Source: Pirellulimonas nuda
GTDB taxonomy: Bacteria > Planctomycetota > Planctomycetia > Pirellulales > Lacipirellulaceae
NCBI RefSeq assembly: GCF_007750855.1
Contig: NZ_CP036291.1
Location: forward strand, 3,162,001-3,226,000
DNA: 64,000 nt
Direction: 5' to 3'
Shown: piece after piece, positions 1-64,000 of the stretch
Numbering within the stretch: position 1 is the first letter of the stretch
How the letters are laid out: every line of letters starts with the position of its first letter
The notes under the pieces: generated by a model
What the model was told of the DNA's origin: nothing
Seen by the model: the letters and a program-made list of their open reading frames with translations, nothing else
Database searches by the model: none
Position numbers and translations under genes: made by a program

Positions 1-27
1 CGTTTGTCGCCCACCCCAAGATGGCCC

Positions 28-1020
28 ATGGTTTCTCCTACGCCACGCCCGGCGACCGGCCGCGGCTTCACGCTGGTCGAGTTGCTGGTAGTGATCGCCA
101 TCATCGGCATCCTGGTGGCGCTGTTGCTGCCCGCCGTGCAGGCGGCCCGCGAAGCGGCCCGACGGAGCTCGTGCCAGAGCAACCTCCGCCAGGTAGGCCT
201 CGCGGTGATGAACTTCGAGTCGGCCCGCGGCCGGCTCCCCATCGGCGCCGTGCAGCGGTTCGACGTCTCTCAAGACCCGACGCTCTACAGCTGGGTCTCC
301 CAGGTGCTGCAGTACATCGAAGAGGCGGCCGCCTACGGCCAGGCCGACTGGACCATCCCGCTGGCCGATCGGGACCGCGCCGGCAACGAGGCGCACCACA
401 TCGAGTTCGCCACGCTCAAGTGCCCGTCGCTCGAGCCGGTTGGCCTGGTGAACGACTTCTACGGCGCCCGCGGCTCGTACGCGGTGAACGCCGGGATCGG
501 GCAGATTTACATGCACAACCCCGACCCGGACCAGAAGGTGGCCGGCATCTCCGGCGCCCAGAAGTGGCCGTTTGCGCCGTACGCCAGCGCCACGTCGTCG
601 CTGGGGGCGAGCGGCGTGTTCCTGGTGAACCACGGCCGGCGGCTGGCCGAGATCACCGACGGAACCAGCAAGACGGCGATGGTGGCGGAGATCATCAACG
701 TGGTTGGCGAAGACACCCGGGGCGCGCTGCACTACGGGGGCGCCGTGATGTACATGCACAACGTCGTGCCGAACGATGTTTCGTCGTTTCCGGACCGCAC
801 CCGCTACTGCGTAAGCATCCCGGAGAACGCCCCCTGCCAGTTGACGATCAACGCCTGGAAGGGGGGCTGGCAGCAGGCCGCCCGCAGCCAGCACCCCGGG
901 GGCGCGCACGTGCTGCTGGCCGATTGCAGCGCCCAGTTCATCTCGGACGGCATCCAGCTCGTGAACTGGCAGGTGCTGGCGACCCCCGATGGCGAAGAAA
1001 TCGCCACCGAGAGCTTTTAG
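28..1020 (+). CDS. DUF1559 protein with prepilin-type N-terminus
   Basis: This is a 330-aa planctomycete DUF1559 protein. The N-terminus has a class III signal, G13|FTLVELLVV with Glu at +5 of the mature protein, followed by a hydrophobic helix and the family sequence [14 protein letters not shown]. Proteins of this family are thought to be exported and processed like type IV pseudopilins; their role is unknown. The C-terminus carries the family's H-X9-DG region, but here it reads [12 protein letters not shown], so Gly is replaced by Cys. I chose the ATG at 28. An in-frame TTG at 4 would add eight residues, and a start before the window cannot be excluded. The gene is followed by tandem repeats and a lipoprotein gene. 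Confidence 0.9.
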
Positions 1021-1041
1021 TGGCACGGGCCGGCGGTGTAA

Positions 1042-1071
1042 GGGCCGCTGTTGCAAGGGCCGCTGTTGCAA
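1042..1071. repeat. 15-bp direct repeat, 2 copies
   Basis: Two perfect tandem copies of gggccgctgttgcaa lie at 1042-1056 and 1057-1071, just after the DUF1559 stop codon. They sit in the spacer before the lipoprotein gene, and a third partial unit begins at 1072. Confidence 0.9.
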
Positions 1072-1104
1072 GGGCCGGTGGCGTCGGGTGGGTTGGCGCC
1101 GGGC

Positions 1105-1149
1105 GGGTTGGCGTAGGTCGGGTTGGCGTAGGTCGGGTTGGCGTAGGTC
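1105..1149. repeat. 15-bp tandem repeat, 3 copies
   Basis: Three perfect tandem copies of gggttggcgtaggtc lie at 1105, 1120 and 1135, ending 15-42 bp before the possible lipoprotein starts. A degenerate copy (gggttggcgccgggc) precedes them at 1090. The period of 15 bp keeps reading frame, but the stretch lies between genes. The array could vary in copy number. Confidence 0.9.
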
Positions 1150-1184
1150 CGGGCCGACCGAGAATGGTCTTGGGGATTGCTAGG

Positions 1185-1622
1185 ATGACGATGCGCCTGT
1201 TCGATCTGCCTGCGTTGCTCGCCGTAGTGTTGCTCGCGGCCGCCGGCTGCGGCGGGCCCACTTACTGCGCGTTTGAGGGGAAGGTCTCGGTCAACGGTCA
1301 GCCGGTGCCGACCGGCCTGATCGTCTTCTCCCCTGCCGCACCGTCTGCCACGCAGCGCGAGGCGGTCGCGGAGATCGCGGACGGCCGGTACGCCCTGCCG
1401 CTCGCCAAGAAGGTGGCGCCCGGCGACTACAAGGTGGCGATCACCGGCGAGCGGAAGACCGGCAAGAAGTTTGAGACCGACCCCGGCAGCGGGGTGTTTG
1501 CCGACGAACGCGAGCAGTTCGTCCCCGAGAAGTACAACGCCCGCAGCGAGCTCACCGCGACACTCGCGCCCGACATGCCGCCGCTCGACTTCGACCTCGC
1601 GATCCCCAAACGCAAGCCGTAG
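1185..1622 (+). CDS. small lipoprotein with carboxypeptidase-regulatory-like fold
   Basis: A 145-aa predicted lipoprotein. The signal (MTMRLFDLPALLAVVLLAAAGC) ends in a lipobox-like AAGC with Cys22. The rest resembles the short planctomycete lipoproteins with a transthyretin/carboxypeptidase-regulatory-like beta-sandwich: it opens with a GKVSVNGQPVPTGLIVF stretch and contains a DGRYALP turn and a GDYKVAI strand. In planctomycete genomes such proteins often follow DUF1559 genes, as here. The role is unknown, and it probably sits on the periplasmic face of a membrane. In-frame starts at 1164 and 1191 are alternatives; 1185 gives a compact signal peptide. Confidence 0.75.
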   Translation: MTMRLFDLPALLAVVLLAAAGCGGPTYCAFEGKVSVNGQPVPTGLIVFSPAAPSATQREAVAEIADGRYALPLAKKVAPGDYKVAITGERKTGKKFETDPGSGVFADEREQFVPEKYNARSELTATLAPDMPPLDFDLAIPKRKP

Positions 1623-1660
1623 CGCCGGCCGGCGACCGGTCGCTCGGGCTGCTCTCCGCC

Positions 1661-1708
1661 CCTGCCCCGCCCTCCCCTGCCCCGCCCTCACCAGCCCTGC
1701 CCCGCCCT
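1661..1708. repeat. cctgccccgccct repeat, 3 spaced copies
   Basis: Three exact copies of the 13-mer cctgccccgccct start at 1661, 1676 and 1696. They lie in the spacer between the lipoprotein gene and the sigma-factor gene. The purpose is unknown; it may be a slippage-prone simple repeat. Confidence 0.85.
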
Positions 1709-1896
1709 GCGGCGAGCGGACCAGCGGGCCCGCCGAACGCCAAGCGGTCGCCTGCATCGTGCGGCGGATCGGCATATCCCGACCCGGGCGTTCTTGCCTG
1801 CGGCGCCGGCGGGGTAGGATCGCAGGCGGACCCGCTTTTCTTGGGACACGAGCGCCCGCGGCGGGGACATACTCATAAAGTCCCCCGGCGCAACGC

Positions 1897-2427
1897 ATGG
1901 CCAGACTCCTTAGTAGCGACGAGCTTGGTCGGCTGCTCGACCGCCACGGGCCGGCCTTGCGGCTCTACGCGGCGCAGTGGTGCGCGGCGCCCGACGACTG
2001 TGTGCAGGAGGCGCTGATTGAATTGGCCCGGCAGGCGCCCCCGCCCGACTCCCCCCGGGCGTGGCTGTTCCGCGTGGTGCGGCGGCGGGCCCAGAACGAA
2101 CACCGCGGCCAGCGGCGACGCGCGAGCCGCGAAGCGCTGGCCGCACGCCGCGAGGCCCCACGCGACGGGGCCCCACGCCACGGGGCCGACCTGTCGCCCG
2201 TGGAGGCCAGCGACCTGCTCGAGGGGCTCGACCCGCAGGCGCGCGAGCTGGTGGTGCTCCGCCTGTGGGGCGGCTTGAGCTTCAACGAGATCGCCGACGT
2301 AACCGACAGGCCGACCAGCTCGCTGCACCGCGACTACACCGCGGCGCTAGAGCGGCTGCGGCGTTTGCTGGAACCAGATCAGGACTCCCCCGCTCCCACC
2401 CAGGCCCACCATGCGCCCCGATCGTGA
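1897..2427 (+). CDS. ECF-type RNA polymerase sigma factor
   Basis: A 176-aa sigma-70 family protein. Region 2 is recognisable at residues 15-65 (DDCVQEALIELARQ, then RAWLFRVVRRRAQNEHR). Region 4 lies at about 105-160 (LLEGLDPQARELVVLRLWGGLSFNEIADVTDRP, a helix-turn-helix, then LHRDYTAALERLRRLL). The linker is short and Arg-rich, as in ECF factors. The ATG is preceded by a cgcaacgc spacer with no strong Shine-Dalgarno sequence. The 3' end overlaps the next gene by 17 nt, so the two are likely translated together and the neighbour is a candidate anti-sigma factor. Confidence 0.85.
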   Translation: MARLLSSDELGRLLDRHGPALRLYAAQWCAAPDDCVQEALIELARQAPPPDSPRAWLFRVVRRRAQNEHRGQRRRASREALAARREAPRDGAPRHGADLSPVEASDLLEGLDPQARELVVLRLWGGLSFNEIADVTDRPTSSLHRDYTAALERLRRLLEPDQDSPAPTQAHHAPRS

Positions 2428-3004
2428 ACAGACCGAACTGGAAGCCCGGCTGGCCGCGGCGTCGCTCCCGGCCGTGACGCTCGACCGAGACGCGCTGATG
2501 TACCGCGCCGGCTGGGAGGCAGCCGGCGCCGCCGCGGCGCACGCGCCGGCTCGGTGGGCGTGGCCCGCGGGGGCGGCGGCGGCCATGGCGGCGTCGCTGC
2601 TGCTCGGCATGCAGTTGGCCCGGCCGGTCGACCCCGCCGGCGTGGCGGCAAACCACGCCCAGCCAGTTCTAGCGGCGAGGGAAGCGGCCCCGGCAGACGC
2701 GCCGACAGGGGGCCAGGCTCCGACGCCGACCGCGCCGCCGCCGCGCCTGCCAGACGCCCAACGCGCCCCGAGCCCGTGGCTTGCCTGGGTCCCGCGGGCG
2801 GCGCCCCTGCCCGGGCGGGCCGACCCCGCCGACACGAGCCTGCTCGCGCTCCGCGAGCGGATCGCGACGGGGGACCTCGGCCCCCTCTGGCCCAGCAACG
2901 GGCCGGAGCGGGGCGAGCCAGAGCCGGCCGAGCCGCCACGCCGCGCCGCCACCGCCGGCGAGCTGATGCAAGAGCTGTTGGCCGAGGGAGGGGTGCGGTC
3001 GTGA
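2411..3004 (+). CDS. single-pass membrane protein, putative anti-sigma partner
   Basis: A 197-aa protein with one clear membrane segment at residues 50-70 (AWPAGAAAAMAASLLLGMQLA), a short cytoplasmic N-terminus and a Pro/Ala-rich outer region. I see no ZAS zinc-finger motif (HxxxCxxC). Its 17-nt overlap with the preceding ECF sigma gene, together with its topology, suggest it holds or tunes that sigma factor. That is inference from position only. The C-terminal helix (ATAGELMQELLAEGG) is amphipathic. Confidence 0.55.
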   Translation: MRPDREQTELEARLAAASLPAVTLDRDALMYRAGWEAAGAAAAHAPARWAWPAGAAAAMAASLLLGMQLARPVDPAGVAANHAQPVLAAREAAPADAPTGGQAPTPTAPPPRLPDAQRAPSPWLAWVPRAAPLPGRADPADTSLLALRERIATGDLGPLWPSNGPERGEPEPAEPPRRAATAGELMQELLAEGGVRS

Positions 3005-3028
3005 ATCGCTGGATGCGTTGCTTTAACG

Positions 3029-3050
3029 AAGGGAACCCATCCGTTCCCTT
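3029..3050. repeat. short hairpin
   Basis: A perfect 7-bp stem (aagggaa at 3029-3035, ttccctt at 3044-3050) with an 8-nt loop lies 24 bp after the membrane-protein stop codon. It is a possible transcription-end structure, but no U-tract follows. Confidence 0.5.
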
Positions 3051-3051
3051 A

Positions 3052-3153
3052 GGCGAGCCGTCGGCGTCAGCCGCCGGAGTCGTCGTAGAAGTCTGAGAGC
3101 AAAAACTCGTTGATGTGCATGAACACTCCGTCGGCTGACGCCGGCGGCTCGCC
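3052..3153. repeat. 28-bp inverted repeat around a 46-bp loop
   Basis: Arm 1 (3052-3079, starting ggcgagccgtcggcg) and arm 2 (3126-3153, ending ggcggctcgcc) are reverse complements at 26 of 28 positions. The element fills the spacer before the next gene, leaving 17 bp to its ATG. GC-rich inverted repeats of this look are, as I recall, dispersed between genes in Pirellulales genomes. Confidence 0.85.
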
Positions 3154-3170
3154 CCCCGAAGGTGACTTGA

Positions 3171-4679
3171 ATGACCCGCTTGCTTGGTTTGTTGGTGCTG
3201 CTGTTTCCCGCTGCGCTCCGCGCCGAAACGGTGTGGGAGACGCAGGAGGACGACGTCACCGTGGTCCGCATCACCGCGACGCCGGCCGACGCGCCGTCGC
3301 CGCTGCTGAAGTACCGCTTCGAGCTGCCCCCAATGGAACAGGTAGAAGGCAACGCGGCGGTCGACTACCGCAGGGCGTTCGCTGAAGGGGGGATCGGCCA
3401 GGTGTGGCGCGGGGCCCGCAAAGAGTGGCCCTCCTCCCTCGACGACGGGGGCCAGGCAGGGGTCGAAGACTGGTACAGCACGGAGGTCCCGCTGAGCGCC
3501 TTGCCGCTCGAGCAACTGGCGAGCGCTTCGGCGCGGTTCGATGACTCGGTGGACGGCTTCGCCCGACGGGGGGCGAGTCGCCGGCGGTGCGACTGGGAGC
3601 TGTACATCCAGGACCTGACGACGCCGGAGGTGGTCTCCCTGCTCCTACCCGAGTTTCAGGAGCTGCGGTCGCTGAGCCGCGCCGTGGCGTTGCAGACGCG
3701 CTTCGCGCTTGCAGAGCGACGCTTCCAAGACGCGGCCGAATTGATGCGGATCAACTACACCATGGGGCGGCACGCCGGGAATGAGCCGCTGTTGATCTGC
3801 TCGCTGATCGGCATGGCCCTCTGCTCCACCGCTGACCAGAACGCGCTCGAACTTATCGGGGCGCCTGGTTCGCCCAACCTGTATTGGGCCCTCACCCAAC
3901 TGCCAACGCCGCTGGTGCCGATCCGCGACGCGATGGTCGGCGAGTTGGACTTGGCAGCGCGGTCGCTGCCGATTTTGCGGGTCTCGGCCGATGAGACCAA
4001 GACATACGACGAATGGAATGCGCTCTGGAACCGCTCCGTGCGATCGATGGTCGAGATGTTGCCGCTGATTGGCGCGCCCGACCCGCCCCCCTTGGCCGTC
4101 GAACTCCTCCCCACGTTCGTGGCGGCCGCCGGGTACGCCCACGCCAAAGCGAGGCTCGCCGCTTGGGGGTACAGCGCAGAACAGGTCGAGGCCATGCCGG
4201 TCGGCCAAGTGTTGGGGCTTTACACTGCCCGTGTGCACCGTGAGATCATCGACCGGCAGTTGGCCGCCGCCAGCGTCCCGTTCTCAGTGGGCCGCCCGCT
4301 GTACGCCGCTGCCGAGAAGCGGCTCCGCAACCAGGGACCCTTAGGCAGCGACCCGGACCACGAACTGCTTCCGATGGACAGCATGCTCCTGCCGGCGCTC
4401 GGCGCCGCACGGGGCGCCGAGGTGCGCCTCGACCGCCAGATCGCCGCACTCCGCGTTCTCGAGGCGCTGCGGATGCACGCCGCGCAGAACGACGGCGTGC
4501 TCCCCGGCAAGCTGAAGGAAGTAACCTGCGTCCCTATCCCGCTCAACCCCGCCACCGGCAAGGCGTTCGAGTACAAGCTGGTGGACGCCCCGCAGGGCCC
4601 GACCGCGATCGTCACGCTCCCCAACTCCGACGGCGTCCCCGGCAACTGGCGCTACGAGCTCACGATCGTCGCCGAGTAG
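3171..4679 (+). CDS. secreted protein of unknown function
   Basis: A 502-aa protein with a Sec-type signal peptide (MTRLLGLLVLLFPAALRA). No catalytic family is recognisable. The central part is alpha-helical (for example VVSLLLPEFQELRSLSRAVALQTRFALAERRF), and its wording, counting steps such as an ALRVLEALRMHAAQNDGVLPGKL stretch near residue 425, resembles large planctomycete-specific secreted proteins that have a DUF1559-like C-terminal remnant. The segment AAQNDGVLPGKLKEVTCVPIPLNPATGKAFEYKL is typical of that group. It lies between two inverted repeats. Its stop codon is embedded in the second one. Confidence 0.75.
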   Translation: MTRLLGLLVLLFPAALRAETVWETQEDDVTVVRITATPADAPSPLLKYRFELPPMEQVEGNAAVDYRRAFAEGGIGQVWRGARKEWPSSLDDGGQAGVEDWYSTEVPLSALPLEQLASASARFDDSVDGFARRGASRRRCDWELYIQDLTTPEVVSLLLPEFQELRSLSRAVALQTRFALAERRFQDAAELMRINYTMGRHAGNEPLLICSLIGMALCSTADQNALELIGAPGSPNLYWALTQLPTPLVPIRDAMVGELDLAARSLPILRVSADETKTYDEWNALWNRSVRSMVEMLPLIGAPDPPPLAVELLPTFVAAAGYAHAKARLAAWGYSAEQVEAMPVGQVLGLYTARVHREIIDRQLAAASVPFSVGRPLYAAAEKRLRNQGPLGSDPDHELLPMDSMLLPALGAARGAEVRLDRQIAALRVLEALRMHAAQNDGVLPGKLKEVTCVPIPLNPATGKAFEYKLVDAPQGPTAIVTLPNSDGVPGNWRYELTIVAE

Positions 4680-4780
4680 GTCAGGCTGTGCCTGACCAGG
4701 GGCGGGGCAGAGACCCCCTCGCCATGCTTCCCCTCGGATCGAACGCTTCTACTGCATCCCTCAGGCACAGCCTGACCTAC
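4676..4780. repeat. 20-bp perfect inverted repeat around a 65-bp loop
   Basis: Arms at 4676-4695 and 4761-4780 are perfect reverse complements (core gtaggtcaggctgtgcc). Arm 1 includes the TAG stop of the preceding gene. The second arm ends 25 bp before the next ATG. It could act as a terminator or attenuator-like structure, or be a small dispersed non-coding element. Confidence 0.9.
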
Positions 4781-4805
4781 GGACCCCCTGCCCGGAAACC
4801 AACCG

Positions 4806-6446
4806 ATGAACCACCATCGCGCCCTCGTGTTCGCTGCCGTCCTGCTGCTGGCGTCCCCCACGCTCGCCGACCCGGAGGCCGCCCAACGTGTGCGCCTGGC
4901 CCTGGCGCCGCGCGTCGATGACCAAACCTTCGTGGCGGCTGCCGTATCGATCGACGCGGCGTGGGCCGATGGGGCGCTCGGCACGCTCGGCCGCTACGGC
5001 CTGCTGCCGCCGGGCGGCCGAGCGACCGCCGAAGCGCACTTGGAGCAGGCCGCGTCGCTGCTCGGTCGGCTCCACACGCTCGGGGTGCGGGAGGTGGCTG
5101 CCGTGCTGGCCGTGCCCGACGTGCGGCTCGACTCCGGCGTGCTTGTGGCGGTCGCCTGTGAGGCGCCGCAGAAAGACGACATCGTTGCGATGGCCCGGGG
5201 GCTGCTCCCCCCCCCGCTGTTGGAGGCGCTTCAGCTCCGGTGGGAGGGAGACGTATTGCTGATGGGGGTCGGCAAGACGCTCGAGCGGTACGCGTCGCTG
5301 ACGCCCTCGCCCCGCAGCGACCTGCTCGACCCGCTGACCGAAGCGTTCGAGCGAGACGCCGCGGCCGCGGCGGTCGTCTCCCCCGGCGCCGATGTCCGGC
5401 GCGTCGTCCGCGAGCTGTGGCCCACGCTCGCCCCGCCGCTGCGCGACCTCGACGCACGGCTCGCCGCCGACGGTTTCCGCTACCTGCGGCTCACCGTCCG
5501 CCAGCCCCCGGCGTGGCATGCCGAGCTGACGCTGGCCGCGGCGGACGACGCGTCCGCACAGCGGTTTAAGCGTCTGGCGGACGGCGCCATCGACGCCGGG
5601 GTGCGTTTCGCCAAGAGCGAGCCGCGGGCGGCGCCGGTTGCCGGCGTCGTCGAGCAAGCGGCAACGCTGCTGCGTCCGCGGCTTGAGGGCGCCGCGCTGC
5701 GGGTGGGGGTTGCGCACGACGACGGCGAGATCGCGGCGCTGGCCAAGGGCTTCGTCGTGCCCGCGGTCGCAGCGGGGCAGCAGGCGGCGCGGCGCAGTCA
5801 GCAGATGAACGACATGAAGCAGATCGCCCTGGGGCTGCTGAACTACGAGTCGGCACGCGGGGCGTTGCCCGCCGCCGCCGCGATCTGCGACCCCCAGGGC
5901 AAGCCGCTGCTGTCGTGGCGGGTCGCCATCCTCCCCTACCTCGAACAGCAGGCGCTGTACGACCGGTTTCACCTCGACGAACCCTGGGACAGCCCGCACA
6001 ACCTGAAGCTCGCTGAGGTGCTGCCGGGGCCCTACTTCGGCAGCGCGAGCGACGCACTGCGCGCCGCCGGCAAGACGACCTACCTGGTTCCGGTCGCCGC
6101 GGGAACGGCGTTTGCGCCGATCGAGGACGCCAAGCTCACCCAGCGCAAGGTCGGCAAACAAGCCGTGCATTTCCGCCAGGGGCTCAGCTACCGCAAAGTG
6201 ACCGACGGCACGTCCAACACCGTCCTGATCGCCCAGGTCGCCGACGAGCACGCCGTGCTGTGGACCAAGCCCCAGGACTGGCGGGTCGACCTCGCCGACC
6301 CGCTCGCCCAGCTCCGCCAAGCGGGCCGCGACGGGTTCGTGACCGCCTACATGGACGGCAGCGCCCGGTACTTCCCGTTTGAGGTCCAGCCCGAGCTGCT
6401 TCGCAACGCGCTCACGATCAGCGGCGGAGAGGTGGATCACCCGTAG
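4806..6446 (+). CDS. secreted protein with C-terminal DUF1559-like domain
   Basis: A 546-aa protein with a standard Sec signal (MNHHRALVFAAVLLLASPTLA), not a prepilin leader. Residues 25-320 form an uncharacterised domain. From about residue 330 it turns into a DUF1559-type region: QQMNDMKQIALGLLNYESARG, LLSWRVAILPYLEQQALYDRF, DGTSNTVLIAQV and AYMDGSARYF. The Sec signal combined with an internal DUF1559 module means that this module is not always tied to a pilin-like N-terminus. Location is likely periplasmic or extracytoplasmic; substrate and role are unknown. Confidence 0.8.
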   Translation: MNHHRALVFAAVLLLASPTLADPEAAQRVRLALAPRVDDQTFVAAAVSIDAAWADGALGTLGRYGLLPPGGRATAEAHLEQAASLLGRLHTLGVREVAAVLAVPDVRLDSGVLVAVACEAPQKDDIVAMARGLLPPPLLEALQLRWEGDVLLMGVGKTLERYASLTPSPRSDLLDPLTEAFERDAAAAAVVSPGADVRRVVRELWPTLAPPLRDLDARLAADGFRYLRLTVRQPPAWHAELTLAAADDASAQRFKRLADGAIDAGVRFAKSEPRAAPVAGVVEQAATLLRPRLEGAALRVGVAHDDGEIAALAKGFVVPAVAAGQQAARRSQQMNDMKQIALGLLNYESARGALPAAAAICDPQGKPLLSWRVAILPYLEQQALYDRFHLDEPWDSPHNLKLAEVLPGPYFGSASDALRAAGKTTYLVPVAAGTAFAPIEDAKLTQRKVGKQAVHFRQGLSYRKVTDGTSNTVLIAQVADEHAVLWTKPQDWRVDLADPLAQLRQAGRDGFVTAYMDGSARYFPFEVQPELLRNALTISGGEVDHP

Positions 6447-6588
6447 CTGCCGCGGTTCTCCGAATTCCGCAGGCCGAAAACAGGGCGTTCTTGCGGTCGC
6501 CGGCGTCGGAGGGGCTGGGTACGGTAGGCGTAGACAGCTCGCCAGAGGCCTCACGTCCTCCTCCATTCCTCTCCGCTGCCGGTACCCT

Positions 6589-9500
6589 ATGCTCTCTTTC
6601 CGTCGTCGGCGTCCCGCCCGGGCCAGTAATGCAGCCACGCGGCGCCGGCGGCGGGCGCCCGTGTTCGAGACGCTCGAGTCGCGTCGGGTGATGGCGGTCG
6701 TGCTGGCCGAGTTCCTGGCCGACAACGAAAGCGGCATCCGCGACGCCGACGGCCAGCGGCAAGACTGGGTCGAGCTCGCCAACACCGGCGCGGCGGCCGT
6801 CGACCTCGGCGGGTACTACTTGTCGGACGACGCCACGCAGCCGGACAAGTGGCGCGTGCCCGACGGCGTGTCGATCGCCGCCGGCCAGCGGTTGGTGGTT
6901 TTCGCGTCTGGCAAGGACCGCACCAACGGCGAGCTCCACACCAACTTTCAGCTCGAGAAGTCGGGCGAAGACCTGCTGCTGGTCGCGCCCGATGGCGCCA
7001 CGGTGGTCGACGCGTACCTGTCCTACCCGCCGCAGCGGGCCGACGCCTCCTACGGCCGGGGCGTCGCGGAGACGGGCGCCATGCCCCAGACGCTGGTCGG
7101 CGCCGCGACGGCGGTTCGCGCCCACGTGCCAACCGGGGAGAACGCCGCGGTCGACGACCACTGGCGTGAGCCGGGCTTCGACGACTCGGGCTGGCTCGCG
7201 GGGACCCGGTCGGTTGGTTTCGACCGCAACTCCGACGGCGTAAACCTCGCCCCGTTCATCGGACGTACGCTCACCCCCGCCGAGATGAGCACGACACAGA
7301 CCACCGCCTACGTCCGCTTCAACTTCGAGGTCGAGGGCGCCGCCCGGCTCACGTCGCTGGCGCTCGACCTGCGGTTCGACGACGGGTTCATCGCCTACCT
7401 CAATGGCCGCGAGGTCGCCCGCGCCAACTTTGCCGAAGACTTCGCCCGCCCCCAGCCGCAGTGGGACTCGTTCGCGGGGAACCAGGTGGGGACCAGCTCG
7501 ACCGCCGGCGCCGCGAACCGCCTGGCCGAAGCGCTGGACGTGGCGTCGTTCGAGCTGTCGGCCTACTTGCCGCTGCTGGTCGAGGGGACCAACGTGCTGG
7601 CGTTCCACGCGGTCAACAGCACCAGTTCTTCTTCCAGCAACGCGAACCGGCTCGACCTGCTGGTAGAGCCGGTGCTGACCGCGGGGCGGGCGACGGGCGC
7701 CGAGGCGGTCGGCTTCATGGCATGGCCCAGCCCCGGTTCGCCCAACGGTGTTGCGAACCAGGGGTTTGTGGGGGACACGCACTTCTCGGTCGACCGCGGC
7801 TTCTTCGACGCCCCGTTCGACGTGGCGATCACGTCGCAAACCCCGGGGGCGCTGATCCGCTACACGACCGACGGCAGCCTTCCTTCCCCAACCACCGGCA
7901 CGCTCTACGGCGGACCGGTCGCCATCGCCGACACGACCACCCTGCGGGCGATCGCCTACAAGGCAGGCTACACGCCCACGGACGTCGACACCCAGACCTA
8001 CCTGTTCCTCGACGACGTCCTGCAGCAGAGCGCCGCGGACGTCACCCAGCCGTACGCCACGTGGGGGCACGACAAGAGCGACAGCGGCAGCGAGTCGGGC
8101 TACAACCTGGACGACGAGTCGGACTGGGGGCTGGACCCCGACATCGTGACCGGCAACCAGCAATCCATCAAAGACGCGCTCCAGGCGATCCCCACCGTTT
8201 CGCTGGTGATGGACTGGGACGACCTGTTCGGCGGGACGCCCCAGCCGGGCACGTTTGCCGGCACGACCACGGTGGCGCCCCAGCCGCAAGGGATCTATAT
8301 CCACGGCAGCTCGAGCGAACGCTCCGCGTCGCTGGAGTACTTCAACCCTGCTTCTCCCACGGATACGTTCCACCTCGACGTGGGGGTCGAGACGCAGGGG
8401 CACTCCAGCACCCTGCGGTGGAACTCCGACAAGCTCTCCTTCCAGGTGAAGTTCAAGTTCCCGTACGGGCCGACCGAGCTGAACTACCCGGTGTTCGCCG
8501 ACGCGCTGTTCGGCGCGGGGGCGGCGTCGCAGTTCGACTCGCTGATCCTCGACGCGATGTACAACTACGCGTGGCACCACGCCAACCCGGTGCAGCGAGA
8601 CTACGCCCGGTTCGTCACGGACCAGGTGGTGTCCGACCTGCAGAACCTGGCGTCGGGCAAGGGGGCGCCGCACGGCGAGTACGTCCACCTGTACCTCAAC
8701 GGCCTGTACTGGGGCCTCTACAACCTGCACGAACGCCCGGACGACTCGTTCGCTGCCGAGTACTGCGGCGGCGACAAGGACGACTACGATGTCGTCAAGC
8801 ACGCCAACCAGGACGTCGCCCACGAGTACACCTGGGTCCAAGGGGGCGTCGCCGCCGAGCAGCGTTTCGCGTCGCTGCTCAGCGCCACCCAGTCGGTGCA
8901 AGACAGCCCCGCCAGCGCCGCCGCCTACGCCGCCGTAGAGCAAGTGCTGGACGTCGATCAGTTCATCGACTACATGATCGTGCACTACTACGCCGGCAAC
9001 GCGGCCGACTGGTCGCACAACAACTGGTACGCCTCGCGCGACCGCAGCGGCGGCTTGTGGCGGTTCCACGCGTGGGACCAAGAGCACGCCTTCCCGACCG
9101 CCGACAACGGCGACTCCTACACGCAAGCGGTCGACCTCACCGGCAAGGACGACTTCGAGGCGCCCACGTCGATCCATCGCAACCTGATCGGAAACGCCGA
9201 GTACCGCCAGCGGTTCGCCGACCGCGTGCAGGCGCTGATGCAGAACGGCGGGGTGCTGACGACCGAGGCGGCCCGCTCCGTCTACCAGGCCCGCATCGAC
9301 GAGATCACCGCGCCGATCCTGGGCGAGTCGGCCCGCTGGGGCGACAACCGCAACGAGAGCGACCCCTACACGCAGGCCGATTTCCTGGCGGTCAACAACG
9401 CGGTGATCGCCGACTTCTTCGCGGGCCGCACGCAGACCGTGCTGTCGCAGTTCCAAACCGCGGGTTGGCTCGTGCCGCTGGCGGCGCCGGCGCTCAGCCA

Positions 9501-10809
9501 GTACGGCGGGCAGGTGACGCCGGGCTACGACTTATTGCTGTCGCTCCCGGCAGGGGCGCCGGTCGGCGCCGAGGTCTACTACACGCTCGACGGATCGGAC
9601 CCCCGTTTGGCCGGGGGTGGGGCCAACCCGCTCGCCACGCACGGCCCCGGACCGCTCACCGTGGCCGTAAACTCCCCGTTGCGGGTGCTGGCGCGGGTCA
9701 AGAACGGCGCCGATTGGAGCCCGCTGGTCGAGGCCGCGTTCACTATCCCCGATCTGGCGACGGTCCGCGTGGTCGAGCTCATGTACAACCCGCCCGGATC
9801 GGGGGACGCGACCGAGTACATCGAGCTGCTGAACTTCGGCGCAGCGACGATCGACCTCGCCGGCCTGCGCCTCGAGGGGTTCTCGTCGGGGGGCTACGAC
9901 TTCACCGGCGGCTCGCTCGGCCCCGGCCAGCGGGTCGTGGTGGTGCGCGACCAGGCGGCCTTTGCCGCCGCCTATCCGGGTGTTGCGAATATCGCGCCGG
10001 GCGAGTTCTCGGGGAGCCTCGCCAACGAGGGAGAAACCGTCGCGCTCCGCGGCCCCGTGGGCGGGCTGCTGCAGTCGTTCGTCTACGGCGACAGCAACGC
10101 CCCCGGCTGGCCGGCCGCGGCGGACGGCGACGGGTCGTCGCTCGAGTACATCGGCCCCTTCGACCAGGACGCCGCGGACCCCTCGGCGGCGGCGGGCGAC
10201 CCGTACGACGACCCAGCCAACTGGCGCGCAAGCCTCGCGGTAGGGGGCACGCCCGGTACCGACGGGTCGACCGTCGTGCCGGGCGATTACGACCGCAACG
10301 GTCTTGTCGAGCAGCTCGACCGCGATTTCTGGGCCGCCCAGTTCGGCCAGACAGTGACGGCCTACGCCGGCGCAGACGGCAACGGAGACGGCCGCGTCGA
10401 CGCGGCCGACTACACCGTGTGGCGCGACAACCTCGGCGCCTCCCCCGCGATCGCCGCGGCGATCGACCTTGCCATGGCAGCGAACGCGGGAGACGCCGCG
10501 GTCGCCGCCCAGCGCGAGGCGGTCTCTCCCCCGCCCGCCACCGCCCCGCTGTTCAGCGCCCGCGCCCCTGAGCCCGCCGAGCGTCCCCCTGCCGCCGGCA
10601 GCGCATTGTGGCGAGGGCCTGCCGGCACGCACCGCACGACGCTGCTGACGCTGGCGTTGCGGCGGGGCTTGGGCGAGCGGGACGCCGAGGCCGCGGGGCC
10701 CCACCGTCGAGCACCGGACCACGGCTCGACCGAACGAGCGGCCAAGCGGCACGCCGGGCTGATGGACGACGCGCTGCAGGGCTTGTTCGTCGAGCTCGGC
10801 GAGGCTTAG
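6589..10809 (+). CDS. large CotH / lamin-tail / dockerin surface protein
   Basis: A 1,406-aa secreted protein. The N-terminus is basic and ends in FETLESRRVMA, the planctomycete extracellular-leader pattern. Approximate domains in order: lamin-tail domain 37-155; beta-sandwich with a FDDGFIAYLNG motif 180-357; chitobiase/hexosaminidase C-terminal-like domain 404-471 (IRYTTDGSLPSP); CotH-type domain 534-841 (GLYWGLYNLHERPDDSF, WRFHAWDQEHAF); second chitobiase-like domain 967-1054 (VYYTLDGSDP); second lamin-tail domain 1059-1223; dockerin-like EF-hand pair 1231-1284 (DYDRNGLVEQLD, DGNGDGRVDAADYTVWRDNLG). CotH of Bacillus is a spore-coat protein kinase; whether this one is active cannot be told. 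There is no PEP-CTERM tail. The ATG at 6589 fits the leader pattern. The stop codon overlaps that of mdoH. Confidence 0.9.
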   Translation: MLSFRRRRPARASNAATRRRRRAPVFETLESRRVMAVVLAEFLADNESGIRDADGQRQDWVELANTGAAAVDLGGYYLSDDATQPDKWRVPDGVSIAAGQRLVVFASGKDRTNGELHTNFQLEKSGEDLLLVAPDGATVVDAYLSYPPQRADASYGRGVAETGAMPQTLVGAATAVRAHVPTGENAAVDDHWREPGFDDSGWLAGTRSVGFDRNSDGVNLAPFIGRTLTPAEMSTTQTTAYVRFNFEVEGAARLTSLALDLRFDDGFIAYLNGREVARANFAEDFARPQPQWDSFAGNQVGTSSTAGAANRLAEALDVASFELSAYLPLLVEGTNVLAFHAVNSTSSSSSNANRLDLLVEPVLTAGRATGAEAVGFMAWPSPGSPNGVANQGFVGDTHFSVDRGFFDAPFDVAITSQTPGALIRYTTDGSLPSPTTGTLYGGPVAIADTTTLRAIAYKAGYTPTDVDTQTYLFLDDVLQQSAADVTQPYATWGHDKSDSGSESGYNLDDESDWGLDPDIVTGNQQSIKDALQAIPTVSLVMDWDDLFGGTPQPGTFAGTTTVAPQPQGIYIHGSSSERSASLEYFNPASPTDTFHLDVGVETQGHSSTLRWNSDKLSFQVKFKFPYGPTELNYPVFADALFGAGAASQFDSLILDAMYNYAWHHANPVQRDYARFVTDQVVSDLQNLASGKGAPHGEYVHLYLNGLYWGLYNLHERPDDSFAAEYCGGDKDDYDVVKHANQDVAHEYTWVQGGVAAEQRFASLLSATQSVQDSPASAAAYAAVEQVLDVDQFIDYMIVHYYAGNAADWSHNNWYASRDRSGGLWRFHAWDQEHAFPTADNGDSYTQAVDLTGKDDFEAPTSIHRNLIGNAEYRQRFADRVQALMQNGGVLTTEAARSVYQARIDEITAPILGESARWGDNRNESDPYTQADFLAVNNAVIADFFAGRTQTVLSQFQTAGWLVPLAAPALSQYGGQVTPGYDLLLSLPAGAPVGAEVYYTLDGSDPRLAGGGANPLATHGPGPLTVAVNSPLRVLARVKNGADWSPLVEAAFTIPDLATVRVVELMYNPPGSGDATEYIELLNFGAATIDLAGLRLEGFSSGGYDFTGGSLGPGQRVVVVRDQAAFAAAYPGVANIAPGEFSGSLANEGETVALRGPVGGLLQSFVYGDSNAPGWPAAADGDGSSLEYIGPFDQDAADPSAAAGDPYDDPANWRASLAVGGTPGTDGSTVVPGDYDRNGLVEQLDRDFWAAQFGQTVTAYAGADGNGDGRVDAADYTVWRDNLGASPAIAAAIDLAMAANAGDAAVAAQREAVSPPPATAPLFSARAPEPAERPPAAGSALWRGPAGTHRTTLLTLALRRGLGERDAEAAGPHRRAPDHGSTERAAKRHAGLMDDALQGLFVELGEA

Positions 10810-12863
10810 CCGGTTGGCGTCGACGCGTAGCCCAACGCCGCGTCGCTGGGCTCGTAGAGCCGCTGCGTCCAGGCCAGGTGAAACGCGGCCGGGTCGCTCA
10901 GCAGCAGCCGCTTCTCGTCGGGGGTCAGCGAGCCCGGGTCGCGCTCGGCTAGGTGCGCAAGCGCCGTGGGGTTCGAGTGCTTGGCGGTCGGCGAGGCGGT
11001 GAGGATCGACTCGTGGACCATCGCCAGCCCGGGGCTCGCCAGGACGCTCGAAAAGGGGTCGTCGCCCAGCTCGTCGGTTTGGCGGCGGTGCTCGGGGATC
11101 AACCTGCGCTGCGCGCCAAGCACGGCCTCGGGCGAGAGTTCGCTCGGCGTCAGCAGCAAGCCCCAGCGTCGCAGCGCCCTGCCGACCCGCCCGCTGCTCA
11201 GCACGACCGAGATCAGCGGCGCCAGCGCCGCGCCGATCAGCACCGGCGATAGCCACGGCAACGCGCTGGGCCGCGTGAGGACGATCACGAGCGTCCCCAC
11301 AATGCCGATGGCTGCCTGCCAGCCGTGCGCCGCCAGCGCGTCGCGCAGCGAGAGGTCGTGCCCGTCCCGCGTCTGGGCGTTCCAGCCGACCATCCGCCCC
11401 ATCAGGGTGGTGAGCACGAAGCGGGTGTGGAACAGCATCATGATCGGCGCCGCGAAGACCGAGACGACCGTCTCCAGCACCGCGCTGGAGGCCAGCGCGA
11501 GCCAGCCACCGAAGCCCGCGGCGCCCTCCCTCCCGGCGGCCAGCGCCAACAGCGCCCACAGCCTGGGGAGCAGCAGCATCGCCATCACCACGCCAAACAC
11601 CACCAGGCAACTCGGCCCGGAGGGTTCGGAAGCCCCATCAAAATCGGCCGAACTCATCAGCCCCAGCACGATCGCCAGCAGCCACAGCGGCGACGACAGG
11701 TAGGCCAGCACGCCGAACATGAAGTGCAGCCGCGACATCGGCATGATGCCGCTCTCGAAGATCAGCCGGGTGTGCTGCAGGTTCCCCTGGCACCAGCGGC
11801 GGTCGCGTTGGGCGTAGTCGGGTAGCGCCGGGGGGCACTCCTCGTAGCTCCCGCCGAGGTCCGAGGCCAGTCGCACCTTGTACCCCGCGCGGCGCATCAG
11901 CGCCGCTTCCACAAAATCGTGGCTGAGCACCTCGCCCCCCAGCGGCTTGGCGCCCGGCAGGTCCGATAGACCGCAGTGACGCATAAAGGCCTCGGTGCGC
12001 AGGATCGCGTTGTGCCCCCAGTAGTTGCCGGCGTCGCCGGCCCACGCCTCGAACGCCCGCGCCAGCAGGGGCCCGTAGGCCGCGGCGGCGAACTGCTGGC
12101 ACCGCGCCCAGAACGAGTCTTGGTTCACGGGGATCGGGACGGTCTGAAGCAGCCCGAGGCCCGGGTCGGCCTCCATGCGTCGCAGCATCTCGAGCATCAC
12201 CTCGCCCGTCATCACGCTGTCGGCGTCCAGCACCAACAGGTAGTGGTAGCCGGCGCCCCACCGCTCGCAGAAGTCGCGCAGATTGCCCGCCTTCTTCCCG
12301 GCGTTGTCCTCGCGGTGCCGGTAGAACACGCGGCAGTGGGTGTCGGGCCGGGCGTCTGCCCGCTGCCAGGCGAACTCTTCCTGCAGCCAGACGTCGGGGT
12401 CGGTCGTGTCGCTCAGCACAAAGAAGTCGAACCGCCCGTCCTCGCCCGTCTCGCCCAGCGAGTGGCGCATCGCCTCGATCCCGGCGAACACCCGCGCCAC
12501 GCTCTCGTTGTAGATCGGCATCAGCACGGCGACGCGGGCGCCGACGTCGAGACGCGTCGCGGAGCTCTGCGGCCCGCGGCGGCGGAAGAGCGCCAGCCCG
12601 AGACCCAGGGTCGCCATCCAGAAAGAAAACGCGATCAGCGCGGTCAGCATCCACGTGAGGATCACCAGCAGCGATTCGACGAGCGTCCAGCCGTCGGCGC
12701 CCAGGCGGCTGCCGAGTGCATTGGCGATCCACCAACTCGACGCCAACGCCGCCACGGCGATCGTTGCGCGGATGGTCGCCGTTTTCCACATGGCAGCACG
12801 CCCTCCCCTATCGCTAGCGGCGGATCTCGTGGTCCCGCTCGACCCGGCTTCTGTCGGGCTCAT
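10806..12863 (-). CDS. mdoH: glucans biosynthesis glucosyltransferase H
   Basis: A 685-aa multi-pass inner-membrane family-2 glycosyltransferase that builds the beta-1,2-glucan backbone of osmoregulated periplasmic glucans from UDP-glucose. Visible features are two N-terminal membrane segments (residues 25-95), the GT2 core with LVLDADSVMTGE near residue 210, the acceptor-site motif QRDRRWCQGNLQH near 355, and several C-terminal membrane helices. It is shorter than E. coli MdoH (847 aa), mainly at the N-terminus. Its ATG overlaps the stop of the preceding gene as ATGA, so it is likely translated by coupling. The stop overlaps the stop of the convergent CotH-type gene. Confidence 0.92.
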   Translation of the reverse strand: MSPTEAGSSGTTRSAASDRGGRAAMWKTATIRATIAVAALASSWWIANALGSRLGADGWTLVESLLVILTWMLTALIAFSFWMATLGLGLALFRRRGPQSSATRLDVGARVAVLMPIYNESVARVFAGIEAMRHSLGETGEDGRFDFFVLSDTTDPDVWLQEEFAWQRADARPDTHCRVFYRHREDNAGKKAGNLRDFCERWGAGYHYLLVLDADSVMTGEVMLEMLRRMEADPGLGLLQTVPIPVNQDSFWARCQQFAAAAYGPLLARAFEAWAGDAGNYWGHNAILRTEAFMRHCGLSDLPGAKPLGGEVLSHDFVEAALMRRAGYKVRLASDLGGSYEECPPALPDYAQRDRRWCQGNLQHTRLIFESGIMPMSRLHFMFGVLAYLSSPLWLLAIVLGLMSSADFDGASEPSGPSCLVVFGVVMAMLLLPRLWALLALAAGREGAAGFGGWLALASSAVLETVVSVFAAPIMMLFHTRFVLTTLMGRMVGWNAQTRDGHDLSLRDALAAHGWQAAIGIVGTLVIVLTRPSALPWLSPVLIGAALAPLISVVLSSGRVGRALRRWGLLLTPSELSPEAVLGAQRRLIPEHRRQTDELGDDPFSSVLASPGLAMVHESILTASPTAKHSNPTALAHLAERDPGSLTPDEKRLLLSDPAAFHLAWTQRLYEPSDAALGYASTPTG

Positions 12864-13453
12864 AGCAGCCCGAAGCAGCTACGGACCGACCGGAACGCGA
12901 ACCCGAGCGCCACCCGCGGCGGCCGCACCGCGTGGGCGAGCCGGGGAAGGATCGGCTGCGCCAAGGGTTGCGGCGGCATCGACCCGCGCGATTCGGGGGG
13001 CGCTACCGGCCGCGCCGTGTCGGCGAACCGGTGCAACCAGCCCTCTTCGATGCTCCCCAACGATTCCAAGAACGCCGGTTCGGTCGCCAATAGCTGGCAG
13101 AACCTCTGCACGACGTGGGGCCGCGTTGCGTCGCCGCCGATCCGGGCAGCGATCGCGTCGATCTGGTTGGTGATCCATTGCTGGGTCAAGCAGGCGCCCC
13201 GCCGTGCGTAGGATTGAAGCGACGGCGCTTCGCCTGCGTCGCACGGCGCCGTGGCCGGGGCGTTCCACGCCTGCAGCGACCGGACCACCCGCGCTGCGGC
13301 GCGACCGGCCGCCGCGCGGTCCTGCACTCCCCAGGCCAGCAGGACGCCGGTGGATGCAGACTCTGCTGCCTCGCGCGCCCGCTGCTGGAGCGCGTAGCGA
13401 CGCACCTCTGCCGAGGGTTCGATGATAAACTCGTGGTTCTTTAAGGCGTCCAT
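12860..13453 (-). CDS. unknown protein encoded between mdoG and mdoH
   Basis: A 197-aa, mostly helical, soluble protein with no signal peptide and no family I recognise. It starts at the ATG at 13453, seven bases after a ggag, inside the last codons of mdoG; a GTG at 13465 is also in frame. Its stop overlaps the mdoH ATG. The middle has QSYARRGACLTQQWITNQIDAIAARIGG and HVVQRFCQLLATEPAFLESLGSIEEGWLHRF, and the end is Pro-rich and basic. The tight double overlap argues that it works with the glucan synthase, perhaps as a cytoplasmic regulator or accessory subunit. E. coli mdoGH has no such gene. Confidence 0.75.
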   Translation of the reverse strand: MDALKNHEFIIEPSAEVRRYALQQRAREAAESASTGVLLAWGVQDRAAAGRAAARVVRSLQAWNAPATAPCDAGEAPSLQSYARRGACLTQQWITNQIDAIAARIGGDATRPHVVQRFCQLLATEPAFLESLGSIEEGWLHRFADTARPVAPPESRGSMPPQPLAQPILPRLAHAVRPPRVALGFAFRSVRSCFGLL

Positions 13454-14976
13454 GTGTAGCTCCACGTTTCGGATACGGGCCGGCCGTCGGCGTGAATCTC
13501 GGCGGTAGCGGTCACCGGCGAGGCCGGGTCGTGGTGCAGGTCGAACGACAGCACCCAGTTGTTGTCGGGTTGTTTCTCGAACCGCACTTCCCCCACGCTG
13601 CCACCTTCGACGTTGATGACTGGCTCGACGTTGTTTCGTTCAAGGTTGGGGAGCTCGTCGCCACCCTCGAGCACCAAGAAGTAGCTCGATCCTTGCTGTG
13701 TCGCTCGCGGGATCGTATGCGCAAATCTCGCTTGGTAGTTCCCCTCGGGCTCACGCTGCCCGAAGGACAACTCGTAGCGAAAGTCGTGCCGCTGGCCCCC
13801 GCGGACGGGCTCGGCGGGGACCCAGTAGGCGCCGATATTGTCGAAGCCCTCGTGCGTGCTGCTGAGCTCCAACAGCTCAACCCGGCCGGCGCCCCAGTCC
13901 CCCCGCGGCTTCACCCACACATTGGGCCGCAGGTGATAGCGGGCCTCGTTGTCGGCGTAGTTCTCGTACTCGCGGTCGCGCTGCATGAGTCCGAATCCGG
14001 CCAACGCGTCGGTCGGGAACGAGCTGACCACGGTCCGGTCCGCCCGCACCAGCGGCCGCCACGTCCAACGTCCGGACGCCTCGATCAGCAGCCCGTCGGA
14101 GTCGTGCACCTCCGGACGGGGGTCGTCGGAAGGTTTGCTCCAGGCCTCCCACATCCACATGCTGGTGATGGGCGCCACGCCTACCTTCTGCACGCCGTGG
14201 CGGAAGAAGAGCGCGCAGGTCACGGCGACCCGGGTCGTTTCCCCCGGGAACACCTCGAACTGGTACGCGCCGGCCACCGCCGGCCCGTCCAACAGCGCCC
14301 AGACGGTGATCTTGTTCTTGTCTTCGGGACGCTCGATCCAGAATTCAATGAAACGCGGGAACTCTTCGGGGCTGCCGAGCCCGACGTCGATCGCAAGCCC
14401 GCGGACCGACGCGCCGTACCAATCAAACGCGCCCAGCACGCGGAAGTAGCTGGCCCCCAGGAAGCTGAGGAACTCTTGCGGGTTGGGGCGGTCAAGCAGC
14501 CGGGTCAACAGACGGAAGCCCGCGTAGGCGCCGCCGGGCGTGTCGGCCAGCGGCGCCGCGCTGCCGCGGTACTGGAACAGAGCGGGGTCGAAAGGGATCT
14601 GCTCGGTCGATTGCCCTTCCGCTTCGTCACGGCCCACCTCGTTCAGCCGCTTGCCGAACGGGAAGAGGAACCCCGCGTGGTGGGGCTCGAGCCAGAACGG
14701 CAGGTCCTCGTCACGCCACCTGGCCTTCTCGAAGCGTGGCGAGATCATCCGGTAACGGTCGTAGGTGAGCTGCGCAAACGCCGGCGGCGCCGCGACGGGG
14801 GGCTGGTGCTTGCTGCCGGCCATCTTCTCCGCACGCGCCACCAGGCGGTCGAACGAGAACGGCTGCTCGGCGTCGGGCGGGCTCGCGGTGGCGAGCTCCG
14901 CGGCGACGTCCAAGGGACGCGTCGTCGTCAGCACGCCTGTCGCTAGGCATAGAGCGATGGTGCGGTAAGTCAGCAA
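13441..14976 (-). CDS. mdoG: periplasmic glucan biosynthesis protein G/D
   Basis: A 511-aa OpgG/OpgD family protein, the same length as E. coli MdoG. It has an N-terminal signal peptide and family sequences such as FAQLTYDRYRMI, RFEKARWRDEDLPFWLEPHHAGFLFPF, GASYFRVLGAFDWYGASVRGLAID, EEFPRFIEFWIERP and SSFPTDALAGFGLMQRDREYENYADNEARYHLRPNVWVKP. The family acts in the periplasm on nascent beta-1,2-glucan; E. coli OpgD has been shown to be an endo-beta-1,2-glucanase (GH186). The start is a TTG at 14976, because no in-frame ATG precedes the conserved region. It heads the mdoG-unknown-mdoH operon. Confidence 0.92.
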   Translation of the reverse strand: MLTYRTIALCLATGVLTTTRPLDVAAELATASPPDAEQPFSFDRLVARAEKMAGSKHQPPVAAPPAFAQLTYDRYRMISPRFEKARWRDEDLPFWLEPHHAGFLFPFGKRLNEVGRDEAEGQSTEQIPFDPALFQYRGSAAPLADTPGGAYAGFRLLTRLLDRPNPQEFLSFLGASYFRVLGAFDWYGASVRGLAIDVGLGSPEEFPRFIEFWIERPEDKNKITVWALLDGPAVAGAYQFEVFPGETTRVAVTCALFFRHGVQKVGVAPITSMWMWEAWSKPSDDPRPEVHDSDGLLIEASGRWTWRPLVRADRTVVSSFPTDALAGFGLMQRDREYENYADNEARYHLRPNVWVKPRGDWGAGRVELLELSSTHEGFDNIGAYWVPAEPVRGGQRHDFRYELSFGQREPEGNYQARFAHTIPRATQQGSSYFLVLEGGDELPNLERNNVEPVINVEGGSVGEVRFEKQPDNNWVLSFDLHHDPASPVTATAEIHADGRPVSETWSYTWTP

Positions 14977-15442
14977 AGGGGAACCTTGTCGGGGGATAGA
15001 CGGATCGAGCGGGACGCGGCCCCGCTGGTGGGAACTCCGAGGAATGCAAAACGCGTGCCGCGCCGCCGACCGCTAGCCGAACCCCCCTCAAACTCAGCGG
15101 AATCCGCCGATCCGTTCCTGATTCTTCACGCAACCTTCATCGGGCCGTCATCGCAGGAGATAGAAGACGCGCTCCCGGGCCTGGCGGAGGCGCCGGCTGG
15201 ACGCGCGGCGACCACCGGACGGCTGCGCTGCCGCCATCTGGCCGGCAGCGAACGCAAGGAAAGCAGGCGTGGCGCCTAGATTCGCCGCAGTCCCGTGCAA
15301 CGTACGTGCGGCGTGCGGCTCCGGAGAAAAGCTCTTGGGTGCAGAATTCCCGCAACTATAGTTGGTACTGGCGGCGGGCTGGCGGTTGCTCTCGCCGATT
15401 GTCGGCGACGATCCTTCTCCCTCATTCGCGAACGCCCCACGA
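14977..15442. other. divergent intergenic region
   Basis: This 466-bp stretch separates mdoG (minus) from the PEP-CTERM gene (plus), so it must hold promoters for both. No gene is supported here. The only feature I can point to is a 12-bp palindrome at 15353-15364. Confidence 0.6.
15353..15364. promoter_or_regulatory. 12-bp palindrome upstream of PEP-CTERM gene
   Basis: The sequence caactatagttg is a perfect palindrome 78 bp before the ATG at 15443, in an otherwise GC-rich spacer. It holds a TATAGT that could serve as a -10 element on the plus strand. It may be an operator or a promoter; the assignment is tentative. Confidence 0.35.
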
Positions 15443-16330
15443 ATGCAGCGACCCGTAGCAGCCGCCGTCTTGGTCCACGCGCTCGCCGGCGCCCTGCCCG
15501 TTGCGTCACTGGCCGCGTTCGACGTGCCCGGCGTGACGGTCGCAGACCCGGGGCTTGGTCAGAACACGCTCCGCACGCGCGGGACGCTTGTCGACGGCAG
15601 CGGCTTTAACGCCGGCGCAAGGACGCACCTCGCCGCGCCAGACGCGGGCACCATGTGGCGTTCGGCGGCGACGGTGGTTTCGGAAGACCAGCCGGTGATC
15701 CTCGACTTTGCCCTGAACGGACTGTACGACCTGGCGTCGATCGACATCTGGAACTTCAATCACTTCAGCCCGGCGCAGAACCACGGCGTGGGGAGGCTCG
15801 ATATTTTTACTTCGTCCGACGGGCTGGCGTACGTCAGCGCGATTCCGACCCTCGTGCTTCATCCAGGTTCGGGCCTCGACAGCTACGCCGGCCAGTCGAT
15901 CGACGTGCTGGCGTTCTCAACGAAGTTTGTCCGCTTTCGAATCGTCTCGGGCGTTGCGGGTGGACAAGGGGTGGGGTTGTCCGAGGTCCGCTTCGTCGCC
16001 TTCGGCGAACACACGCCGGCCGTGGCCCCCGGCGACTACAACGGCAACGGGTTGGTAGACGCCGCCGACTACACCCTCTTCCGCGACAACCTGGGAGGGG
16101 ACGCCGCTGCCGCCTTTGCCGCGGGGAGCCGCGACCCGCTGGGATCGGGGGGCGTGAATCAGAGCGACTACGCCTTCTGGTCTCAGAACTTCGGCCATGC
16201 CGGCGGCGTCGCTGCGGTGTCGCCGGCCAACCCAGCCGTGCCAGAAACCTGTGCGTGGGCCACGATGCTGCTCGCCGGGGCCGCGGCCCTGGTGCGGCCC
16301 GCGCTGCGGGCCCGCTCGAGAGCGGTCTAG
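15443..16330 (+). CDS. dockerin-like, PEP-CTERM-type secreted protein
   Basis: A 295-aa exported protein. It has a signal peptide at residues 1-25 and then a beta-rich domain at about 35-190 (ILDFALNGLYDLASIDIWNFN, FVRFRIVSGVAGGQGVGLSEVRFVAFG) that resembles discoidin-like jelly-roll modules. A dockerin-like EF-hand pair follows (DYNGNGLVDAADYTLFRDNLGG, then NQSDYAFWSQNFG). The tail VPETCAWATMLLAGAAALV plus an Arg-rich end looks like a PEP-CTERM sorting signal, with PET in place of PEP. Such tails are processed by exosortase and target proteins to the surface. I chose the ATG at 15443, which gives a clean signal peptide. Confidence 0.8.
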   Translation: MQRPVAAAVLVHALAGALPVASLAAFDVPGVTVADPGLGQNTLRTRGTLVDGSGFNAGARTHLAAPDAGTMWRSAATVVSEDQPVILDFALNGLYDLASIDIWNFNHFSPAQNHGVGRLDIFTSSDGLAYVSAIPTLVLHPGSGLDSYAGQSIDVLAFSTKFVRFRIVSGVAGGQGVGLSEVRFVAFGEHTPAVAPGDYNGNGLVDAADYTLFRDNLGGDAAAAFAAGSRDPLGSGGVNQSDYAFWSQNFGHAGGVAAVSPANPAVPETCAWATMLLAGAAALVRPALRARSRAV

Positions 16331-16751
16331 AGGGCGGCGCCGCTGCAAGCCTTCTGCCCGCCCGCGTCGGGCCGCGGTATAGCGCGTGGCTACAAAAGGC
16401 TGTCGCGGGAGGGGACGCCAGCGGCGAAAATGCGGGATTGCTACCCGCTGCTGCGGGCGACGCGGACGCGCCCAGTTTTGTCCCTTTGGTGTCCGCTCGC
16501 ACGCGATCGTCGGAGCGCCCTGGCCGCGTCGCGGAGATGCTATGCGCCCAGGGGGAGCCTCCCGCCGTTGAAATAGGGGGACTACGCGCTGCAGGCGGGC
16601 GGTTTGAGTGGTCGGGTGGGGGTTTTGTCCGAAAACGATGGGCCCGCCGACCGCCAGAAGCGGACATTACTCAAACGCATACTCTGACGCTGCCCGAACC
16701 GCTACGCACTCTTTCCCCGGCACAGCCCCAGGGGTTAGGGTTCCTGTCTAA
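16331..16751. other. intergenic region, nothing recognised
   Basis: A 421-bp stretch between the PEP-CTERM gene and the OPT transporter gene. I see no credible gene, RNA or repeat. The promoter of the transporter gene should lie here, but no clear -35/-10 pair stands out. Confidence 0.5.
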
Positions 16752-18521
16752 ATGCCCGACCCGCTCCCCCAGGTCCGACAGCTCACCCTCCGCGCCGCGG
16801 CCACGGGCGCGGTGCTGGGCATGGTGTTGGTCCCTTGCAACGTCTACTCGGGGCTGAAGATCGGCTGGTCGTTCAATATGTCCATCGCCGCGGCGCTGCT
16901 GAGCTGCGGCTTCTGGAACGCCACGCGCCGCGTCGCCGGACCTGAGCGGATCGCGCACTGGGGGATGCTCGAGAACAACATCAACCAAACCTGCGCCTCG
17001 AGCGCCGCGTCGATCATTTCTGCTGGCTTGGTGGCGCCGATCCCGGCGCTGACCATCCTCACCGGCCAGACGCTCAGTTGGCCGGTGCTGTCGGCCTGGC
17101 TCTTCTCGGTCAGCCTGATCGGCGTGGTGGTGGGGTTGATCCTCCGCCGGCAGATGCTGGAGGTGCAGGCCCTGCCCTTCCCTTCCGGCGTGGCGACCGC
17201 CGAGACGGTCCGAGAGATCTACGCCGCGGGCCGCGAGGCCGCTATCCGGCTACGCGGATTGATGACTGCCGGGCTGCTGGCGGCCGCGGTCAAGCTGCTC
17301 CCCACCGCTCCCTGGGGGCCGGCGATCGGGCTGGGCCCCGTCGGGGCGCCCATGCTCTCGACCCGCGGCCTGGGGCTGATGCTCGACCCGTCGCTGTTGA
17401 TGATCGGCTTCGGCGCCATCGTTGGGCTGCGGGTCGGCGTCTCGCTGCTGCTGGGCGCAGCGATCGCCTGGGGAGTGATCGCCCCGTGGCTGTTCGCCAC
17501 CGGGCGACTGCCGGCGCCCGCTTCTCCCGACGAAGGGGTCTTCCTGGCCGCGGTCGAGTTCTTGCTCTGGCCGGGGGTGGCGATGATGGTCGCGGCGGCG
17601 CTCACCTCCTTTGCTGCTTCGATCCCGCGGGTGCTGCGCGGCATCGGCAGCGCCGCCCCTGAAGACCCCGTGGAGGGCGCACGCGAGGGCGTGGCGCCTC
17701 GATGGCTGATCGCGGGGATGGCGCTCGCTACGGTGCTGGCGGTCGCAGCGCAGGTCTGCTTCTTCGAGATCCACCCCGCGATGGCGCTGCTCAGCGTGTT
17801 GATGACGTTCTTGCTGGCGGTGGTCGCGGCGAGGGTTTCCGGAGAGACGGGCATCCCCCCCATCGGCGCCTTGGGCAAGGTCACCCAGATCACCTTCGGC
17901 CTGATCCACCCGACCAGCGTGGGCACCAATCTGATGACCGCCAACGTCACCGGCGGCGCCGCCGGTCAGTGCAGCGACCTGCTGCACGACCTCAAAGCGG
18001 GCCGGCTGCTGGGCGCCTCGGTCCGCGCTCAGGCCGTGGCGCAGGTGCTGGGGGTGATCGTTGGGTCGCTGGCCGGCAGCGCCGCGTATCTGCTGCTGGT
18101 CCCCGACCCCGCCGCGATGCTGCTCACCCCGGAGTGGCCCGCCCCGGCGGTGGCCACCTGGAAGGCGGTGGCCGAGCTGTTCCGCGACGGGATCGACGCG
18201 GCGCCCCGCGGCGCGATGCCGGCCGCGGTGATCGGAACGGTGGTCGGCGTGCTGCTAGCGGCGCTCGATCAGTGGCGCCCCAAGCGGGCGCGCCGGTGGC
18301 GCCCCAGTGCGGTGAGCATGGGGCTCGCGTTTGTGATCCCGGCATACTACTGCTTGTCGCTGTTCTTCGGCGCCGCGATTGCGGCGGTCGCACTGCGGAT
18401 TTCGCCGCGCTGGGCGCAGCGGCTGACGCTCCCCATCGCCGCGGGGCTGGTGGCCGGAGAGAGCCTCGCGGGGGTCGGGGGCGCCTTGTGGTCCATGCTG
18501 TGGAAGATCGGCGGAGAATGA
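16752..18521 (+). CDS. OPT-family oligopeptide/metallophore transporter
   Basis: A 589-aa polytopic membrane protein with about 14 hydrophobic segments and OPT-family signatures: LGMVLVPCNVYSGLKIGWSFNMSIAA near the N-terminus, NNINQTCASSAASI, LPFPSGVATAETVREIYAAG, SGETGIPPIGALGKVTQI and NVTGGAAGQCSDLLHDLKAG. The family imports oligopeptides or metal-chelating compounds using the proton gradient. Its place just upstream of a dipeptide-osmolyte cluster makes a role in dipeptide uptake conceivable, but a GC-rich hairpin and 190 bp separate them, so co-transcription is uncertain. Confidence 0.88.
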   Translation: MPDPLPQVRQLTLRAAATGAVLGMVLVPCNVYSGLKIGWSFNMSIAAALLSCGFWNATRRVAGPERIAHWGMLENNINQTCASSAASIISAGLVAPIPALTILTGQTLSWPVLSAWLFSVSLIGVVVGLILRRQMLEVQALPFPSGVATAETVREIYAAGREAAIRLRGLMTAGLLAAAVKLLPTAPWGPAIGLGPVGAPMLSTRGLGLMLDPSLLMIGFGAIVGLRVGVSLLLGAAIAWGVIAPWLFATGRLPAPASPDEGVFLAAVEFLLWPGVAMMVAAALTSFAASIPRVLRGIGSAAPEDPVEGAREGVAPRWLIAGMALATVLAVAAQVCFFEIHPAMALLSVLMTFLLAVVAARVSGETGIPPIGALGKVTQITFGLIHPTSVGTNLMTANVTGGAAGQCSDLLHDLKAGRLLGASVRAQAVAQVLGVIVGSLAGSAAYLLLVPDPAAMLLTPEWPAPAVATWKAVAELFRDGIDAAPRGAMPAAVIGTVVGVLLAALDQWRPKRARRWRPSAVSMGLAFVIPAYYCLSLFFGAAIAAVALRISPRWAQRLTLPIAAGLVAGESLAGVGGALWSMLWKIGGE

Positions 18522-18547
18522 CTGAGCGTCCCCCAACACCCCACTAG

Positions 18548-18569
18548 CCGACGGGCGCCGCCCCGTCGG
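18548..18569. terminator. GC-rich hairpin after OPT gene
   Basis: A perfect 8-bp stem (ccgacggg at 18548-18555, cccgtcgg at 18562-18569) with a 6-nt loop lies 26 bp after the OPT stop codon. There is no U-tract, so it may be a terminator-like fold or a dispersed planctomycete palindrome. Confidence 0.45.
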
Positions 18570-18711
18570 GGTCCATCCATCAACGCGTCTATCGAATCAC
18601 CCCGACCGGGCGGAACCCGTTGGCTGGTGGCAACCACTGGGTTGCGGTCAGCCACCATATCCCGACACTAAAACGTAAGAATCCCCCGACAAATCAAGAA
18701 AACGGCACTCT

Positions 18712-20487
18712 ATGTGTGGCATCTGCGGCGAGGTCCGCTTCGACGATCGTTCGGCAAACGTAACCGCAGTCGCACGTATGGCCGGCGGCATGGTCCGCCG
18801 CGGACCAGACAGCGACGGGATCCTGGCGCGGGGCCGGGTGGCCTTCGGGCACCGGCGGCTGCGGATCATCGACCTCTCCGAGGCGTCGCAGCAACCGATG
18901 GTCGACGCCGACCTCGGGCTCTCGATCGCGTACAACGGCGCCATCTACAACTACCCGGAGCTGCGCGCCGAGCTGGAGGGGCTCGGCTACCGGTTCTTCA
19001 GCCGGGGCGACACCGAGGTGATCCTCAAGGCCTACCACGCCTGGGGCAAGGCGTGCGTCCATCGGCTCAACGGCATGTTCGCCTTCGCGATCCACGAACG
19101 CGATTCGGGCCGGGTGGTGCTGGCCCGCGATCGGCTTGGGATCAAGCCCCTGTACTACGCGAACCTGCCGGGCGCCCTGCGGTTCGCATCGACGCTCCCC
19201 GCCCTGCTGGCGGCGGGCGAGATCGACACGTCGATCGATCCGGTCGCGCTCAACTTTTATATGTCGTTCCACTCGATCGTGCCGCCGCCGCGGACGATCC
19301 TGCGCGGCGTCCAGAAACTGCCCCCGGCGAGCGTGATGGTGGTGGAGCCGGACGGAACGATGTCGCAGGAGACTTATTGGACGCTGGAGTTCGGCGCCCG
19401 CGACGACCAATCGCGCTACTCTCAGGACGACTGGATCGACGAGACGCTCGACGTGATGCGTCGGGCCGTCCGGAGGCGCCAGATCGCCGACGTGCCGGTT
19501 GGCGTGTTGCTTTCCGGGGGGCTCGACTCCAGCCTGATCGTCGGCCTGCTATGCGAGAACAATTCCGCAGCGGTAGAGACATTCTCCATCGGGTTTGAAT
19601 CGGTCGGTGGCGAGGCGGGGGACGAGTTCAAGTACTCCGACGTGATCGCCAGCCGCTACGGCACGAAACACCACAAACTGATGATCGACTCGGCACGCAC
19701 GCTGCCGGCGCTCGGGGAGTGCATCGCGCAGATGTCGGAGCCGATGGTCAGCCACGACAACGTCGGCTTCTATCTGCTCTCGCAGGAGGTTGCGAAGTTC
19801 GTCAAGGTGGTGCAGAGCGGACAGGGCGCCGACGAGATCTTCGCCGGGTACCACTGGTATCCGCCAGTGCTCGACAGCCCGGACGCGGTGGAGACGTACC
19901 GGCAGCACTTCTTCGACCGCGACTTTGCCGAGTACCGAAGGGCCGTGGCGCCCGAGTACGTCGATCAGGACGCTGCGCTCCAGTTCGTCCGCGAGCACTT
20001 CGCCTCGCGCGGCGCTTCGGCGCCGATCGACCAAGCCCTTCGGATCGACGCCTTGGTGATGCTGGTGGACGACCCCGTGAAACGGGTGGACAACCACACC
20101 ATGGCCGCCAGCCTCGAGGCCCGGGTGCCATTCCTGGATCATGAAGTCGTCGAGTTCGCCGCCACCGTGCCCTCGGCGTTGAAGGTCGCCGACGGCGGGA
20201 AGTACATCCTCAAGGAGGCGGCCCGCCGAGTGATCCCTGCCGAGGTCATCGACCGCCCCAAGGGCTACTTCCCGGTGCCGGCGCTCAAGTACCTACGCGG
20301 TGACTTCTTGGAACTGGCACGTTCGGCCCTGACATCGCCCGCAGCGCGCTCGCGCGGCCTGTTCAATCAGGCGTACGTCGACGAGCTGCTCCAAGACCCC
20401 GAGGCCCACATCACCCCGCTGCGCGGCTCAAAGCTCTGGCAGTTGGCGTTGCTTGAGTTGTGGCTGCAAGAACACGTGCCGGGTTGA
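18712..20487 (+). CDS. asnO: N-acetylglutaminylglutamine amidotransferase (asparagine synthetase-like)
   Basis: A 591-aa class II glutamine amidotransferase. The mature N-terminus is Cys2 (MCGICGEV), the glutaminase nucleophile, with RGPDSDG and YNGAIYNYPELR nearby. The C-terminal half is an asparagine-synthetase-type ATP pyrophosphatase with the PP-loop SGGLDSS near residue 268. It converts N-acetylglutaminylglutamine to its amide, the last step of NAGGN osmolyte synthesis. The next two genes are the other members of this pathway, which fixes the assignment over ordinary AsnB. Confidence 0.93.
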   Translation: MCGICGEVRFDDRSANVTAVARMAGGMVRRGPDSDGILARGRVAFGHRRLRIIDLSEASQQPMVDADLGLSIAYNGAIYNYPELRAELEGLGYRFFSRGDTEVILKAYHAWGKACVHRLNGMFAFAIHERDSGRVVLARDRLGIKPLYYANLPGALRFASTLPALLAAGEIDTSIDPVALNFYMSFHSIVPPPRTILRGVQKLPPASVMVVEPDGTMSQETYWTLEFGARDDQSRYSQDDWIDETLDVMRRAVRRRQIADVPVGVLLSGGLDSSLIVGLLCENNSAAVETFSIGFESVGGEAGDEFKYSDVIASRYGTKHHKLMIDSARTLPALGECIAQMSEPMVSHDNVGFYLLSQEVAKFVKVVQSGQGADEIFAGYHWYPPVLDSPDAVETYRQHFFDRDFAEYRRAVAPEYVDQDAALQFVREHFASRGASAPIDQALRIDALVMLVDDPVKRVDNHTMAASLEARVPFLDHEVVEFAATVPSALKVADGGKYILKEAARRVIPAEVIDRPKGYFPVPALKYLRGDFLELARSALTSPAARSRGLFNQAYVDELLQDPEAHITPLRGSKLWQLALLELWLQEHVPG

Positions 20488-20614
20488 AAGGGCTGCGCCT
20501 ACGGCCCCATCCACCGCAGAGGACCCGCCCGGATGGTCGCCTGGCGCCGCACCCCAGAACCGAACGACGCACCCTTCCACCTCCGCCCACTGACGTCTGC
20601 CCACGCACCCGATC

Positions 20615-22303
20615 ATGTCCCAGACCATTCCGCCAGGCGCTGTGGCGCTCGATGTAGGCTGGGGGCGACTGCTGTTCGCCCACACGTTCCCCGACCCGGC
20701 GTCGCTGGCCGAGGCGCTGTTGCAGGAAGAGTCCGAGAAGCGGGACATCGCCTTCTACGCGATCGATCCGCAGATCGTGCTCAATCTGGCGCCTCAGGAC
20801 CTGTTTCTCGATCCTTCGGACACCTACCGGCTCGACCTCGAGAGCAAGAACCCGGGTCCGGCGGAGGGGTCGCCGCTACGGATCACGGGGGTCGAGTCGC
20901 GTGAAGACATCGACGCTATCAACAGCATCTACCTCTCGGTCGGCATGGTTCCGCTTGACCCCGAGTCGGTGTGGCACTCGCGCGGCGACAAGCGGTTTGA
21001 GTACCTTGTGGTGCGGCCGCCGGAGTCTGATGCGGACCGCGGCGACTCGATCATTGGCGTCGCGCTGGCTGTGGATCACGCGCGGTGCTTCGATGACCTG
21101 ATGAACAGCAGCAGCCTATGGGCCCTGGCCGTCGACCCGCAGAGCCGCTACCCGGGCGTCGGCGCCGCACTGGTGCGGCACATCGCGGACCGCTTCGCCG
21201 GGCGAGGTCGCGCAGCGCTCGACCTGTCGGTGCTGCACGAGAATTCGGCGGCGATCGCGCTCTACAAGGGGCTCGGCTTCGAGAGGGTCCCCGTGTTGGC
21301 GATCAAGCGACGCAACCACATCAATGAGCCGCTGTTCATCCCCAACCACAGTCAGGACGGCTTCAACCCCTACGCCACGATCATCATCAACGAGGCGCTC
21401 CGGCGGAACATCGCCGTTGAGCCCCTCGACCCGGCCCGCGGCTACTTTCGGCTCAGCCTCGGCAACCGCCGGGTAACGTGCCGCGAGTCGCTTACCGATC
21501 TCACTTCCGCGATCGCGATGACGCGCTGTGCGGATAAGCAGCTCACGCGCGAGCTGGTCGACGCGGCCGGCCTGCGGACCCCGGCCCAGGCGCCCTTCAC
21601 AAGCAAGCGCGACGCGCTGGAGTTTCTAGAGCGTCACGGACGGGTAGTGGTCAAGCCGGCCGATGGCGAGCAGGGCCAGGGCGTGTTCGTCGACATCCGC
21701 GGGCCGCGGGATTTGATCCAGGCGATCGACGGCGCCGGGCGCTACGGCGATCGCGTGCTGCTGGAAGAGTACGTCGAGGGGCAAGACCTCCGCGTGATTG
21801 TCATCAACTACGAGGTGGTGGCGGCGGCCGTGCGAAAGCCGGCAGAGATCATCGGCACGGGCCGGCACTCCGTCGGCGAATTGCTAGACCGCGTGAGCCG
21901 TCGCCGCCGCGCCGCGACCGCCGGCGAGAGCTCGATCCCGGACGACGAGGAAACCGACCGCTGCATCGCGGCTGCTGGATTGACCCGCGAGAGCGTGCTT
22001 CCCGAGGGGCAGGAGTTGCAGGTGCGCAAGACGGCGAATCTGCACACGGGCGGGACGATCCACGACGCGACCGACCGGCTGTCGGATACGCTGGCGTCGG
22101 CCGCGATCACGGCGGCCCGGGTTCTTGAAACGCCGGTGGTGGGGCTCGACATGCTTGTCCCAGACGTCTCGGGCGACGAGTATGTGATTATCGAAGCCAA
22201 CGAACGGCCCGGGCTGGCCAACCACGAGCCCCAGCCCACTGCCGAGCGATTCATCGACCTGCTGTTTCCCCACGCCCCCAAGCCGGTGGAAGCGAAAGCG
22301 TAG
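20615..22303 (+). CDS. ngg: N-acetylglutaminylglutamine synthetase (GNAT + ATP-grasp)
   Basis: A 562-aa two-domain enzyme. Residues 85-215 form a GNAT acetyltransferase (WALAVDPQSRYPGVGAALVRHIADRF, LHENSAAIALYKGLGFERV). Residues 260-555 form an ATP-grasp ligase (GRVVVKPADGEQGQGVFVDI, LLEEYVEGQDLRVIVI, VGLDMLVPDVSGDEYVIIEANERPGL). It is the family that acetylates glutamine and joins it to a second glutamine to make N-acetylglutaminylglutamine. It lies 127 bp after asnO and is followed by the pathway peptidase, forming a likely operon induced by high salt in other bacteria. Confidence 0.93.
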   Translation: MSQTIPPGAVALDVGWGRLLFAHTFPDPASLAEALLQEESEKRDIAFYAIDPQIVLNLAPQDLFLDPSDTYRLDLESKNPGPAEGSPLRITGVESREDIDAINSIYLSVGMVPLDPESVWHSRGDKRFEYLVVRPPESDADRGDSIIGVALAVDHARCFDDLMNSSSLWALAVDPQSRYPGVGAALVRHIADRFAGRGRAALDLSVLHENSAAIALYKGLGFERVPVLAIKRRNHINEPLFIPNHSQDGFNPYATIIINEALRRNIAVEPLDPARGYFRLSLGNRRVTCRESLTDLTSAIAMTRCADKQLTRELVDAAGLRTPAQAPFTSKRDALEFLERHGRVVVKPADGEQGQGVFVDIRGPRDLIQAIDGAGRYGDRVLLEEYVEGQDLRVIVINYEVVAAAVRKPAEIIGTGRHSVGELLDRVSRRRRAATAGESSIPDDEETDRCIAAAGLTRESVLPEGQELQVRKTANLHTGGTIHDATDRLSDTLASAAITAARVLETPVVGLDMLVPDVSGDEYVIIEANERPGLANHEPQPTAERFIDLLFPHAPKPVEAKA

Positions 22304-22346
22304 CCTACGCTCCCGTCTCCGAAACGAAAGCCCTTCGAGCCACGCC

Positions 22347-23576
22347 TTGAAACCAAATATCGACGCCGATTACCTCAAAGAGACGCTGCTCGCCCTGCTG
22401 GGCATCCACAGCCCGTCCGGCTACACCGACCCGATCGTGCGCCGCGTTTGCACCATGCTCGATGAGATCGGCGTCGAGTACGAGCTGACCCGCCGCGGCG
22501 CCATCCGCACCACCATTCCGGGCAAGACCAGCAGTCCGGATCGCGCCATCGTCGCTCACGTTGATACGTTGGGCGCTATGGTTAGGGAGATCAAGACCAA
22601 CGGCCGGCTTGGGATCACGCCGGTTGGGACCTGGTCTGCACGGTTCGCCGAGGGGGCCCGAGTATCGATTTTTACCGACGACGCCATCTTCCGCGGCCAA
22701 GTGCTGCCGCTGAAGGCGTCCGGGCACACTTTCAATGACGAGATCGACACTCAGCCGGTAGGTTGGGACAACGTGGAGGTCCGTATCGACGAGAAGATTT
22801 CAAGCCACCTCGACCTGATTGAGCACGGGATCAATGTAGGAGACTTTATCGGCTTCGACGCCGGGGCCGAGACGTTCCCCAACGGGTACATCAACGCCCG
22901 GCACCTGGACGACAAGGCGGGGGTGGCCGCGATGCTGGCGGCCGCCAAGGCGATCGTCGACGGCAAGATGCAGCTGCCCGTCGATATGCACTTGCTGTTC
23001 ACGATCTCCGAAGAGGTGGGCTCCGGCGCCTCGGCCATCCTCCACGGCGATGTCGCGGAGATGATCTCTGTAGACAACGGCACCGTGGCGCCGGGCCAGT
23101 CGTCGTGCGAGTTTGGGGTGACGATCGCCATGGCAGACTCGACCGGGCCGTTCGACTACCACCTAACGCACCACTTGATCCACCTCTGCCAGGACAACGA
23201 GATTCCGTTCGCGCGTGACGTGTTCCGCTACTACCGCTGCGACAGCGCGTCGGCGCTCGACGCGGGCAACGATATCCGCACGGCGCTGATCACGTTTGGC
23301 GTCGACGGGTCGCACGGTTACGAGCGTACGAACCTCGACGCCCTGGTCAGCGTAGCGCAGTTGTTGGTGGCCTACGCGACGCAGAAACCCCTGTACGCAG
23401 GCCAACGAGGGCAGCTTAACTCCCTCGAAGGCTTTCCCAAGACGCGTCAGACCGACGTTGAAGGGACGCGCTACCGCGGGCCCGATCCAATCCGCCAGGT
23501 GGCGCCTGAACGCCCCGATGCGCCGCCCCAGCCGGCCGAGAACAGCGCAACAAAGAAGAAGAACGCGAGTCGCTGA
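22347..23576 (+). CDS. M42-family peptidase of the NAGGN osmolyte system
   Basis: A 409-aa metallo-aminopeptidase-like protein of family M42. Recognisable parts are VAHVDTLGAMVREI (first metal His), INARHLDDKAGVAAMLAAAKAI (bridging Asp), LFTISEEVGSGAS (catalytic Glu pair), MISVDNGTVAP and GSHGYERTNLDAL. It belongs to the M42 subgroup that always travels with asnO and ngg; it may turn over or trim the dipeptide. The start is a TTG at 22347, 43 bp after ngg, because no in-frame ATG lies before the conserved region. The C-terminus has a charged Lys/Pro-rich tail. Confidence 0.9.
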   Translation: MKPNIDADYLKETLLALLGIHSPSGYTDPIVRRVCTMLDEIGVEYELTRRGAIRTTIPGKTSSPDRAIVAHVDTLGAMVREIKTNGRLGITPVGTWSARFAEGARVSIFTDDAIFRGQVLPLKASGHTFNDEIDTQPVGWDNVEVRIDEKISSHLDLIEHGINVGDFIGFDAGAETFPNGYINARHLDDKAGVAAMLAAAKAIVDGKMQLPVDMHLLFTISEEVGSGASAILHGDVAEMISVDNGTVAPGQSSCEFGVTIAMADSTGPFDYHLTHHLIHLCQDNEIPFARDVFRYYRCDSASALDAGNDIRTALITFGVDGSHGYERTNLDALVSVAQLLVAYATQKPLYAGQRGQLNSLEGFPKTRQTDVEGTRYRGPDPIRQVAPERPDAPPQPAENSATKKKNASR

Positions 23577-23617
23577 GCGGCCGGGTGTTTAACAAGGCCC
23601 CCAAACAGCGATCCTGA

Positions 23618-24043
23618 CTACCTCAGTGCGCGGGATCGGCCGTCGCCGACAGGCGCTCCGTGGGCGTCCGGGGCATTAAACGTCGCGCCGCATTCGTAGT
23701 ATTTTTCACCAAGGCGCCGGCAGCGAGCGACGCGTAGACGCAGGCAGTCTCTCCCAGGCAGCCAGAGACCGATCTGCTTCAGCGGAAGCACGTTTAGTGG
23801 AGCGAAGAACCCTACGCCCAGTCGTGAAAGATCCTTGAGGTAGACCGCGTGGGAGACATTGTCGAGGGACAAGACCGCGATCGAGCGCAACGACTTGCGC
23901 GCGAAGCGGCGCTTCGAGTCGACGACGATCAGGTCGCGTAGGTGTTGCGTGGCGTACTCTTCCCATTCAAACGGGAGTTTTGTCCGCGACGGGAGCGTGG
24001 CCCACAGCGCGATCAGGTTTTGTTCATCAGTGCAATCCAGCAT
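23618..24043 (-). CDS. PilZ-domain protein
   Basis: A 141-aa protein with a PilZ domain: the RxxxR motif at residues 45-49 (RRFAR) and the DxSxxG motif at 71-76 (DLSRLG), spaced as in c-di-GMP receptors. The N-terminal 40 residues are helical. It begins 31 nt inside the 3' end of the HD-GYP phosphodiesterase gene, so the pair is probably co-translated and forms a c-di-GMP degradation/response unit. It faces the NAGGN operon tail to tail. The target of the PilZ protein is not visible; the pilus/secretion operon immediately upstream is a natural candidate. Confidence 0.75.
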   Translation of the reverse strand: MLDCTDEQNLIALWATLPSRTKLPFEWEEYATQHLRDLIVVDSKRRFARKSLRSIAVLSLDNVSHAVYLKDLSRLGVGFFAPLNVLPLKQIGLWLPGRDCLRLRVARCRRLGEKYYECGATFNAPDAHGAPVGDGRSRALR

Positions 24044-25008
24044 TGGACCATATCCGGGTCGAGGTGGGCGCCGGCGTTCCTCTCGAGGAAAGCCAGGGCT
24101 TGTCCGATCTTCATTGGGGCGCGATAGGGACGCGCTCCGGTAATCGCGTCAAACACGTCGACAACCGCCAACAGCTTAGCCCAGGGGTGGATTTCGTCGC
24201 CAACCATGCCGACGGGATACCCCTGTCCGTCGATCCGTTCATGGTGTGAGTACACCATCATGAGTTGACCTTCGCTTAGGCCGGCGCCCTCGCAAAGGTC
24301 TTCGTATCCTCGCTGGGGGTGCATCCGGATCTGCCCCCACTCTTCGTCGCTCAGCTTGCCTGACTTGTTGAGAACCCGGGCCGGGATGAACCGTTTCCCG
24401 ATGTCGTGCAGCAGGGCGCCAAGGGCGATTTGCTCGCGGCTGGCCGAGTCCGAGAGACCGACTCCGTCGGCGAGCAACGTTGCGAATCCGGCGACATTGG
24501 TGGCGTGGGTAAACGTATAGAAGTCGTGCTGCACGAGGTCGAACAGCCTACGCGGCGCGATGGCGTCGTCGCCGAACAACGCGTTGATATCTTTGGCGAT
24601 CGACCGCGAGAGGTCGACAAAGCGTTCGCACTTGATCATATGGAACGCGGAGTCCAGTTCCACGGCGGCCGCAGTCTGCAGCACGGCGAACCGCTCTTCG
24701 GGAGCGACCGACTGATCGCAAAGCTTGTCTCGGAGGGTCCGTTTGACCTCTTGGTCGAGGGCGGCGTACTCCGATACGGGCACGTAGAACCAGCGGTGGC
24801 CTCGACGCCGCAGCTCGTTGACGTCGTCGTCTGTAATCGCGATACGTGAGCTTCGATAGAGCCGCGGAAAGTCTTGGTCCTCGGCCTTGGTGTAGAGGCA
24901 GACGCCGAGGTCGTGGTAGAGGCGCACAATGTCCAGGGGAACGCAGCGATAATCGCGCCGCACCCGCTCGTCGTGGTCGTTGCGTGGTGCGGCGGCCGTT
25001 GCGGTCAT
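24013..25008 (-). CDS. HD-GYP domain phosphodiesterase
   Basis: A 331-aa protein with an N-terminal regulatory region (residues 1-150) and a C-terminal HD-GYP domain: HDIGK at 201-205, MHPQRGYEDL, then HHERIDGQGYP at 255-265 and VVDVFDAITGARPYR. All metal-binding residues of active HD-GYP enzymes appear present, so it should hydrolyse cyclic di-GMP. I chose the ATG at 25008. A GTG at 25167 would add 53 residues of low-complexity sequence and run close to the DUF1559 gene. Lacking a signal peptide, it acts in the cytoplasm. It overlaps the PilZ gene. Confidence 0.88.
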   Translation of the reverse strand: MTATAAAPRNDHDERVRRDYRCVPLDIVRLYHDLGVCLYTKAEDQDFPRLYRSSRIAITDDDVNELRRRGHRWFYVPVSEYAALDQEVKRTLRDKLCDQSVAPEERFAVLQTAAAVELDSAFHMIKCERFVDLSRSIAKDINALFGDDAIAPRRLFDLVQHDFYTFTHATNVAGFATLLADGVGLSDSASREQIALGALLHDIGKRFIPARVLNKSGKLSDEEWGQIRMHPQRGYEDLCEGAGLSEGQLMMVYSHHERIDGQGYPVGMVGDEIHPWAKLLAVVDVFDAITGARPYRAPMKIGQALAFLERNAGAHLDPDMVQCWIALMNKT

Positions 25009-25278
25009 GAGCGTGGCGAGCACACGGGGTGTTGCAGAGCACGTCGCGTCGCGAAGATCCCAATCCCGGGTGGCGGCATGCGGGCCGCCGCTCGACGGCG
25101 TAGAGAAACGTAGCTCATAAAGCCTTAGATAGACTTCAAATTGCAGACGGCGCATTTCAGCAGGCACGGACCGCGTGTGGCTTCGTCAACCTGCCGTAAG
25201 TGTGCCGCGGCGACGCCCCTACAACCCGAACAAAGCACTCAGCCGGCAGAGCCGCTTCGCCTGGGCAGTTGCCGCTGC

Positions 25279-26163
25279 CTAGTAGCGGAGCGGAATCTCG
25301 CCGTCGCTGCGCGAGCCCAGTTGCTGACGCACTTGCGGATCCAGGTCTTCGTTCAGGAACCGCGTCGACCCGTCGGCAAAGTTGAAGTTGGCGCCTCCCG
25401 GGTGATGGCTGCCAAATCCGCCGACAAACAGCGGGTCGGCAAGAAGCTTCTCTGCCGCGTGTTGTGCTTCAGCGCGTTTGGGATCGGCGCTGAATCCGCC
25501 GTTGAGGATTGGATCAAGGCCGGCGAACGTGCTCGTGTTCCGCAGCGTGGCGCGTGAGCCGCTCATCCATCCCAGCCCTTCCGGGTCAGTGTTGGCTTCG
25601 CCCAGCAGGATTGTGTGGGAGCTGCCGTCAAAAATATCTGAGTACCGAACATGGCTGTTGAGAAACAGCAGCCCGTTGTTGTCCTCTGCGATCGGCGCTT
25701 CGCGGTCGTGGTGGCAGCCCACGTAGCTCGAACGGAAGGTGGTGTCCGCTTCATTGGAGAACTCTTGTGGCGAAGAAGCGCACTGAAAGTTGATGCTGGC
25801 CCGTCGCGCCTCGGCGTTGACAAGGGCGTAGGCGCCCGCTTCTTTGTCGATGTGTTGCTCGAGGGCCCGCTCCTCTAGGTAGGGCAGCGCCGCGACGATC
25901 CAGCTCAGTTGGATCCCCTGCGGTTCGCTCCGGATCGGTCCATCCGGGTTGATGCTGCCGGCCGGGAGCGACTCCCAGTTGAACTCGTAGCTGTGCAGCG
26001 ATAGGCCGATCTGGGTGATGTTGTTTACGCAGGTCGTCCGACGCGCTGCTTCGCGTGCGGCTTGGACCGCGGGCAACAGCAACGAGATGAGGATGCCGAT
26101 GATAGCGATTACCACCAGCAGCTCGACGAGTGTGAAACCTCTACGAAGGGCGTTGCGGTCCAT
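25279..26163 (-). CDS. DUF1559 pseudopilin-like protein
   Basis: A 294-aa DUF1559 protein, the last gene of the secretion/pilus-like run. It has a short basic leader ending in [36 protein letters not shown] with Glu at +5. The C-terminal motif HPGGANFNFADG is an intact H-X9-DG. Residues 60-250 follow the family pattern (SWIVAALPYLEERAL, DIFDGSSHTILLGEA). Six bases separate it from the upstream minor-pilin-like gene, so it is probably made together with the GspF and pseudopilin proteins. It may be the most abundant, major subunit of that assembly. Confidence 0.88.
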   Translation of the reverse strand: MDRNALRRGFTLVELLVVIAIIGILISLLLPAVQAAREAARRTTCVNNITQIGLSLHSYEFNWESLPAGSINPDGPIRSEPQGIQLSWIVAALPYLEERALEQHIDKEAGAYALVNAEARRASINFQCASSPQEFSNEADTTFRSSYVGCHHDREAPIAEDNNGLLFLNSHVRYSDIFDGSSHTILLGEANTDPEGLGWMSGSRATLRNTSTFAGLDPILNGGFSADPKRAEAQHAAEKLLADPLFVGGFGSHHPGGANFNFADGSTRFLNEDLDPQVRQQLGSRSDGEIPLRY

Positions 26164-26169
26164 GGTCGG

Positions 26170-26601
26170 CTAATCCTTGTCTTGCGTTGATACTGTTGGA
26201 ATGACGAACGAGTAAGAGCGGCGGACCGCGGAGACGCCCCCCAAGGGATACTCAGCGCGAACGCGGAGCTGTATCCCTTGTTGTTCGGGTTCGGCTTCGA
26301 TAACGACCCTTCCGGCGAGGTGGCCCGAGAGTTCATCGGCGGGGACGTCCCACTGCTCCCCGGCGTATGCGGTGTTTTGCTCGTGGTGGGCCACGGCCAG
26401 GAGCACGCCGGCGTTTAGGAGTTGTTCTGCTTGCCGCGCATGGTGTTCTTGGCGCAGCGCGCGTCGCGATTGCACGGCGCCGCGGAGTAATTGTCCGACC
26501 ATCGCTACTGTGACCAACAGGCACACCAACGCGGCGACGAGCACCGCGCCGCGTTGTTCTGCCGCTTGCCGTCGGCGCAGTCGTCGGATGTGGCAGATCA
26601 C
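26170..26601 (-). CDS. minor-pilin / PilX-GspK-like membrane protein
   Basis: A 143-aa protein with a short basic N-terminus, then one hydrophobic helix (RGAVLVAALVCLLVTVAMVGQLLRGAV), then a heptad-rich segment with HHARQAEQLLNAGVLLA and a beta-rich C-terminus. This arrangement resembles PilX/GspK-type minor pilins, although no canonical Glu5 is obvious. The start is the GTG at 26601, because it overlaps the stop of the upstream gene as GTGA; longer in-frame readings to 26781 are probably artefacts. Confidence 0.65.
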   Translation of the reverse strand: MICHIRRLRRRQAAEQRGAVLVAALVCLLVTVAMVGQLLRGAVQSRRALRQEHHARQAEQLLNAGVLLAVAHHEQNTAYAGEQWDVPADELSGHLAGRVVIEAEPEQQGIQLRVRAEYPLGGVSAVRRSYSFVIPTVSTQDKD

Positions 26602-27137
26602 AGTGATCCCTCGTTTTTTGGTGGGGCTGATCTTGCTCCCGATTCCGCTGTCGTGCGGGAGCCGATCCGCGCCTCGACGCGGAGGCATGCAGGCGCAGCT
26701 AGGCCAGACGAGTCGGCCTTCGGCCCTCCGTCGACGATGACCTCGAGCCTTGGCGTCGCGAGACTCTTCGATACCCTCCAAACGGCGGCTTCGCCCAGCC
26801 GATAGGTGTCGCTAGCCAAGCCGCCGTTCGGCAGGGCGAGCGAGCGGTGAACTACGCCATCGGCCATGCGATACTCGACGTTTTCCAGGCGATCACTTTG
26901 AAGGGCGATCGAAGGGCCATCGGCGCCTTCGACGACCTCGACCGTCGTGGCGCTCGCGGCGTCGGAGCGAAGCTGTCGCGCCAAGCGCACCGCATTGCGC
27001 TCGCGGTCCTGTAGCTGCTGCGATTGGCTCTGCACATGCATCAGCCGATGCAGCAGCGTGGCCGATAGGGTCAGCACCACCGAGCAGGCGGTCATCACCA
27101 CCATCAGCTCAACCAGAGACATGCCGCGGCGAGTCAT
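26598..27137 (-). CDS. prepilin-type (GspJ-like) pseudopilin
   Basis: A 179-aa protein with the type IV prepilin leader MTRRG|MSLVELMVVMTACSVVLTL, Glu at +5, and a long N-terminal helix continuing to LHRLMHVQSQSQQLQDRERNAVRLARQLRSDAASA, then a beta domain. This resembles GspJ/PilW minor pseudopilins. Its ATG at 27137 overlaps the stop of the preceding pilin gene as ATGA, and its stop overlaps the next GTG. It should sit in the inner membrane and be processed by a prepilin peptidase encoded elsewhere. Confidence 0.8.
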   Translation of the reverse strand: MTRRGMSLVELMVVMTACSVVLTLSATLLHRLMHVQSQSQQLQDRERNAVRLARQLRSDAASATTVEVVEGADGPSIALQSDRLENVEYRMADGVVHRSLALPNGGLASDTYRLGEAAVWRVSKSLATPRLEVIVDGGPKADSSGLAAPACLRVEARIGSRTTAESGARSAPPKNEGSL

Positions 27138-27556
27138 TCGATGACCTCCAGGGGGGCCGCTGCGGCGCCGGTCGACCAACCGCAGAGTGTCAGGGGAGAA
27201 CGCGGTCCGAAGCGCGTCGGCCACGCGAGTTGCACCGTGATCCGCCACAGCACCCCGTCGGAATGGACCTCGCCTGTCAGCTTGCAGTCCGGCAAGCGAC
27301 TGGCCGCAAACTCTGAGGGAGCTAACGATTGCATGGCTGACTCGAGCTGCGCGACGGGCAGGCCTTCCAAGCGATCGAGTTGGTTGGCGAGCTCGTCGAG
27401 CCCGGTGCGGTAGTCACGACAGTCGTCGATCAGCCGCGAATTGCGCACCAGCATCGGCGCCATCAACGACATCGTGGCGGTGAGCAGCGAGCAGGCGACA
27501 ATCGTCTCGATCGAGCTCACGCCGCTTCGTCGTTGTGGAAGGCTTTGCGGGGTCAT
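27134..27556 (-). CDS. prepilin-type (GspI/PilV-like) pseudopilin
   Basis: A 140-aa protein. The leader MTPQSLPQRRSG|VSSIETIVACSLLTATMSLMAPM has the Gly cleavage site and Glu at +5, followed by a helical stalk (RLIDDCRDYRTGLDELANQLDRLEGL) and a small beta domain. It is like GspI/PilV minor pseudopilins. The gene follows the third GspF-like gene by 9 bp and is translationally coupled to the next pseudopilin. Confidence 0.75.
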   Translation of the reverse strand: MTPQSLPQRRSGVSSIETIVACSLLTATMSLMAPMLVRNSRLIDDCRDYRTGLDELANQLDRLEGLPVAQLESAMQSLAPSEFAASRLPDCKLTGEVHSDGVLWRITVQLAWPTRFGPRSPLTLCGWSTGAAAAPLEVIE

Positions 27557-27565
27557 AGCGTTGCT

Positions 27566-28669
27566 CTATGCGAGGCTCTCAACCAGGTCGATCAGCCATC
27601 CGAAGGTGCCGTAAGCCTGGAGCAGCACGAACGCTCCGGCGGCCAGGACCACCAACGGGACCAGCCAGCCGGCCATCCGCTCGAGCAGCCGGGTGGCGCG
27701 ACGGCGTTTGCCCGCTGCGAGCTGCATAAGCGTCCAAGGGCGGTTCCCCAATCGCTCGGCCAAGTCGAGCGCCTGCACCTCGTCGGCCGCGAGCAGGTTC
27801 ACGGCTTGCATGCTGGGCCAGAGCGGGGCGCCCAGTTCCAGTTCGTTCCGCACGAACAAGAGTTTGTGTCGGATCGCCGGATCGTAGTGGTAGCGGGCCA
27901 GCGTGGAGAGCACCCCCGGGAGCGGGCGTCCCGTCTCGGCCGCGAGCCCTAGCCGGTGCACGACACCGGCGGCCCGCAGCCTCCGCAGCGGGGCGAAAAA
28001 AGGTGACGCCAACGAGTTTCCCACAAATCGACGCGGCCGGCGGAAGACGACGCAGCAAGCGGCCAACAAGAGCGCGACCGGCGCCAGCCACCACAGTTGC
28101 ACAAACGCACGGTTGAAGGCGATCGCCGCGTCGGTCGCCCACGGGGTCTGCAGCTCGAACTCGTTAGAGATTTTCTTCAGCTCGGGGCTGATCTTCAAGC
28201 CGATGAAAGCTGCGATCGGCAGGCCCAGCACCAGGATTACTCCCAGATAGTAGGCCGCCCTGCGGAGCTCCAAGGCCAGACGGGGCGAGCCTACCGCATC
28301 TTGCTGCGCGATCGCGTCGCGTAACGCAGCCGCCAGCATTCCGGATTGGGCGCCGAGGCGCACCGAGAGGAGTTGTTCATCGGTCAGCACACCGGGAGAC
28401 TGTTCGAGCGCGTCCGGCAGCGTTCCCCCTTCTTCGAGCGCAGCGACGACTCGCCGCAGACGCTGGCGTTGCACGCCACGCTCGTCGAGAACCGCCGCCG
28501 CAAGGAGTGGAACCAACCCAATCCGCTCTTCTGCGGCTACAGCGAGCATCCGGAGCAGCGTTTGTCGCTGACCTGCGGTCGTGTTCCACGGCCAAAGCGA
28601 GTTGAGCCCTATGTCCGATGGCGGCCCGCCGTACGGACGGAGCCAGCGGCGAAAGGTCGGGAACAGCAT
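27566..28669 (-). CDS. type II secretion F (GspF/PilC)-like membrane protein, third copy
   Basis: A 367-aa protein of the T2SS F family. Visible parts are an N-terminal cytoplasmic helical domain (TLLRMLAVAAEERIGLVPLLAAAVLDERGVQRQRLRRVVAALEEGGTLPDALEQ), membrane segments (AYYLGVILVLGLPIAAFIGL and WWLAPVALLLAACCVVF), a second cytoplasmic F domain and a C-terminal membrane helix. GspF sits in the inner membrane and links the pseudopilus to the assembly ATPase. I chose the ATG at 28669; a GTG at 28690 and a start at 28708, which would overlap the previous gene, are in frame. This is one of three consecutive F-like genes. Confidence 0.8.
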   Translation of the reverse strand: MLFPTFRRWLRPYGGPPSDIGLNSLWPWNTTAGQRQTLLRMLAVAAEERIGLVPLLAAAVLDERGVQRQRLRRVVAALEEGGTLPDALEQSPGVLTDEQLLSVRLGAQSGMLAAALRDAIAQQDAVGSPRLALELRRAAYYLGVILVLGLPIAAFIGLKISPELKKISNEFELQTPWATDAAIAFNRAFVQLWWLAPVALLLAACCVVFRRPRRFVGNSLASPFFAPLRRLRAAGVVHRLGLAAETGRPLPGVLSTLARYHYDPAIRHKLLFVRNELELGAPLWPSMQAVNLLAADEVQALDLAERLGNRPWTLMQLAAGKRRRATRLLERMAGWLVPLVVLAAGAFVLLQAYGTFGWLIDLVESLA

Positions 28670-28691
28670 TCTAGGAGTGCCGATGGCCACG

Positions 28692-29834
28692 CTAGGAGAG
28701 CCCCTCAATCAACATCACCAACGGGGCGAACAGGGAAAGCACCACAAACCCAACCAACAAACCCAATGCGACCACCGCCAGCGGCCCAGCGAGCCCATGG
28801 GCCCAGCGCGTTTGAAAGCGCGCGCGGTCGGAGGAGCTGCTGCTCACCTCACGGAGCAGGGCTACACGCGCCGAAGCAGTGATGCCATCGCTAAGTGCAT
28901 AGGCGAGCGTGTGCCCCGTTGCGGCCGGGTTGGCTCTGCCCTGCTCGGTCGCGTAGGCGATGGAGCGTCTCCCGGCAGCCTTGCCGGCGAGCCGGAGCGC
29001 TTCGGGCGCCGCGATGCCTGCCTCGACCAGGTCTGACGTGAACTGTGCGAGCCGACCAATCGCCAGCTGCTGTCCCAGGCGGAACGGGGCAAGCAACTCG
29101 AGCCGAGCGGTCAGCTTACCGGGCGCACGTCGGTACAAGGCGTGGAGCACAAGCAGCACGACTGCTGCCGCCCCCGCGGTGAAGATCGCGTGCCAGCTTA
29201 GAATCCAGCTCGAAACGGCCAACAGGAGCTGAGTGATCGCTGGGCGCCTAAGCCCGAAGCTGTCGAACACATCGCGGAAGGTGGGCACGATAAACATGCT
29301 GATCAACACTAGCACCGCGACGGCGACTACCGCGATGGTTGCCGGGTACGCCAGCCGCCACCACGACTGGCTGCGAATCTCGCCGACCCGTCGCGAGTCT
29401 TCTGCAAAACGGGAGAGCGCTTCGGCAGGGCCCGACGTTGAGGCGGCCGCCGCCAGCAGCGGGCACCAAGCACCGGGCAACGCTACAAACGACTCACGCG
29501 CGGACACAGGGTCGCCGTCGGCGACCACTGCAAGCGTCTTCTCCAAATCACGGCGACACCGGCCCGGCGGCATCTCGGCCGCGTATGCACGCAGCGGCGG
29601 CAGGAGCTCTTCGCGCCGGTGGAAGACGCGCGCGATCGCTTCGGTCAGCCCGTCGGGTACGGTGGAAGCCCCACGGTTCGATAGATCGTCGTCGTCGAGC
29701 GCCTGGCTGATAGCGAGAATCTTTAGGCCCTCTCCCTCCAGCCGGGCGATCGCAGCGGATAGTGATGAGTGTTCGACAACGCCGCTTATCGGCTGAGAGG
29801 CGTCGTCGATGGCTTGGTAGCGGAAGTGAGGCAT
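28692..29834 (-). CDS. type II secretion F (GspF/PilC)-like membrane protein, second copy
   Basis: A 380-aa protein, the copy closest to canonical GspF (about 400 aa). It starts with MPHFRYQAID, a GspF-like first strand, followed by SLSAAIARLEGEGLKILAI. A first F domain (LTEAIARVFHRREELLPPLRAYAAEM), membrane helices (WWRLAYPATIAVVAVAVLVLISMFIVPTF), a second F domain (LAQFTSDLVEAGIAAPEALRLAGKAAG) and a final membrane helix (VALGLLVGFVVLSLFAPLVMLIEGLS) follow. Twenty-four bases separate it from the first copy. Confidence 0.87.
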   Translation of the reverse strand: MPHFRYQAIDDASQPISGVVEHSSLSAAIARLEGEGLKILAISQALDDDDLSNRGASTVPDGLTEAIARVFHRREELLPPLRAYAAEMPPGRCRRDLEKTLAVVADGDPVSARESFVALPGAWCPLLAAAASTSGPAEALSRFAEDSRRVGEIRSQSWWRLAYPATIAVVAVAVLVLISMFIVPTFRDVFDSFGLRRPAITQLLLAVSSWILSWHAIFTAGAAAVVLLVLHALYRRAPGKLTARLELLAPFRLGQQLAIGRLAQFTSDLVEAGIAAPEALRLAGKAAGRRSIAYATEQGRANPAATGHTLAYALSDGITASARVALLREVSSSSSDRARFQTRWAHGLAGPLAVVALGLLVGFVVLSLFAPLVMLIEGLS

Positions 29835-29858
29835 CGGCTCTGAAAACGCCCTTTCTGA

Positions 29859-30791
29859 TCAGGGTTTGGCGAGGGTCAATAGCAGCTCGATCACTGGCAC
29901 GAACAACGCCAGCCCGTACGCGAGGGCGAATGCTCCTCCGATCGCCGCAGTAGCCACGATGGGCGCTACCCGACCGAATCGCTCTGCGCGTCGTTCCGCG
30001 GAATGCCCGTAGACCGACGCCACCGCGCGTAGCGCCAGCGATTGATCGGCAAGAGAGTACTGCGGCCCGGTGGCCCAGGCCAACAGAGGGGGCGTCGGGT
30101 CTGTCTCGGCGAGGCTGGAGTCGCCGCACGCATCGGCCGCGAGATGAAACGCCTCTTCGAGAGGAACGCCGGCTTCTAACAGGTCCGCCGCCGCCCCGGC
30201 ATACTCCGCCCATCGCTGGTTTGCGACCGCCCTGGTTGGCCTCGCTTTGGCACGGCGGATCCATAGCCAAACCGTCAGTAGCAAGAGCGCCGCCGCGACG
30301 CCCCAGTAAGCGATGTGGTCGCGCGACCAGAGCAGCAACCGGGCCCCTTGGCCGGGCGCCTCGCGGAGGTCTTCGTAGGTGGAGGCGAACGTCGGCGCAA
30401 GCAATACGCAGAAGCCCATCAGGCCGACGCAGGATAGCAGCGCGAGCAGCAACGGATACGCGAAGGCGATCTTGAGGTCGCTGCCAGATCGCTCGGACAG
30501 TGCCGCCACCCGGGCCGCCCCATCCAACACGCTGGGCAACCGGCCCTCACGCAGCCCGACCAGAAGCTTGCCAAGGTACGACTGCGAAGCAGACTGCGTG
30601 GAGGCCCGGACCGCTTGATCCATCGGCTCCCCGCGGCTGATATGCCGCACGACCGCGGTGTTGAACCGCTCCAGGGAAGCGGCATCATCACTCGGGCGGC
30701 TGAGCCCAAAGTCGAGCGGCACGCCTGCTCGGCGCAACGCAACCAACTGGTCGTTGAACGCCATCAAATCGTCTACAGAGACCGACGACAT
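29859..30791 (-). CDS. type II secretion F (GspF/PilC)-like membrane protein, first copy
   Basis: A 310-aa, shortened F-family protein that lacks the N-terminal strand domain. It runs MSSVSVDDLMAFNDQLVALRRAGVPLDFGL, then YLGKLLVGLREGRLPSVLDGAARVAALSERSGSDLKIAFAYPLLLALLSCVGLMGFCVLLAPTF, another membrane segment (VAAALLLLTVWLWI), a second F-like helical domain and a C-terminal helix (ALAYGLALFVPVIELLLTLAKP). I chose the ATG at 30791; a longer start at 30824 exists. It is first of the three F genes after the sigma/membrane pair. Confidence 0.78.
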   Translation of the reverse strand: MSSVSVDDLMAFNDQLVALRRAGVPLDFGLSRPSDDAASLERFNTAVVRHISRGEPMDQAVRASTQSASQSYLGKLLVGLREGRLPSVLDGAARVAALSERSGSDLKIAFAYPLLLALLSCVGLMGFCVLLAPTFASTYEDLREAPGQGARLLLWSRDHIAYWGVAAALLLLTVWLWIRRAKARPTRAVANQRWAEYAGAAADLLEAGVPLEEAFHLAADACGDSSLAETDPTPPLLAWATGPQYSLADQSLALRAVASVYGHSAERRAERFGRVAPIVATAAIGGAFALAYGLALFVPVIELLLTLAKP

Positions 30792-30890
30792 CGCGCAGCC
30801 CGGCGGCGAGAGAGGAAGATGCACGCCGGTCGTCCGACGCGTCGCTAAGAACGATGCATGGCGCCGGGCTGCTTGTCTAACTAACTTCCC

Positions 30891-31286
30891 CTACTCAGCG
30901 TTTTTGGCGCTAACCGCGCCTGTGATCGCCTCGGATTGCCGCCACCGCAGGTGCAAGAAGGCCTCGACCAAACCGAACCCGGGGTCGACCGCGCCGCTCA
31001 CGGCGGACGATTGGGCGTCTTCGAGGAGCTGGTTGGGCTCGACGTGGAGGTCGCGGTTCTGCCGCGCGAAGTGCTGCATACTGAGGTTGAGCAGCGCCGT
31101 CGCCAGCAGCAGCGACGCGGCGAGCGAGGTCATCCGGCCCGCAAGCCGCCGCCCGATGCAGATGGAGCGCGCGGCTTCGAGCACGCGTGGACGGAGGTCG
31201 TCCGAAGCGCGGACGTACCCATGCGCCGCGCGGATCGAGGCCAGCAGTTCTGACGGGGGCCGCCGATCGGTCGGTAGATCACGCAT
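30891..31286 (-). CDS. membrane protein, putative anti-sigma partner
   Basis: A 131-aa protein with one membrane segment near residues 48-68 (LAGRMTSLAASLLLATALLNLSM), a soluble N-terminus and a short outer part. No ZAS motif is visible. Its ATG lies 8 nt inside the ECF sigma gene, the arrangement typical of sigma/anti-sigma pairs, so it may hold that sigma factor at the membrane. The F-like genes follow after 99 bp. Confidence 0.55.
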   Translation of the reverse strand: MRDLPTDRRPPSELLASIRAAHGYVRASDDLRPRVLEAARSICIGRRLAGRMTSLAASLLLATALLNLSMQHFARQNRDLHVEPNQLLEDAQSSAVSGAVDPGFGLVEAFLHLRWRQSEAITGAVSAKNAE

Positions 31287-31866
31287 GGGTCGCCCCCGTT
31301 CGGTGAGGGGCGAGCATCCGCGCTAACTTCGGCAACGCGTACTGATAGCGGCTCGCCGCGGTGTTCGGAGATATGTCGAGCACCTGGCCGATTTCGGCGA
31401 ATGTCAACTCCTCCCAGACCTTGAGAGCGACCACTTCGGCCTGCTCGCGCGGCAGCATCCGTAGGGCGCGCCAGACGGCGCGGTGCATCTCTTCACGCTC
31501 AAGCTCGTCAACGCGGCAGAAGGTGACAAGATCGCACAGGCCCGTCGAGAAGAGGCGCCACTTCTTCTTGCGGCAGATCAGCAGCGCCTCGTTTCGGACC
31601 ATCCGCAGGAGGTAGGCCCAGGGCGAATCCGCCCCTGCAAGAAGCCCGGGGCTGCCGGCGACTCGCACCAGCACTGCCTGGACGCAGTCTTCTGCGTCGT
31701 GCTGACTACGGGTAATGGCGACCGCAAAGCGGACGAGCCGATCGGACGTCAAGTCAAACAGGGGCGCCAGCCCCCCCGCGCCAGTCGACAGCAGGCGTCG
31801 GGCGGCGTCTTGAACTTGCGCGGCATAGGTAGGGGGAGCGCTCACAGCCGTAAGGATGCGCCCCAC
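31279..31866 (-). CDS. ECF-type RNA polymerase sigma factor
   Basis: A 195-aa sigma-70 family protein. Region 2 is at about residues 37-90 (LFDLTSDRLVRFAVAITRSQHDAEDCVQAVLVRV, WAYLLRMVRNEALLICRKKK). Region 4 is at about 125-180 (ALRMLPREQAEVVALKVWEELTFAEIGQVLDISPNTAASRYQYALPKLARML). An in-frame GTG at 31845 is an alternative start. As head of a long same-strand run (membrane partner, three F-like proteins, pilin-like proteins), it is a candidate dedicated regulator of that machinery. Confidence 0.88.
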   Translation of the reverse strand: MGRILTAVSAPPTYAAQVQDAARRLLSTGAGGLAPLFDLTSDRLVRFAVAITRSQHDAEDCVQAVLVRVAGSPGLLAGADSPWAYLLRMVRNEALLICRKKKWRLFSTGLCDLVTFCRVDELEREEMHRAVWRALRMLPREQAEVVALKVWEELTFAEIGQVLDISPNTAASRYQYALPKLARMLAPHRTGATHA

Positions 31867-31944
31867 GGGTCCGTTTGTCTAATATTCTCGACGGGATTTG
31901 TCGTTGCCGCTGCCGAGGCTGGCGCGCCGAAAAGCGGGCGCCAG

Positions 31945-32532
31945 TCAGGTCACCTTGTCGGTGGCGGGCCGTGTGCCGATCCGACGGGCCGACACGCAGA
32001 CCCCCATCGCCCCGACAAGCATCGCCAGCGTCGACGGCTCGGGCACGGCGGCAGTGGAACGCGTGTAGGCGAATCCCCCGCCCGCGTCCCTGCCTTGGCC
32101 CCAGCCGGTGAGGCGGAGGTCTAAGTAGACGTCTTCGTTCGTAAGGTGAACAACGAAGTCAAGCGAGCCCGTCGAAAAATCAAAACTGCCGATCCCGGAG
32201 ATCGGACCGCCAGGGTTAATGAGGCTGGTGAAGGTACCGAAGGATAGTGTTGCGATGTCTTGGGAGGTCGTGCCGAGCGCCCACAGCGTTCCTGCGGGAC
32301 TGGTGCTTTGGTACGACAGCTCGGAAGCAGCGTTGTAGAAACCCTGCGTCTCATCACGCGTGAGGATTACGCCTGGAGTGACAACATCCCTATCCTCGGG
32401 CAGCGCGACGCCGACGTGTGGCGCTTTGACAAAATCGATCGTCGGACCAGTCCAGATGACCGGGGCCGCATCCGCAAGCGACGCGACGGCGGCGATGAGC
32501 ACGAATGTTCCGGTGCGAAGAAGCGATGTCAT
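31945..32532 (-). CDS. PEP-CTERM protein
   Basis: A 195-aa secreted protein with a signal peptide (MTSLLRTGTFVLIAAVASLADA), a small beta-rich body (FGTFTSLINPGGPISGIGSFDFSTGSLDFVVHL) and a clear PEP-CTERM tail: VPEPSTLAMLVGAMGVCVSARRIG. The tail marks it for exosortase processing and export to the cell surface or matrix. Function unknown. It ends 78 bp after the sigma-factor start, so its 3' end lies in the presumed promoter region of the sigma operon. Confidence 0.85.
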   Translation of the reverse strand: MTSLLRTGTFVLIAAVASLADAAPVIWTGPTIDFVKAPHVGVALPEDRDVVTPGVILTRDETQGFYNAASELSYQSTSPAGTLWALGTTSQDIATLSFGTFTSLINPGGPISGIGSFDFSTGSLDFVVHLTNEDVYLDLRLTGWGQGRDAGGGFAYTRSTAAVPEPSTLAMLVGAMGVCVSARRIGTRPATDKVT

Positions 32533-32706
32533 TCAGATTGTTTCCCGGGAGGAGAGTGAACCGTCGCAAGTCTCTACTATAATCGATCCAAGTGATTCGA
32601 ACAGCAATTCGAGGTCGGTCTTGATCGAGAAAGAAGGTCTAGCCTCGTGAACTGGCGACCCGCTACCCCTCCGCCAGCGGACAGTCATGCGCATGCTTCC
32701 GTCACT

Positions 32707-34554
32707 CTACGACGGGCCGAATAGACTGCTCCGTCCCTTGGACGACCCCCAGCACGCAATCGCGGTTCCGATGGCGGAAACCAAGAGCCAGAGCCCGTGG
32801 GGCTCCGGCACACTGGCCGCGATCACCGGGGTTGCCGCGAAGCCCGCTCGCCAAGTGTCGAGGTCGGCTGCGGTGACGTAGCCGTCCCCGTCGCCGTCGG
32901 CCGACGTGCCCGCGGCTACCTGACGTCCGAGGTTGTCCCGCCATACCGTGTAGTCCGCCGCGTCGATCCAGCCGTCGCGGTTGTAGTCGCCCGCTTGAAT
33001 CGAGATGGTTACCGCGAAGATCTCCCCGCTGGCCGACGACAGGGCCGCCGGATTCATGAAGACGTGCGGCGCGTTAGCGATCACGCCGCCAAAGATGTAG
33101 CCCAGCGTGGAGTCGCCGTAGGGCAACAGGTCGAACGCGATGACGCCGTTGCTGTAGGTTGGCGTCCCTTCGGCCGCGAAGAACTCTGCGTTGGAACCAA
33201 ACCGCAGCAGTTGCGGGGTCGCCTCGTCGGTGTAGATCTCTGGGAACGCGCCCAAATAGTGCTGCTCGTACTCGCCGTTCGCACGCCGCACCACCGACGA
33301 GATCTGGTTGGTGTTCGGCAGCCCATTGTCGGTGACAAAGCTACCCGTCATCTCGTCGTACTGCTGAAGCGTGATGCCGCCAAACAGAAGCTCCTGCATA
33401 TCGCCGGATGCTTCGGAGAACATGCCGAGCTTTGCGGAATGGTAGTTGTTCATCCCCTGTTTGAAGACCGTGGAATCTTGGTCCAGAACGCCGCCCGTGT
33501 TGAGCGGGTCGAGGCCGTTGTCGCGCTGTACCGGGTTTCCGTCGGCGTCTATCTCTACCGGCACGGTCCAGGCGCCTCGGGTGTTTGTGAACACCCCCGA
33601 TAGCACGGTGACGCCCTGTTCCAGTTCTCCGTTGTTCGACCGGAGCGTTGGGAAGACGTTGAGGTCGCGGCGACGGTAGTACTCCTGGGGAGTGCTTGCC
33701 TTGGCGTCGGTGATTGCAAGCTGGACGCCGTCGTCCTGAATGGTGAACGTGCGGACCTGCTTGGTGTAGTCGCCATTGATGCTGTTGCCCGCGTAGGCCT
33801 GATTGAAGTCGTGCCCAAACACCAGGTGCATCTGCCCGTCGATTGCCACCATCTCTCCGCCGGTCACCTTGAACATGTCGTCTTGGAGCTGTCGGATATG
33901 GTCGACGGCCTGCCCCGATCCACCCTTGGCCCAATCGACCAGCCCGGGCAGGTCGAATGCGGTAAGAAAGTCGAACGTGTTCCGGGAGGCGGGATCAAGC
34001 ACGTCGTCGTCGCCAAATCCGCCGGTCACGTACAGCCGATCTCCGACTTGCTCGAACTGAGCGTTTGACGTGTAGATGGAGAGGAGCTGCTCGCTGGTCA
34101 ACCCGCTGCCGGCTTCCCCCGGGACGAGGCTTCGGCTCCAAGAGGTCTTCGCGACGGGGTCGATCACCCACACGTCCGCGTTCTGCTTGCGTTCCGGGAT
34201 CGTGTCGTTGTCGATGTCGAACCCGTGCAGGCCGTTGGTCAGACCCCCGATAATGACCCACTGACCGTTGTGCTCTCCGGCGACGAACGAGTGGACGGCG
34301 GGGCGTACAAACGACTGCTGGGCGTCGTACCGGGAGACCGCGACCGAATACGGCAATCCACCCACGATGACGGGCGTCGCGGTGTTGGTTTGGTGGGGGA
34401 CGCCGTGAGCGTACGCGCCCCCCACCGCGAAGACGCACAGCAGTGCGAATCGAGAACCGATCGTTCGAGAAACGAGCAAACAAATGCCTGGGATCAAGAG
34501 GGCGATTGCGGATTGCCGGCGTCTGATTGTCCCGGCAAGAATAGGGGTGGCCAC
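32707..34554 (-). CDS. PEP-CTERM, dockerin-like, kelch-like secreted protein
   Basis: A 615-aa protein. A long N-terminal signal region (residues 15-50) is followed by a body rich in short beta units (GEHNGQWVIIGGLTNGLHGFDI, DRLYVTGGFGDDDV, MQELLFGGITLQQYDEMTG, YGDSTLGYIFGGVIAN), which look like kelch/beta-propeller blades. Near residue 518 a dockerin-like pair starts (DYNRDGWIDAADYTVWRDNLGRQ, then DGDGDGYVTAADLDTWRAGF). The tail VPEPHGLWLLVSAIGTAIACW is a PEP-CTERM signal. Probably surface-located; ligand unknown. Confidence 0.82.
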   Translation of the reverse strand: MATPILAGTIRRRQSAIALLIPGICLLVSRTIGSRFALLCVFAVGGAYAHGVPHQTNTATPVIVGGLPYSVAVSRYDAQQSFVRPAVHSFVAGEHNGQWVIIGGLTNGLHGFDIDNDTIPERKQNADVWVIDPVAKTSWSRSLVPGEAGSGLTSEQLLSIYTSNAQFEQVGDRLYVTGGFGDDDVLDPASRNTFDFLTAFDLPGLVDWAKGGSGQAVDHIRQLQDDMFKVTGGEMVAIDGQMHLVFGHDFNQAYAGNSINGDYTKQVRTFTIQDDGVQLAITDAKASTPQEYYRRRDLNVFPTLRSNNGELEQGVTVLSGVFTNTRGAWTVPVEIDADGNPVQRDNGLDPLNTGGVLDQDSTVFKQGMNNYHSAKLGMFSEASGDMQELLFGGITLQQYDEMTGSFVTDNGLPNTNQISSVVRRANGEYEQHYLGAFPEIYTDEATPQLLRFGSNAEFFAAEGTPTYSNGVIAFDLLPYGDSTLGYIFGGVIANAPHVFMNPAALSSASGEIFAVTISIQAGDYNRDGWIDAADYTVWRDNLGRQVAAGTSADGDGDGYVTAADLDTWRAGFAATPVIAASVPEPHGLWLLVSAIGTAIACWGSSKGRSSLFGPS

Positions 34555-34643
34555 TGCTCTCTAGAATCGTCGAGAGGGCTGTTCAGGTCAACGATCTGAA
34601 CGAAATCGCCGCCCCGAGCCCGGATCTGCCAATCCGTACGCTG

Positions 34644-35825
34644 CTAACGCACCTCCAGCACCAAGTAGGCCTGGGGCGTCTCTTGGCTGCTGGGGTCGGC
34701 CTGAAGGGCCTCTCCGGCGGCGACAGACGAGTCGGGCAGGTAGCTCAGCCCCCCCACCAGCACCGGCTTGCCCAGCGGCATGATGAATGTTGTCGCCAGG
34801 TGGGCCGTGTTGACCTCCACGCGGTCGATCTGCGGCGCCAGCGATCGAGCGGCCAGCGCCGGCGGGCCCGCCGGCTCCGACGAGGCTTGAGACTTGAGCG
34901 TCGAGCTAAGGTCGACAATGACTTCGTCTTGATTCTCGGCGATGGTGGTCGGCCGGATCTCAAGCACCACGCCGAATACCTCCGATTGCACTAGGGGTTG
35001 GTAGCCGACGTTCGACGACGGCGCCTCCGCGAATCCCGAATCGCTGACCCCCTGACCGGAACTAAACTGCACGGTGCGGAACGGGCTCCTGCGTGGCGCG
35101 GCTTGGGCCAGTCGGCCCGCGACGCCCGGATCGGCTAGGTCGCCCACCACCGGGATGAAACCAGTCACTACGTTCTTGCGTGTGCCGCTGACCACGTGGA
35201 CGAGTTGTCCGCTAAAGCAGTTGGTGATCGCCCGTCGGCTGGTCGATCGTCGGGTGAACTCTTCCAGCGGCGCCTTGTTCACCAGCAGTGGGCCGGCGCC
35301 TTGCTCTTGATCGGTAAGCTTGGCCAGGTCGTCCGAGGTGAGCATCAGCCAGCGGGCGTCGATGCCGACCGTGCGGCGGCCTTCGGCGTTCTGGCGTACG
35401 AGTTGTAAGAAGGATTCGATTTGCTGGTGCACGTCCTGCGTTTGCGAAACGACGAGCATCCGCCCCAGCACCGCCACGCTTGCGTCCCCCTCGCCGTTCA
35501 CGGCCCACGACTCGGGCTCGATGGCGCCCGTCATGGCTTCGATGATCGCGTCGATAGTGATGGCGGGGTTCGCGGGCTGATGCGGCCCCGGCGCCGAAAC
35601 GGCGCCCCCCGCTCCTCCGGCGTACCCTCCTCCTCCGCCCCCCATGAATCCGCCCCCGCCGAGCCCCCCGGTCGAGCGGCCGCTCGTGGTAGAGCCCTCG
35701 TAGGGGTAGTCGCTTACCTCCAGCACCACATCGCCGATGGGGTAGGTCCGCAGAACGAGCGGTGACTCTTGCGCCGAAGCGGTTGCGAAGGTCATTAGCA
35801 GAACCGCGAAAGGACGGGCAAACAT
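34644..35825 (-). CDS. secretin-like secreted protein
   Basis: A 393-aa protein with a signal peptide (MFARPFAVLLMTFATASA), an N-terminal YPIGDVVLEV segment, a Gly-rich stretch (residues 50-75), and a secretin N-domain-like unit (LGRMLVVSQTQDVHQQIESFLQLVRQ). The C-terminal part (VNTAHLATTFIMPLGKPVLVGGLSYLPD) resembles the end of the secretin beta-domain. It lacks the VPxLGDIPxLGxLF element of true outer-membrane secretins, so it may be a partial or specialised relative. Start ATG at 35825. It is third in an ECF-headed run. Confidence 0.65.
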   Translation of the reverse strand: MFARPFAVLLMTFATASAQESPLVLRTYPIGDVVLEVSDYPYEGSTTSGRSTGGLGGGGFMGGGGGGYAGGAGGAVSAPGPHQPANPAITIDAIIEAMTGAIEPESWAVNGEGDASVAVLGRMLVVSQTQDVHQQIESFLQLVRQNAEGRRTVGIDARWLMLTSDDLAKLTDQEQGAGPLLVNKAPLEEFTRRSTSRRAITNCFSGQLVHVVSGTRKNVVTGFIPVVGDLADPGVAGRLAQAAPRRSPFRTVQFSSGQGVSDSGFAEAPSSNVGYQPLVQSEVFGVVLEIRPTTIAENQDEVIVDLSSTLKSQASSEPAGPPALAARSLAPQIDRVEVNTAHLATTFIMPLGKPVLVGGLSYLPDSSVAAGEALQADPSSQETPQAYLVLEVR

Positions 35826-35929
35826 GACGGGGACTCCTAGAGTGTGGGGAGTGGTGACTACGACGACGCGTGGCTTGGGTCTCGATGTCCGACGATCCGT
35901 CGGCACGGTGATTGGTACGGGGACAAGTC

Positions 35930-36877
35930 TCACTGCGCCGCGAAATCGGCCTGCAGCACAGCGGCGTTGTAGTGGCCCAGTAGGCGTGGGTGGTGCGCGG
36001 CTAGGTCGCAGAACTGCCCGGCGAGATCGCCGCGGCAGGCCACGAGCGCTAGCCACGCCTCGGTGTGGTCGGGGGAACGTTGGGTGACGATGGCGATCAG
36101 CCGACGGGTCGTTTCCGGCCCATTCACGGCGCCGAGGCAAAGGGCGGCGGCGCGGCGGGTCTTCTTCTGGCGGTGGTCGAGCATCCGAAACAACGCGTCG
36201 GTGGGCGCCCGTTTGGGCCGGAGCGCCGCGAGCGCGGCCGTCCGGCTACGCGGGTCGGTTACCAGCGCCAGGTAGGCTTCCAGCGCCCGATCGGCCCGGT
36301 CCACGACGGTCTGATCCACGATGGCCCGCTCAAGCAGGGCGGCGCTCACCTCGCCGGCGGCGCCGATCGACAGCAACGCCGGCCGATCGGGCGGCGTCGG
36401 CGCCAGCAGCGCTTGGGCGACCCGCTCCGAGACCGGCGCCGCGTCGCGGGGCGTGGCTTGCGACGCACGACGCGACATCGAAGCGAAGGCTACCCGCTCG
36501 AAAGGGGTCGGCGCGCGGCCGGCCGGGGGCGTTCGGTCGGCCTCGCGCTGTGAGGCTGGGGGAGTCGGCGCCGGCTCAAGCGGCTCAATCTGGGGCGACC
36601 GATGGGCGAGGTTTCGGTCGGCGTCGGCCGGCGGCGCCGGGCTGCGCGACAACTGCCAGAGGCCGAACGCGACACAAATTGCCGCCGCCACGGCCAATCG
36701 CCTCGACGTACGAACCCGCACCGACCTCGCCGCGGCGCCCTTCTGCGTCGCCCAGTACGCTTCAAGCCGCCGCAGGGCCTGCGGATCGCACGGCACGTCG
36801 AGCGCTTCTCGCACCAACCGGTCGATGTCTGGCGATCCAGCTTGTGTGTCGGGTGTGGGACGCTGGTGCTCGTCCAT
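35930..36877 (-). CDS. membrane-anchored HEAT-repeat-like protein
   Basis: A 315-aa protein with a cytoplasmic N-terminus (residues 1-55), one membrane segment at about 59-77 (RLAVAAAICVAFGLWQLSRS), a Pro-rich linker and a C-terminal helical repeat region (about 200-310) with HEAT-like units: DRALEAYLALVTDPRSRTAALAAL, DALFRMLDHRQKKTRRAAALCLGAV, ETTRRLIAIVTQRSPDHTEAWLALVAC. It follows the ECF sigma gene by 23 bp, which suggests that the N-terminal region controls the sigma factor while the outer repeats sense or bind something. Confidence 0.7.
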   Translation of the reverse strand: MDEHQRPTPDTQAGSPDIDRLVREALDVPCDPQALRRLEAYWATQKGAAARSVRVRTSRRLAVAAAICVAFGLWQLSRSPAPPADADRNLAHRSPQIEPLEPAPTPPASQREADRTPPAGRAPTPFERVAFASMSRRASQATPRDAAPVSERVAQALLAPTPPDRPALLSIGAAGEVSAALLERAIVDQTVVDRADRALEAYLALVTDPRSRTAALAALRPKRAPTDALFRMLDHRQKKTRRAAALCLGAVNGPETTRRLIAIVTQRSPDHTEAWLALVACRGDLAGQFCDLAAHHPRLLGHYNAAVLQADFAAQ

Positions 36878-36900
36878 GGTGTTCCGCCTATCCCCCGCGG

Positions 36901-37437
36901 CTACTTGCCGGGGGCCGACGTCTTGCTCTGGTCTGTTGGGATCAAGTCGCTGAGCGCCGCGGTCAGGCGGTTGCGGATCAGGTGGAGGGTGGCGCGGATG
37001 TTGTGGGGGGTTGTGTCGAGGATCGCCGCGGCCTCTGCGGCGGCGACCCCCTCGGCGATGCAGAGGATGGCGACCTCACGCTGCCGCGGGGGGAGCCGAT
37101 CGATCTCGGCACGCACACGGGCGGCTGTTTCGTTGGCCGCGACGTGGTCGTCCGGCCCGGCCGCCGGGTCGGGGGTTTCTGTCTCTAGGCATACGTCAGG
37201 CAGGCGCCGACGGAATCGGTCTCTGCAAACATTCACCACGATCCGCATCCACCAAGTTTTGAACGACGCCTCGCCGCGGAAGCTACGCCAGTGACGCATC
37301 ACCTTCAGCAGCGAGTCTTGTACTGCCTCCTCGGCGCCGTGCCGGTCGCCCGTCATCCGCTGGGCGATCCGCAACGCGCACGGCAGGTGCAGCGCGACCT
37401 GCCTGTCGAGTTCGTTCCGATCGGCCGGCCGCGCCAT
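36901..37437 (-). CDS. ECF-type RNA polymerase sigma factor
   Basis: A 178-aa sigma factor. Region 2: ALRIAQRMTGDRHGAEEAVQDSLLKVMRHWRSFRGEASFKTWWMRIVVNVCRDRFRRR (about residues 20-80). Region 4: EIDRLPPRQREVAILCIAEGVAAAEAAAILDTTPHNIRATLHLIRNRL (about 110-160). It looks like the classic RpoE-type organisation. The following two genes encode a HEAT-like membrane protein and a secretin-like protein on the same strand. Confidence 0.9.
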   Translation of the reverse strand: MARPADRNELDRQVALHLPCALRIAQRMTGDRHGAEEAVQDSLLKVMRHWRSFRGEASFKTWWMRIVVNVCRDRFRRRLPDVCLETETPDPAAGPDDHVAANETAARVRAEIDRLPPRQREVAILCIAEGVAAAEAAAILDTTPHNIRATLHLIRNRLTAALSDLIPTDQSKTSAPGK

Positions 37438-37821
37438 GACGCCTTCCCTGTGCTCGTTAACTACTCAGACGCGTTCGCGCCGCCGATCATCAAAACTAAA
37501 GTGTGACGTCTGCCAGAAAACTCCATCTGACGTTCGTGGGCACGGGGAGCGACGGCCGTTCTCCTTGTTCGGTCGCCAGGGGCCAGATTCGGCGATCCGC
37601 TGGCTGCTTATTCCAGCCGTGGCGGCATGGAGAGCGTGCCCCCGGGCTTCCTCGTCGGACAGCGGCTGGTGGCACGTATTCTGCTTGTTTTGTAGGTCTA
37701 CACTCGCTTGCCGCCGCAATCCGGGGCGAATAGGCTGCTGGAGGCGCAACGCCGCACATGGTTAGCTATACTTGTCTGAACAGCGTGTTGCTTTGTTTCG
37801 TGAGTTTGAAAGGAGGGGAAA
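37438..37821. other. divergent intergenic region
   Basis: A 384-bp region between an ECF sigma gene (minus) and the Cys-rich protein gene (plus). It is slightly richer in A+T than its neighbours. I see a candidate -10 and a strong Shine-Dalgarno site for the plus-strand gene and nothing clear for the sigma gene. Confidence 0.6.
37767..37816 (+). promoter_or_regulatory. candidate -10 and strong Shine-Dalgarno site
   Basis: TATACT at 37767-37772 is a good -10 match, without a convincing -35. AAAGGAGG at 37809-37816 ends five bases before the ATG at 37822. Most genes in this window lack such a strong ribosome site, so high expression of the small Cys-rich protein is likely. Confidence 0.5.
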
Positions 37822-38259
37822 ATGGCTAAAATTACTCTGTCTCTATTGGCTGCCGCGTTGGCTGTCGTTTGTTGGAGCAGCGGGGTCGTCGCTCAAGAGC
37901 TGCTGGCGCCGCCGGTTGCCCCCAGCGTGACCGAGTACATGACCCCCGTCGCACCAGCGGCAGTCTGCTGCCCGATCCAGGTGGTCAGCGAGGTCTCCGC
38001 ACCGTCCGCCAAGCGTAGCTACCGTTGCCACGGCGGTCCGATCCAGCAACTGCTCTGCGTCGACAACCCCGCCGACTGCTGCCGCAAGGACTACAGCGTG
38101 CCGGTTTGTGTCCCGGCCTGCTGCGTCGGCGACCCGGTCTGCTGCGGCTCCCGCGTGGGGCTGTTGGGGCGCGGCTATGTTACCTACCGCTGGCCTTGCG
38201 GTTTCGAAGCCACGATCGTCTTCCGCGCCCACGGCGGCGTGATCATCACATATCGCTGA
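37822..38259 (+). CDS. small cysteine-rich secreted protein
   Basis: A 145-aa protein with a clean signal peptide (MAKITLSLLAAALAVVCWSSGVVAQ). The mature part has twelve Cys, many in CC pairs (AVCCP, ADCCRKDYSVPVCVPACCVGDPVCCGS), and Pro-rich spacers, then a short beta end (GYVTYRWPCGFEATIVFRAHGGVIITYR). No known family is recognised. The strong Shine-Dalgarno site suggests abundance. A disulfide-cross-linked envelope protein is a reasonable guess; metal binding is another. Confidence 0.75.
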   Translation: MAKITLSLLAAALAVVCWSSGVVAQELLAPPVAPSVTEYMTPVAPAAVCCPIQVVSEVSAPSAKRSYRCHGGPIQQLLCVDNPADCCRKDYSVPVCVPACCVGDPVCCGSRVGLLGRGYVTYRWPCGFEATIVFRAHGGVIITYR

Positions 38260-38918
38260 GCTTGGTCGCGAGGGCGGCAAGCGGGGCCGGCGCCTGTTTA
38301 GCGGGCCTCGGAACGGCCTCCCGCGCCCCGGTCCATCCCGTGGCGGCAGCCGTCGCCGATCGTTGTGTCCGCTCTCCGGCGTCGCGCCGGAGCGAAAATC
38401 GGACAAAACCCGGACCGCCCCCTGAGAAAGCCAGGGAAAACGGGTCCCTCCGCGCGGCGGCGCCGGGCGGCGACCGTCGCAGCGGGCCCTCTGGTGGACA
38501 CTAGGTGGACAAAATGGGGCGCGTTGGTTGCTCATGCTTTCGGCCTAGAGTTGTTGGATCATCGAACATTGTCCGGGACGAAAGAGCCGCCCGCGACAAT
38601 GATTCCTAGCCACCAAGCGTTTCCCCAGGGCCCGCGTTGCGATGCTGGGTCTGCTGAGCGATGGGCCGACGTAGCGGTTGCTTCCCCGCTGGCTCCGGCT
38701 CCGCCCCCTGCCCTGCCGCCTCGAATCAATTGGGCTTGGTCCGCTCGGTCGCGATCTGTTCCGACCCCCTGCGTAGCGGCAGCAATTCAGAGCAAAACCA
38801 GCGTTTTTTGATTGCGGGCATCCGTGGCCGGCGCGTATATTCGCTGCTAGCGCTCCGTGCCGGAGCCGGCGCCATCTGCGCGCCGCGACCGGAGCGGTCT
38901 TCTCAGGGGTAGAACGTC
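38260..38918. other. 659-bp intergenic region
   Basis: No credible gene. Short inverted pieces occur (cattgtc near 38567 with gacaatg near 38595; gctcc/ggagc at 38852-38866). A promoter candidate for the downstream gene lies at 38812-38841. A small RNA cannot be excluded, but nothing specific supports one. Confidence 0.5.
38812..38841 (+). promoter_or_regulatory. candidate sigma-70-type promoter
   Basis: TTGCGG at 38812-38817 and TATATT at 38836-38841 are separated by 18 bp, upstream of the large surface-protein gene at 38919. The AT-rich -10 stands out in GC-rich surroundings. Confidence 0.4.
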
Positions 38919-41900
38919 ATGTCGCGTCTATGGGCGTGGTGGGGGCGTTTCGCCGTCGTAGTTCTTTTCGGGGGGCAGCCGTGCTGGGTGGCCGAGGCCG
39001 CCGTCAATACGTGGATCGGGGGCAACGCGGACTGGGTCGATAACTCCGGCACGGCCAACTGGTCCCCGGCCGACGAGCCCGACTCAAACGACGAGGCTCT
39101 CTTCAACACGGCCAACAGCGTCAACCTGGGCAGCAACAACGCGATTGCGGCGTTGACCATGTCTGGCGGCATCGACCTGTTCACCAACGAATTCGCGCTG
39201 AGCGTCGATGGCCTAGTGCAACTGAGCGGAGCTTCGACGAATCTCTTCGTTGGCGGGTCCGCCGGCTCGGTGAACGCCGACAACGTGGCCATCGGCTCCG
39301 GCGCCACGGCCGAGCTGGTCGGCGGGGCGCTGGTCGTCGACGAAGAATCGGGGACCGGCCTGCTGACCATCAATGCGGGGGGGACGCTCGCGGGCAACGG
39401 AACGCTCACCTTTGCCGACACGCCCGTGCTGGCCACGACGCTGCTGGTCAACAACGGCGCGCTCACGGCGCTGTCGCGTGGGTTGTTCCTGTTCAGCCCG
39501 CCGCCGGTTGGGACGCTCGCCATCAACGACTCAAGCCTCGGGGGCCGGGTCGATCTCGACGGCGCCAGCGAGGCGGGGGTCGTCAACGTCAATCGCAATC
39601 AGACGCTCGACCTGAACGTGCCGCTGGCCGACAGCTTCAACGGTGCGCTAAACTTGTTCCAGGAAGCAGTCTTCGATTCGCTCTCAGCGTGGACGCTCGC
39701 GGGCGGGTCGATCGTCGCCAACAACGGCTTGATCGATAACCCGATCCCCAACCCGGACGTGCCGGCGGGGACCTCGTTCATCCGGGGGGCGACGCTGACC
39801 CAGACCGGGGGCGTGATCAGCATCGTCGACACGGACGGCGCCCTGCAGTTCGACGCCCCCTTTACCATGAGCGGCGGCTCGCTCGCCAACCACGGCCACT
39901 TGATCTTCAACAACGACGCCACGATCACGGCCGGCGCCGCGATCACGATGCCCACGACCTCGTCCAGCCTGAGCGTGGGGGCGGGACGCACGGTGCAGAT
40001 CGCCCTGAACAACCTCGACCTCGACGGCGGCAACACGGCGACCAACAGCATCACCGTTCAGGCCGGCGGGTTCCTGCAGATCGGGACCACCGACTACGAC
40101 CCCGATCAGGGGACCAACCGCTACGACGGCACGCTGAACCTCAACAGCGGCCAGCTCGTACTCAGCGTCTCGGACGCCCAGTTTGTCATGGACGGCGTGC
40201 TGAACATGAACCGCTCCACGGCCGACTTCCCTTCCTACAGCGGCGCGGCCATCGCCATCGGCAACGACGCGGGCGTGCTGGACGCCGAGCTGAACGTGAC
40301 GGGCGTCGGGATCTCGCAGTTCGGGGCCCAGGTCGACTTCAAATCCGACGCGAAGGTGAACATCGCCTTGGGCGCCACCCTTCAGTTCACTTCCTCATCG
40401 AACGTGAACTTCGACACCGTCAATGGCGTCAACCACGCCCAGATCACCGGCGCGGGCCAGATTCAATTCAACGGCGCGGTCAACGTGAACGAGGCGGTCA
40501 CGCTCAACATGGTGGGCGGCACGGTCGATCTGGACGGCGCCGACCTCACCGGCGACCTGATCAACATCGATGCGCCTCTGGTGATCAACGCGGCGACGAT
40601 GGCCGGCTTCGGGCGACTCAATTCCGGCGGCGGCGTCAACACGCTGGATGTCGACGCGCGCGCTGTTGGCAAGACCGGTAAACTGACAGTCATTCTGGAT
40701 GTCGGCTCAGACGAGTGGACGCTCAACGCGCTGGGGGTGATGAACCTGTCGGCGCCAAACGGGGGCGCTTCGCTGCTGGACGGCAGCGGCGTGAACCTGA
40801 ACGGCACGGTCAATGTGCTCGGCGGCGCCGGGACCTTGGCCCGTGTCGATGTGGGGGGCACGGTCAACGTGGCCGCGGCGAGCTCGCTGACGCTTCAGGG
40901 GGGCAGCTCCGCCAACCCGAACCGGCTCAACGGGGGGACGATCAACGGCCCGGGCAACATTGGCGCCTCGGCCGGCAGGTCGCTGCGTGGTTTTGGCGCG
41001 ATCAACGCAACGGTGCTGTTCAGCGGAACCGCGGCGCTGCTGGCCGAGGGAGGTACCCTGGCGGTCAACGGCTCCATCAACGACGTGGGGACGATCGGCA
41101 CGTCGGGGGGCGTCCTCAACGTCGCCAACGCTTGGAACACCAACGCCGCCGATTTCGTCTCGCTCAACGGGGGCGAGCTCAAGGGAGGGACGATAACCAA
41201 CGGGGGAGCTGGCGGCATCTCTGGGAACGGGTTGCTTTCCTCCCGCGTGATCAATAACACGTCGATCGTCGCCAACGGGGGCGCGACGCTATTGGTCGAA
41301 ACGGCCGCCAACGACAACGACTGGGACGGCGCCGCCAACAGCGGCAGCCTGTCTGCACTCGGGGCGGGCGCGGTGCTGGAGCTCCGCGACAACGCGACCT
41401 TCGGCTTTGCCGGGTCGGTCTCGGCGACCACAGGCGGGCGCGTCCTCGCCAACGGGTTCGCCTTGGACTTCAACCCCGGGTCGACGTTGCAGCTCCAAGG
41501 CTCGACTTACGAGTCCACCAACTCAACCGACCTCGGCGGCGTCGTGGACATCCTAGCGGGCGCCGGCTCGGAATCGACGATCAAGGTGGCGGTTAACAAA
41601 TTCCTTACCTTCGAGCCCACGAGCAGCACGACGCTGGGCCAGACTCTGCGACTGGAAAGCAACAACATCAATATCGACGCGGGCGCCACGTTTGCCGGCG
41701 CCGGCGCGCTCGTGATCGCCGACGGAAGCCACCTCGTCATGGACAACGGCGCCACGGCCAACGTGTTGCTGGTGAACGACGGGACCTTCCGCCCTGGCGG
41801 CTTCGACACGGTGGGCGCCGTCACCCTGAAGGACTACGCCCAGGCCGGCTCCGGCGCGTTGTTTGTTGAGCTCACGGGCACGCTGCCCAATCAGTTCGAC

Positions 41901-42395
41901 CGGTTGCAGGTCTCGGGCGTCGCCCAGCTCGATGGGTACCTTAACCTCGACATCGACGGCGTGTTCCAGCCGTTGCTTAATCAGAGCTTTGACATCATCA
42001 CCTCTCCGTTCGGCGTCTCCGGCCAGTTTGATCAGGTGGATGTTTCCGGGATGCCGGCCGGCAAGACATTCGCGGTGAGCTACCTGCCGACCCTGGTGCG
42101 TCTGACGGTGGTAGAGACCCCGTTGTTTGCCGCCGACTTCGACCACGACGGCGACGTTGACGCCACCGACTACGAGATCTGGAACGGGGCGTTCGGCCTC
42201 AACCAATTAGGGGACGCCACCGGCGACGGTCTCTCCAACGCGGCCGACTACACCGTGTGGCGAGACACGCTCGGATCCAAGCCGGCGCCCGCCTTCGGGG
42301 GGGTCTACGGGGGGAGGGCGCCGGAGCCTTCGGCCGTGGTGTTGGGGCTAATCGCCGGTGCGGCCGGCTGCCTCTGGCGGCGAGCTGGGACGTAG
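38919..42395 (+). CDS. large repetitive beta-rich surface protein with dockerin and PEP-CTERM tail
   Basis: A 1,158-aa secreted protein. After a signal peptide, residues 30-1050 are Gly/Asn/Thr-rich beta-solenoid-like sequence with repeated short units (TLAGNGTLTFADT, GGTVDLDGADLTGDL, GSLSALGAGAVLELRDNATF), as in autotransporter-passenger-like adhesins. It ends with a dockerin-like pair (DFDHDGDVDATDYEIWNGAFG, DATGDGLSNAADYTVWRDTLGS) and a PEP-CTERM-type tail, APEPSAVVLGLIAGAAGCLWRRAG. There is no autotransporter beta-barrel. It is likely a surface or matrix protein. Confidence 0.85.
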   Translation: MSRLWAWWGRFAVVVLFGGQPCWVAEAAVNTWIGGNADWVDNSGTANWSPADEPDSNDEALFNTANSVNLGSNNAIAALTMSGGIDLFTNEFALSVDGLVQLSGASTNLFVGGSAGSVNADNVAIGSGATAELVGGALVVDEESGTGLLTINAGGTLAGNGTLTFADTPVLATTLLVNNGALTALSRGLFLFSPPPVGTLAINDSSLGGRVDLDGASEAGVVNVNRNQTLDLNVPLADSFNGALNLFQEAVFDSLSAWTLAGGSIVANNGLIDNPIPNPDVPAGTSFIRGATLTQTGGVISIVDTDGALQFDAPFTMSGGSLANHGHLIFNNDATITAGAAITMPTTSSSLSVGAGRTVQIALNNLDLDGGNTATNSITVQAGGFLQIGTTDYDPDQGTNRYDGTLNLNSGQLVLSVSDAQFVMDGVLNMNRSTADFPSYSGAAIAIGNDAGVLDAELNVTGVGISQFGAQVDFKSDAKVNIALGATLQFTSSSNVNFDTVNGVNHAQITGAGQIQFNGAVNVNEAVTLNMVGGTVDLDGADLTGDLINIDAPLVINAATMAGFGRLNSGGGVNTLDVDARAVGKTGKLTVILDVGSDEWTLNALGVMNLSAPNGGASLLDGSGVNLNGTVNVLGGAGTLARVDVGGTVNVAAASSLTLQGGSSANPNRLNGGTINGPGNIGASAGRSLRGFGAINATVLFSGTAALLAEGGTLAVNGSINDVGTIGTSGGVLNVANAWNTNAADFVSLNGGELKGGTITNGGAGGISGNGLLSSRVINNTSIVANGGATLLVETAANDNDWDGAANSGSLSALGAGAVLELRDNATFGFAGSVSATTGGRVLANGFALDFNPGSTLQLQGSTYESTNSTDLGGVVDILAGAGSESTIKVAVNKFLTFEPTSSTTLGQTLRLESNNINIDAGATFAGAGALVIADGSHLVMDNGATANVLLVNDGTFRPGGFDTVGAVTLKDYAQAGSGALFVELTGTLPNQFDRLQVSGVAQLDGYLNLDIDGVFQPLLNQSFDIITSPFGVSGQFDQVDVSGMPAGKTFAVSYLPTLVRLTVVETPLFAADFDHDGDVDATDYEIWNGAFGLNQLGDATGDGLSNAADYTVWRDTLGSKPAPAFGGVYGGRAPEPSAVVLGLIAGAAGCLWRRAGT

Positions 42396-42511
42396 ACGCG
42401 GCGCTACCGGGGGCGCCCTGGCCCCCCGCAAGCGGCGTGCCAGGGGTTGTTTGTGCCGCGGAATGGCGCCCCGTGCGCCCCGGGTCGGCCGCGACGCCGG
42501 ACGGCGGGTGA

Positions 42512-42555
42512 TTGCATCTTTTTGGATGATTGGGCTATCGTGCATATGCCGATAG
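42512..42555 (+). promoter_or_regulatory. candidate promoter with inverted-repeat operator
   Basis: TTGCAT at 42512-42517 and TATCGT at 42536-42541 are 18 bp apart. Overlapping the -10 is an inverted repeat, ctatcg at 42535-42540 and cgatag at 42550-42555, around tgcatatgc. A repressor bound there would block the promoter of the Cys-rich/HMA/ABC gene set. The cognate regulator is not in the window. Confidence 0.35.
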
Positions 42556-42649
42556 GCTTTGAAGAGTCGTGTCTACACCCATAGGCTCCCGCTTCTTGGC
42601 CTCTACAACGGGCCTCAACTACGGGCCTCAACTACGCCTCCCGCCTTTG

Positions 42650-43102
42650 ATGTTTTCTCCGCAAGCCATCTCGATACGCATCACGGCCGCAACGGCCGTG
42701 GCGTTGATGCTTGTAGGGACGTTGCAGCAGAGCCGCGTGCTCTGCCACGTGGTGGGATGCGACCCGTGCTGTGCAGCCGCCGACGATGTGGGCGCCCTTC
42801 GGGTGTGTGCGGCCCGCGACGGGCACGACTGCTGCTGCGACTCTGAACGCGACAACGCTCCGCAGCGCCAGCCCACCAAGCCAAGCCCTTGTGACGAGGG
42901 ATGCTGGTGCGCCGTTGCGGCGCAGCCGTTCGAGGGTCCTAGCTCGCAACCGACGGTGGACGCGTTGTTTTCGGTCGGAGCGACGGTAGCGTACCTCGAC
43001 GACGCGCCTCAACCGTGCGTCCGTCCGGCGCAGGCCGCGGACATCCCGCCGCCGCTGACATCGCTTGGGCGATGCGTGCTGCTTTCGCGTTTCTTGGCGT
43101 GA
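42650..43102 (+). CDS. cysteine-rich exported protein at head of HMA/ABC gene set
   Basis: A 150-aa protein with an N-terminal hydrophobic helix (ISIRITAATAVALMLVGTLQQS) acting as signal or anchor. The body has 13 Cys in clusters (LCHVVGCDPCC, HDCCCD, PCDEGCWC) plus His, which suits thiol or soft-metal binding. No family is recognised. An in-frame start at 42569 would add 27 residues. It precedes the HMA-domain gene by 169 bp on the same strand. Confidence 0.6.
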   Translation: MFSPQAISIRITAATAVALMLVGTLQQSRVLCHVVGCDPCCAAADDVGALRVCAARDGHDCCCDSERDNAPQRQPTKPSPCDEGCWCAVAAQPFEGPSSQPTVDALFSVGATVAYLDDAPQPCVRPAQAADIPPPLTSLGRCVLLSRFLA

Positions 43103-43205
43103 GTCTTGCGCCCTGCGCCGTCGGTTCACGGCGGCCCACCGACGCCTGAACGCGGGACGATCCGCTAGGGCGCATGCAGTTTGTCGCTGCGCAGATTGCC
43201 CCTGG

Positions 43206-43224
43206 ATGCTCGCTAATCGAGCAT
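43206..43224. repeat. hairpin before HMA gene
   Basis: A perfect 7-bp stem (atgctcg at 43206-43212, cgagcat at 43218-43224) with a 5-nt loop lies 48 bp before the ATG at 43272. It may be an operator or leader structure for the HMA/ABC genes. Confidence 0.45.
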
Positions 43225-43271
43225 GAGGCGCGCCTGCCGGCGGTTTGCCCCGAGTCTAAGGAGATCGCGAT

Positions 43272-43946
43272 ATGTGCGATGGTAGGAAAGATTGGCGATG
43301 GCTGGCCGCCACGCTTGCGCTGGGCGCGTTGTGCTCGGCGCCGGCCGTGGCCGCCCCGGTGCGGTCGGTAGAGATCGTTGTCGAGAAGATGTGCTGCCAG
43401 GGTTGCGCCCGAAAGGTGGCCGGCAGCCTGTACACGGCCAAAGGGGTCCGGGGCGTTGAGGCCAACGTGGCGGCGCACACGGTCACCGTTCAGGCCCCGG
43501 CGGGGGGCGCCGCGTCGCTGGGCGCGTTGTGGGAAGCCGTGGTCGCCGGCGACGGGGGGCCGACCGAGATGAGGACCGCCGAGGCGGTCTACCGGCTCAC
43601 GCCCGCGGAAGACCCCAAGGCCGCCGCGGCGGCGCCGTTTGCGATCCGCGTCGAGAACCTGCACTGCCAGGAGTGCGCGCAAAAGATCGCGACGCAGCTC
43701 TACGGGGTGAAGGGAGTGAAGCAGGTGAGCGTGACGATGAACGACGCCACCCTGTTTGTGCAGGCGTCTGCCGAGACGCGGCTCTGCCCCTGGGCCGCGG
43801 TCGACGTGGTGTCGCGGGCGGGGGAACGGGCCGTCGCCGTGACGGGCCCGCACGGAGAACTCACCGTGGAGTGGGCCGCCGAGGCCGCCACGCCATCACA
43901 ACCGCGCCACGCGGTGCGGGCAGCACCAGGAGGGAATGTGCGATGA
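43272..43946 (+). CDS. exported protein with two heavy-metal-associated domains
   Basis: A 224-aa protein with a signal peptide (residues 1-28). There are two HMA (ferredoxin-like) domains: the first with MCCQGC (Cys42-x-x-Cys45), the second with LHCQEC (Cys132-x-x-Cys135). HMA domains of this type carry Cu(I), Hg or Zn between partners. Here both are outside the cytoplasm, unlike most chaperone-type HMA proteins. The stop overlaps the next ATG as ATGA, so the following lipoprotein is co-translated. The ABC-exporter genes follow. A metal relay from this protein to the exporter is plausible but unproven. Confidence 0.8.
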   Translation: MCDGRKDWRWLAATLALGALCSAPAVAAPVRSVEIVVEKMCCQGCARKVAGSLYTAKGVRGVEANVAAHTVTVQAPAGGAASLGALWEAVVAGDGGPTEMRTAEAVYRLTPAEDPKAAAAAPFAIRVENLHCQECAQKIATQLYGVKGVKQVSVTMNDATLFVQASAETRLCPWAAVDVVSRAGERAVAVTGPHGELTVEWAAEAATPSQPRHAVRAAPGGNVR

Positions 43947-44470
43947 GACGACTGAACACAGCTATGACCGGCGCCATCGCGGCGGGCTTCGCCGTCTTGA
44001 TCGGCTGCGGCGCCCCTCAAGCGGGGGCGCCGTTGGCCGGGGCCGACGCCGACGGCAGCGCGTACCTGCTTGCCGAAGAGCCCGACGGCGCCATGGGCGT
44101 CATCCAGGCCCGTGAGGCGGCGCACGATGGCGACCCGATCGTTTTGGTCGGGCGGATCGGGGGCGCCACGAACCCGTGGGTGGAAGGGCGTGCGGCGTTC
44201 ACGCTGCTCGACCCCTCGATGCTTGTCGTTGACGAGAGCCAGGGGATGGGCGAGGGGCAGCTCTGCACCGGCGACTGCTGCGCCACAGAGCGGCAGGCGT
44301 GCACGACGCTCGTCAAGGTGGTCGACCCGCAGGGTCAGCTCGTGGCGGTCGACGCGCGCAAGCTGCTGGGGCTCAAGGAGGCCGACATGGTGGTCGTGTC
44401 GGGAACCGCCAAGAAGGACGAGCTTGGCAACTTCCAATTGTTGGCCACCGGCGTGCACGTACGCCGCTGA
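43943..44470 (+). CDS. Cys-containing OB-fold-like lipoprotein
   Basis: A 175-aa predicted lipoprotein with lipobox LIGC (Cys22). The body begins with GDPIVLVGRIGGATNPWVEGRAAFTLLD and ends with ADMVVVSGTAKKDELGNFQLLATGVHVRR, an OB-fold-like beta layout. A Cys cluster (LCTGDCCATERQAC) sits in the middle and could bind a metal. It overlaps the HMA gene by 4 nt and is 40 bp before the permease gene. Confidence 0.7.
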   Translation: MRRLNTAMTGAIAAGFAVLIGCGAPQAGAPLAGADADGSAYLLAEEPDGAMGVIQAREAAHDGDPIVLVGRIGGATNPWVEGRAAFTLLDPSMLVVDESQGMGEGQLCTGDCCATERQACTTLVKVVDPQGQLVAVDARKLLGLKEADMVVVSGTAKKDELGNFQLLATGVHVRR

Positions 44471-44510
44471 GTAGTTTGATTGGTTTGCGTCTTTACCGAG
44501 AGGTTGATGG

Positions 44511-45680
44511 ATGCTGGGCGCCCGGCTGCTACCCTGGGACTACGGCGTGCGGAACCTGTTCCGCCGGCCCTCCCGCACCACGCTGACGCTCGGCGGCATG
44601 ACGATTGTCGTGCTGCTGGTGCTGGTGGTGGTTGGGTTCATCCGCGGGCTCGAGCGGTCGCTGTCGGCCACCGGGAGCCCCGACGTGGTGTTGGTGTACG
44701 CGCTCTCGTCGGGGGCGGACATCGAGAACTCGTCGATCCCGGGGAGCACCGCCTCGCTGCTCACCGCCAGCGTCGAAGGGGTCCGCAGCCATCACGGGGT
44801 CGAGGCGGTCTCGCCCGAACTGTACTTGGCGACCCGCATCAACGCCGCGGGGATGGCGGAGCCCGGCATGGGGCTGGTCCGGGGCGTGACGACCGCGGCG
44901 CCGCTGGTCCGCGGACAGGTGCAACTGGTCGAGGGGGCGTGGCCGGGGCCCGGCGAGGTGATGGTCGGGCGGCTGGCCTACTCCAAGATTGGCGCCCGTC
45001 AGGAGGATTTGTCGATCGGCCAGGCGCTGAGCTTCGATGGGGCGGATTGGACCATCAGCGGCCGGTTCGCCGCTGCCGGGTCCGCCTTCGAGTCGGAGGT
45101 CTGGGCCCCGCTGGCCGACCTGCAAACCACGCTCAAACGGCAGGACCTCAGCCTCGTTGCGGTCGACATGGATTCGCCCGGCCGGGTGGCGGACGTCGAC
45201 CTGTTCTGCCGTGAACGCGTCGACCTAGAGCTCAAGGCCGTCGCGGAGGCCGACTACTACGCCTCGCTGCAGAAGCACTACCGTCCGGTGCGGCTGCTGG
45301 GGTGGATCGTCGTCGCCCTGGTGGCGGGCTCCGGCGTGTTTGCCGGGCTCAACACCATGTACGGCGCCGTTGTGGGGCGGGTGCGCGAGCTGGCCACGCT
45401 GCAAGCGCTCGGGTTCCGCCGGCGAGCGATCCTGCTGACGCTGGTGCAGGAGGCCACGCTGCTGGCGTGCGCCGGGGCGATCCTGGCCTGCCTGGTCGGC
45501 CTGCTGGTGGTGGACGGCGCCGCGGTCCGGTTCACGATGGGCGCCTTTGCGCTGCGTGTTGACAGCGTCGGCATCGCGATCGCGTGCGGGGTCGCGGCGC
45601 TGCTGGGGGTGCTGGGCGCGCTGCCGCCGGCGGCCAAGGCGATGCGCTTGCCTGTGGTAGAAGCGATCAAGTCGGTCTGA
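44511..45680 (+). CDS. MacB/FtsX-type ABC exporter permease
   Basis: A 389-aa permease with the MacB-like order: N-terminal membrane helix (TLTLGGMTIVVLLVLVVVGFI), a periplasmic domain of about 220 residues, then three FtsX-type helices (LLGWIVVALVAGSGVFAGLNTMYG, RELATLQALGFRRRAILLTLVQEATLLACAGAILACLVGLLVV and the last at about 350-375). Such permeases work as transmembrane signal and force transmitters with an ATPase and periplasmic adaptor, both encoded next. Confidence 0.87.
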   Translation: MLGARLLPWDYGVRNLFRRPSRTTLTLGGMTIVVLLVLVVVGFIRGLERSLSATGSPDVVLVYALSSGADIENSSIPGSTASLLTASVEGVRSHHGVEAVSPELYLATRINAAGMAEPGMGLVRGVTTAAPLVRGQVQLVEGAWPGPGEVMVGRLAYSKIGARQEDLSIGQALSFDGADWTISGRFAAAGSAFESEVWAPLADLQTTLKRQDLSLVAVDMDSPGRVADVDLFCRERVDLELKAVAEADYYASLQKHYRPVRLLGWIVVALVAGSGVFAGLNTMYGAVVGRVRELATLQALGFRRRAILLTLVQEATLLACAGAILACLVGLLVVDGAAVRFTMGAFALRVDSVGIAIACGVAALLGVLGALPPAAKAMRLPVVEAIKSV

Positions 45681-45706
45681 GAACCGCTGCTGCTTAGAAC
45701 ACAACG

Positions 45707-47320
45707 ATGCCCGATACTTCCTCAAAACTCGACCTCCGACAACTCGCTGTTGAGCGCGACGCGCCGGCCGCTGCGCCTGCCCCGCGGTCACGCGCCTGGC
45801 TGACGCGGTACGTCGTGCCGGCCGCGATCCTGGCGGGCTTCCTCGCTCTGTTCGGCTGGGCCGCACGGGACAGCTTCTTGCCGGCCACGCCGGTTACGGT
45901 GACCCCCGTCGTGGTGTCGCAGGCCCAGGTGCGGCAAGAGGGGACCCCCTTGTTCCAGGCGGCGGGGTGGATCGAACCACGGCCATCGCCCGTCACGGCC
46001 TCGGCGCTGGCGCCCGGCGTGATCAGCGAGGTCCTAGTCGTCGAGGGGCAGCACGTCAAGCTTGGCGAGCCGGTCGCCACGCTGATCGATACCGACGCCC
46101 GGCTGGCGCTGAGGGCCGCCCAAGCCCGGCACGAGCTGCAGCTGGCCGACGTGCGCAGCGCCGAGGCAGAGCTGGCGGCCGCCAACGTTAACCTGGCGCG
46201 TCCCTTCGCCCAGCAGGCGGCATTGGCGGACGCCCAGACGAACGTGGCGAAGATCGAGCTCGAACTCGGCAACCTGCCGTTCGCCGTCGAGGCGGCCGTC
46301 ACCCGCCGCAATCTGGCCGCGGAGAACCTCCGACGCAAGCAGCTTGCCGGGGGCGCCATCCCGGGGCGGATGCTGCGCGAAGCCCAGGCCGAGCTAGACA
46401 CGGCCGAGACCGCGGTCCGCGAGCTTTCTGCCCGGGAGCCCGCGTTGCGGTCGCAGCTCAAGTCGCTTGGAGAGAAACGCACGGCGCTGTCGGAAGGACT
46501 CTCGCTGTTGACCGAACCCACCCGCGCCGTCGCCGCGGCCCAGGCCGCCCTTTCGGCCGCCAAGGCGCGGGCGGATCAGACCGCGCTGGGGGTAGAATCG
46601 GCCCGGCTGCAGCTCGAGCGGATGGTGGTCCGTTCCCCGATCGACGGCTGCGTGCTCAGCCTCGACGCGCGGCCGGGGCAATGGCTCTCGGGGGTGGGCT
46701 CCGGCGCCCCCCGCGGCGGGAGCGCGGTTGTCGGCATGTACGACCCGCGGCGGCTGCAGGTGCGTGTCGACGTGCGATTGGAAGACGTCCCCAAGGTGCA
46801 GATCGGGCAGCCGGCCCTGATCGAGACCGCGGCGCTCACCAGCGCGATCGCGGGGGAGGTGATCTCGGTGACGACGCTGGCAGACATCCAGAAGAACACG
46901 CTGCAGGTGAAGGTGGCGATCAACGACCCGCCGGCGGTAATCAAGCCAGAGATGCTCGGCAAGGTGACGTTCGTCGCCCCCGCTGGGCCCGAGGCCGAGA
47001 CGATCGCGGGGGGGGCGCCGCTGCGGATGTTCATCCCGCAAGCGCTGGTGGGCGGCGAGCCGGGAAGCGCCAGCGTGTGGGTCGCGGACCTCTCCGCCAG
47101 CGTCGCCCGGAAGAGGTCGGTCGAGATCGCTCGCGGGGCGACCGACACCGGCCTGGTGGAGGTGCAGCGCGGCCTGCAGCCGACCGACAAGCTGATCGTG
47201 GAGGGACGCGGTTCCCTGTCCGAGGGGGACCGCATCCGGGTCAGGGCCGAAGAGCGCGTCGCGGCGGGCGTCGGCGCGACGCCGCTGCCGTCTGCGCGCG
47301 TGGCTGTCGCGAGCGAATAA
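45707..47320 (+). CDS. HlyD/MacA-type periplasmic adaptor
   Basis: A 537-aa membrane-fusion protein. A cytoplasmic tail and one membrane helix ([19 protein letters not shown]) are followed by a lipoyl half-motif ([29 protein letters not shown]), a long coiled coil (about residues 120-300) and the returning lipoyl half ([24 protein letters not shown]), then beta-barrel and membrane-proximal domains. It links an inner-membrane exporter to the outer envelope. No TolC-like gene is in the window. Confidence 0.88.
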
Positions 47321-47345
47321 CTCACACGGACCAAGGAACCCACCC

Positions 47346-48056
47346 ATGCCGCTTGTTGAAGTCGTCGACCTGACGAAAGAATACGCCAACGGCGAAGAGT
47401 TGATCCGCCCGCTGGACGGCGTGAGCCTGACGGTGGAACAGCGGGACTACGTGTCGTTGATGGGCGCCAGCGGGTCGGGCAAGAGCACGCTGCTGAACCT
47501 GATCGCCGGCATCGACACCGCCACGTCGGGGGAGGTGGTCATCGCCGGCACCGACATCACCCGCCTGTCGCGCGGCAGGCTGGCGGACTGGCGGGCGCGG
47601 CACATCGGCTACGTGTTCCAGACGCACAACCTGATCCCGGTGCTCACCGCCTACGAGAACATCGAGCTGCCCCTGCTGCTGCTGAAGATGTCGGCCGCCG
47701 AGCGTCGCAAGCGGGTCGGCGTCGCCATGGAGGCGGTCGACCTGACCTCGCGTGCGTCGCACTACCCACGGCAGCTCTCCGGCGGGCAGGAGCAGCGCGT
47801 GGGCATCGCCCGCGCGATCGTGGCCAACCCCACGCTCGTGGTTGCGGACGAGCCGACCGGGAGCCTCGACGACGAAACCACCGAGCAGATCTTGACGCTG
47901 CTGAGCCGTGTGAACGACGAGCTGGGGATGACGCTGCTGATGGTCACCCACGACGCCGAGGCGGGCCAGCGGGCGAAACGCCGGATCCGCCTCGAGCGCG
48001 GCCGCCTTGTAGAGAACGGCCGCGACACCGCCGCCAAGAGCCTCCGGACCGCCTAG
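47346..48056 (+). CDS. ABC transporter ATP-binding protein (LolD/MacB type)
   Basis: A 236-aa ATPase with Walker [10 protein letters not shown] (near residue 41), Q-loop [22 protein letters not shown], signature [15 protein letters not shown], Walker [13 protein letters not shown] and H-switch [12 protein letters not shown]. The sequence class matches LolD/MacB/DevA ATPases that pair with FtsX-type permeases. It begins 25 bp after the adaptor and ends one base before the second permease. Confidence 0.93.
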
Positions 48057-48057
48057 C

Positions 48058-49200
48058 ATGATCAAGTTCTTCCCCTACGTCGTGAAGAGCATGTGGCGCC
48101 ACCGGGCCCGCACGCTGCTCACCGTCAGCGGCACCGCGGTGGCGATGCTCGTCTTCTGCTTCATCGGCGCCGTGCAGCAGGGGATGCTGGCGCTCACCCA
48201 AGGAGAGGACGCCGGCGGAACGCTGATCGTTTTCCAAGAGAACCGCTTCTGCCCGCAGAGCAGCCGTCTGCCCCAGGACTACGCCGGCGCCATCGAGAAA
48301 CTGCCGGGCGTTGCGGGGGTCACGCCCGTGAAGGTGTTCACCAACAACTGCCGCGCGAGCCTCGACGCGATCGTCTTTCAAGGGATGCCGCCGGACGACC
48401 TCCGCCAGGCCCGCGACCTGACGCTCCGCCAAGGGGACTGGGGCGCGTTTGCCGGGCAAGACGACGCGGCGCTGGTGGGGGTCGACATCGCCGCGCGGCG
48501 CGGGCTGTCGGTCGGCGACAAGTTCACAATCGGCGGCGTGTCGGTAGTGGTGCGGGGCGTCTTCGAGTCCGGCATCGCGGCTCAGAACAACCTGATCTAC
48601 ACCCAGCTAGAGTTCTTGCAGCGGGCCCGCGGGGCGGACGATGTCGGCACGGTGACGATGTTCGAGGTCCGGCTTCAGGAGGGCGCTGACGCCGACCGGT
48701 TGGCGAAACTAATCGATCAGGAGTTCCACAACGGCCCGGTCGGCACGACCACCCGCACCAAAGGTGTGTTCCAGGCAGACACGCTGGCCGACCTGGCCGA
48801 GCTGATCGGCTTCGTCCATTGGCTCGGCTACGCCTGCGTGGGGCTGGTGCTCTCTCTGGTAGCGACGACCACCGTGATGGCGGTGCAGGACCGCATCAAG
48901 GAGCACGCCGTGCTGCAGACGCTCGGCCTGAGGCCGGGGCGTGTTTTTGGGCTCGTCATGACCGAGAGCGTCTTGTTGAGCACGATCGGCGGCCTCCTCG
49001 GCGCCGTGGGTGGGCTGCTCCTGCTGGGTTCAACCGGCATGTCGATCGCGGCCGAAGGGGTCACCATCGCCTTCGAGCCCTCGCCCGTGCTGGCGGCCCA
49101 GGGGGTGCTAGTGGCGCTGGCCGTCGGCGTGCTGGCGGGGATCGCGCCCGGCTGGACCGCGGCCCAAACCCAGATCGTTTCTGCCTTGCGGCACGCCTAG
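48058..49200 (+). CDS. MacB/FtsX-type ABC exporter permease, second
   Basis: A 380-aa permease: N-terminal helix ([26 protein letters not shown]), periplasmic domain (about 50-250) and three C-terminal helices ([78 protein letters not shown]). With the first permease it forms a heterodimer for the shared ATPase. Its start follows the ATPase stop by one base. Confidence 0.88.
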
Positions 49201-49301
49201 CACGCCCCCGCAGGCCCGCGCCGCGGAGTCTGGCGCCGGAAGTGCGTCCTGCCCTGCCCGTGCGTGATTCACGGGACTCGACTCGGGCAGGTGGTCGGAA
49301 G

Positions 49302-50852
49302 ATGGCGTTATTGAGCGGCAAGCAACCAAGGCGCCCGTCTGGCAACCAGATCGATCTCCATCTCATTTCGCGCCCTGCGCCGCGAGGCATTTGTCACGCA
49401 GCAGCCCGTTTGAGCCTGATGCTCGCCCTCTGCGTGCCCGCCTGCGACGCGCTGGCCCAGCCGCCGGCCGATCCCGCCCCGCCGGCCGACAGCGGCGACG
49501 CGGCGCCGACCCCCGAGGCCCCCGCTCGGGTCAGCGTTGAGCCGATCTCCGACGACGCAGACATCGCCAAGCGGCTGCAGCGGATCCTGCGGGCGACCGG
49601 CTGGTTCCGCGACCCCGTGGTCCGCGTCGATGAGGGGGTCGCGTTCCTCGAAGGGGCCACCGGGGACGCCGATCGCAAGGCCTGGGCGCAGCAGTTGGCG
49701 TCGAAGACCGACGACGTGGTGGCGGTGGTTAACAACATCAAACTCGACCGCCCCAGCATGTTCGACCTCTCGCCCGCCAGGGCCAACCTCGAAGACCTGC
49801 TGCGCGGGGCGATCCAGACCACCCCGACGCTGATCGTGGCGGCGCTGCTGTTCGCGGCGACCTGGCTGGCGGCGCGCCTTGCAGCGCGCGTGGCGCGGAA
49901 CGTCGCCGAGCGACGCATCGACAACACGCTGCTCAGGGGCGTGCTGTCTAAGGCGGCCGCGATCCCCGTGCTGCTGCTCGGCGCGTACCTGGCGCTGCGC
50001 GTCTCGGGGCTGACCCGCTTGGCGGTCACGGTGCTGGGGGGTACGGGGGTGCTGGGGATCGTGCTCGGCATCGCCTTCCGCGACATCGCGGAGAACTTCC
50101 TGGCCAGCATCCTGATCAGCATCCAACGCCCGTTTCAGACCGGCGACCTGGTGACCATCGACGATCGCCAGGGCTTCGTGCAGATGGTGACCACCCGCGG
50201 CACGCTGATCATGACGCTCGACGGCGACCACGTGCAGATCCCCAACGCGCTGGTCTACAAGAGCGTCATCGTCAACTCGTCGGCCAACCCCAACCAGCGT
50301 TTGAGCTTCGTAGTGGGCGTCGATTACGGCGACTCGGCGTCGCGGGCTCAGCGGTCGGTGCTCGAGGCGGTGAGCCTACACGAGGCGGTGCTACGCGACC
50401 CAGAGCCGTTGGTGCTGGTCGACGGGCTGGCGTCTTCGACGGTGAACCTGCGGGTCTTCTTTTGGATCAACCGCGCGGAGTACAGCCCGTTGAAGGTGCG
50501 TTCTGCCGTGCTCCGGCAGGTGAAGCGGCGGCTGCAATCGGACGGCTTTACGCTGCCGGACGAATCGCGCGAGCTGATCTTCCCGCAGGGGGTGCCGATC
50601 CGTTGGCTGGGCGAACCACCGCCCGGTGGGGCGGGAGGCGGGCCCGACAAGCGGCGCGAAGAGCCCGCATTGAACGCCGCCGCTGGGGCCGTACGGCAAT
50701 CAGTCGATCCCGACGAGTCGGAAGCCGGGGCCACCAAGGCCGAAGGGGGGTTGGTGTCCGAGAAGAAAGAAATCGAAGACCAGGCCGCCGCCTCGCGGCC
50801 GCTTCAGGACGGCGACCCGCTGCTCGCTGCGCCGGCGGTTGCGGCCCGCTAG
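49302..50852 (+). CDS. BON-domain MscS-family mechanosensitive channel
   Basis: A 516-aa protein. Residues up to about 50 act as signal/anchor, followed by a Pro-rich linker, a BON-like domain (DADIAKRLQRILRATGWFRDPVVRVDEGVAFLEGATGDADRKAWAQQLA), three membrane helices (TPTLIVAALLFAATWLAARLAARVA, VLSKAAAIPVLLLGAYLALRVSG) and the MscS core (VTVLGGTGVLGIVLGIAFRDIAENFLASILISIQRPFQTGDLV). The cytoplasmic beta/alpha domain completes it. MscS channels release solutes on hypo-osmotic shock. An alternative start at 49419 gives a cleaner signal peptide. Confidence 0.88.
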   Translation: MALLSGKQPRRPSGNQIDLHLISRPAPRGICHAAARLSLMLALCVPACDALAQPPADPAPPADSGDAAPTPEAPARVSVEPISDDADIAKRLQRILRATGWFRDPVVRVDEGVAFLEGATGDADRKAWAQQLASKTDDVVAVVNNIKLDRPSMFDLSPARANLEDLLRGAIQTTPTLIVAALLFAATWLAARLAARVARNVAERRIDNTLLRGVLSKAAAIPVLLLGAYLALRVSGLTRLAVTVLGGTGVLGIVLGIAFRDIAENFLASILISIQRPFQTGDLVTIDDRQGFVQMVTTRGTLIMTLDGDHVQIPNALVYKSVIVNSSANPNQRLSFVVGVDYGDSASRAQRSVLEAVSLHEAVLRDPEPLVLVDGLASSTVNLRVFFWINRAEYSPLKVRSAVLRQVKRRLQSDGFTLPDESRELIFPQGVPIRWLGEPPPGGAGGGPDKRREEPALNAAAGAVRQSVDPDESEAGATKAEGGLVSEKKEIEDQAAASRPLQDGDPLLAAPAVAAR

Positions 50853-50890
50853 GGGCGTGGCGCCACGGCAGCGTTGCGAGGTCCCGCTCC

Positions 50891-52720
50891 CTAGCGTTCC
50901 GTTTGAGCTCCGGCGGCGGGCAGAGAAGGCTTCCCCTGGCCGTTGGCTACCGTCACGCGGATCGAATTGCTCACCCCTTGCCTGGAGAAGGCCTGCGCGG
51001 ACCGCGCCGCGAGCGGGTAGGCATCGTCCCATGAGTAGACCGAGATCCGGGCGGACCCCGGCTTGTGGGGGGTCAGCTCGCCGAACTTGTTGATCGACGC
51101 AACCGCCGGGTCGTCTGACTCCCAGATCACGTTGCGTCGCGTGGCGCTTGGCGGGGTCACACGGCATTGCAGCCGGCGGGTTTCGCCCGGCGCCGTGGAG
51201 AAGCCGCCGGAAGATATCTTCAGGCCCGCTACCGGGACGTAGGCGTTGGCGTCGATGATCGCCTGCAGCTCGTCGAAGGCGCCCTTCTGCTCTGCATCGA
51301 GCTCCGCCCTGTCGAGGCCGCTGCGATGGACGTGCGCCCAAGCAACCTTCACCTGCCGGTCTCCCGCCGTCTCTAGCGGATCGGTGCGGAGGTCGAAGAA
51401 CCGGCCCGTTGGGAAGTTGGCGTGGGGGGCGTAGCGCTTGAACCGCTTATTGAACGCGTACTCCATCACGATGGAGGGGTCGCTCCACTCGTTGTTGGCG
51501 TTGTACCAGGTGTAGATGTGCCGCCTGGGCTCGCCCGCGGCCCCGGTCGCCTGCGGCCAGAAGCTGACGCCGTCGATGGCGCCGGGGTCGTCGATCGCGA
51601 TCCCGGCTGCTTCACACAGCGTCGGGTAGATGTCCGTGACGTCGATCAGCCCCGCGTAGCTCCGGTACCGCGTCCCATCGGGCGCCGAAGGGATGACGCC
51701 CGGGTAGGAGAGTACCAGCGGGACGTGGAGCCCGTTGTCCTTGTTCCCCCCCTTCCCGCCGGGGTACTGCGTGCCGTCGGGCAAGACGTGGGTAAACGGC
51801 TCCTTGGTGCCGTTATCTCCCATGACGACGATCAGGGTATTCTCTCGCAGCCCGCACGCCTGGAGCTTGTCGACCACGTTGCCGATCAGCTTGTCTGCGT
51901 AGGCGAGCATGTCTGGGAAGTAGCGGCGATCGTCGCCGACCACGCCGTCCCGGTTACGCTTCTGCTGGGTGAAGTTGTCGAACACCGAGTGAGGCTCGGT
52001 GTCGGGCGTCGGCTTGTGCTCGTCGTGCACCAGCAGCATGGGGTAGTACAAGAAGAACGGCTCGTCCTGGTGCTCGTCGATAAAGTCCACGGCGAGGCGG
52101 TTGCAGATGTCGGGGCCGTACCAGCGCCGGCCCGTTTGGGGATCGACGTCGCTGCGGCCCGTGTAGTCGTGGACCTGTCCGTTGATCACCAGGGTTGGAT
52201 TGATGTAGCGTTGCTCTTCGCCCACCACGTCGAAGCATCCGAACTCGTCCCAGCCGAACTCGTAGATGTAGTCCTTGGCCGGGATCTCTCGCGTCCCACG
52301 CGTCTGCTTCCACTTGCCGAACATGCCCGTGGCGTAGCCGGCTCGCTTGAAGACGTCGCCGAACGTGATCTGCGAGGCGTGAAGCGACTTCGGCCGTACG
52401 AAGTTGCGGCTGTTGTACTGACCCGTCATCAAGGCGACGCGGGTCGCCTCGCACAGCGGGTAGACGAACGCGTTGTCACAACGCAGCCCCTTGGAGGCGA
52501 TCTGGTCGATCCGTGGTGTGGAAAAGGCCTGATCGCGGAAACGGCCCGACTGCTCGCTCAAGCGGTCGGCGCCGTAGGCGGTGACTCCGTAGAGGCCCAG
52601 GTCGTCGATGAGGATCAGCACAACGTTCGGCCGCGCCGCGTCCGCGGGGCTTGCCCAGACCAGCATCGGGAGCAACACAGCAGAGAACCGTGCGAGGATG
52701 GCCGCAGTACGAGTGGGCAC
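50891..52720 (-). CDS. secreted sulfatase with C-terminal Ig-like domain
   Basis: A 609-aa S1-type sulfatase. Signal peptide 1-28; metal ligands Asp39-Asp40 in ILIDDLG; the formylglycine motif is C90-E-A-T-R94, which fits C-x-A/P-x-R; the second metal motif is VVMGDNGTKEPFT, and GGKGGNKDNGLHVPLVLSYPG follows. Residues 535-600 look like a bacterial Ig-like (BIG2) domain (VIWESDDPAVASINKFGELTPHKPGSA). It should remove sulfate esters from polysaccharide sugars outside the cytoplasm, after formylglycine activation. It lies downstream of a KDG-kinase-like gene. Confidence 0.9.
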   Translation of the reverse strand: MPTRTAAILARFSAVLLPMLVWASPADAARPNVVLILIDDLGLYGVTAYGADRLSEQSGRFRDQAFSTPRIDQIASKGLRCDNAFVYPLCEATRVALMTGQYNSRNFVRPKSLHASQITFGDVFKRAGYATGMFGKWKQTRGTREIPAKDYIYEFGWDEFGCFDVVGEEQRYINPTLVINGQVHDYTGRSDVDPQTGRRWYGPDICNRLAVDFIDEHQDEPFFLYYPMLLVHDEHKPTPDTEPHSVFDNFTQQKRNRDGVVGDDRRYFPDMLAYADKLIGNVVDKLQACGLRENTLIVVMGDNGTKEPFTHVLPDGTQYPGGKGGNKDNGLHVPLVLSYPGVIPSAPDGTRYRSYAGLIDVTDIYPTLCEAAGIAIDDPGAIDGVSFWPQATGAAGEPRRHIYTWYNANNEWSDPSIVMEYAFNKRFKRYAPHANFPTGRFFDLRTDPLETAGDRQVKVAWAHVHRSGLDRAELDAEQKGAFDELQAIIDANAYVPVAGLKISSGGFSTAPGETRRLQCRVTPPSATRRNVIWESDDPAVASINKFGELTPHKPGSARISVYSWDDAYPLAARSAQAFSRQGVSNSIRVTVANGQGKPSLPAAGAQTER

Positions 52721-52834
52721 AGAGGAGCCTCCTTTAACGAGGGGGGATTTAACCGATTGTCGGCGCCGCGGGGCAGGCCGCTGCGAAGACGCGACGGGTG
52801 CGCGGCGTGTGGTTTTGAGTGAGGCCGCCGGAGG

Positions 52835-53947
52835 CTACCGCTCGACGCGGGCAGATCCTCCCCCGACCAGCTTCTCTACTTCGGCCAGCGTCGCCATCGA
52901 GGTGTCGCCCGGGGTGGTCATGGCCAGCGCGCCGTGCGCCGCGCCGTACTCCACCGCGCGCTGAGGGTCGTCGCCGGTCAGCAGGCCGTAGATCAGGCCC
53001 GAAGCGAAGCTGTCGCCGCCGCCGACGCGATCAAACACCTCGAGGGCGGCGCGGTGGGTCGCTTCGTAGCACGTTCCGCCGCTCCAGCAGAGGGCGCCCC
53101 AGTCGTTCACGCTGGCCGACCGCACCGTGCGGAGGGTCGTGGCGATTACCTTGAAGTTGGGGAACTGCTTCGACGCCTTGTCGATCATCCGGCGGTACGC
53201 GTCCAGCGGCAGGTGTGAGAGCCCCTGGTCGACCCCTTCGACTTCCAGCCCCAGGCAGGCGGTGAAGTCTTCTTCGTTGCCGAACATCACGTCCACGAGC
53301 GGCGCCAGCCGGCGGTTGACCTCCCGCGCCCGCTGCGGGCCCCCTACCCCTTTCCAGAGCGAGGGGCGGTAGTTCAGGTCGTAGGAGGTGACCACGCCGC
53401 ACTCTCGGGCGGCGACGAGCGCTTCTTCCGCCACGTCTGGGGTGGTGTCGGAGAGCGCCGCGAACACCCCGCCGGTGTGGAACCAGCGGGCGCCCGCCCC
53501 GCGGAAGATCGCCGGCCAGTCGATCTCGCCCGGCATGAGCTGCGACACGGCCGTCTGGCCCCGGTCGCTGCAACCAACCGCACCGCGGACGCCGTAGCCG
53601 CGCTCGGTGAAATTGAGCCCGTTGCGCGCCGCCCGGCCGACCCCGTCGAACGGCGCCCAGCGGACGTGGCTCACGTCGACCCCGCCCTGCAGCATGAGGT
53701 CCTCTACCAGGCGGCCGACTTCGTTGTCGACCAGGGCGGTGACGATCGCCGTGCGTAGCCCGAAACAACGCCGGAGCCCCCGGGCGACGTTGTACTCGCC
53801 CCCCCCCTCCCACACGTCCAAACGCCGCGCGGTGCGGACGCGTCCCTGGCCCGGGTCGAGCCGGAGCATCACCTCGCCCAGCGAAACGAGGTCGTAACGG
53901 CACTGGTCGGCGGGCTTGAGCGTCAACGATGTCATCGGATTGCACAC
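52835..53947 (-). CDS. kdgK: PfkB-family sugar kinase, likely 2-keto-3-deoxygluconate kinase
   Basis: A 370-aa ribokinase-fold (PfkB) enzyme. N-terminal LVSLGEVMLRLDPGQGRVRTARRLDVWEGGGEYNVARGLRR matches KdgK-type kinases; the C-terminal signature DRVGGGDSFASGLIYGLL holds the catalytic Asp. It should phosphorylate 2-keto-3-deoxygluconate or a related sugar acid. A start at 53935 is also possible. It sits between the aldehyde dehydrogenase and the sulfatase. Confidence 0.8.
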   Translation of the reverse strand: MCNPMTSLTLKPADQCRYDLVSLGEVMLRLDPGQGRVRTARRLDVWEGGGEYNVARGLRRCFGLRTAIVTALVDNEVGRLVEDLMLQGGVDVSHVRWAPFDGVGRAARNGLNFTERGYGVRGAVGCSDRGQTAVSQLMPGEIDWPAIFRGAGARWFHTGGVFAALSDTTPDVAEEALVAARECGVVTSYDLNYRPSLWKGVGGPQRAREVNRRLAPLVDVMFGNEEDFTACLGLEVEGVDQGLSHLPLDAYRRMIDKASKQFPNFKVIATTLRTVRSASVNDWGALCWSGGTCYEATHRAALEVFDRVGGGDSFASGLIYGLLTGDDPQRAVEYGAAHGALAMTTPGDTSMATLAEVEKLVGGGSARVER

Positions 53948-54108
53948 GTGTTTCTGGAGGCACGTCTAACACGGGCGCCGAGCCGAGCCGTTCTACCGGC
54001 TGCTGCTCCGACCCGCCTGGATCGACCGATAGCGTACCGTTTTGGCGCCGCGAGCCAAGCTCCCTTTCGCCGGCCCCCCGCGACGTGGCCGGGCGGAACG
54101 GCAGGGTC

Positions 54109-55557
54109 CTACGAGACGTTTACGTACATGGTTTTCTTCTCGAGGTAGTTTTCCATGCCGTACCGGCCGTCTTCTCCGCCGACGCCGCTGAGCTTGTGCC
54201 CGTTGTGGAAGCCCTGCCGCTGCTCGCCCATGGGGCGGTTGACGTAGATCTCGCCGAACTCCAGCTCGGCGACGGCGCGGTGAACGTTGGCCAAGTCGCG
54301 GGTGAAGAGGAAGGCCGCTAGCCCGTAATCGCTGTCGTTCGCCAGCGCGAGCGCTTCGTCGAAGCCGCCGACCCGCATCACGGGGCTCACCACACCGAAA
54401 ACTTCTTCCCGCATGACATCCATCGCGTTGGTGCAGTCGGAGAGCACCGTCGGCTCGTACCAGTGGCCGCGGCGGAACTGCTCGCCGGTGGGACGCTTCC
54501 CGCCGACCAGCACCTTCGCGCCGGCGTCGACGGCGCGTTGCACGATGGCCTCAAGCCGATCGGTCTCGCCGGCGCTGACCTTGGGGCCGATGTCGGTGCG
54601 GTCGTCCATCGGGTCGCCGATCCGGAGCTGCGCGACGCGGCCGCAGTACTTCCGCAGGAACTGGTCGTAGACCCTCTCGTGGATGTAGAATCGTTCCGGG
54701 CAGGTGCAGACCTGGCCGCTGTTGAGGTGGCGGGAAACGACGGCTGCCTCGACGGCCTTGTCAACGTTGCCGTCGGCCAGCAGGATAAAGGGCGCCTTGC
54801 CCCCCAGCTCAAGCCGCACGGCGGTTATGTTCTGGGCCGCCTGGCGGAAGATGTGCTGGCCCGTGGCGGTGGAGCCGGTCATCGACACCAGCCGCGTAAT
54901 CTTGTTGGTGACGAGCTCTTCGCCCATCGTCGAGCCCCCACCGGTGACGAGGTTCAGCACCCCCTTGGGGATGCCGGCCTGCTCGGCGAGCGGGCCCAGC
55001 CGCAGCACGGCGACGGGGGTCACCGACGGCGGCTTGACCACCATCACGTTGCCCGTGGCAAGCGCCGGGCCGATCTTGCGGCAGGCCAGCGCCAGCGGGA
55101 AGTTCCACGCCGCGATCCCCACGGTCACGCCGTACGGGACCTTGTGGATGAAGATGTGCTCGCCCGGCAGGTCGGACGGCAGGATGTCGCCCTCGATCCG
55201 CCTGGCCGACTGTGCCGGGAAGTTGATGAAGTCGGCCGCGACGTCTACCTCGCCGAGCGCCAGCCGGTAGGTCTTTCCCATCTCGCGGACCAGCGTCTGG
55301 GCAAGCTGCTCGCGGTTGGCGAGGATCAGCGACGCAAACCGGGCCAGGACCTCTCCCCGCTGCACCGCGGGGGTCTGCGCCCAGCCGCGCTGGGCCGCTT
55401 GTGCGGCCTCGAGCGCCGCGACGGCGTCTTGGGAAGCTCCGTTGGGGACCGTGAAGAGGGGTTCTTCGGTCGTCGGGCTGAGGACGTCCATGCGCTCGCC
55501 AGACCGGGCGTCTACGAAGGCGCCGCCGATGTACATCTGGTAGTGCTGCTTGGTCAT
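54109..55557 (-). CDS. aldA: AldA-type lactaldehyde/glycolaldehyde dehydrogenase
   Basis: A 482-aa NAD-dependent aldehyde dehydrogenase. Conserved parts are IAAWNFPLALACRKIGPALATGN, LVSMTGSTATGQ (Rossmann loop), LELGGKAPFIL (catalytic Glu) and LNSGQVCTCPERF (catalytic Cys). It resembles E. coli AldA along its length, including the start MYIGGAFVDARSG and the end GFHNGHKLSGVGGEDGRYGMENYL. AldA oxidises lactaldehyde from fucose/rhamnose catabolism. Here it lies with a KDG-kinase-like enzyme and a sulfatase, consistent with use of sulfated deoxy-sugars. Confidence 0.88.
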   Translation of the reverse strand: MTKQHYQMYIGGAFVDARSGERMDVLSPTTEEPLFTVPNGASQDAVAALEAAQAAQRGWAQTPAVQRGEVLARFASLILANREQLAQTLVREMGKTYRLALGEVDVAADFINFPAQSARRIEGDILPSDLPGEHIFIHKVPYGVTVGIAAWNFPLALACRKIGPALATGNVMVVKPPSVTPVAVLRLGPLAEQAGIPKGVLNLVTGGGSTMGEELVTNKITRLVSMTGSTATGQHIFRQAAQNITAVRLELGGKAPFILLADGNVDKAVEAAVVSRHLNSGQVCTCPERFYIHERVYDQFLRKYCGRVAQLRIGDPMDDRTDIGPKVSAGETDRLEAIVQRAVDAGAKVLVGGKRPTGEQFRRGHWYEPTVLSDCTNAMDVMREEVFGVVSPVMRVGGFDEALALANDSDYGLAAFLFTRDLANVHRAVAELEFGEIYVNRPMGEQRQGFHNGHKLSGVGGEDGRYGMENYLEKKTMYVNVS

Positions 55558-55903
55558 AGGGAAGCCCGTCGTCTGACGAAGGGTCGGCTGGTTTGTCGCC
55601 TTGTCTGAGGGCGGACGCCAACGGGGCTCGCCCCTAGCGGCCCATCCGTCCCCATTGGTGCGTCAGCTACGAACGGGTGGTGGCGACCTTCTGCCCGCTG
55701 GATCGGAAGTCGGCCAGCGCCCCGCCGGCCGGGCCGTACCGCCGTCCCGTAGGTCGGAGCAATAGTTCGAAGCTTGCCGCCGGCAGTTGCTGCGAGAGGC
55801 CAGGGAGAGGCTCGGCACGTAACGCGAAGAGGGGCGAACAGCACGCTGCGAAGCCTTGGGCGCACCGAGGCGAGGCTGCCCACGCCCCGACATGCCGAAC
55901 GCT
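55558..55903. other. intergenic region between aldA and gntR-type gene
   Basis: A 346-bp stretch without a credible gene. It should hold the aldA promoter and, since the regulator lies upstream on the same strand, perhaps its operator. I cannot point to a specific site. Confidence 0.5.
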
Positions 55904-56509
55904 CTACTGGATGTTCGCCTCAAGCGCCGCGACGGCCGCCTCTTCGTTCCCCATGCGGATCGCTTCGACAATCGCTACGTGCTCGAGGTGGCTTTCCATC
56001 ATGCAGCTATGCCGGCTGTAGTGGAGCATCATCCGGCTCACGATCGGCAGCCAGATGGCTACCAGGTCTGGGTTCCCAGAGAGCTCAACGTTCAGGCGGT
56101 GCAGCGCCATGTCTTGCTCGACGAACGTCCCAAGGTCTTCGCTTTCGCACGCGGCCCGCATGCGATCCATCGTCGCTTGGAAGCGTTCGACGGTCTGGTC
56201 GTCCTTCGTTGGGAACCACTTGCGTAGGGCGAACACCTCGATCTCGCGTCGCAAGCCAACCAGCAGCTCCTGCGTCTCTTCGTGGACCGCGGCGACGCGG
56301 ACGCCGCAGTTCGGCTTTGCGATGAGGAGGCCTTCTTGCGTCAGTTGCAGCAAGGCGTCGCGGATCGGGGCGCGGCTCACGTGGTACTGCTGTGCCAGAG
56401 CCTGCTCTCGCAGGTTTGTGCCCTCGGCGAGCCGTCCCGCAAGGACATCGGCCCGGATCCGATCAGCCACTTGTTCGCGGATCGTCCGCGCGACTGGGAG
56501 CTCCGTCAT
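55904..56509 (-). CDS. GntR-family (FCD) transcriptional regulator
   Basis: A 201-aa FadR-subfamily regulator. N-terminal winged helix (TIREQVADRIRADVLAGRLAEGTNLREQALAQQYHVSRAPIRDALLQLTQEGLL) and C-terminal FCD effector domain (FVEQDMALHRLNVELSGNPDLVAIWLPIVSRMMLHYSRH) with D/H metal ligands. Such regulators respond to sugar acids or other carboxylates and usually repress. Its position before aldA, the kinase and the sulfatase suggests control of that set. Confidence 0.9.
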   Translation of the reverse strand: MTELPVARTIREQVADRIRADVLAGRLAEGTNLREQALAQQYHVSRAPIRDALLQLTQEGLLIAKPNCGVRVAAVHEETQELLVGLRREIEVFALRKWFPTKDDQTVERFQATMDRMRAACESEDLGTFVEQDMALHRLNVELSGNPDLVAIWLPIVSRMMLHYSRHSCMMESHLEHVAIVEAIRMGNEEAAVAALEANIQ

Positions 56510-56990
56510 GATCGCCTGTTCCTTTGCACCAAAGCTGCTTGCCGGCCAGATTGCATTTTGACCACAACAAACTATTGCCTGTCTCTTGCGTTTCGTCCAA
56601 TAATATACATTCTGGCTTCCCGGACGTCACGCTGCTTTCTGTACCGCGAGGGTGCGTCAGCTGGAGAACCGGTACGCTACCTCACTGGGTTCCTGCCGTC
56701 GATCGGCCGCCCGCAGCCAGCGGGTTGGCGCCTGCCCGCGCCGGCAACGCGGATGGCGGGGCGCCCCGTTGGCGAGCGTCTGCCTTCTTATCGGTCGGCG
56801 GCGCATCGTGCACCGATCTCCGGTGCCGATCTAGGGCTGCTGCTGCCCTGCCCCGACGCGGCTTGTCCATGTCATCGCGGACTGTCCAAATCCGGGGCGC
56901 CGCGGGGGCGGCGAGCGCTACGGCTACTGCGTCCAACCCGAGCTAGCGCCGTTGCACGATGTTGGCTAGACTGGTTGCACCCGCGGCCCC
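56510..56990. other. divergent intergenic region
   Basis: A 481-bp region between gntR (minus) and the unknown membrane-protein gene (plus). The part at 56550-56611 is AT-rich for this genome. No gene is seen. Confidence 0.55.
56602..56607 (-). promoter_or_regulatory. candidate -10 for gntR-type gene
   Basis: On the minus strand the sequence reads TATATT, about 93 bp before the GntR ATG, in the most AT-rich patch of the region. No good -35 is visible. The site is a weak promoter candidate. Confidence 0.3.
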
Positions 56991-57908
56991 GTGGCGGGGG
57001 CGGCCCTATCCCTGCTCCACTGGCGGCTGTGCCGCTACCGGTTCATGAACGAGTTTCCCTACATCACCGAGTACGTCAACGGCGTCTTCGCCCGCGAGCG
57101 GAAGCAGTGGGACTTCATCCTGCTGCGGCCGCTGTTGTTGGTGATGTACTTTGTGGTGCGGTTCGTCAGCTTCCCGCTGAAGTTTGTGCTGCACCGCTGG
57201 CCGCTGGGGTTCGAGGCGTACCTCATCGACTGCTGCATGGCGTTTGGCATGAAGTACCTGGCGAGGGCGGACGCGGCAGAGCTGTTCATGCGCCACGTCC
57301 AGATCGAGCCGCTGCTGTACCAGCACATCCTCCGGCAGCAAGACGCCCCGGTCCAAAGCAGCGGGGTCAAGCTGAACACCATCGACGGCGATTTCAGCGT
57401 CGACAGCATCCGGACGGTCTTGGACAACCGCTTGACCGTGGGGCACGACCGGCTCTCGTATGAGATCATCGACCGGTTTGACAAGCAGGCGTTCCTGCAG
57501 AACCTCGACTACATCCGCACGACCAGGCCCCGCGACCACGAAGAGCTGAGCAAGGCGGTGCTGGAAGAGAACCGCAGGCACTCGCTCCAACTGCTCGGGC
57601 CGACGAACGTCGTGATGCTCATCGTGATGGCCATCACGGTGCTGGGCGATCTCGACACTACCGTCACGGCGCTCAACTCGTTCGGTTCCGACTCGGTGCT
57701 GCTGTGGTGCGTGAAGCGGATCTACGCGGGCGACGAGGAGGTGCAGGTAGACCTCGACTTCTTCATGCAGGAGGTCGCCAACCGCGGGCACTACCACAGC
57801 AGCGCGTTCTTCTCGAACCCGAGCCAGTACCTCTACTACCATATCGTGTTCGACGAAGTGGTTTACGACCTGCTCCGCAACACTCCGCCAGCCGCCGGCG
57901 ACGCATGA
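56991..57908 (+). CDS. unknown membrane-associated protein preceding KAS III gene
   Basis: A 305-aa protein of a family I do not recognise. Hydrophobic stretches occur at about residues 44-70 (FILLRPLLLVMYFVVRFVSFPLKFVL) and 205-220 (NVVMLIVMAITVLG). Other notable parts are YLIDCCMAFGMKYLARADAAELFMRHVQIEPLLYQHIL and DLDFFMQEVANRGHYHSSAFFSNPSQYLYYHIVFDEVVYDLL. The start is a GTG at 56991; an ATG at 57045 is the alternative. The stop overlaps the ATG of the KAS III-like gene as ATGA, so the two products should work in one pathway. Confidence 0.7.
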   Translation: MAGAALSLLHWRLCRYRFMNEFPYITEYVNGVFARERKQWDFILLRPLLLVMYFVVRFVSFPLKFVLHRWPLGFEAYLIDCCMAFGMKYLARADAAELFMRHVQIEPLLYQHILRQQDAPVQSSGVKLNTIDGDFSVDSIRTVLDNRLTVGHDRLSYEIIDRFDKQAFLQNLDYIRTTRPRDHEELSKAVLEENRRHSLQLLGPTNVVMLIVMAITVLGDLDTTVTALNSFGSDSVLLWCVKRIYAGDEEVQVDLDFFMQEVANRGHYHSSAFFSNPSQYLYYHIVFDEVVYDLLRNTPPAAGDA

Positions 57909-58999
57909 CGCCCAGCGCCTGCTACATCACCGGCGCCGCGTCGTACCTGCCGGGCGATCCGGTTGAGAACGACGCGATCCAGCGCTTCCTGGGGGTCCTC
58001 GCCGGCGAAGACGACGTGCGCAGCAGGGTCCTGGCGATGAACGGCATCCGCCGCAGGTTCTACGCCCAAGACGCCCAGCAACGCGCCACGCACGACGTCT
58101 ACGGGATCGGCGCCGAGGCGGTCGCGCGGCTCGCGGCGCTGGCGCCCTGCGGTGCGGCGACATTCTTGTCGGGGGGCACGACCTTTGCGCCGCTCGCAGC
58201 GCCCGGGTTCGCTTCGATCTTGCATGCGCGGCTCAGCGAACGCGGCCTGCTGTGTGGCCCCGCGGAGATCAGCTCCAACGCGGGGATCTGCTCCTCCGCC
58301 GCCACGGCGCTGGTGGGGGCGATGCGGGCCGTGGCGAGCGGCCAGCACCGCGTCGCCCTGTGCGTGGGCGCCGAGCACGCGTCCGAGGTGCTCAAGTCGA
58401 CCGCGATCCGGCCCGTCGACGATCGGGACCAGCACGCGAACGTGCGGAACAGCCGCTGGTTTATGTCGGTGTTCCTCCGCTTCATGCTGTCGGACGGCGC
58501 CGGCGCGATGCTGCTGGAAGACCGGCCGCGGCCGGGGGGGATCTCGCTGCGGGTCGACTGGACCCACTCCCGGTCGTTCGCCCACGAGGCGCCGCTGTGC
58601 ATGACGCTCGAGAGCCGCACCGCGCTGCTCAGTCAGGACGTGTCGATCTTGTCCAGGCACCTCTTCCCGGCCGCGGACGCCTTCCTCGAAGACGCCTTTG
58701 CGCGCCACGACGACTCGGTCGGCGCCCACTCGCTGGTGCTGCCGCACATGTCGTCGTTCTTCTTCCGGCGGAAGATGGAGCGGGTGATCGCCAAGCAATG
58801 TCCCGATCCCCGCAACCCGACCCCCTACTGGACCAACCTCGCCACGGCCGGCAATACCGGGGCGGCCAGCATCTTTGTCATGCTGGACGAGTACCTACGC
58901 GAAGGGACGATCGCGCCGGGCGACCGGCTGCTGCTGTTTGTGCCGGAGTCGGGGCAGTTCAACTTTGTGCTCATCAGCCTGACCGCCGTAGCGTCATGA
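57905..58999 (+). CDS. beta-ketoacyl-ACP synthase III-like (thiolase-fold) enzyme
   Basis: A 364-aa thiolase-superfamily protein of the KAS III type. The catalytic triad is visible as Cys129 (NAGICSSAATAL), His281 (VLPHMSSFFF) and Asn317 (LATAGNTGAASIFVMLDEY), so it should be an active Claisen-condensing enzyme. The N-terminus (YITGAASYLPGDPVENDAIQRFLG) and the RRFYA segment fit the family. The substrate is unknown. It overlaps both neighbours by 4 nt (ATGA). Confidence 0.85.
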   Translation: MTPSACYITGAASYLPGDPVENDAIQRFLGVLAGEDDVRSRVLAMNGIRRRFYAQDAQQRATHDVYGIGAEAVARLAALAPCGAATFLSGGTTFAPLAAPGFASILHARLSERGLLCGPAEISSNAGICSSAATALVGAMRAVASGQHRVALCVGAEHASEVLKSTAIRPVDDRDQHANVRNSRWFMSVFLRFMLSDGAGAMLLEDRPRPGGISLRVDWTHSRSFAHEAPLCMTLESRTALLSQDVSILSRHLFPAADAFLEDAFARHDDSVGAHSLVLPHMSSFFFRRKMERVIAKQCPDPRNPTPYWTNLATAGNTGAASIFVMLDEYLREGTIAPGDRLLLFVPESGQFNFVLISLTAVAS

Positions 59000-60612
59000 C
59001 CACCCCCCCCGCGGCCGGCACACGGCGTCTATTGATCATCGGGGCGGGGAGCAGCGGGCTCATCACGCTAAAGTACGCCTGCGAGCTGCTCACCGGTTGG
59101 GAGATCGAGTGCTTCGAGCAGTCCGACGGCGTCACCGGCGCCTGGGGGAACCCCTACGAAGGGTTCGTCTCGACCTCGACCAAGTACACCACCCAGTTCG
59201 CCAGCTACCGGCGCTTCGACGCGTCGGTTTGCTCGGACGGCGGCGCCAGCCGCAGCGAGTTCTTCCGAGACGGCGAGTACGGCGAGTACCTGACGCGCTT
59301 CGCAGATCATTTCGGCCTGCGCGGGCGCGTCGCCCACGGCCGCCGGGTGCTTGCCCTGGCCCGCGCGGGGGGCAGCGCTGGCTGGGAGGTCACCTACGCG
59401 GCCCCCGACGCGGCCGAGCCCCTTGTCCGCCGGTTCGACGCGGTCGTGATCTGCACGGGGCTCGTGGCGGAGCCCAGGTCGTTGGGCGACCACCCCCGTG
59501 TGGCCAGCCTGCCGACCGTGATGTCGTCCGACGGTCTCCGTGAGATTACCGGCAAGACCGTCGTTGTTGTCGGCGGCGGCGAGATGGCGACCGACTTCGC
59601 CAATCGGTTGGCCCAGCCCGGGCTAGGGAACCGCGTTTTCCTCTCGCTCCGCTCCGGCATCAGGGTCAGCCCCCGCTACCACCCCATCCGCGGGGTGCCG
59701 TCCGACTTCCTGCGCAACCGGCTGATGCTGTCGATCCACGTCGATATCCGCAACTGGATCGGCGCCCGCTTCGTCGCGGCCCGGATCCGCTACCGGCGGT
59801 GGTTCGAGCGTGTGTTCCCCCCGCGTGCCGACCCGCAGGCCAGCGGCGCGCCGGCGCCCACCGGTGCGGGCGTCGCGAGCGATTGGTCCAAGCGGCTGAA
59901 CCGGCGGGCCGAACGCGGCTTGTTCGACATGTTCCACAACAAGAGCGACGACTTCCTGACGGCCATCGCCGAAGGGCGGCTCGACGTGGTCGGGGCGCCG
60001 CTGGACGCGTCCTTCACCACCTTCGGCGAGTTCGACGCGGAAGGGACGCGCGAGATCGCGCCGGACGTCGTTGTGCCCGCGGTCGGTTTTCGTTCGCGGT
60101 TGGGGCGGCTGAGCGACGGGGCGATCGAGCTGCGGGACTTCTACCTGGGCTGCCGCCACATCGAGCACGACGACCTGTTTCTAGTCGGCTTCGCCCGTCC
60201 CGTGATCGGCAACATCCCTTCGATCAGCGAGATCCAGGCCCGCTACGTTGTGCTCTCGCTGGCCGGCCAGGTCGCCCGGCCCAGCGACATCGTCCAACGC
60301 CACGCCGTGGACGCCGCCGAGCGGCGCCGACGCTTCGCCGGCGTCGACACGAACCTGATCTACCCCGTCGAGATGTTCCCCTACTGCGATCGGCTCGCCC
60401 GTGAGATGGGGGTCGCACCGCGTCCCAGGACGCTCCGGGAGAGGTGGGCCGTGCTCACCGCGCCGGCGACTACGCTGGACTACGCCTGCTTCCAGGGAGC
60501 CAGGGACGCGGGCGCCACGCCCCCGACTTACCTCCCGGCGTCGCTCATCTTCTTGCTCTTCCTGCTCAAGCCGCTCGACTGGGCGTACCGCGCGATCGTG
60601 CGTCAACGCTGA
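58996..60612 (+). CDS. flavoprotein monooxygenase-like oxidoreductase
   Basis: A 538-aa FMO/Baeyer-Villiger-like protein. The first dinucleotide fold is LLIIGAGSSGLITLKYACE (GxGxxG), followed by GAWGNPYEGFVSTSTKYTTQFASY. The second fold is VVVVGGGEMATDFANRLAQ for NADPH. The FAD-side motif PDVVVPAVGFRSRLG is present. A C-terminal hydrophobic helix (LPASLIFLLFLLKPLDWAY) may anchor it to the membrane. The ATG overlaps the stop of the KAS III-like gene. It ends 10 bp into the convergent P450 gene. Confidence 0.83.
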   Translation: MTTPPAAGTRRLLIIGAGSSGLITLKYACELLTGWEIECFEQSDGVTGAWGNPYEGFVSTSTKYTTQFASYRRFDASVCSDGGASRSEFFRDGEYGEYLTRFADHFGLRGRVAHGRRVLALARAGGSAGWEVTYAAPDAAEPLVRRFDAVVICTGLVAEPRSLGDHPRVASLPTVMSSDGLREITGKTVVVVGGGEMATDFANRLAQPGLGNRVFLSLRSGIRVSPRYHPIRGVPSDFLRNRLMLSIHVDIRNWIGARFVAARIRYRRWFERVFPPRADPQASGAPAPTGAGVASDWSKRLNRRAERGLFDMFHNKSDDFLTAIAEGRLDVVGAPLDASFTTFGEFDAEGTREIAPDVVVPAVGFRSRLGRLSDGAIELRDFYLGCRHIEHDDLFLVGFARPVIGNIPSISEIQARYVVLSLAGQVARPSDIVQRHAVDAAERRRRFAGVDTNLIYPVEMFPYCDRLAREMGVAPRPRTLRERWAVLTAPATTLDYACFQGARDAGATPPTYLPASLIFLLFLLKPLDWAYRAIVRQR

Positions 60613-61961
60613 ATCGCCTTCACCCGCAGCCCGTGCTTGAGCCGCATCGTCAGCAGGGCAGACGCCTCGTGGCGGCCCTGCCCATCGATCTGGAGCCGGA
60701 AACGCTGCGCCAGGGTCGCCAACAACACGAGCAGCTCGAGCGTGGCAAAATGGACCCCGACGCATACCCGCGGCCCCCCGCCGAACGGCACGTAGGCGTG
60801 CGTCGACCGCCGGTTCTCCTCGGCGCCGGGGCGGAACCGTTCTGGATCGAACCTGCTCGGGTCCGCCCAGAAGTCCTTGTGCCGGTGCAGGGCGTGGCGG
60901 CTGAACGCGACCATCGCGCCGGCGGGGAGCGTTACGCCGCCGAGCTCGACGTCGCGCGTCACGTTGCGGTTCTCGAACCAGAACGGCGGGTGGAGGCGGA
61001 GCGTTTCGTCGATCACCATGCGGGCGTAGGTCAGCCGGGGGGCGTCCTCCACGCGCATCTCGCGGCCGCCAAGCACCGTGTCCAACTCCTCGTGCAGGCG
61101 GCGTTCTACCAGCGGGTTCTTCGCTAGCTCGTACCAAATCCAGGTCAAAGCGACCGAAGAGGTCTCGTGACCTCCCACGATCATGCCCAGCACCTCGTCG
61201 CGGACCTCGGCATCGGTGAGCCGCGGCCGACCATCGGCGGGGTCGTCGGCCAACAGCAGCGACAGCAGGTCTTTGCCGGACGCTTCGGCGCGGCGTTGGT
61301 CGATGGTGGTTTGGATGAAGCGGTGAAACTCGGCCAGCGTTGTTCGCAGGCGCCGGTTGAGCCGTGAAGGGAACCACGCGCTGCGCACCACCGGCAGCGG
61401 CGCCTTCGAGCTGTAGTGGTCGATCACGTGCGTCCAGCGGCGGATCGGTTCACGGGCTTCGTCAAACGCGTCCTGGAACAGCGCGCGTCCGACGATCTCG
61501 AGGGTGAGCTCGTCCATCTGGTCCGCCACATCGAACGCGGCGCCGTCGCGGCTGCGTGACTCCCACTGATGCGCGACGCGGTGGGCGGCCCCGAGCATCG
61601 GTTGAAGGTACGCCTCGACCCGTGCCGGACCCATCAACTGCTGAATGGCGGCCCGGCGCTGCTTCCACTGGTCCCCCTCGGCGACCACCAGCCCGCTGCC
61701 GAAGGCCCGGCGGAAGCGGTCGTACAGCGGGCTGCGTTTGTCAAAGGCGTCGTGGGTTTGTTGCAGCACCTGCTTCACCAACGCCGGGTGGTTGATCAGG
61801 TAAAACCCGACCACGCCGCGGTAGTGCACAAAATCGCCGTACTCGGCGATCAGCTTGTCGAACAGCCGCTCGCGGCTGAACGCCAGCATCCAGACCCGGT
61901 AGCTCCACGGCGTCGACGCGAGGGCGCCGGAGAACTCGGCGGGGGGCTTGGAGGGGGTCAT
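60603..61961 (-). CDS. cytochrome P450
   Basis: A 452-aa P450 (bacterial class) with the oxygen-binding helix IVGGHETSSVALTW, the ExxR motif ETLRLHPPF, and the heme loop FGGGPRVCVG with Cys400. All P450 hallmarks are intact. The start is the ATG at 61961; a start at 62045 would add 28 residues of Ala/Pro-rich sequence. It runs opposite to the KAS III/FMO genes and its end overlaps the FMO gene by 10 bp, an end-to-end arrangement without a spacer. Electron-transfer partners are not in the window. Confidence 0.9.
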   Translation of the reverse strand: MTPSKPPAEFSGALASTPWSYRVWMLAFSRERLFDKLIAEYGDFVHYRGVVGFYLINHPALVKQVLQQTHDAFDKRSPLYDRFRRAFGSGLVVAEGDQWKQRRAAIQQLMGPARVEAYLQPMLGAAHRVAHQWESRSRDGAAFDVADQMDELTLEIVGRALFQDAFDEAREPIRRWTHVIDHYSSKAPLPVVRSAWFPSRLNRRLRTTLAEFHRFIQTTIDQRRAEASGKDLLSLLLADDPADGRPRLTDAEVRDEVLGMIVGGHETSSVALTWIWYELAKNPLVERRLHEELDTVLGGREMRVEDAPRLTYARMVIDETLRLHPPFWFENRNVTRDVELGGVTLPAGAMVAFSRHALHRHKDFWADPSRFDPERFRPGAEENRRSTHAYVPFGGGPRVCVGVHFATLELLVLLATLAQRFRLQIDGQGRHEASALLTMRLKHGLRVKAIQR

Positions 61962-62045
61962 CTGGGGTCCGGCTGCGGCGGTAACCACGATCGATCGCGG
62001 CGCTGGCCGAGAGTCGGCGCCGGTGGCGGCCGGCTTAGCCGCCAC

Positions 62046-62348
62046 TGCGGGTCATCGTCGGCCGCGGGGGCGGCCGGGGCAATCCCGCAACGCCCCGAAA
62101 CGTCGGAGCCAGGTCCCGCAACTCAGGCTCGCCGTCCCGCTAGCGCAGCGGCCGGGGGGGGCGATGCGCGCACAAAGAAAGCGCCACACCCCGCGACGCA
62201 GAGATGGCCCGTCCTTGCTCCAGCCGGGGCCGATGGGGCGGCCCCGGCCGCAGTGGCAGTCTCGCGTTGAGAGGCAGCCCAGAGGCGACGGCGGTCGTGT
62301 GGGAGGCAGCGACCGGCCGTCGCCTGCTCGAAGGATCTGTGCGGCGCC
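62046..62348. other. intergenic region, nothing recognised
   Basis: About 300-390 bp, depending on the P450 start, separate the P450 gene from the end of the DUF5060 gene. It is GC-rich with no credible gene or clear signal. It should hold the P450 promoter. Confidence 0.5.
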
Positions 62349-64000
62349 TCAGCCGGCTTGGGGCCGGAGGACCGCCAACCAGTCTCCCCCGTCGTCTCCG
62401 GGCGGGTTGCCGATGGCCACCACGCTGCCGCCGTTGACGGCGCGGGTGGACCCCGGCTTCAAGGCGCCCCCGGCACGCGGGTTGAACCACTGGACCTCGA
62501 ACGCCCCCTTGGCGCCCGAGAGGTCGAGCTTGGTGTCGCCCGCATGCTTGCGGTAGACCAGGTAGAGCTCTCCGGGCTTGCAGAAGCAGTACGCGTCTTG
62601 GTCGGCCACCAACTCGTCGGCGCCGGTCATGTCCCAGAACGGGATCTTGTTGTCCTTGAAGAACGCGAGCGCGGTCCGGCATTGGTCCCACATCTTCGCA
62701 CGCACGCGGTAGTCTTGGCAGGTCAGGTCGCTGTGCGCGTGCTGGTAGCCGAAGTACCACTCGACTCCCGCGCCGCCGGCCATCAGGTTGCCCCACAGGG
62801 CGTTCTTGCGTGCGTTGTCGCGTGTCGGGTCCTCCTCGTCGGGGATCAACGCGTGCGACGCGTCCCCCGGCTCATCACAGGCCACCACCCAGGGCTTGCC
62901 CGCCTTGTCCGAACGACGCAGGTACTCCAGCGTGCGGCCGTGGACGCTGCGGAAGTCGGCGTTGCTGGTTTGCAGCGAGAAGCCGGTGAGGGCAGAGCCC
63001 GTGCCTGCGGCCGGGTCGTACTCTCCCAGCAGGTCGAAGTGGTTGTCGCCGTTGTGGATGACGATGTGGTGGTGGTAGGGGTCGTTCTCCCAGAAGTACC
63101 GCGCCCAGTCCTGCTTCTGCTTGGTGCTCACCTTGTGCCCCAGGCCTACCTCTTCGCCGAGGTTCCAGTTGAGCGCCAAGTGATGGGCGAACCGCGCGAT
63201 AAGCTCGCGGTAGTACAGCTTGCGCTGAGGCCCCAGTTGCCCGTTGTCCAGGATGTTGACGTTCTCGGCTTCCAGCGTTTTAAAGTGCAGGTACATCCCT
63301 AGTTTCGTCCCGTGGGAGAACACGGTCTCCCACTGGTCCATGCGGGAGCAGTCGATACGGTCGCGCTGGTCGTACTGAGTGTACGGGAAGACGTTGCGGT
63401 CGTCCCCTTCGATGTTGAGCGTCAAGAAGGAGAAGGCGTTTAGCCCTTTGGACGCCAGGTAGTTGATGGCGCCGATTAGCCCCTTGCCCTTGCCGTCCTG
63501 CCAAGTGGGATCGCCGGCCTTCCAATCCTTTACGTGGGGCGCCCAGTCCTTAATCAGGTTGTCCTTCTTGCCGTCCGTCTTGAAATCGCCGTCGAAGTCC
63601 TTGTAGGCGAGGAGGTTCTCTGGGGCGTCGACGCCGGCCTTGAGGAAGTACTCGTGGTTGCCCGCGAACTGCAGGTGGTGCTTGCCGACATAGTCCAGCC
63701 GCCCCTTGCCGCGGAAGTCGCGCCCCGATTTGTCGGTCTTGGCGACCTCGAAGGAGCCCTTGAGTCCGTCGAGCATGTTGACGGGCTTCCCTGCGTCGGC
63801 GGCGTCAGCGACGGCAACGCCCGGCCCCTGGCGGAACGACACCTCGTACGTCCACTTGCCGGCGTGGTCGGGCGCCAGATGGGCGCGCCACTTGTCGCCC
63901 TCGGTGGCCGAGGTGTTGCCGGCGTCGCCGTCGGCCGCAAAGTAGCCCGGCACAACGTAGGTCAGCCCCGATTCGGGGTGCCGGAACGTGACCTGAAGCC
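62349..64000 (-). CDS. DUF5060-domain secreted glycosidase-like protein, 5' end cut
   Basis: At least 550 aa are in the window; the start lies beyond position 64000. The first residues (VTFRHPESGLTYVVPGYFAADGD, then HLAPDHAGKWTYEVSFR) fit a DUF5060 domain. A TIM-barrel-like body follows (GLIGAINYLASKGLNAFSFLTLNIEGDDRNVFPY, HHLALNWNLGEEVGLG, PWVVACDEPGD, LMAGGAGVEWYFGY). The end (LYLVYRKHAGDTKLDLSGAKGAFEVQWFNPRAGG) resembles a collagen-binding-type C-terminal domain. It is probably a secreted polysaccharide-acting enzyme. Confidence 0.8.
   Translation of the reverse strand, partial: LQVTFRHPESGLTYVVPGYFAADGDAGNTSATEGDKWRAHLAPDHAGKWTYEVSFRQGPGVAVADAADAGKPVNMLDGLKGSFEVAKTDKSGRDFRGKGRLDYVGKHHLQFAGNHEYFLKAGVDAPENLLAYKDFDGDFKTDGKKDNLIKDWAPHVKDWKAGDPTWQDGKGKGLIGAINYLASKGLNAFSFLTLNIEGDDRNVFPYTQYDQRDRIDCSRMDQWETVFSHGTKLGMYLHFKTLEAENVNILDNGQLGPQRKLYYRELIARFAHHLALNWNLGEEVGLGHKVSTKQKQDWARYFWENDPYHHHIVIHNGDNHFDLLGEYDPAAGTGSALTGFSLQTSNADFRSVHGRTLEYLRRSDKAGKPWVVACDEPGDASHALIPDEEDPTRDNARKNALWGNLMAGGAGVEWYFGYQHAHSDLTCQDYRVRAKMWDQCRTALAFFKDNKIPFWDMTGADELVADQDAYCFCKPGELYLVYRKHAGDTKLDLSGAKGAFEVQWFNPRAGGALKPGSTRAVNGGSVVAIGNPPGDDGGDWLAVLRPQAG

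Follow-up and report, generated by a model that had tools for sequence, protein, structure and literature searches.

A compact operon encoding a DUF6999-like membrane-associated protein, a StlD/DarB-like ketosynthase and an FMO-like flavoprotein is conserved, with a scattered distribution, in several bacterial phyla. We describe it here from the window, i.e. the complete 64,000-nucleotide stretch of Pirellulimonas nuda DNA that was analysed, where a cytochrome P450 gene adjoins it. With a probability of roughly 0.5, we infer that this cassette directs lipid biosynthesis by a variant of the StlD/DarB pathway, in which DUF6999 would stand in for DarA while the FMO and P450 would oxidise a cyclic dialkyl lipid. 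The initial annotation had proposed a biosynthetic unit in which a condensing enzyme is joined by two oxygenases and an unknown partner, with no ACP or PKS modules adjoining, and the conservation of the gene set is in keeping with that proposal.

The first three genes occupy the forward strand: gene 1, the DUF6999-like gene (57045..57908; 287 aa), the ketosynthase of the KAS III superfamily (57905..58999; 364 aa), and the FMO-like gene (58996..60612; 538 aa). The P450 gene (60603..62045) lies on the reverse strand. Reading frames and overlaps were confirmed in the sequence as originally called: ATGA stop/start overlaps couple gene 1 to the ketosynthase (57905..57908, forward) and the ketosynthase to the FMO (58996..58999, forward), and the convergent FMO and P450 genes share their last 10 bp (60603..60612). 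The four-nucleotide ketosynthase/FMO overlap recurs in 15 of the 23 loci with both genes, the window counted. Two starts merit adjustment. Alignments with most gene 1 homologues begin at residue 19 of the 305-aa reading frame, where several have their own first methionine; the gene therefore probably begins at the ATG at 57045, encoding 287 rather than 305 residues, and the start at 56991 is probably too early. Similarly, Met29 (61961) may be the true P450 start in place of 62045, since its seven homologues align only from residues 31-64. An Rfam scan of the window returned no match at the gathering score, and a promoter scan returned two weak sites against 0.6 expected, which were left out of the argument.

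A neighbourhood search found the cassette at 24 loci in Planctomycetota, Verrucomicrobiota, Chloroflexota and Rhodothermota. The DUF6999 gene is present in 22 of these and the FMO in 23, the missing cases falling at contig ends. The genes are kept together; scattering among relatives, which the initial annotation had named as evidence against its reading, was not observed, and chance adjacency was rejected. Of 294 genomes of the phylum, four have a close homologue of gene 1, and the same four have one of the ketosynthase. The pairwise distances obtained for the three encoded proteins are correlated (r = 0.935-0.956, 18 of the 24 loci), a figure to which shared descent also contributes; loci with partial reading frames (L020, L023, L027) or a missing gene (L009, L024, L025) were set aside for this calculation. 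L020, L023 and L027 are broken or badly assembled. The P450 matches PF00067 with 285 bits and carries the haem-Cys motif FGGGPRVCVG. It adjoins the cassette in eight of the 24 loci (window counted) and is missing from 16, some with short flanks; in L026 and L048 it sits within a one-strand operon ordered KAS-FMO-P450-DUF6999. Its inclusion in the cluster is therefore upheld, albeit as an accessory member.

By sequence comparison, the nearest family of the ketosynthase is StlD/DarB, associated with dialkyl-cyclohexanediones and resorcinols, beside which it forms a clade of its own. Its score against the StlD/DarB model NF005293 is 252.7 bits, below the curated cut-off of 450, and we consequently call it StlD/DarB-like rather than a member. 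The best solved relative is StlD itself (PDB 5gk0, E 6.7e-45). Cassette and StlD/DarB-family rows have many invariant columns in common, while the cassette enzyme lacks a 23-column stretch of the family alignment. The Cys/His/Asn triad reported initially is indeed retained, as C129, H281 and N317, and is invariant in all 17 aligned ketosynthases; the FabH-type asparagine is N317, within GNTGAAS, and not N311. Grouping with housekeeping FabH, which the initial annotation had named as evidence against its reading, was not observed. FabH-type models gave 38.8 and 55.6 bits (the former for TIGR00747, cut-off 292.1), and the genome's own, separate FabH (L049) scores 323 bits and lies far outside the ketosynthase group in the tree, so that this identity was rejected. 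Two trees were built, with the partial L023, L024 and L025 left out: one with the FabH outgroups L049 and L051, in which the program flagged long branches, and one without FabH, rooted at its midpoint. On the latter, the partner label (DUF6999 versus DarA-type) changes once.

In the proposed route, the ketosynthase would join two acyl thioesters drawn from primary fatty-acid synthesis, as in StlD/DarB, and yield a cyclised dialkyl 1,3-dione or its carboxylate. OleA-type enzymes, by comparison, perform head-to-head condensations to beta-keto acids or methyl ketones. A non-carbocyclic product of this kind, or an alpha-pyrone as from PpyS, followed by FMO and P450 oxidation (e.g. of Baeyer-Villiger type), seems to us unlikely. 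NF006720, the model covering OleA-like enzymes, scores the ketosynthase at just 22.7 bits, compared with the 252.7 bits of the StlD/DarB model, and the many columns invariant between cassette and StlD/DarB-family rows point the same way. In its favour, structures similar to the FMO-like model include FMO5 and the LbmA oxygenase, and PMC4414361 provides a precedent in PpyS, a ketosynthase-like enzyme that makes pyrones.

Under the cyclic-lipid reading, DUF6999 would occupy the position held in classical dar clusters by the flavodoxin-like aromatase DarA. Our DarA-type profile was built from four rows, three of them from DarB planctomycetes. It recovered such a gene in none of the 17 cassette genomes searched, several of which are incomplete metagenome assemblies, and BLASTP found no match within the cassette loci. 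As positive controls, it detected the gene in all three DarB planctomycetes and, independently, in two further genomes. The DarA-type gene adjoins the ketosynthase in L033, L068, L069 and L070, and the proteins show a weak flavodoxin likeness, below the cut-off. A 321-aa neighbour in Streptomyces, considered as a further DUF6999, was rejected; it resembles DarA-type proteins. These data bear on whether the cassette conducts ordinary dialkylresorcinol synthesis, with a divergent DarB whose resorcinol is finished by a DarA-type aromatase encoded elsewhere. The common ketosynthase superfamily would allow this, as would, judged by its label, one 'resorcinol' cluster that antiSMASH assigned in the planctomycete strain LF1 (PMC4982196). 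However, no DarA relative was found in the cassette genomes searched although the controls worked, and supply from elsewhere was discarded; furthermore, the three DarB planctomycetes have a different neighbourhood, with a DarA-type gene in each and, in L068 and L070, KS and ACP-like genes beside it (the ACPs identified by eye). We regard this alternative as decidedly improbable.

Compared with the StlD/DarB and DarA systems producing dialkylresorcinols, cyclohexanediones and flexirubins, the cassette thus shares ketosynthase kinship, the triad, a dedicated adjoining partner gene and, by inference, acyl precursors. It differs in its below-cut-off ketosynthase, in having DUF6999 in DarA's place together with an FMO and often a P450, and in that neither an ACP gene nor a further KS gene was seen to recur beside it.

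The profile search on the unknown 305-aa partner of the initial annotation identified it as DUF6999-like, a kinship that is marginal by score: 28.1 bits against Pfam PF22523 (gathering cut-off 27), with most of the profile covered, and 27.5 bits in a second scan. The model found no match in G181, although that genome carries the cassette; in Pseudomonadota, it matches in Caulobacter vibrioides. Direct comparisons of gene 1 with the Pseudoalteromonas DUF6999 were not significant, and BLASTP with gene 1 matched DUF6999 in none of the four other DUF6999-ketosynthase loci described below. Plasmid searches for further DUF6999 proteins returned Pseudoalteromonas only, and a plasmid search with gene 1 itself returned no match. 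In the alignment, R83, H84, H134, D135, D216, H249, H266 and E271 are identical in 14 cassette and four clear DUF6999 rows, and this His/Asp/Glu/Arg set plausibly marks a metal centre. Hydrophobic stretches span approximately residues 23-49 and 180-210. The metal site is putative, as the gene 1 model (pLDDT 72) has no significant fold match: Foldseek gave none at E <= 0.001, and VIA gave a best Z of 4.7, to the DpHF18 filament. Haem-oxygenase-fold chains (PolF, TenA, BesC) in the Foldseek list had E > 1 and were too weak for use. Our open-licence PMC search found no mention of DUF6999 or PF22523. In the proposed route, this membrane protein with its putative metal centre would process or channel the ketosynthase product.

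Oxidation of the hydrophobic product would then proceed at the membrane, through the FMO-like flavoprotein anchored there and, in the loci that have it, the P450. In G181, the FMO gene is interrupted. The FMO-like protein of the window exceeds the PF00743 cut-off (68.1 bits against 22) and contains GAGSSG and GGGEMA motifs. Its AlphaFold2 model (pLDDT 82.6) follows membrane FMOs over model range 9-527; VIA aligns 450 residues with ancestral FMO1 (7al4; Z 32.2, rmsd 2.9, 22% identity). It resembles the ancestral membrane monooxygenases FMO1/2/5 in this fold and in its C-terminal helix (515-537), but differs in its low identity and in a conserved block of its own, RVSPRYHPIRGVPSDFLRNRL. The FMO fingerprint is FxGxxxHxxx[YFW]; its F.G...H core is absent from all 14 FMO-like rows, hence the name 'FMO-like'. 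The missing fingerprint, the conserved block and the weak flavodoxin likeness of DarA-type proteins would suit a flavin dehydrogenase acting on the ring by aromatisation or desaturation, such that the FMO-like protein, and not DUF6999, replaces DarA. The extended structural agreement with true FMOs speaks against this, as do four further loci in which a clear DUF6999 accompanies a StlD/DarB-like ketosynthase (Pseudoalteromonas pTHAF3_a, G778, G861 and G845). There, the window's FMO and P450 have no match and a haem-oxygenase-like iron enzyme is found, fused to the ketosynthase in three, which leaves DUF6999 as the constant partner. We consider the dehydrogenase reading rather doubtful.

These loci resemble the cassette in uniting a StlD/DarB-like ketosynthase, DUF6999 and an oxidative enzyme in one gene string, and differ in having the iron enzyme where the window has FMO and P450. 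Between the ketosynthase of Pseudoalteromonas and those of G778, G861 and G845, identity is 50-52%, and each of the four shares about 33% with that of the window. Two of the three fusion-bearing genomes have a DarA-type gene elsewhere. The literature listings consulted name no described product for such loci. Tentatively, and as a possibility we would not yet favour, DUF6999 may be a family of membrane metalloenzymes acting on StlD/DarB-like ketosynthase products. It would form a second major branch beside the DarA-partnered one, with interchangeable oxidation modules (FMO and P450, or an iron enzyme, even fused) and undescribed oxygenated cyclic or quinone-like dialkyl membrane lipids as products in scattered bacteria of several phyla. 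Two partner types are suggested for StlD/DarB-like ketosynthases, and DUF6999, a family of unknown function, gains a concrete role hypothesis. The cassette suggests an undescribed oxidised lipid in Planctomycetota as well as in other phyla and, comprising three or four genes, opens the hypothesis to direct heterologous expression.

A 'lipid-like or small signalling product' from acyl precursors had been suggested initially. The lipid-like part fits the StlD/DarB kinship; the signalling part is unsupported because no recurrent regulator or exporter was seen. Its precedent lies in Photorhabdus, whose dialkylresorcinols and cyclohexanediones are diffusible signals sensed by PauR (PMC4414361). A survey by eye of the 25 ORF clusters with the widest distribution in L001-L025 (some flanks short) revealed no ACP, acyl-activating enzyme, regulator, receptor or exporter. 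The window's divergent GntR/FCD gene (55904-56509) is absent from these clusters and precedes genes for an aldehyde dehydrogenase and for a PfkB kinase. A signalling system is accordingly, in our estimate, very improbable. Apart from the cassette's own four genes, the clusters comprised antisense ORFs, a sulfatase-like gene in three loci, and neighbours common to the related Opitutae loci, which resemble alanyl-tRNA synthetase or NAD kinase or are secreted proteins of no assigned identity (all named by eye).

We rate the cassette at 57045-62045 as a branch of StlD/DarB-like lipid biosynthesis with DUF6999 as its partner, for which we infer the chemical steps. The four open reading frames of the initial annotation are all present in the sequence: a DUF6999-like gene (gene 1, 57045-57908), a ketosynthase gene (gene 2, 57905-58999) and an FMO-like gene (gene 3, 58996-60612) on the forward strand, and a P450 gene (gene 4, 60603-62045) on the reverse. 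The ATGA overlaps it described were located at 57905-57908 and 58996-58999, and the 10-bp convergent overlap at 60603-60612. Since the majority of gene 1 homologues align from its residue 19, where several have their first Met, the ATG at 57045 is the likely start, giving a product of 287 aa; Met29 (61961) is likewise a likelier P450 start than the GTG at 62045, because seven homologues align from ORF residues 31-64. The surrounding genome is a single contig of 6.6 Mb, with one copy of the ketosynthase. On one side, the cassette is flanked by a sulfatase with a Big_2 domain (50891-52720), a PfkB kinase, an aldehyde dehydrogenase and a GntR/FCD regulator, and on the other by a DUF5060-like, collagen-binding-like protein (62349-63953); both flanks point to carbohydrate metabolism, not the ketosynthase pathway.

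The ketosynthase, with its triad C129/H281/N317, scores 252.7 bits against the StlD/DarB model (cut-off 450) and 38.8 and 55.6 bits against FabH-type models. Its top relative of solved structure is StlD (5gk0, 6.7e-45), while its nearest named relatives lie within the Planctomycetota (Pirellulaceae, Gimesia), which makes a planctomycete host likely. Identity as the housekeeping FabH was rejected, as the genome encodes a separate FabH (323 bits). In a tree whose outgroup was this FabH plus another FabH-like protein, a single branch (100/100 support) set apart all 21 cassette ketosynthases included, and they grouped together again in a tree without FabH. The initial annotation had named a grouping with FabH as a refutation; this was not seen, and the cassette ketosynthases form a clade of their own. 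The same genome also carries an open frame (5885379-5887343) with two adjacent KAS III-like matches.

Gene 1 reaches 28.1 bits against the Pfam DUF6999 model, barely above the cut-off of 27. Direct comparison with clear DUF6999 proteins gave no significance (hhalign probability 1.7), and BLASTP against four other DUF6999 loci gave no match at 1e-3. Among 392 genomes, the Pfam model (PF22523) found three, with no match in the cassette-bearing G181; it detects the cassette clade weakly. Eight residues (R83, H84, H134, D135, D216, H249, H266, E271) are invariant in an alignment of 14 cassette and four clear DUF6999 proteins. The AlphaFold2 model is all-helical (pLDDT 72, pTM 0.73) and returned no significant match in a fold search; on it, most of these eight residues (4 His, 2 Asp, 1 Glu, 1 Arg) lie on four helices, and together they resemble a putative metal site. 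Neither 'DUF6999' nor 'PF22523' was found in any open-licence PMC paper.

Gene 3 scores 68.1 bits for the FMO family, and its AlphaFold2 model (pLDDT 82.6), which ends in a long C-terminal helix, superposes on ancestral FMO1 with Z 32.2 and rmsd 2.9 over 450 aligned residues. Both nucleotide-binding glycine motifs are present; the FMO fingerprint FxGxxxH is missing from all 14 FMO-like rows. Gene 4 encodes a cytochrome P450 with a family score of 285 bits. In one locus (L027, G181:C1, about 6191-9875 of the locus) an insertion encoding what by eye is a transposase-like protein interrupts the FMO gene after about 70 codons and leaves the adjoining ketosynthase gene intact, so that this would be a natural FMO-minus strain.

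Conservation was assessed across 24 loci: 19 seeded by the ketosynthase, all from metagenome assemblies, three from a gene 1 search, one from a PF22523 search, and the window. These include near-copies (L021/L022; L015, L016, L018, L019) and broken loci (L020, L023, L027). The ketosynthase occurs in 24/24 (19 by construction), DUF6999 in 22 and the FMO gene in 23; the two loci lacking DUF6999 (L009, L025) begin at most 56 bases from a contig end, and the contig ends in the one lacking the FMO (L024). Within every locus these three genes share a strand. The P450 is present in 8/24: it runs convergently to the trio in the window and in L007 and L008, and lies on the same strand in L011, L026, L048, L013 and L023. 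The order KAS-FMO-P450-DUF6999 in L026 and L048, with gaps of at most 12 bases or 4-nt overlaps, ties the P450 to the operon. Pairwise distance matrices of the cassette proteins from 18 loci correlate at r = 0.935, 0.937 and 0.956 (0/2000 permutations as high for each), values to which shared organismal descent also contributes.

DUF6999 also accompanies such ketosynthases elsewhere. Downstream of an StlD/DarB-like ketosynthase on a Pseudoalteromonas plasmid lie an annotated iron-containing redox enzyme and then DUF6999 (321.9 bits). In G778, G861 and G845, a homologue of this iron enzyme (37-38% identical) forms a fusion protein with the ketosynthase, and DUF6999 again comes after it. These loci share DUF6999 and the ketosynthase with the cassette but have the iron enzyme, and nothing in them matched the window's FMO or P450. 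The iron-enzyme part in G861 (L055) scores 28.1 bits against Pfam Haem_oxygenas_2, slightly below the cut-off of 28.9. In all three genomes (loci L047, L055, L056) the fusion of StlD/DarB-like ketosynthase and haem-oxygenase-like iron enzyme is 616 aa long, and a fatty-acid-hydroxylase-family gene precedes it (PF04116 in L047, homologues in the others).

Classical-looking DarB loci differ in having a DarA-type gene, a label resting on position beside DarB and weak, below-cut-off hints of a flavodoxin fold. Such a gene adjoins the ketosynthase on a Streptomyces plasmid and in three genomes of the window's phylum (G283, G293, G036; loci L068, L069, L070), whose ketosynthases are 32-35% identical to ours; the two scored, L068 and L070, exceed the StlD/DarB cut-off, and these two loci also have KS and ACP-like genes. 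A profile of these four DarA-type proteins matched each of the three planctomycetes, themselves query rows, and, independently, two of the three ketosynthase-fusion genomes, on other contigs; it matched none of the 17 cassette genomes searched, which cover 17 of the 24 loci. On the midpoint-rooted ketosynthase tree the partner label switches once between DUF6999 and DarA, with two plasmid DarB rows (L034, L035) unlabelled, neither partner gene being annotated beside them. The plasmid of Streptomyces sp. NBC_00008 (L033, 7703-16141) encodes an ACP, an StlD/DarB-like ketosynthase, a DarA-type protein, an FAD monooxygenase, SCP2, KS, a P450, an ACP and FabG.

Two papers, citing Fuchs (2013), describe StlD/DarB enzymes as yielding 1,3-cyclohexanediones en route to resorcinols, with DarA as aromatase (PMC3949708, PMC3992019), and a third places cyclohexanediones as intermediates of the dialkylresorcinol pathway (PMC4414361). 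By kinship, the window's ketosynthase would most likely draw two acyl thioesters out of primary metabolism and join them in a cyclohexanedione-type ring. The oxidising enzymes differ from locus to locus but the DUF6999 partner stays, so DUF6999 most likely processes or channels what the ketosynthase has just made, at the step taken by DarA in classical clusters. The hydrophobic product may then be oxidised at the membrane by the FMO-like protein and the P450, which would fit the hydrophobic stretches of gene 1 and the C-terminal helix of the FMO. The initial annotation, correct in its gene arrangement, had proposed a lipid-like or small signalling product, a reading that is right in part. StlD/DarB kinship fits the lipid, and we favour a cell-bound one over a secreted signal or antibiotic, because none of the 25 most widespread neighbour ORF clusters of L001-L025 looked by eye like an exporter, a regulator, an ACP or an activating enzyme. 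No open-licence PMC paper was found to pair 'Planctomycetota' with 'dialkylresorcinol'.

Within the window's phylum (294 genomes), four genomes matched gene 1 at E <1e-100, and these four also carry the ketosynthase at no less than 60% identity; a fifth gene 1 match, in G012, is a 27% fragment broken by five stops. Among 194 genomes of Verrucomicrobiota and 201 of Chloroflexota, the phyla of L013 and L014, each search matched the seed genome only. This rare and scattered distribution suggests transfer or frequent loss.
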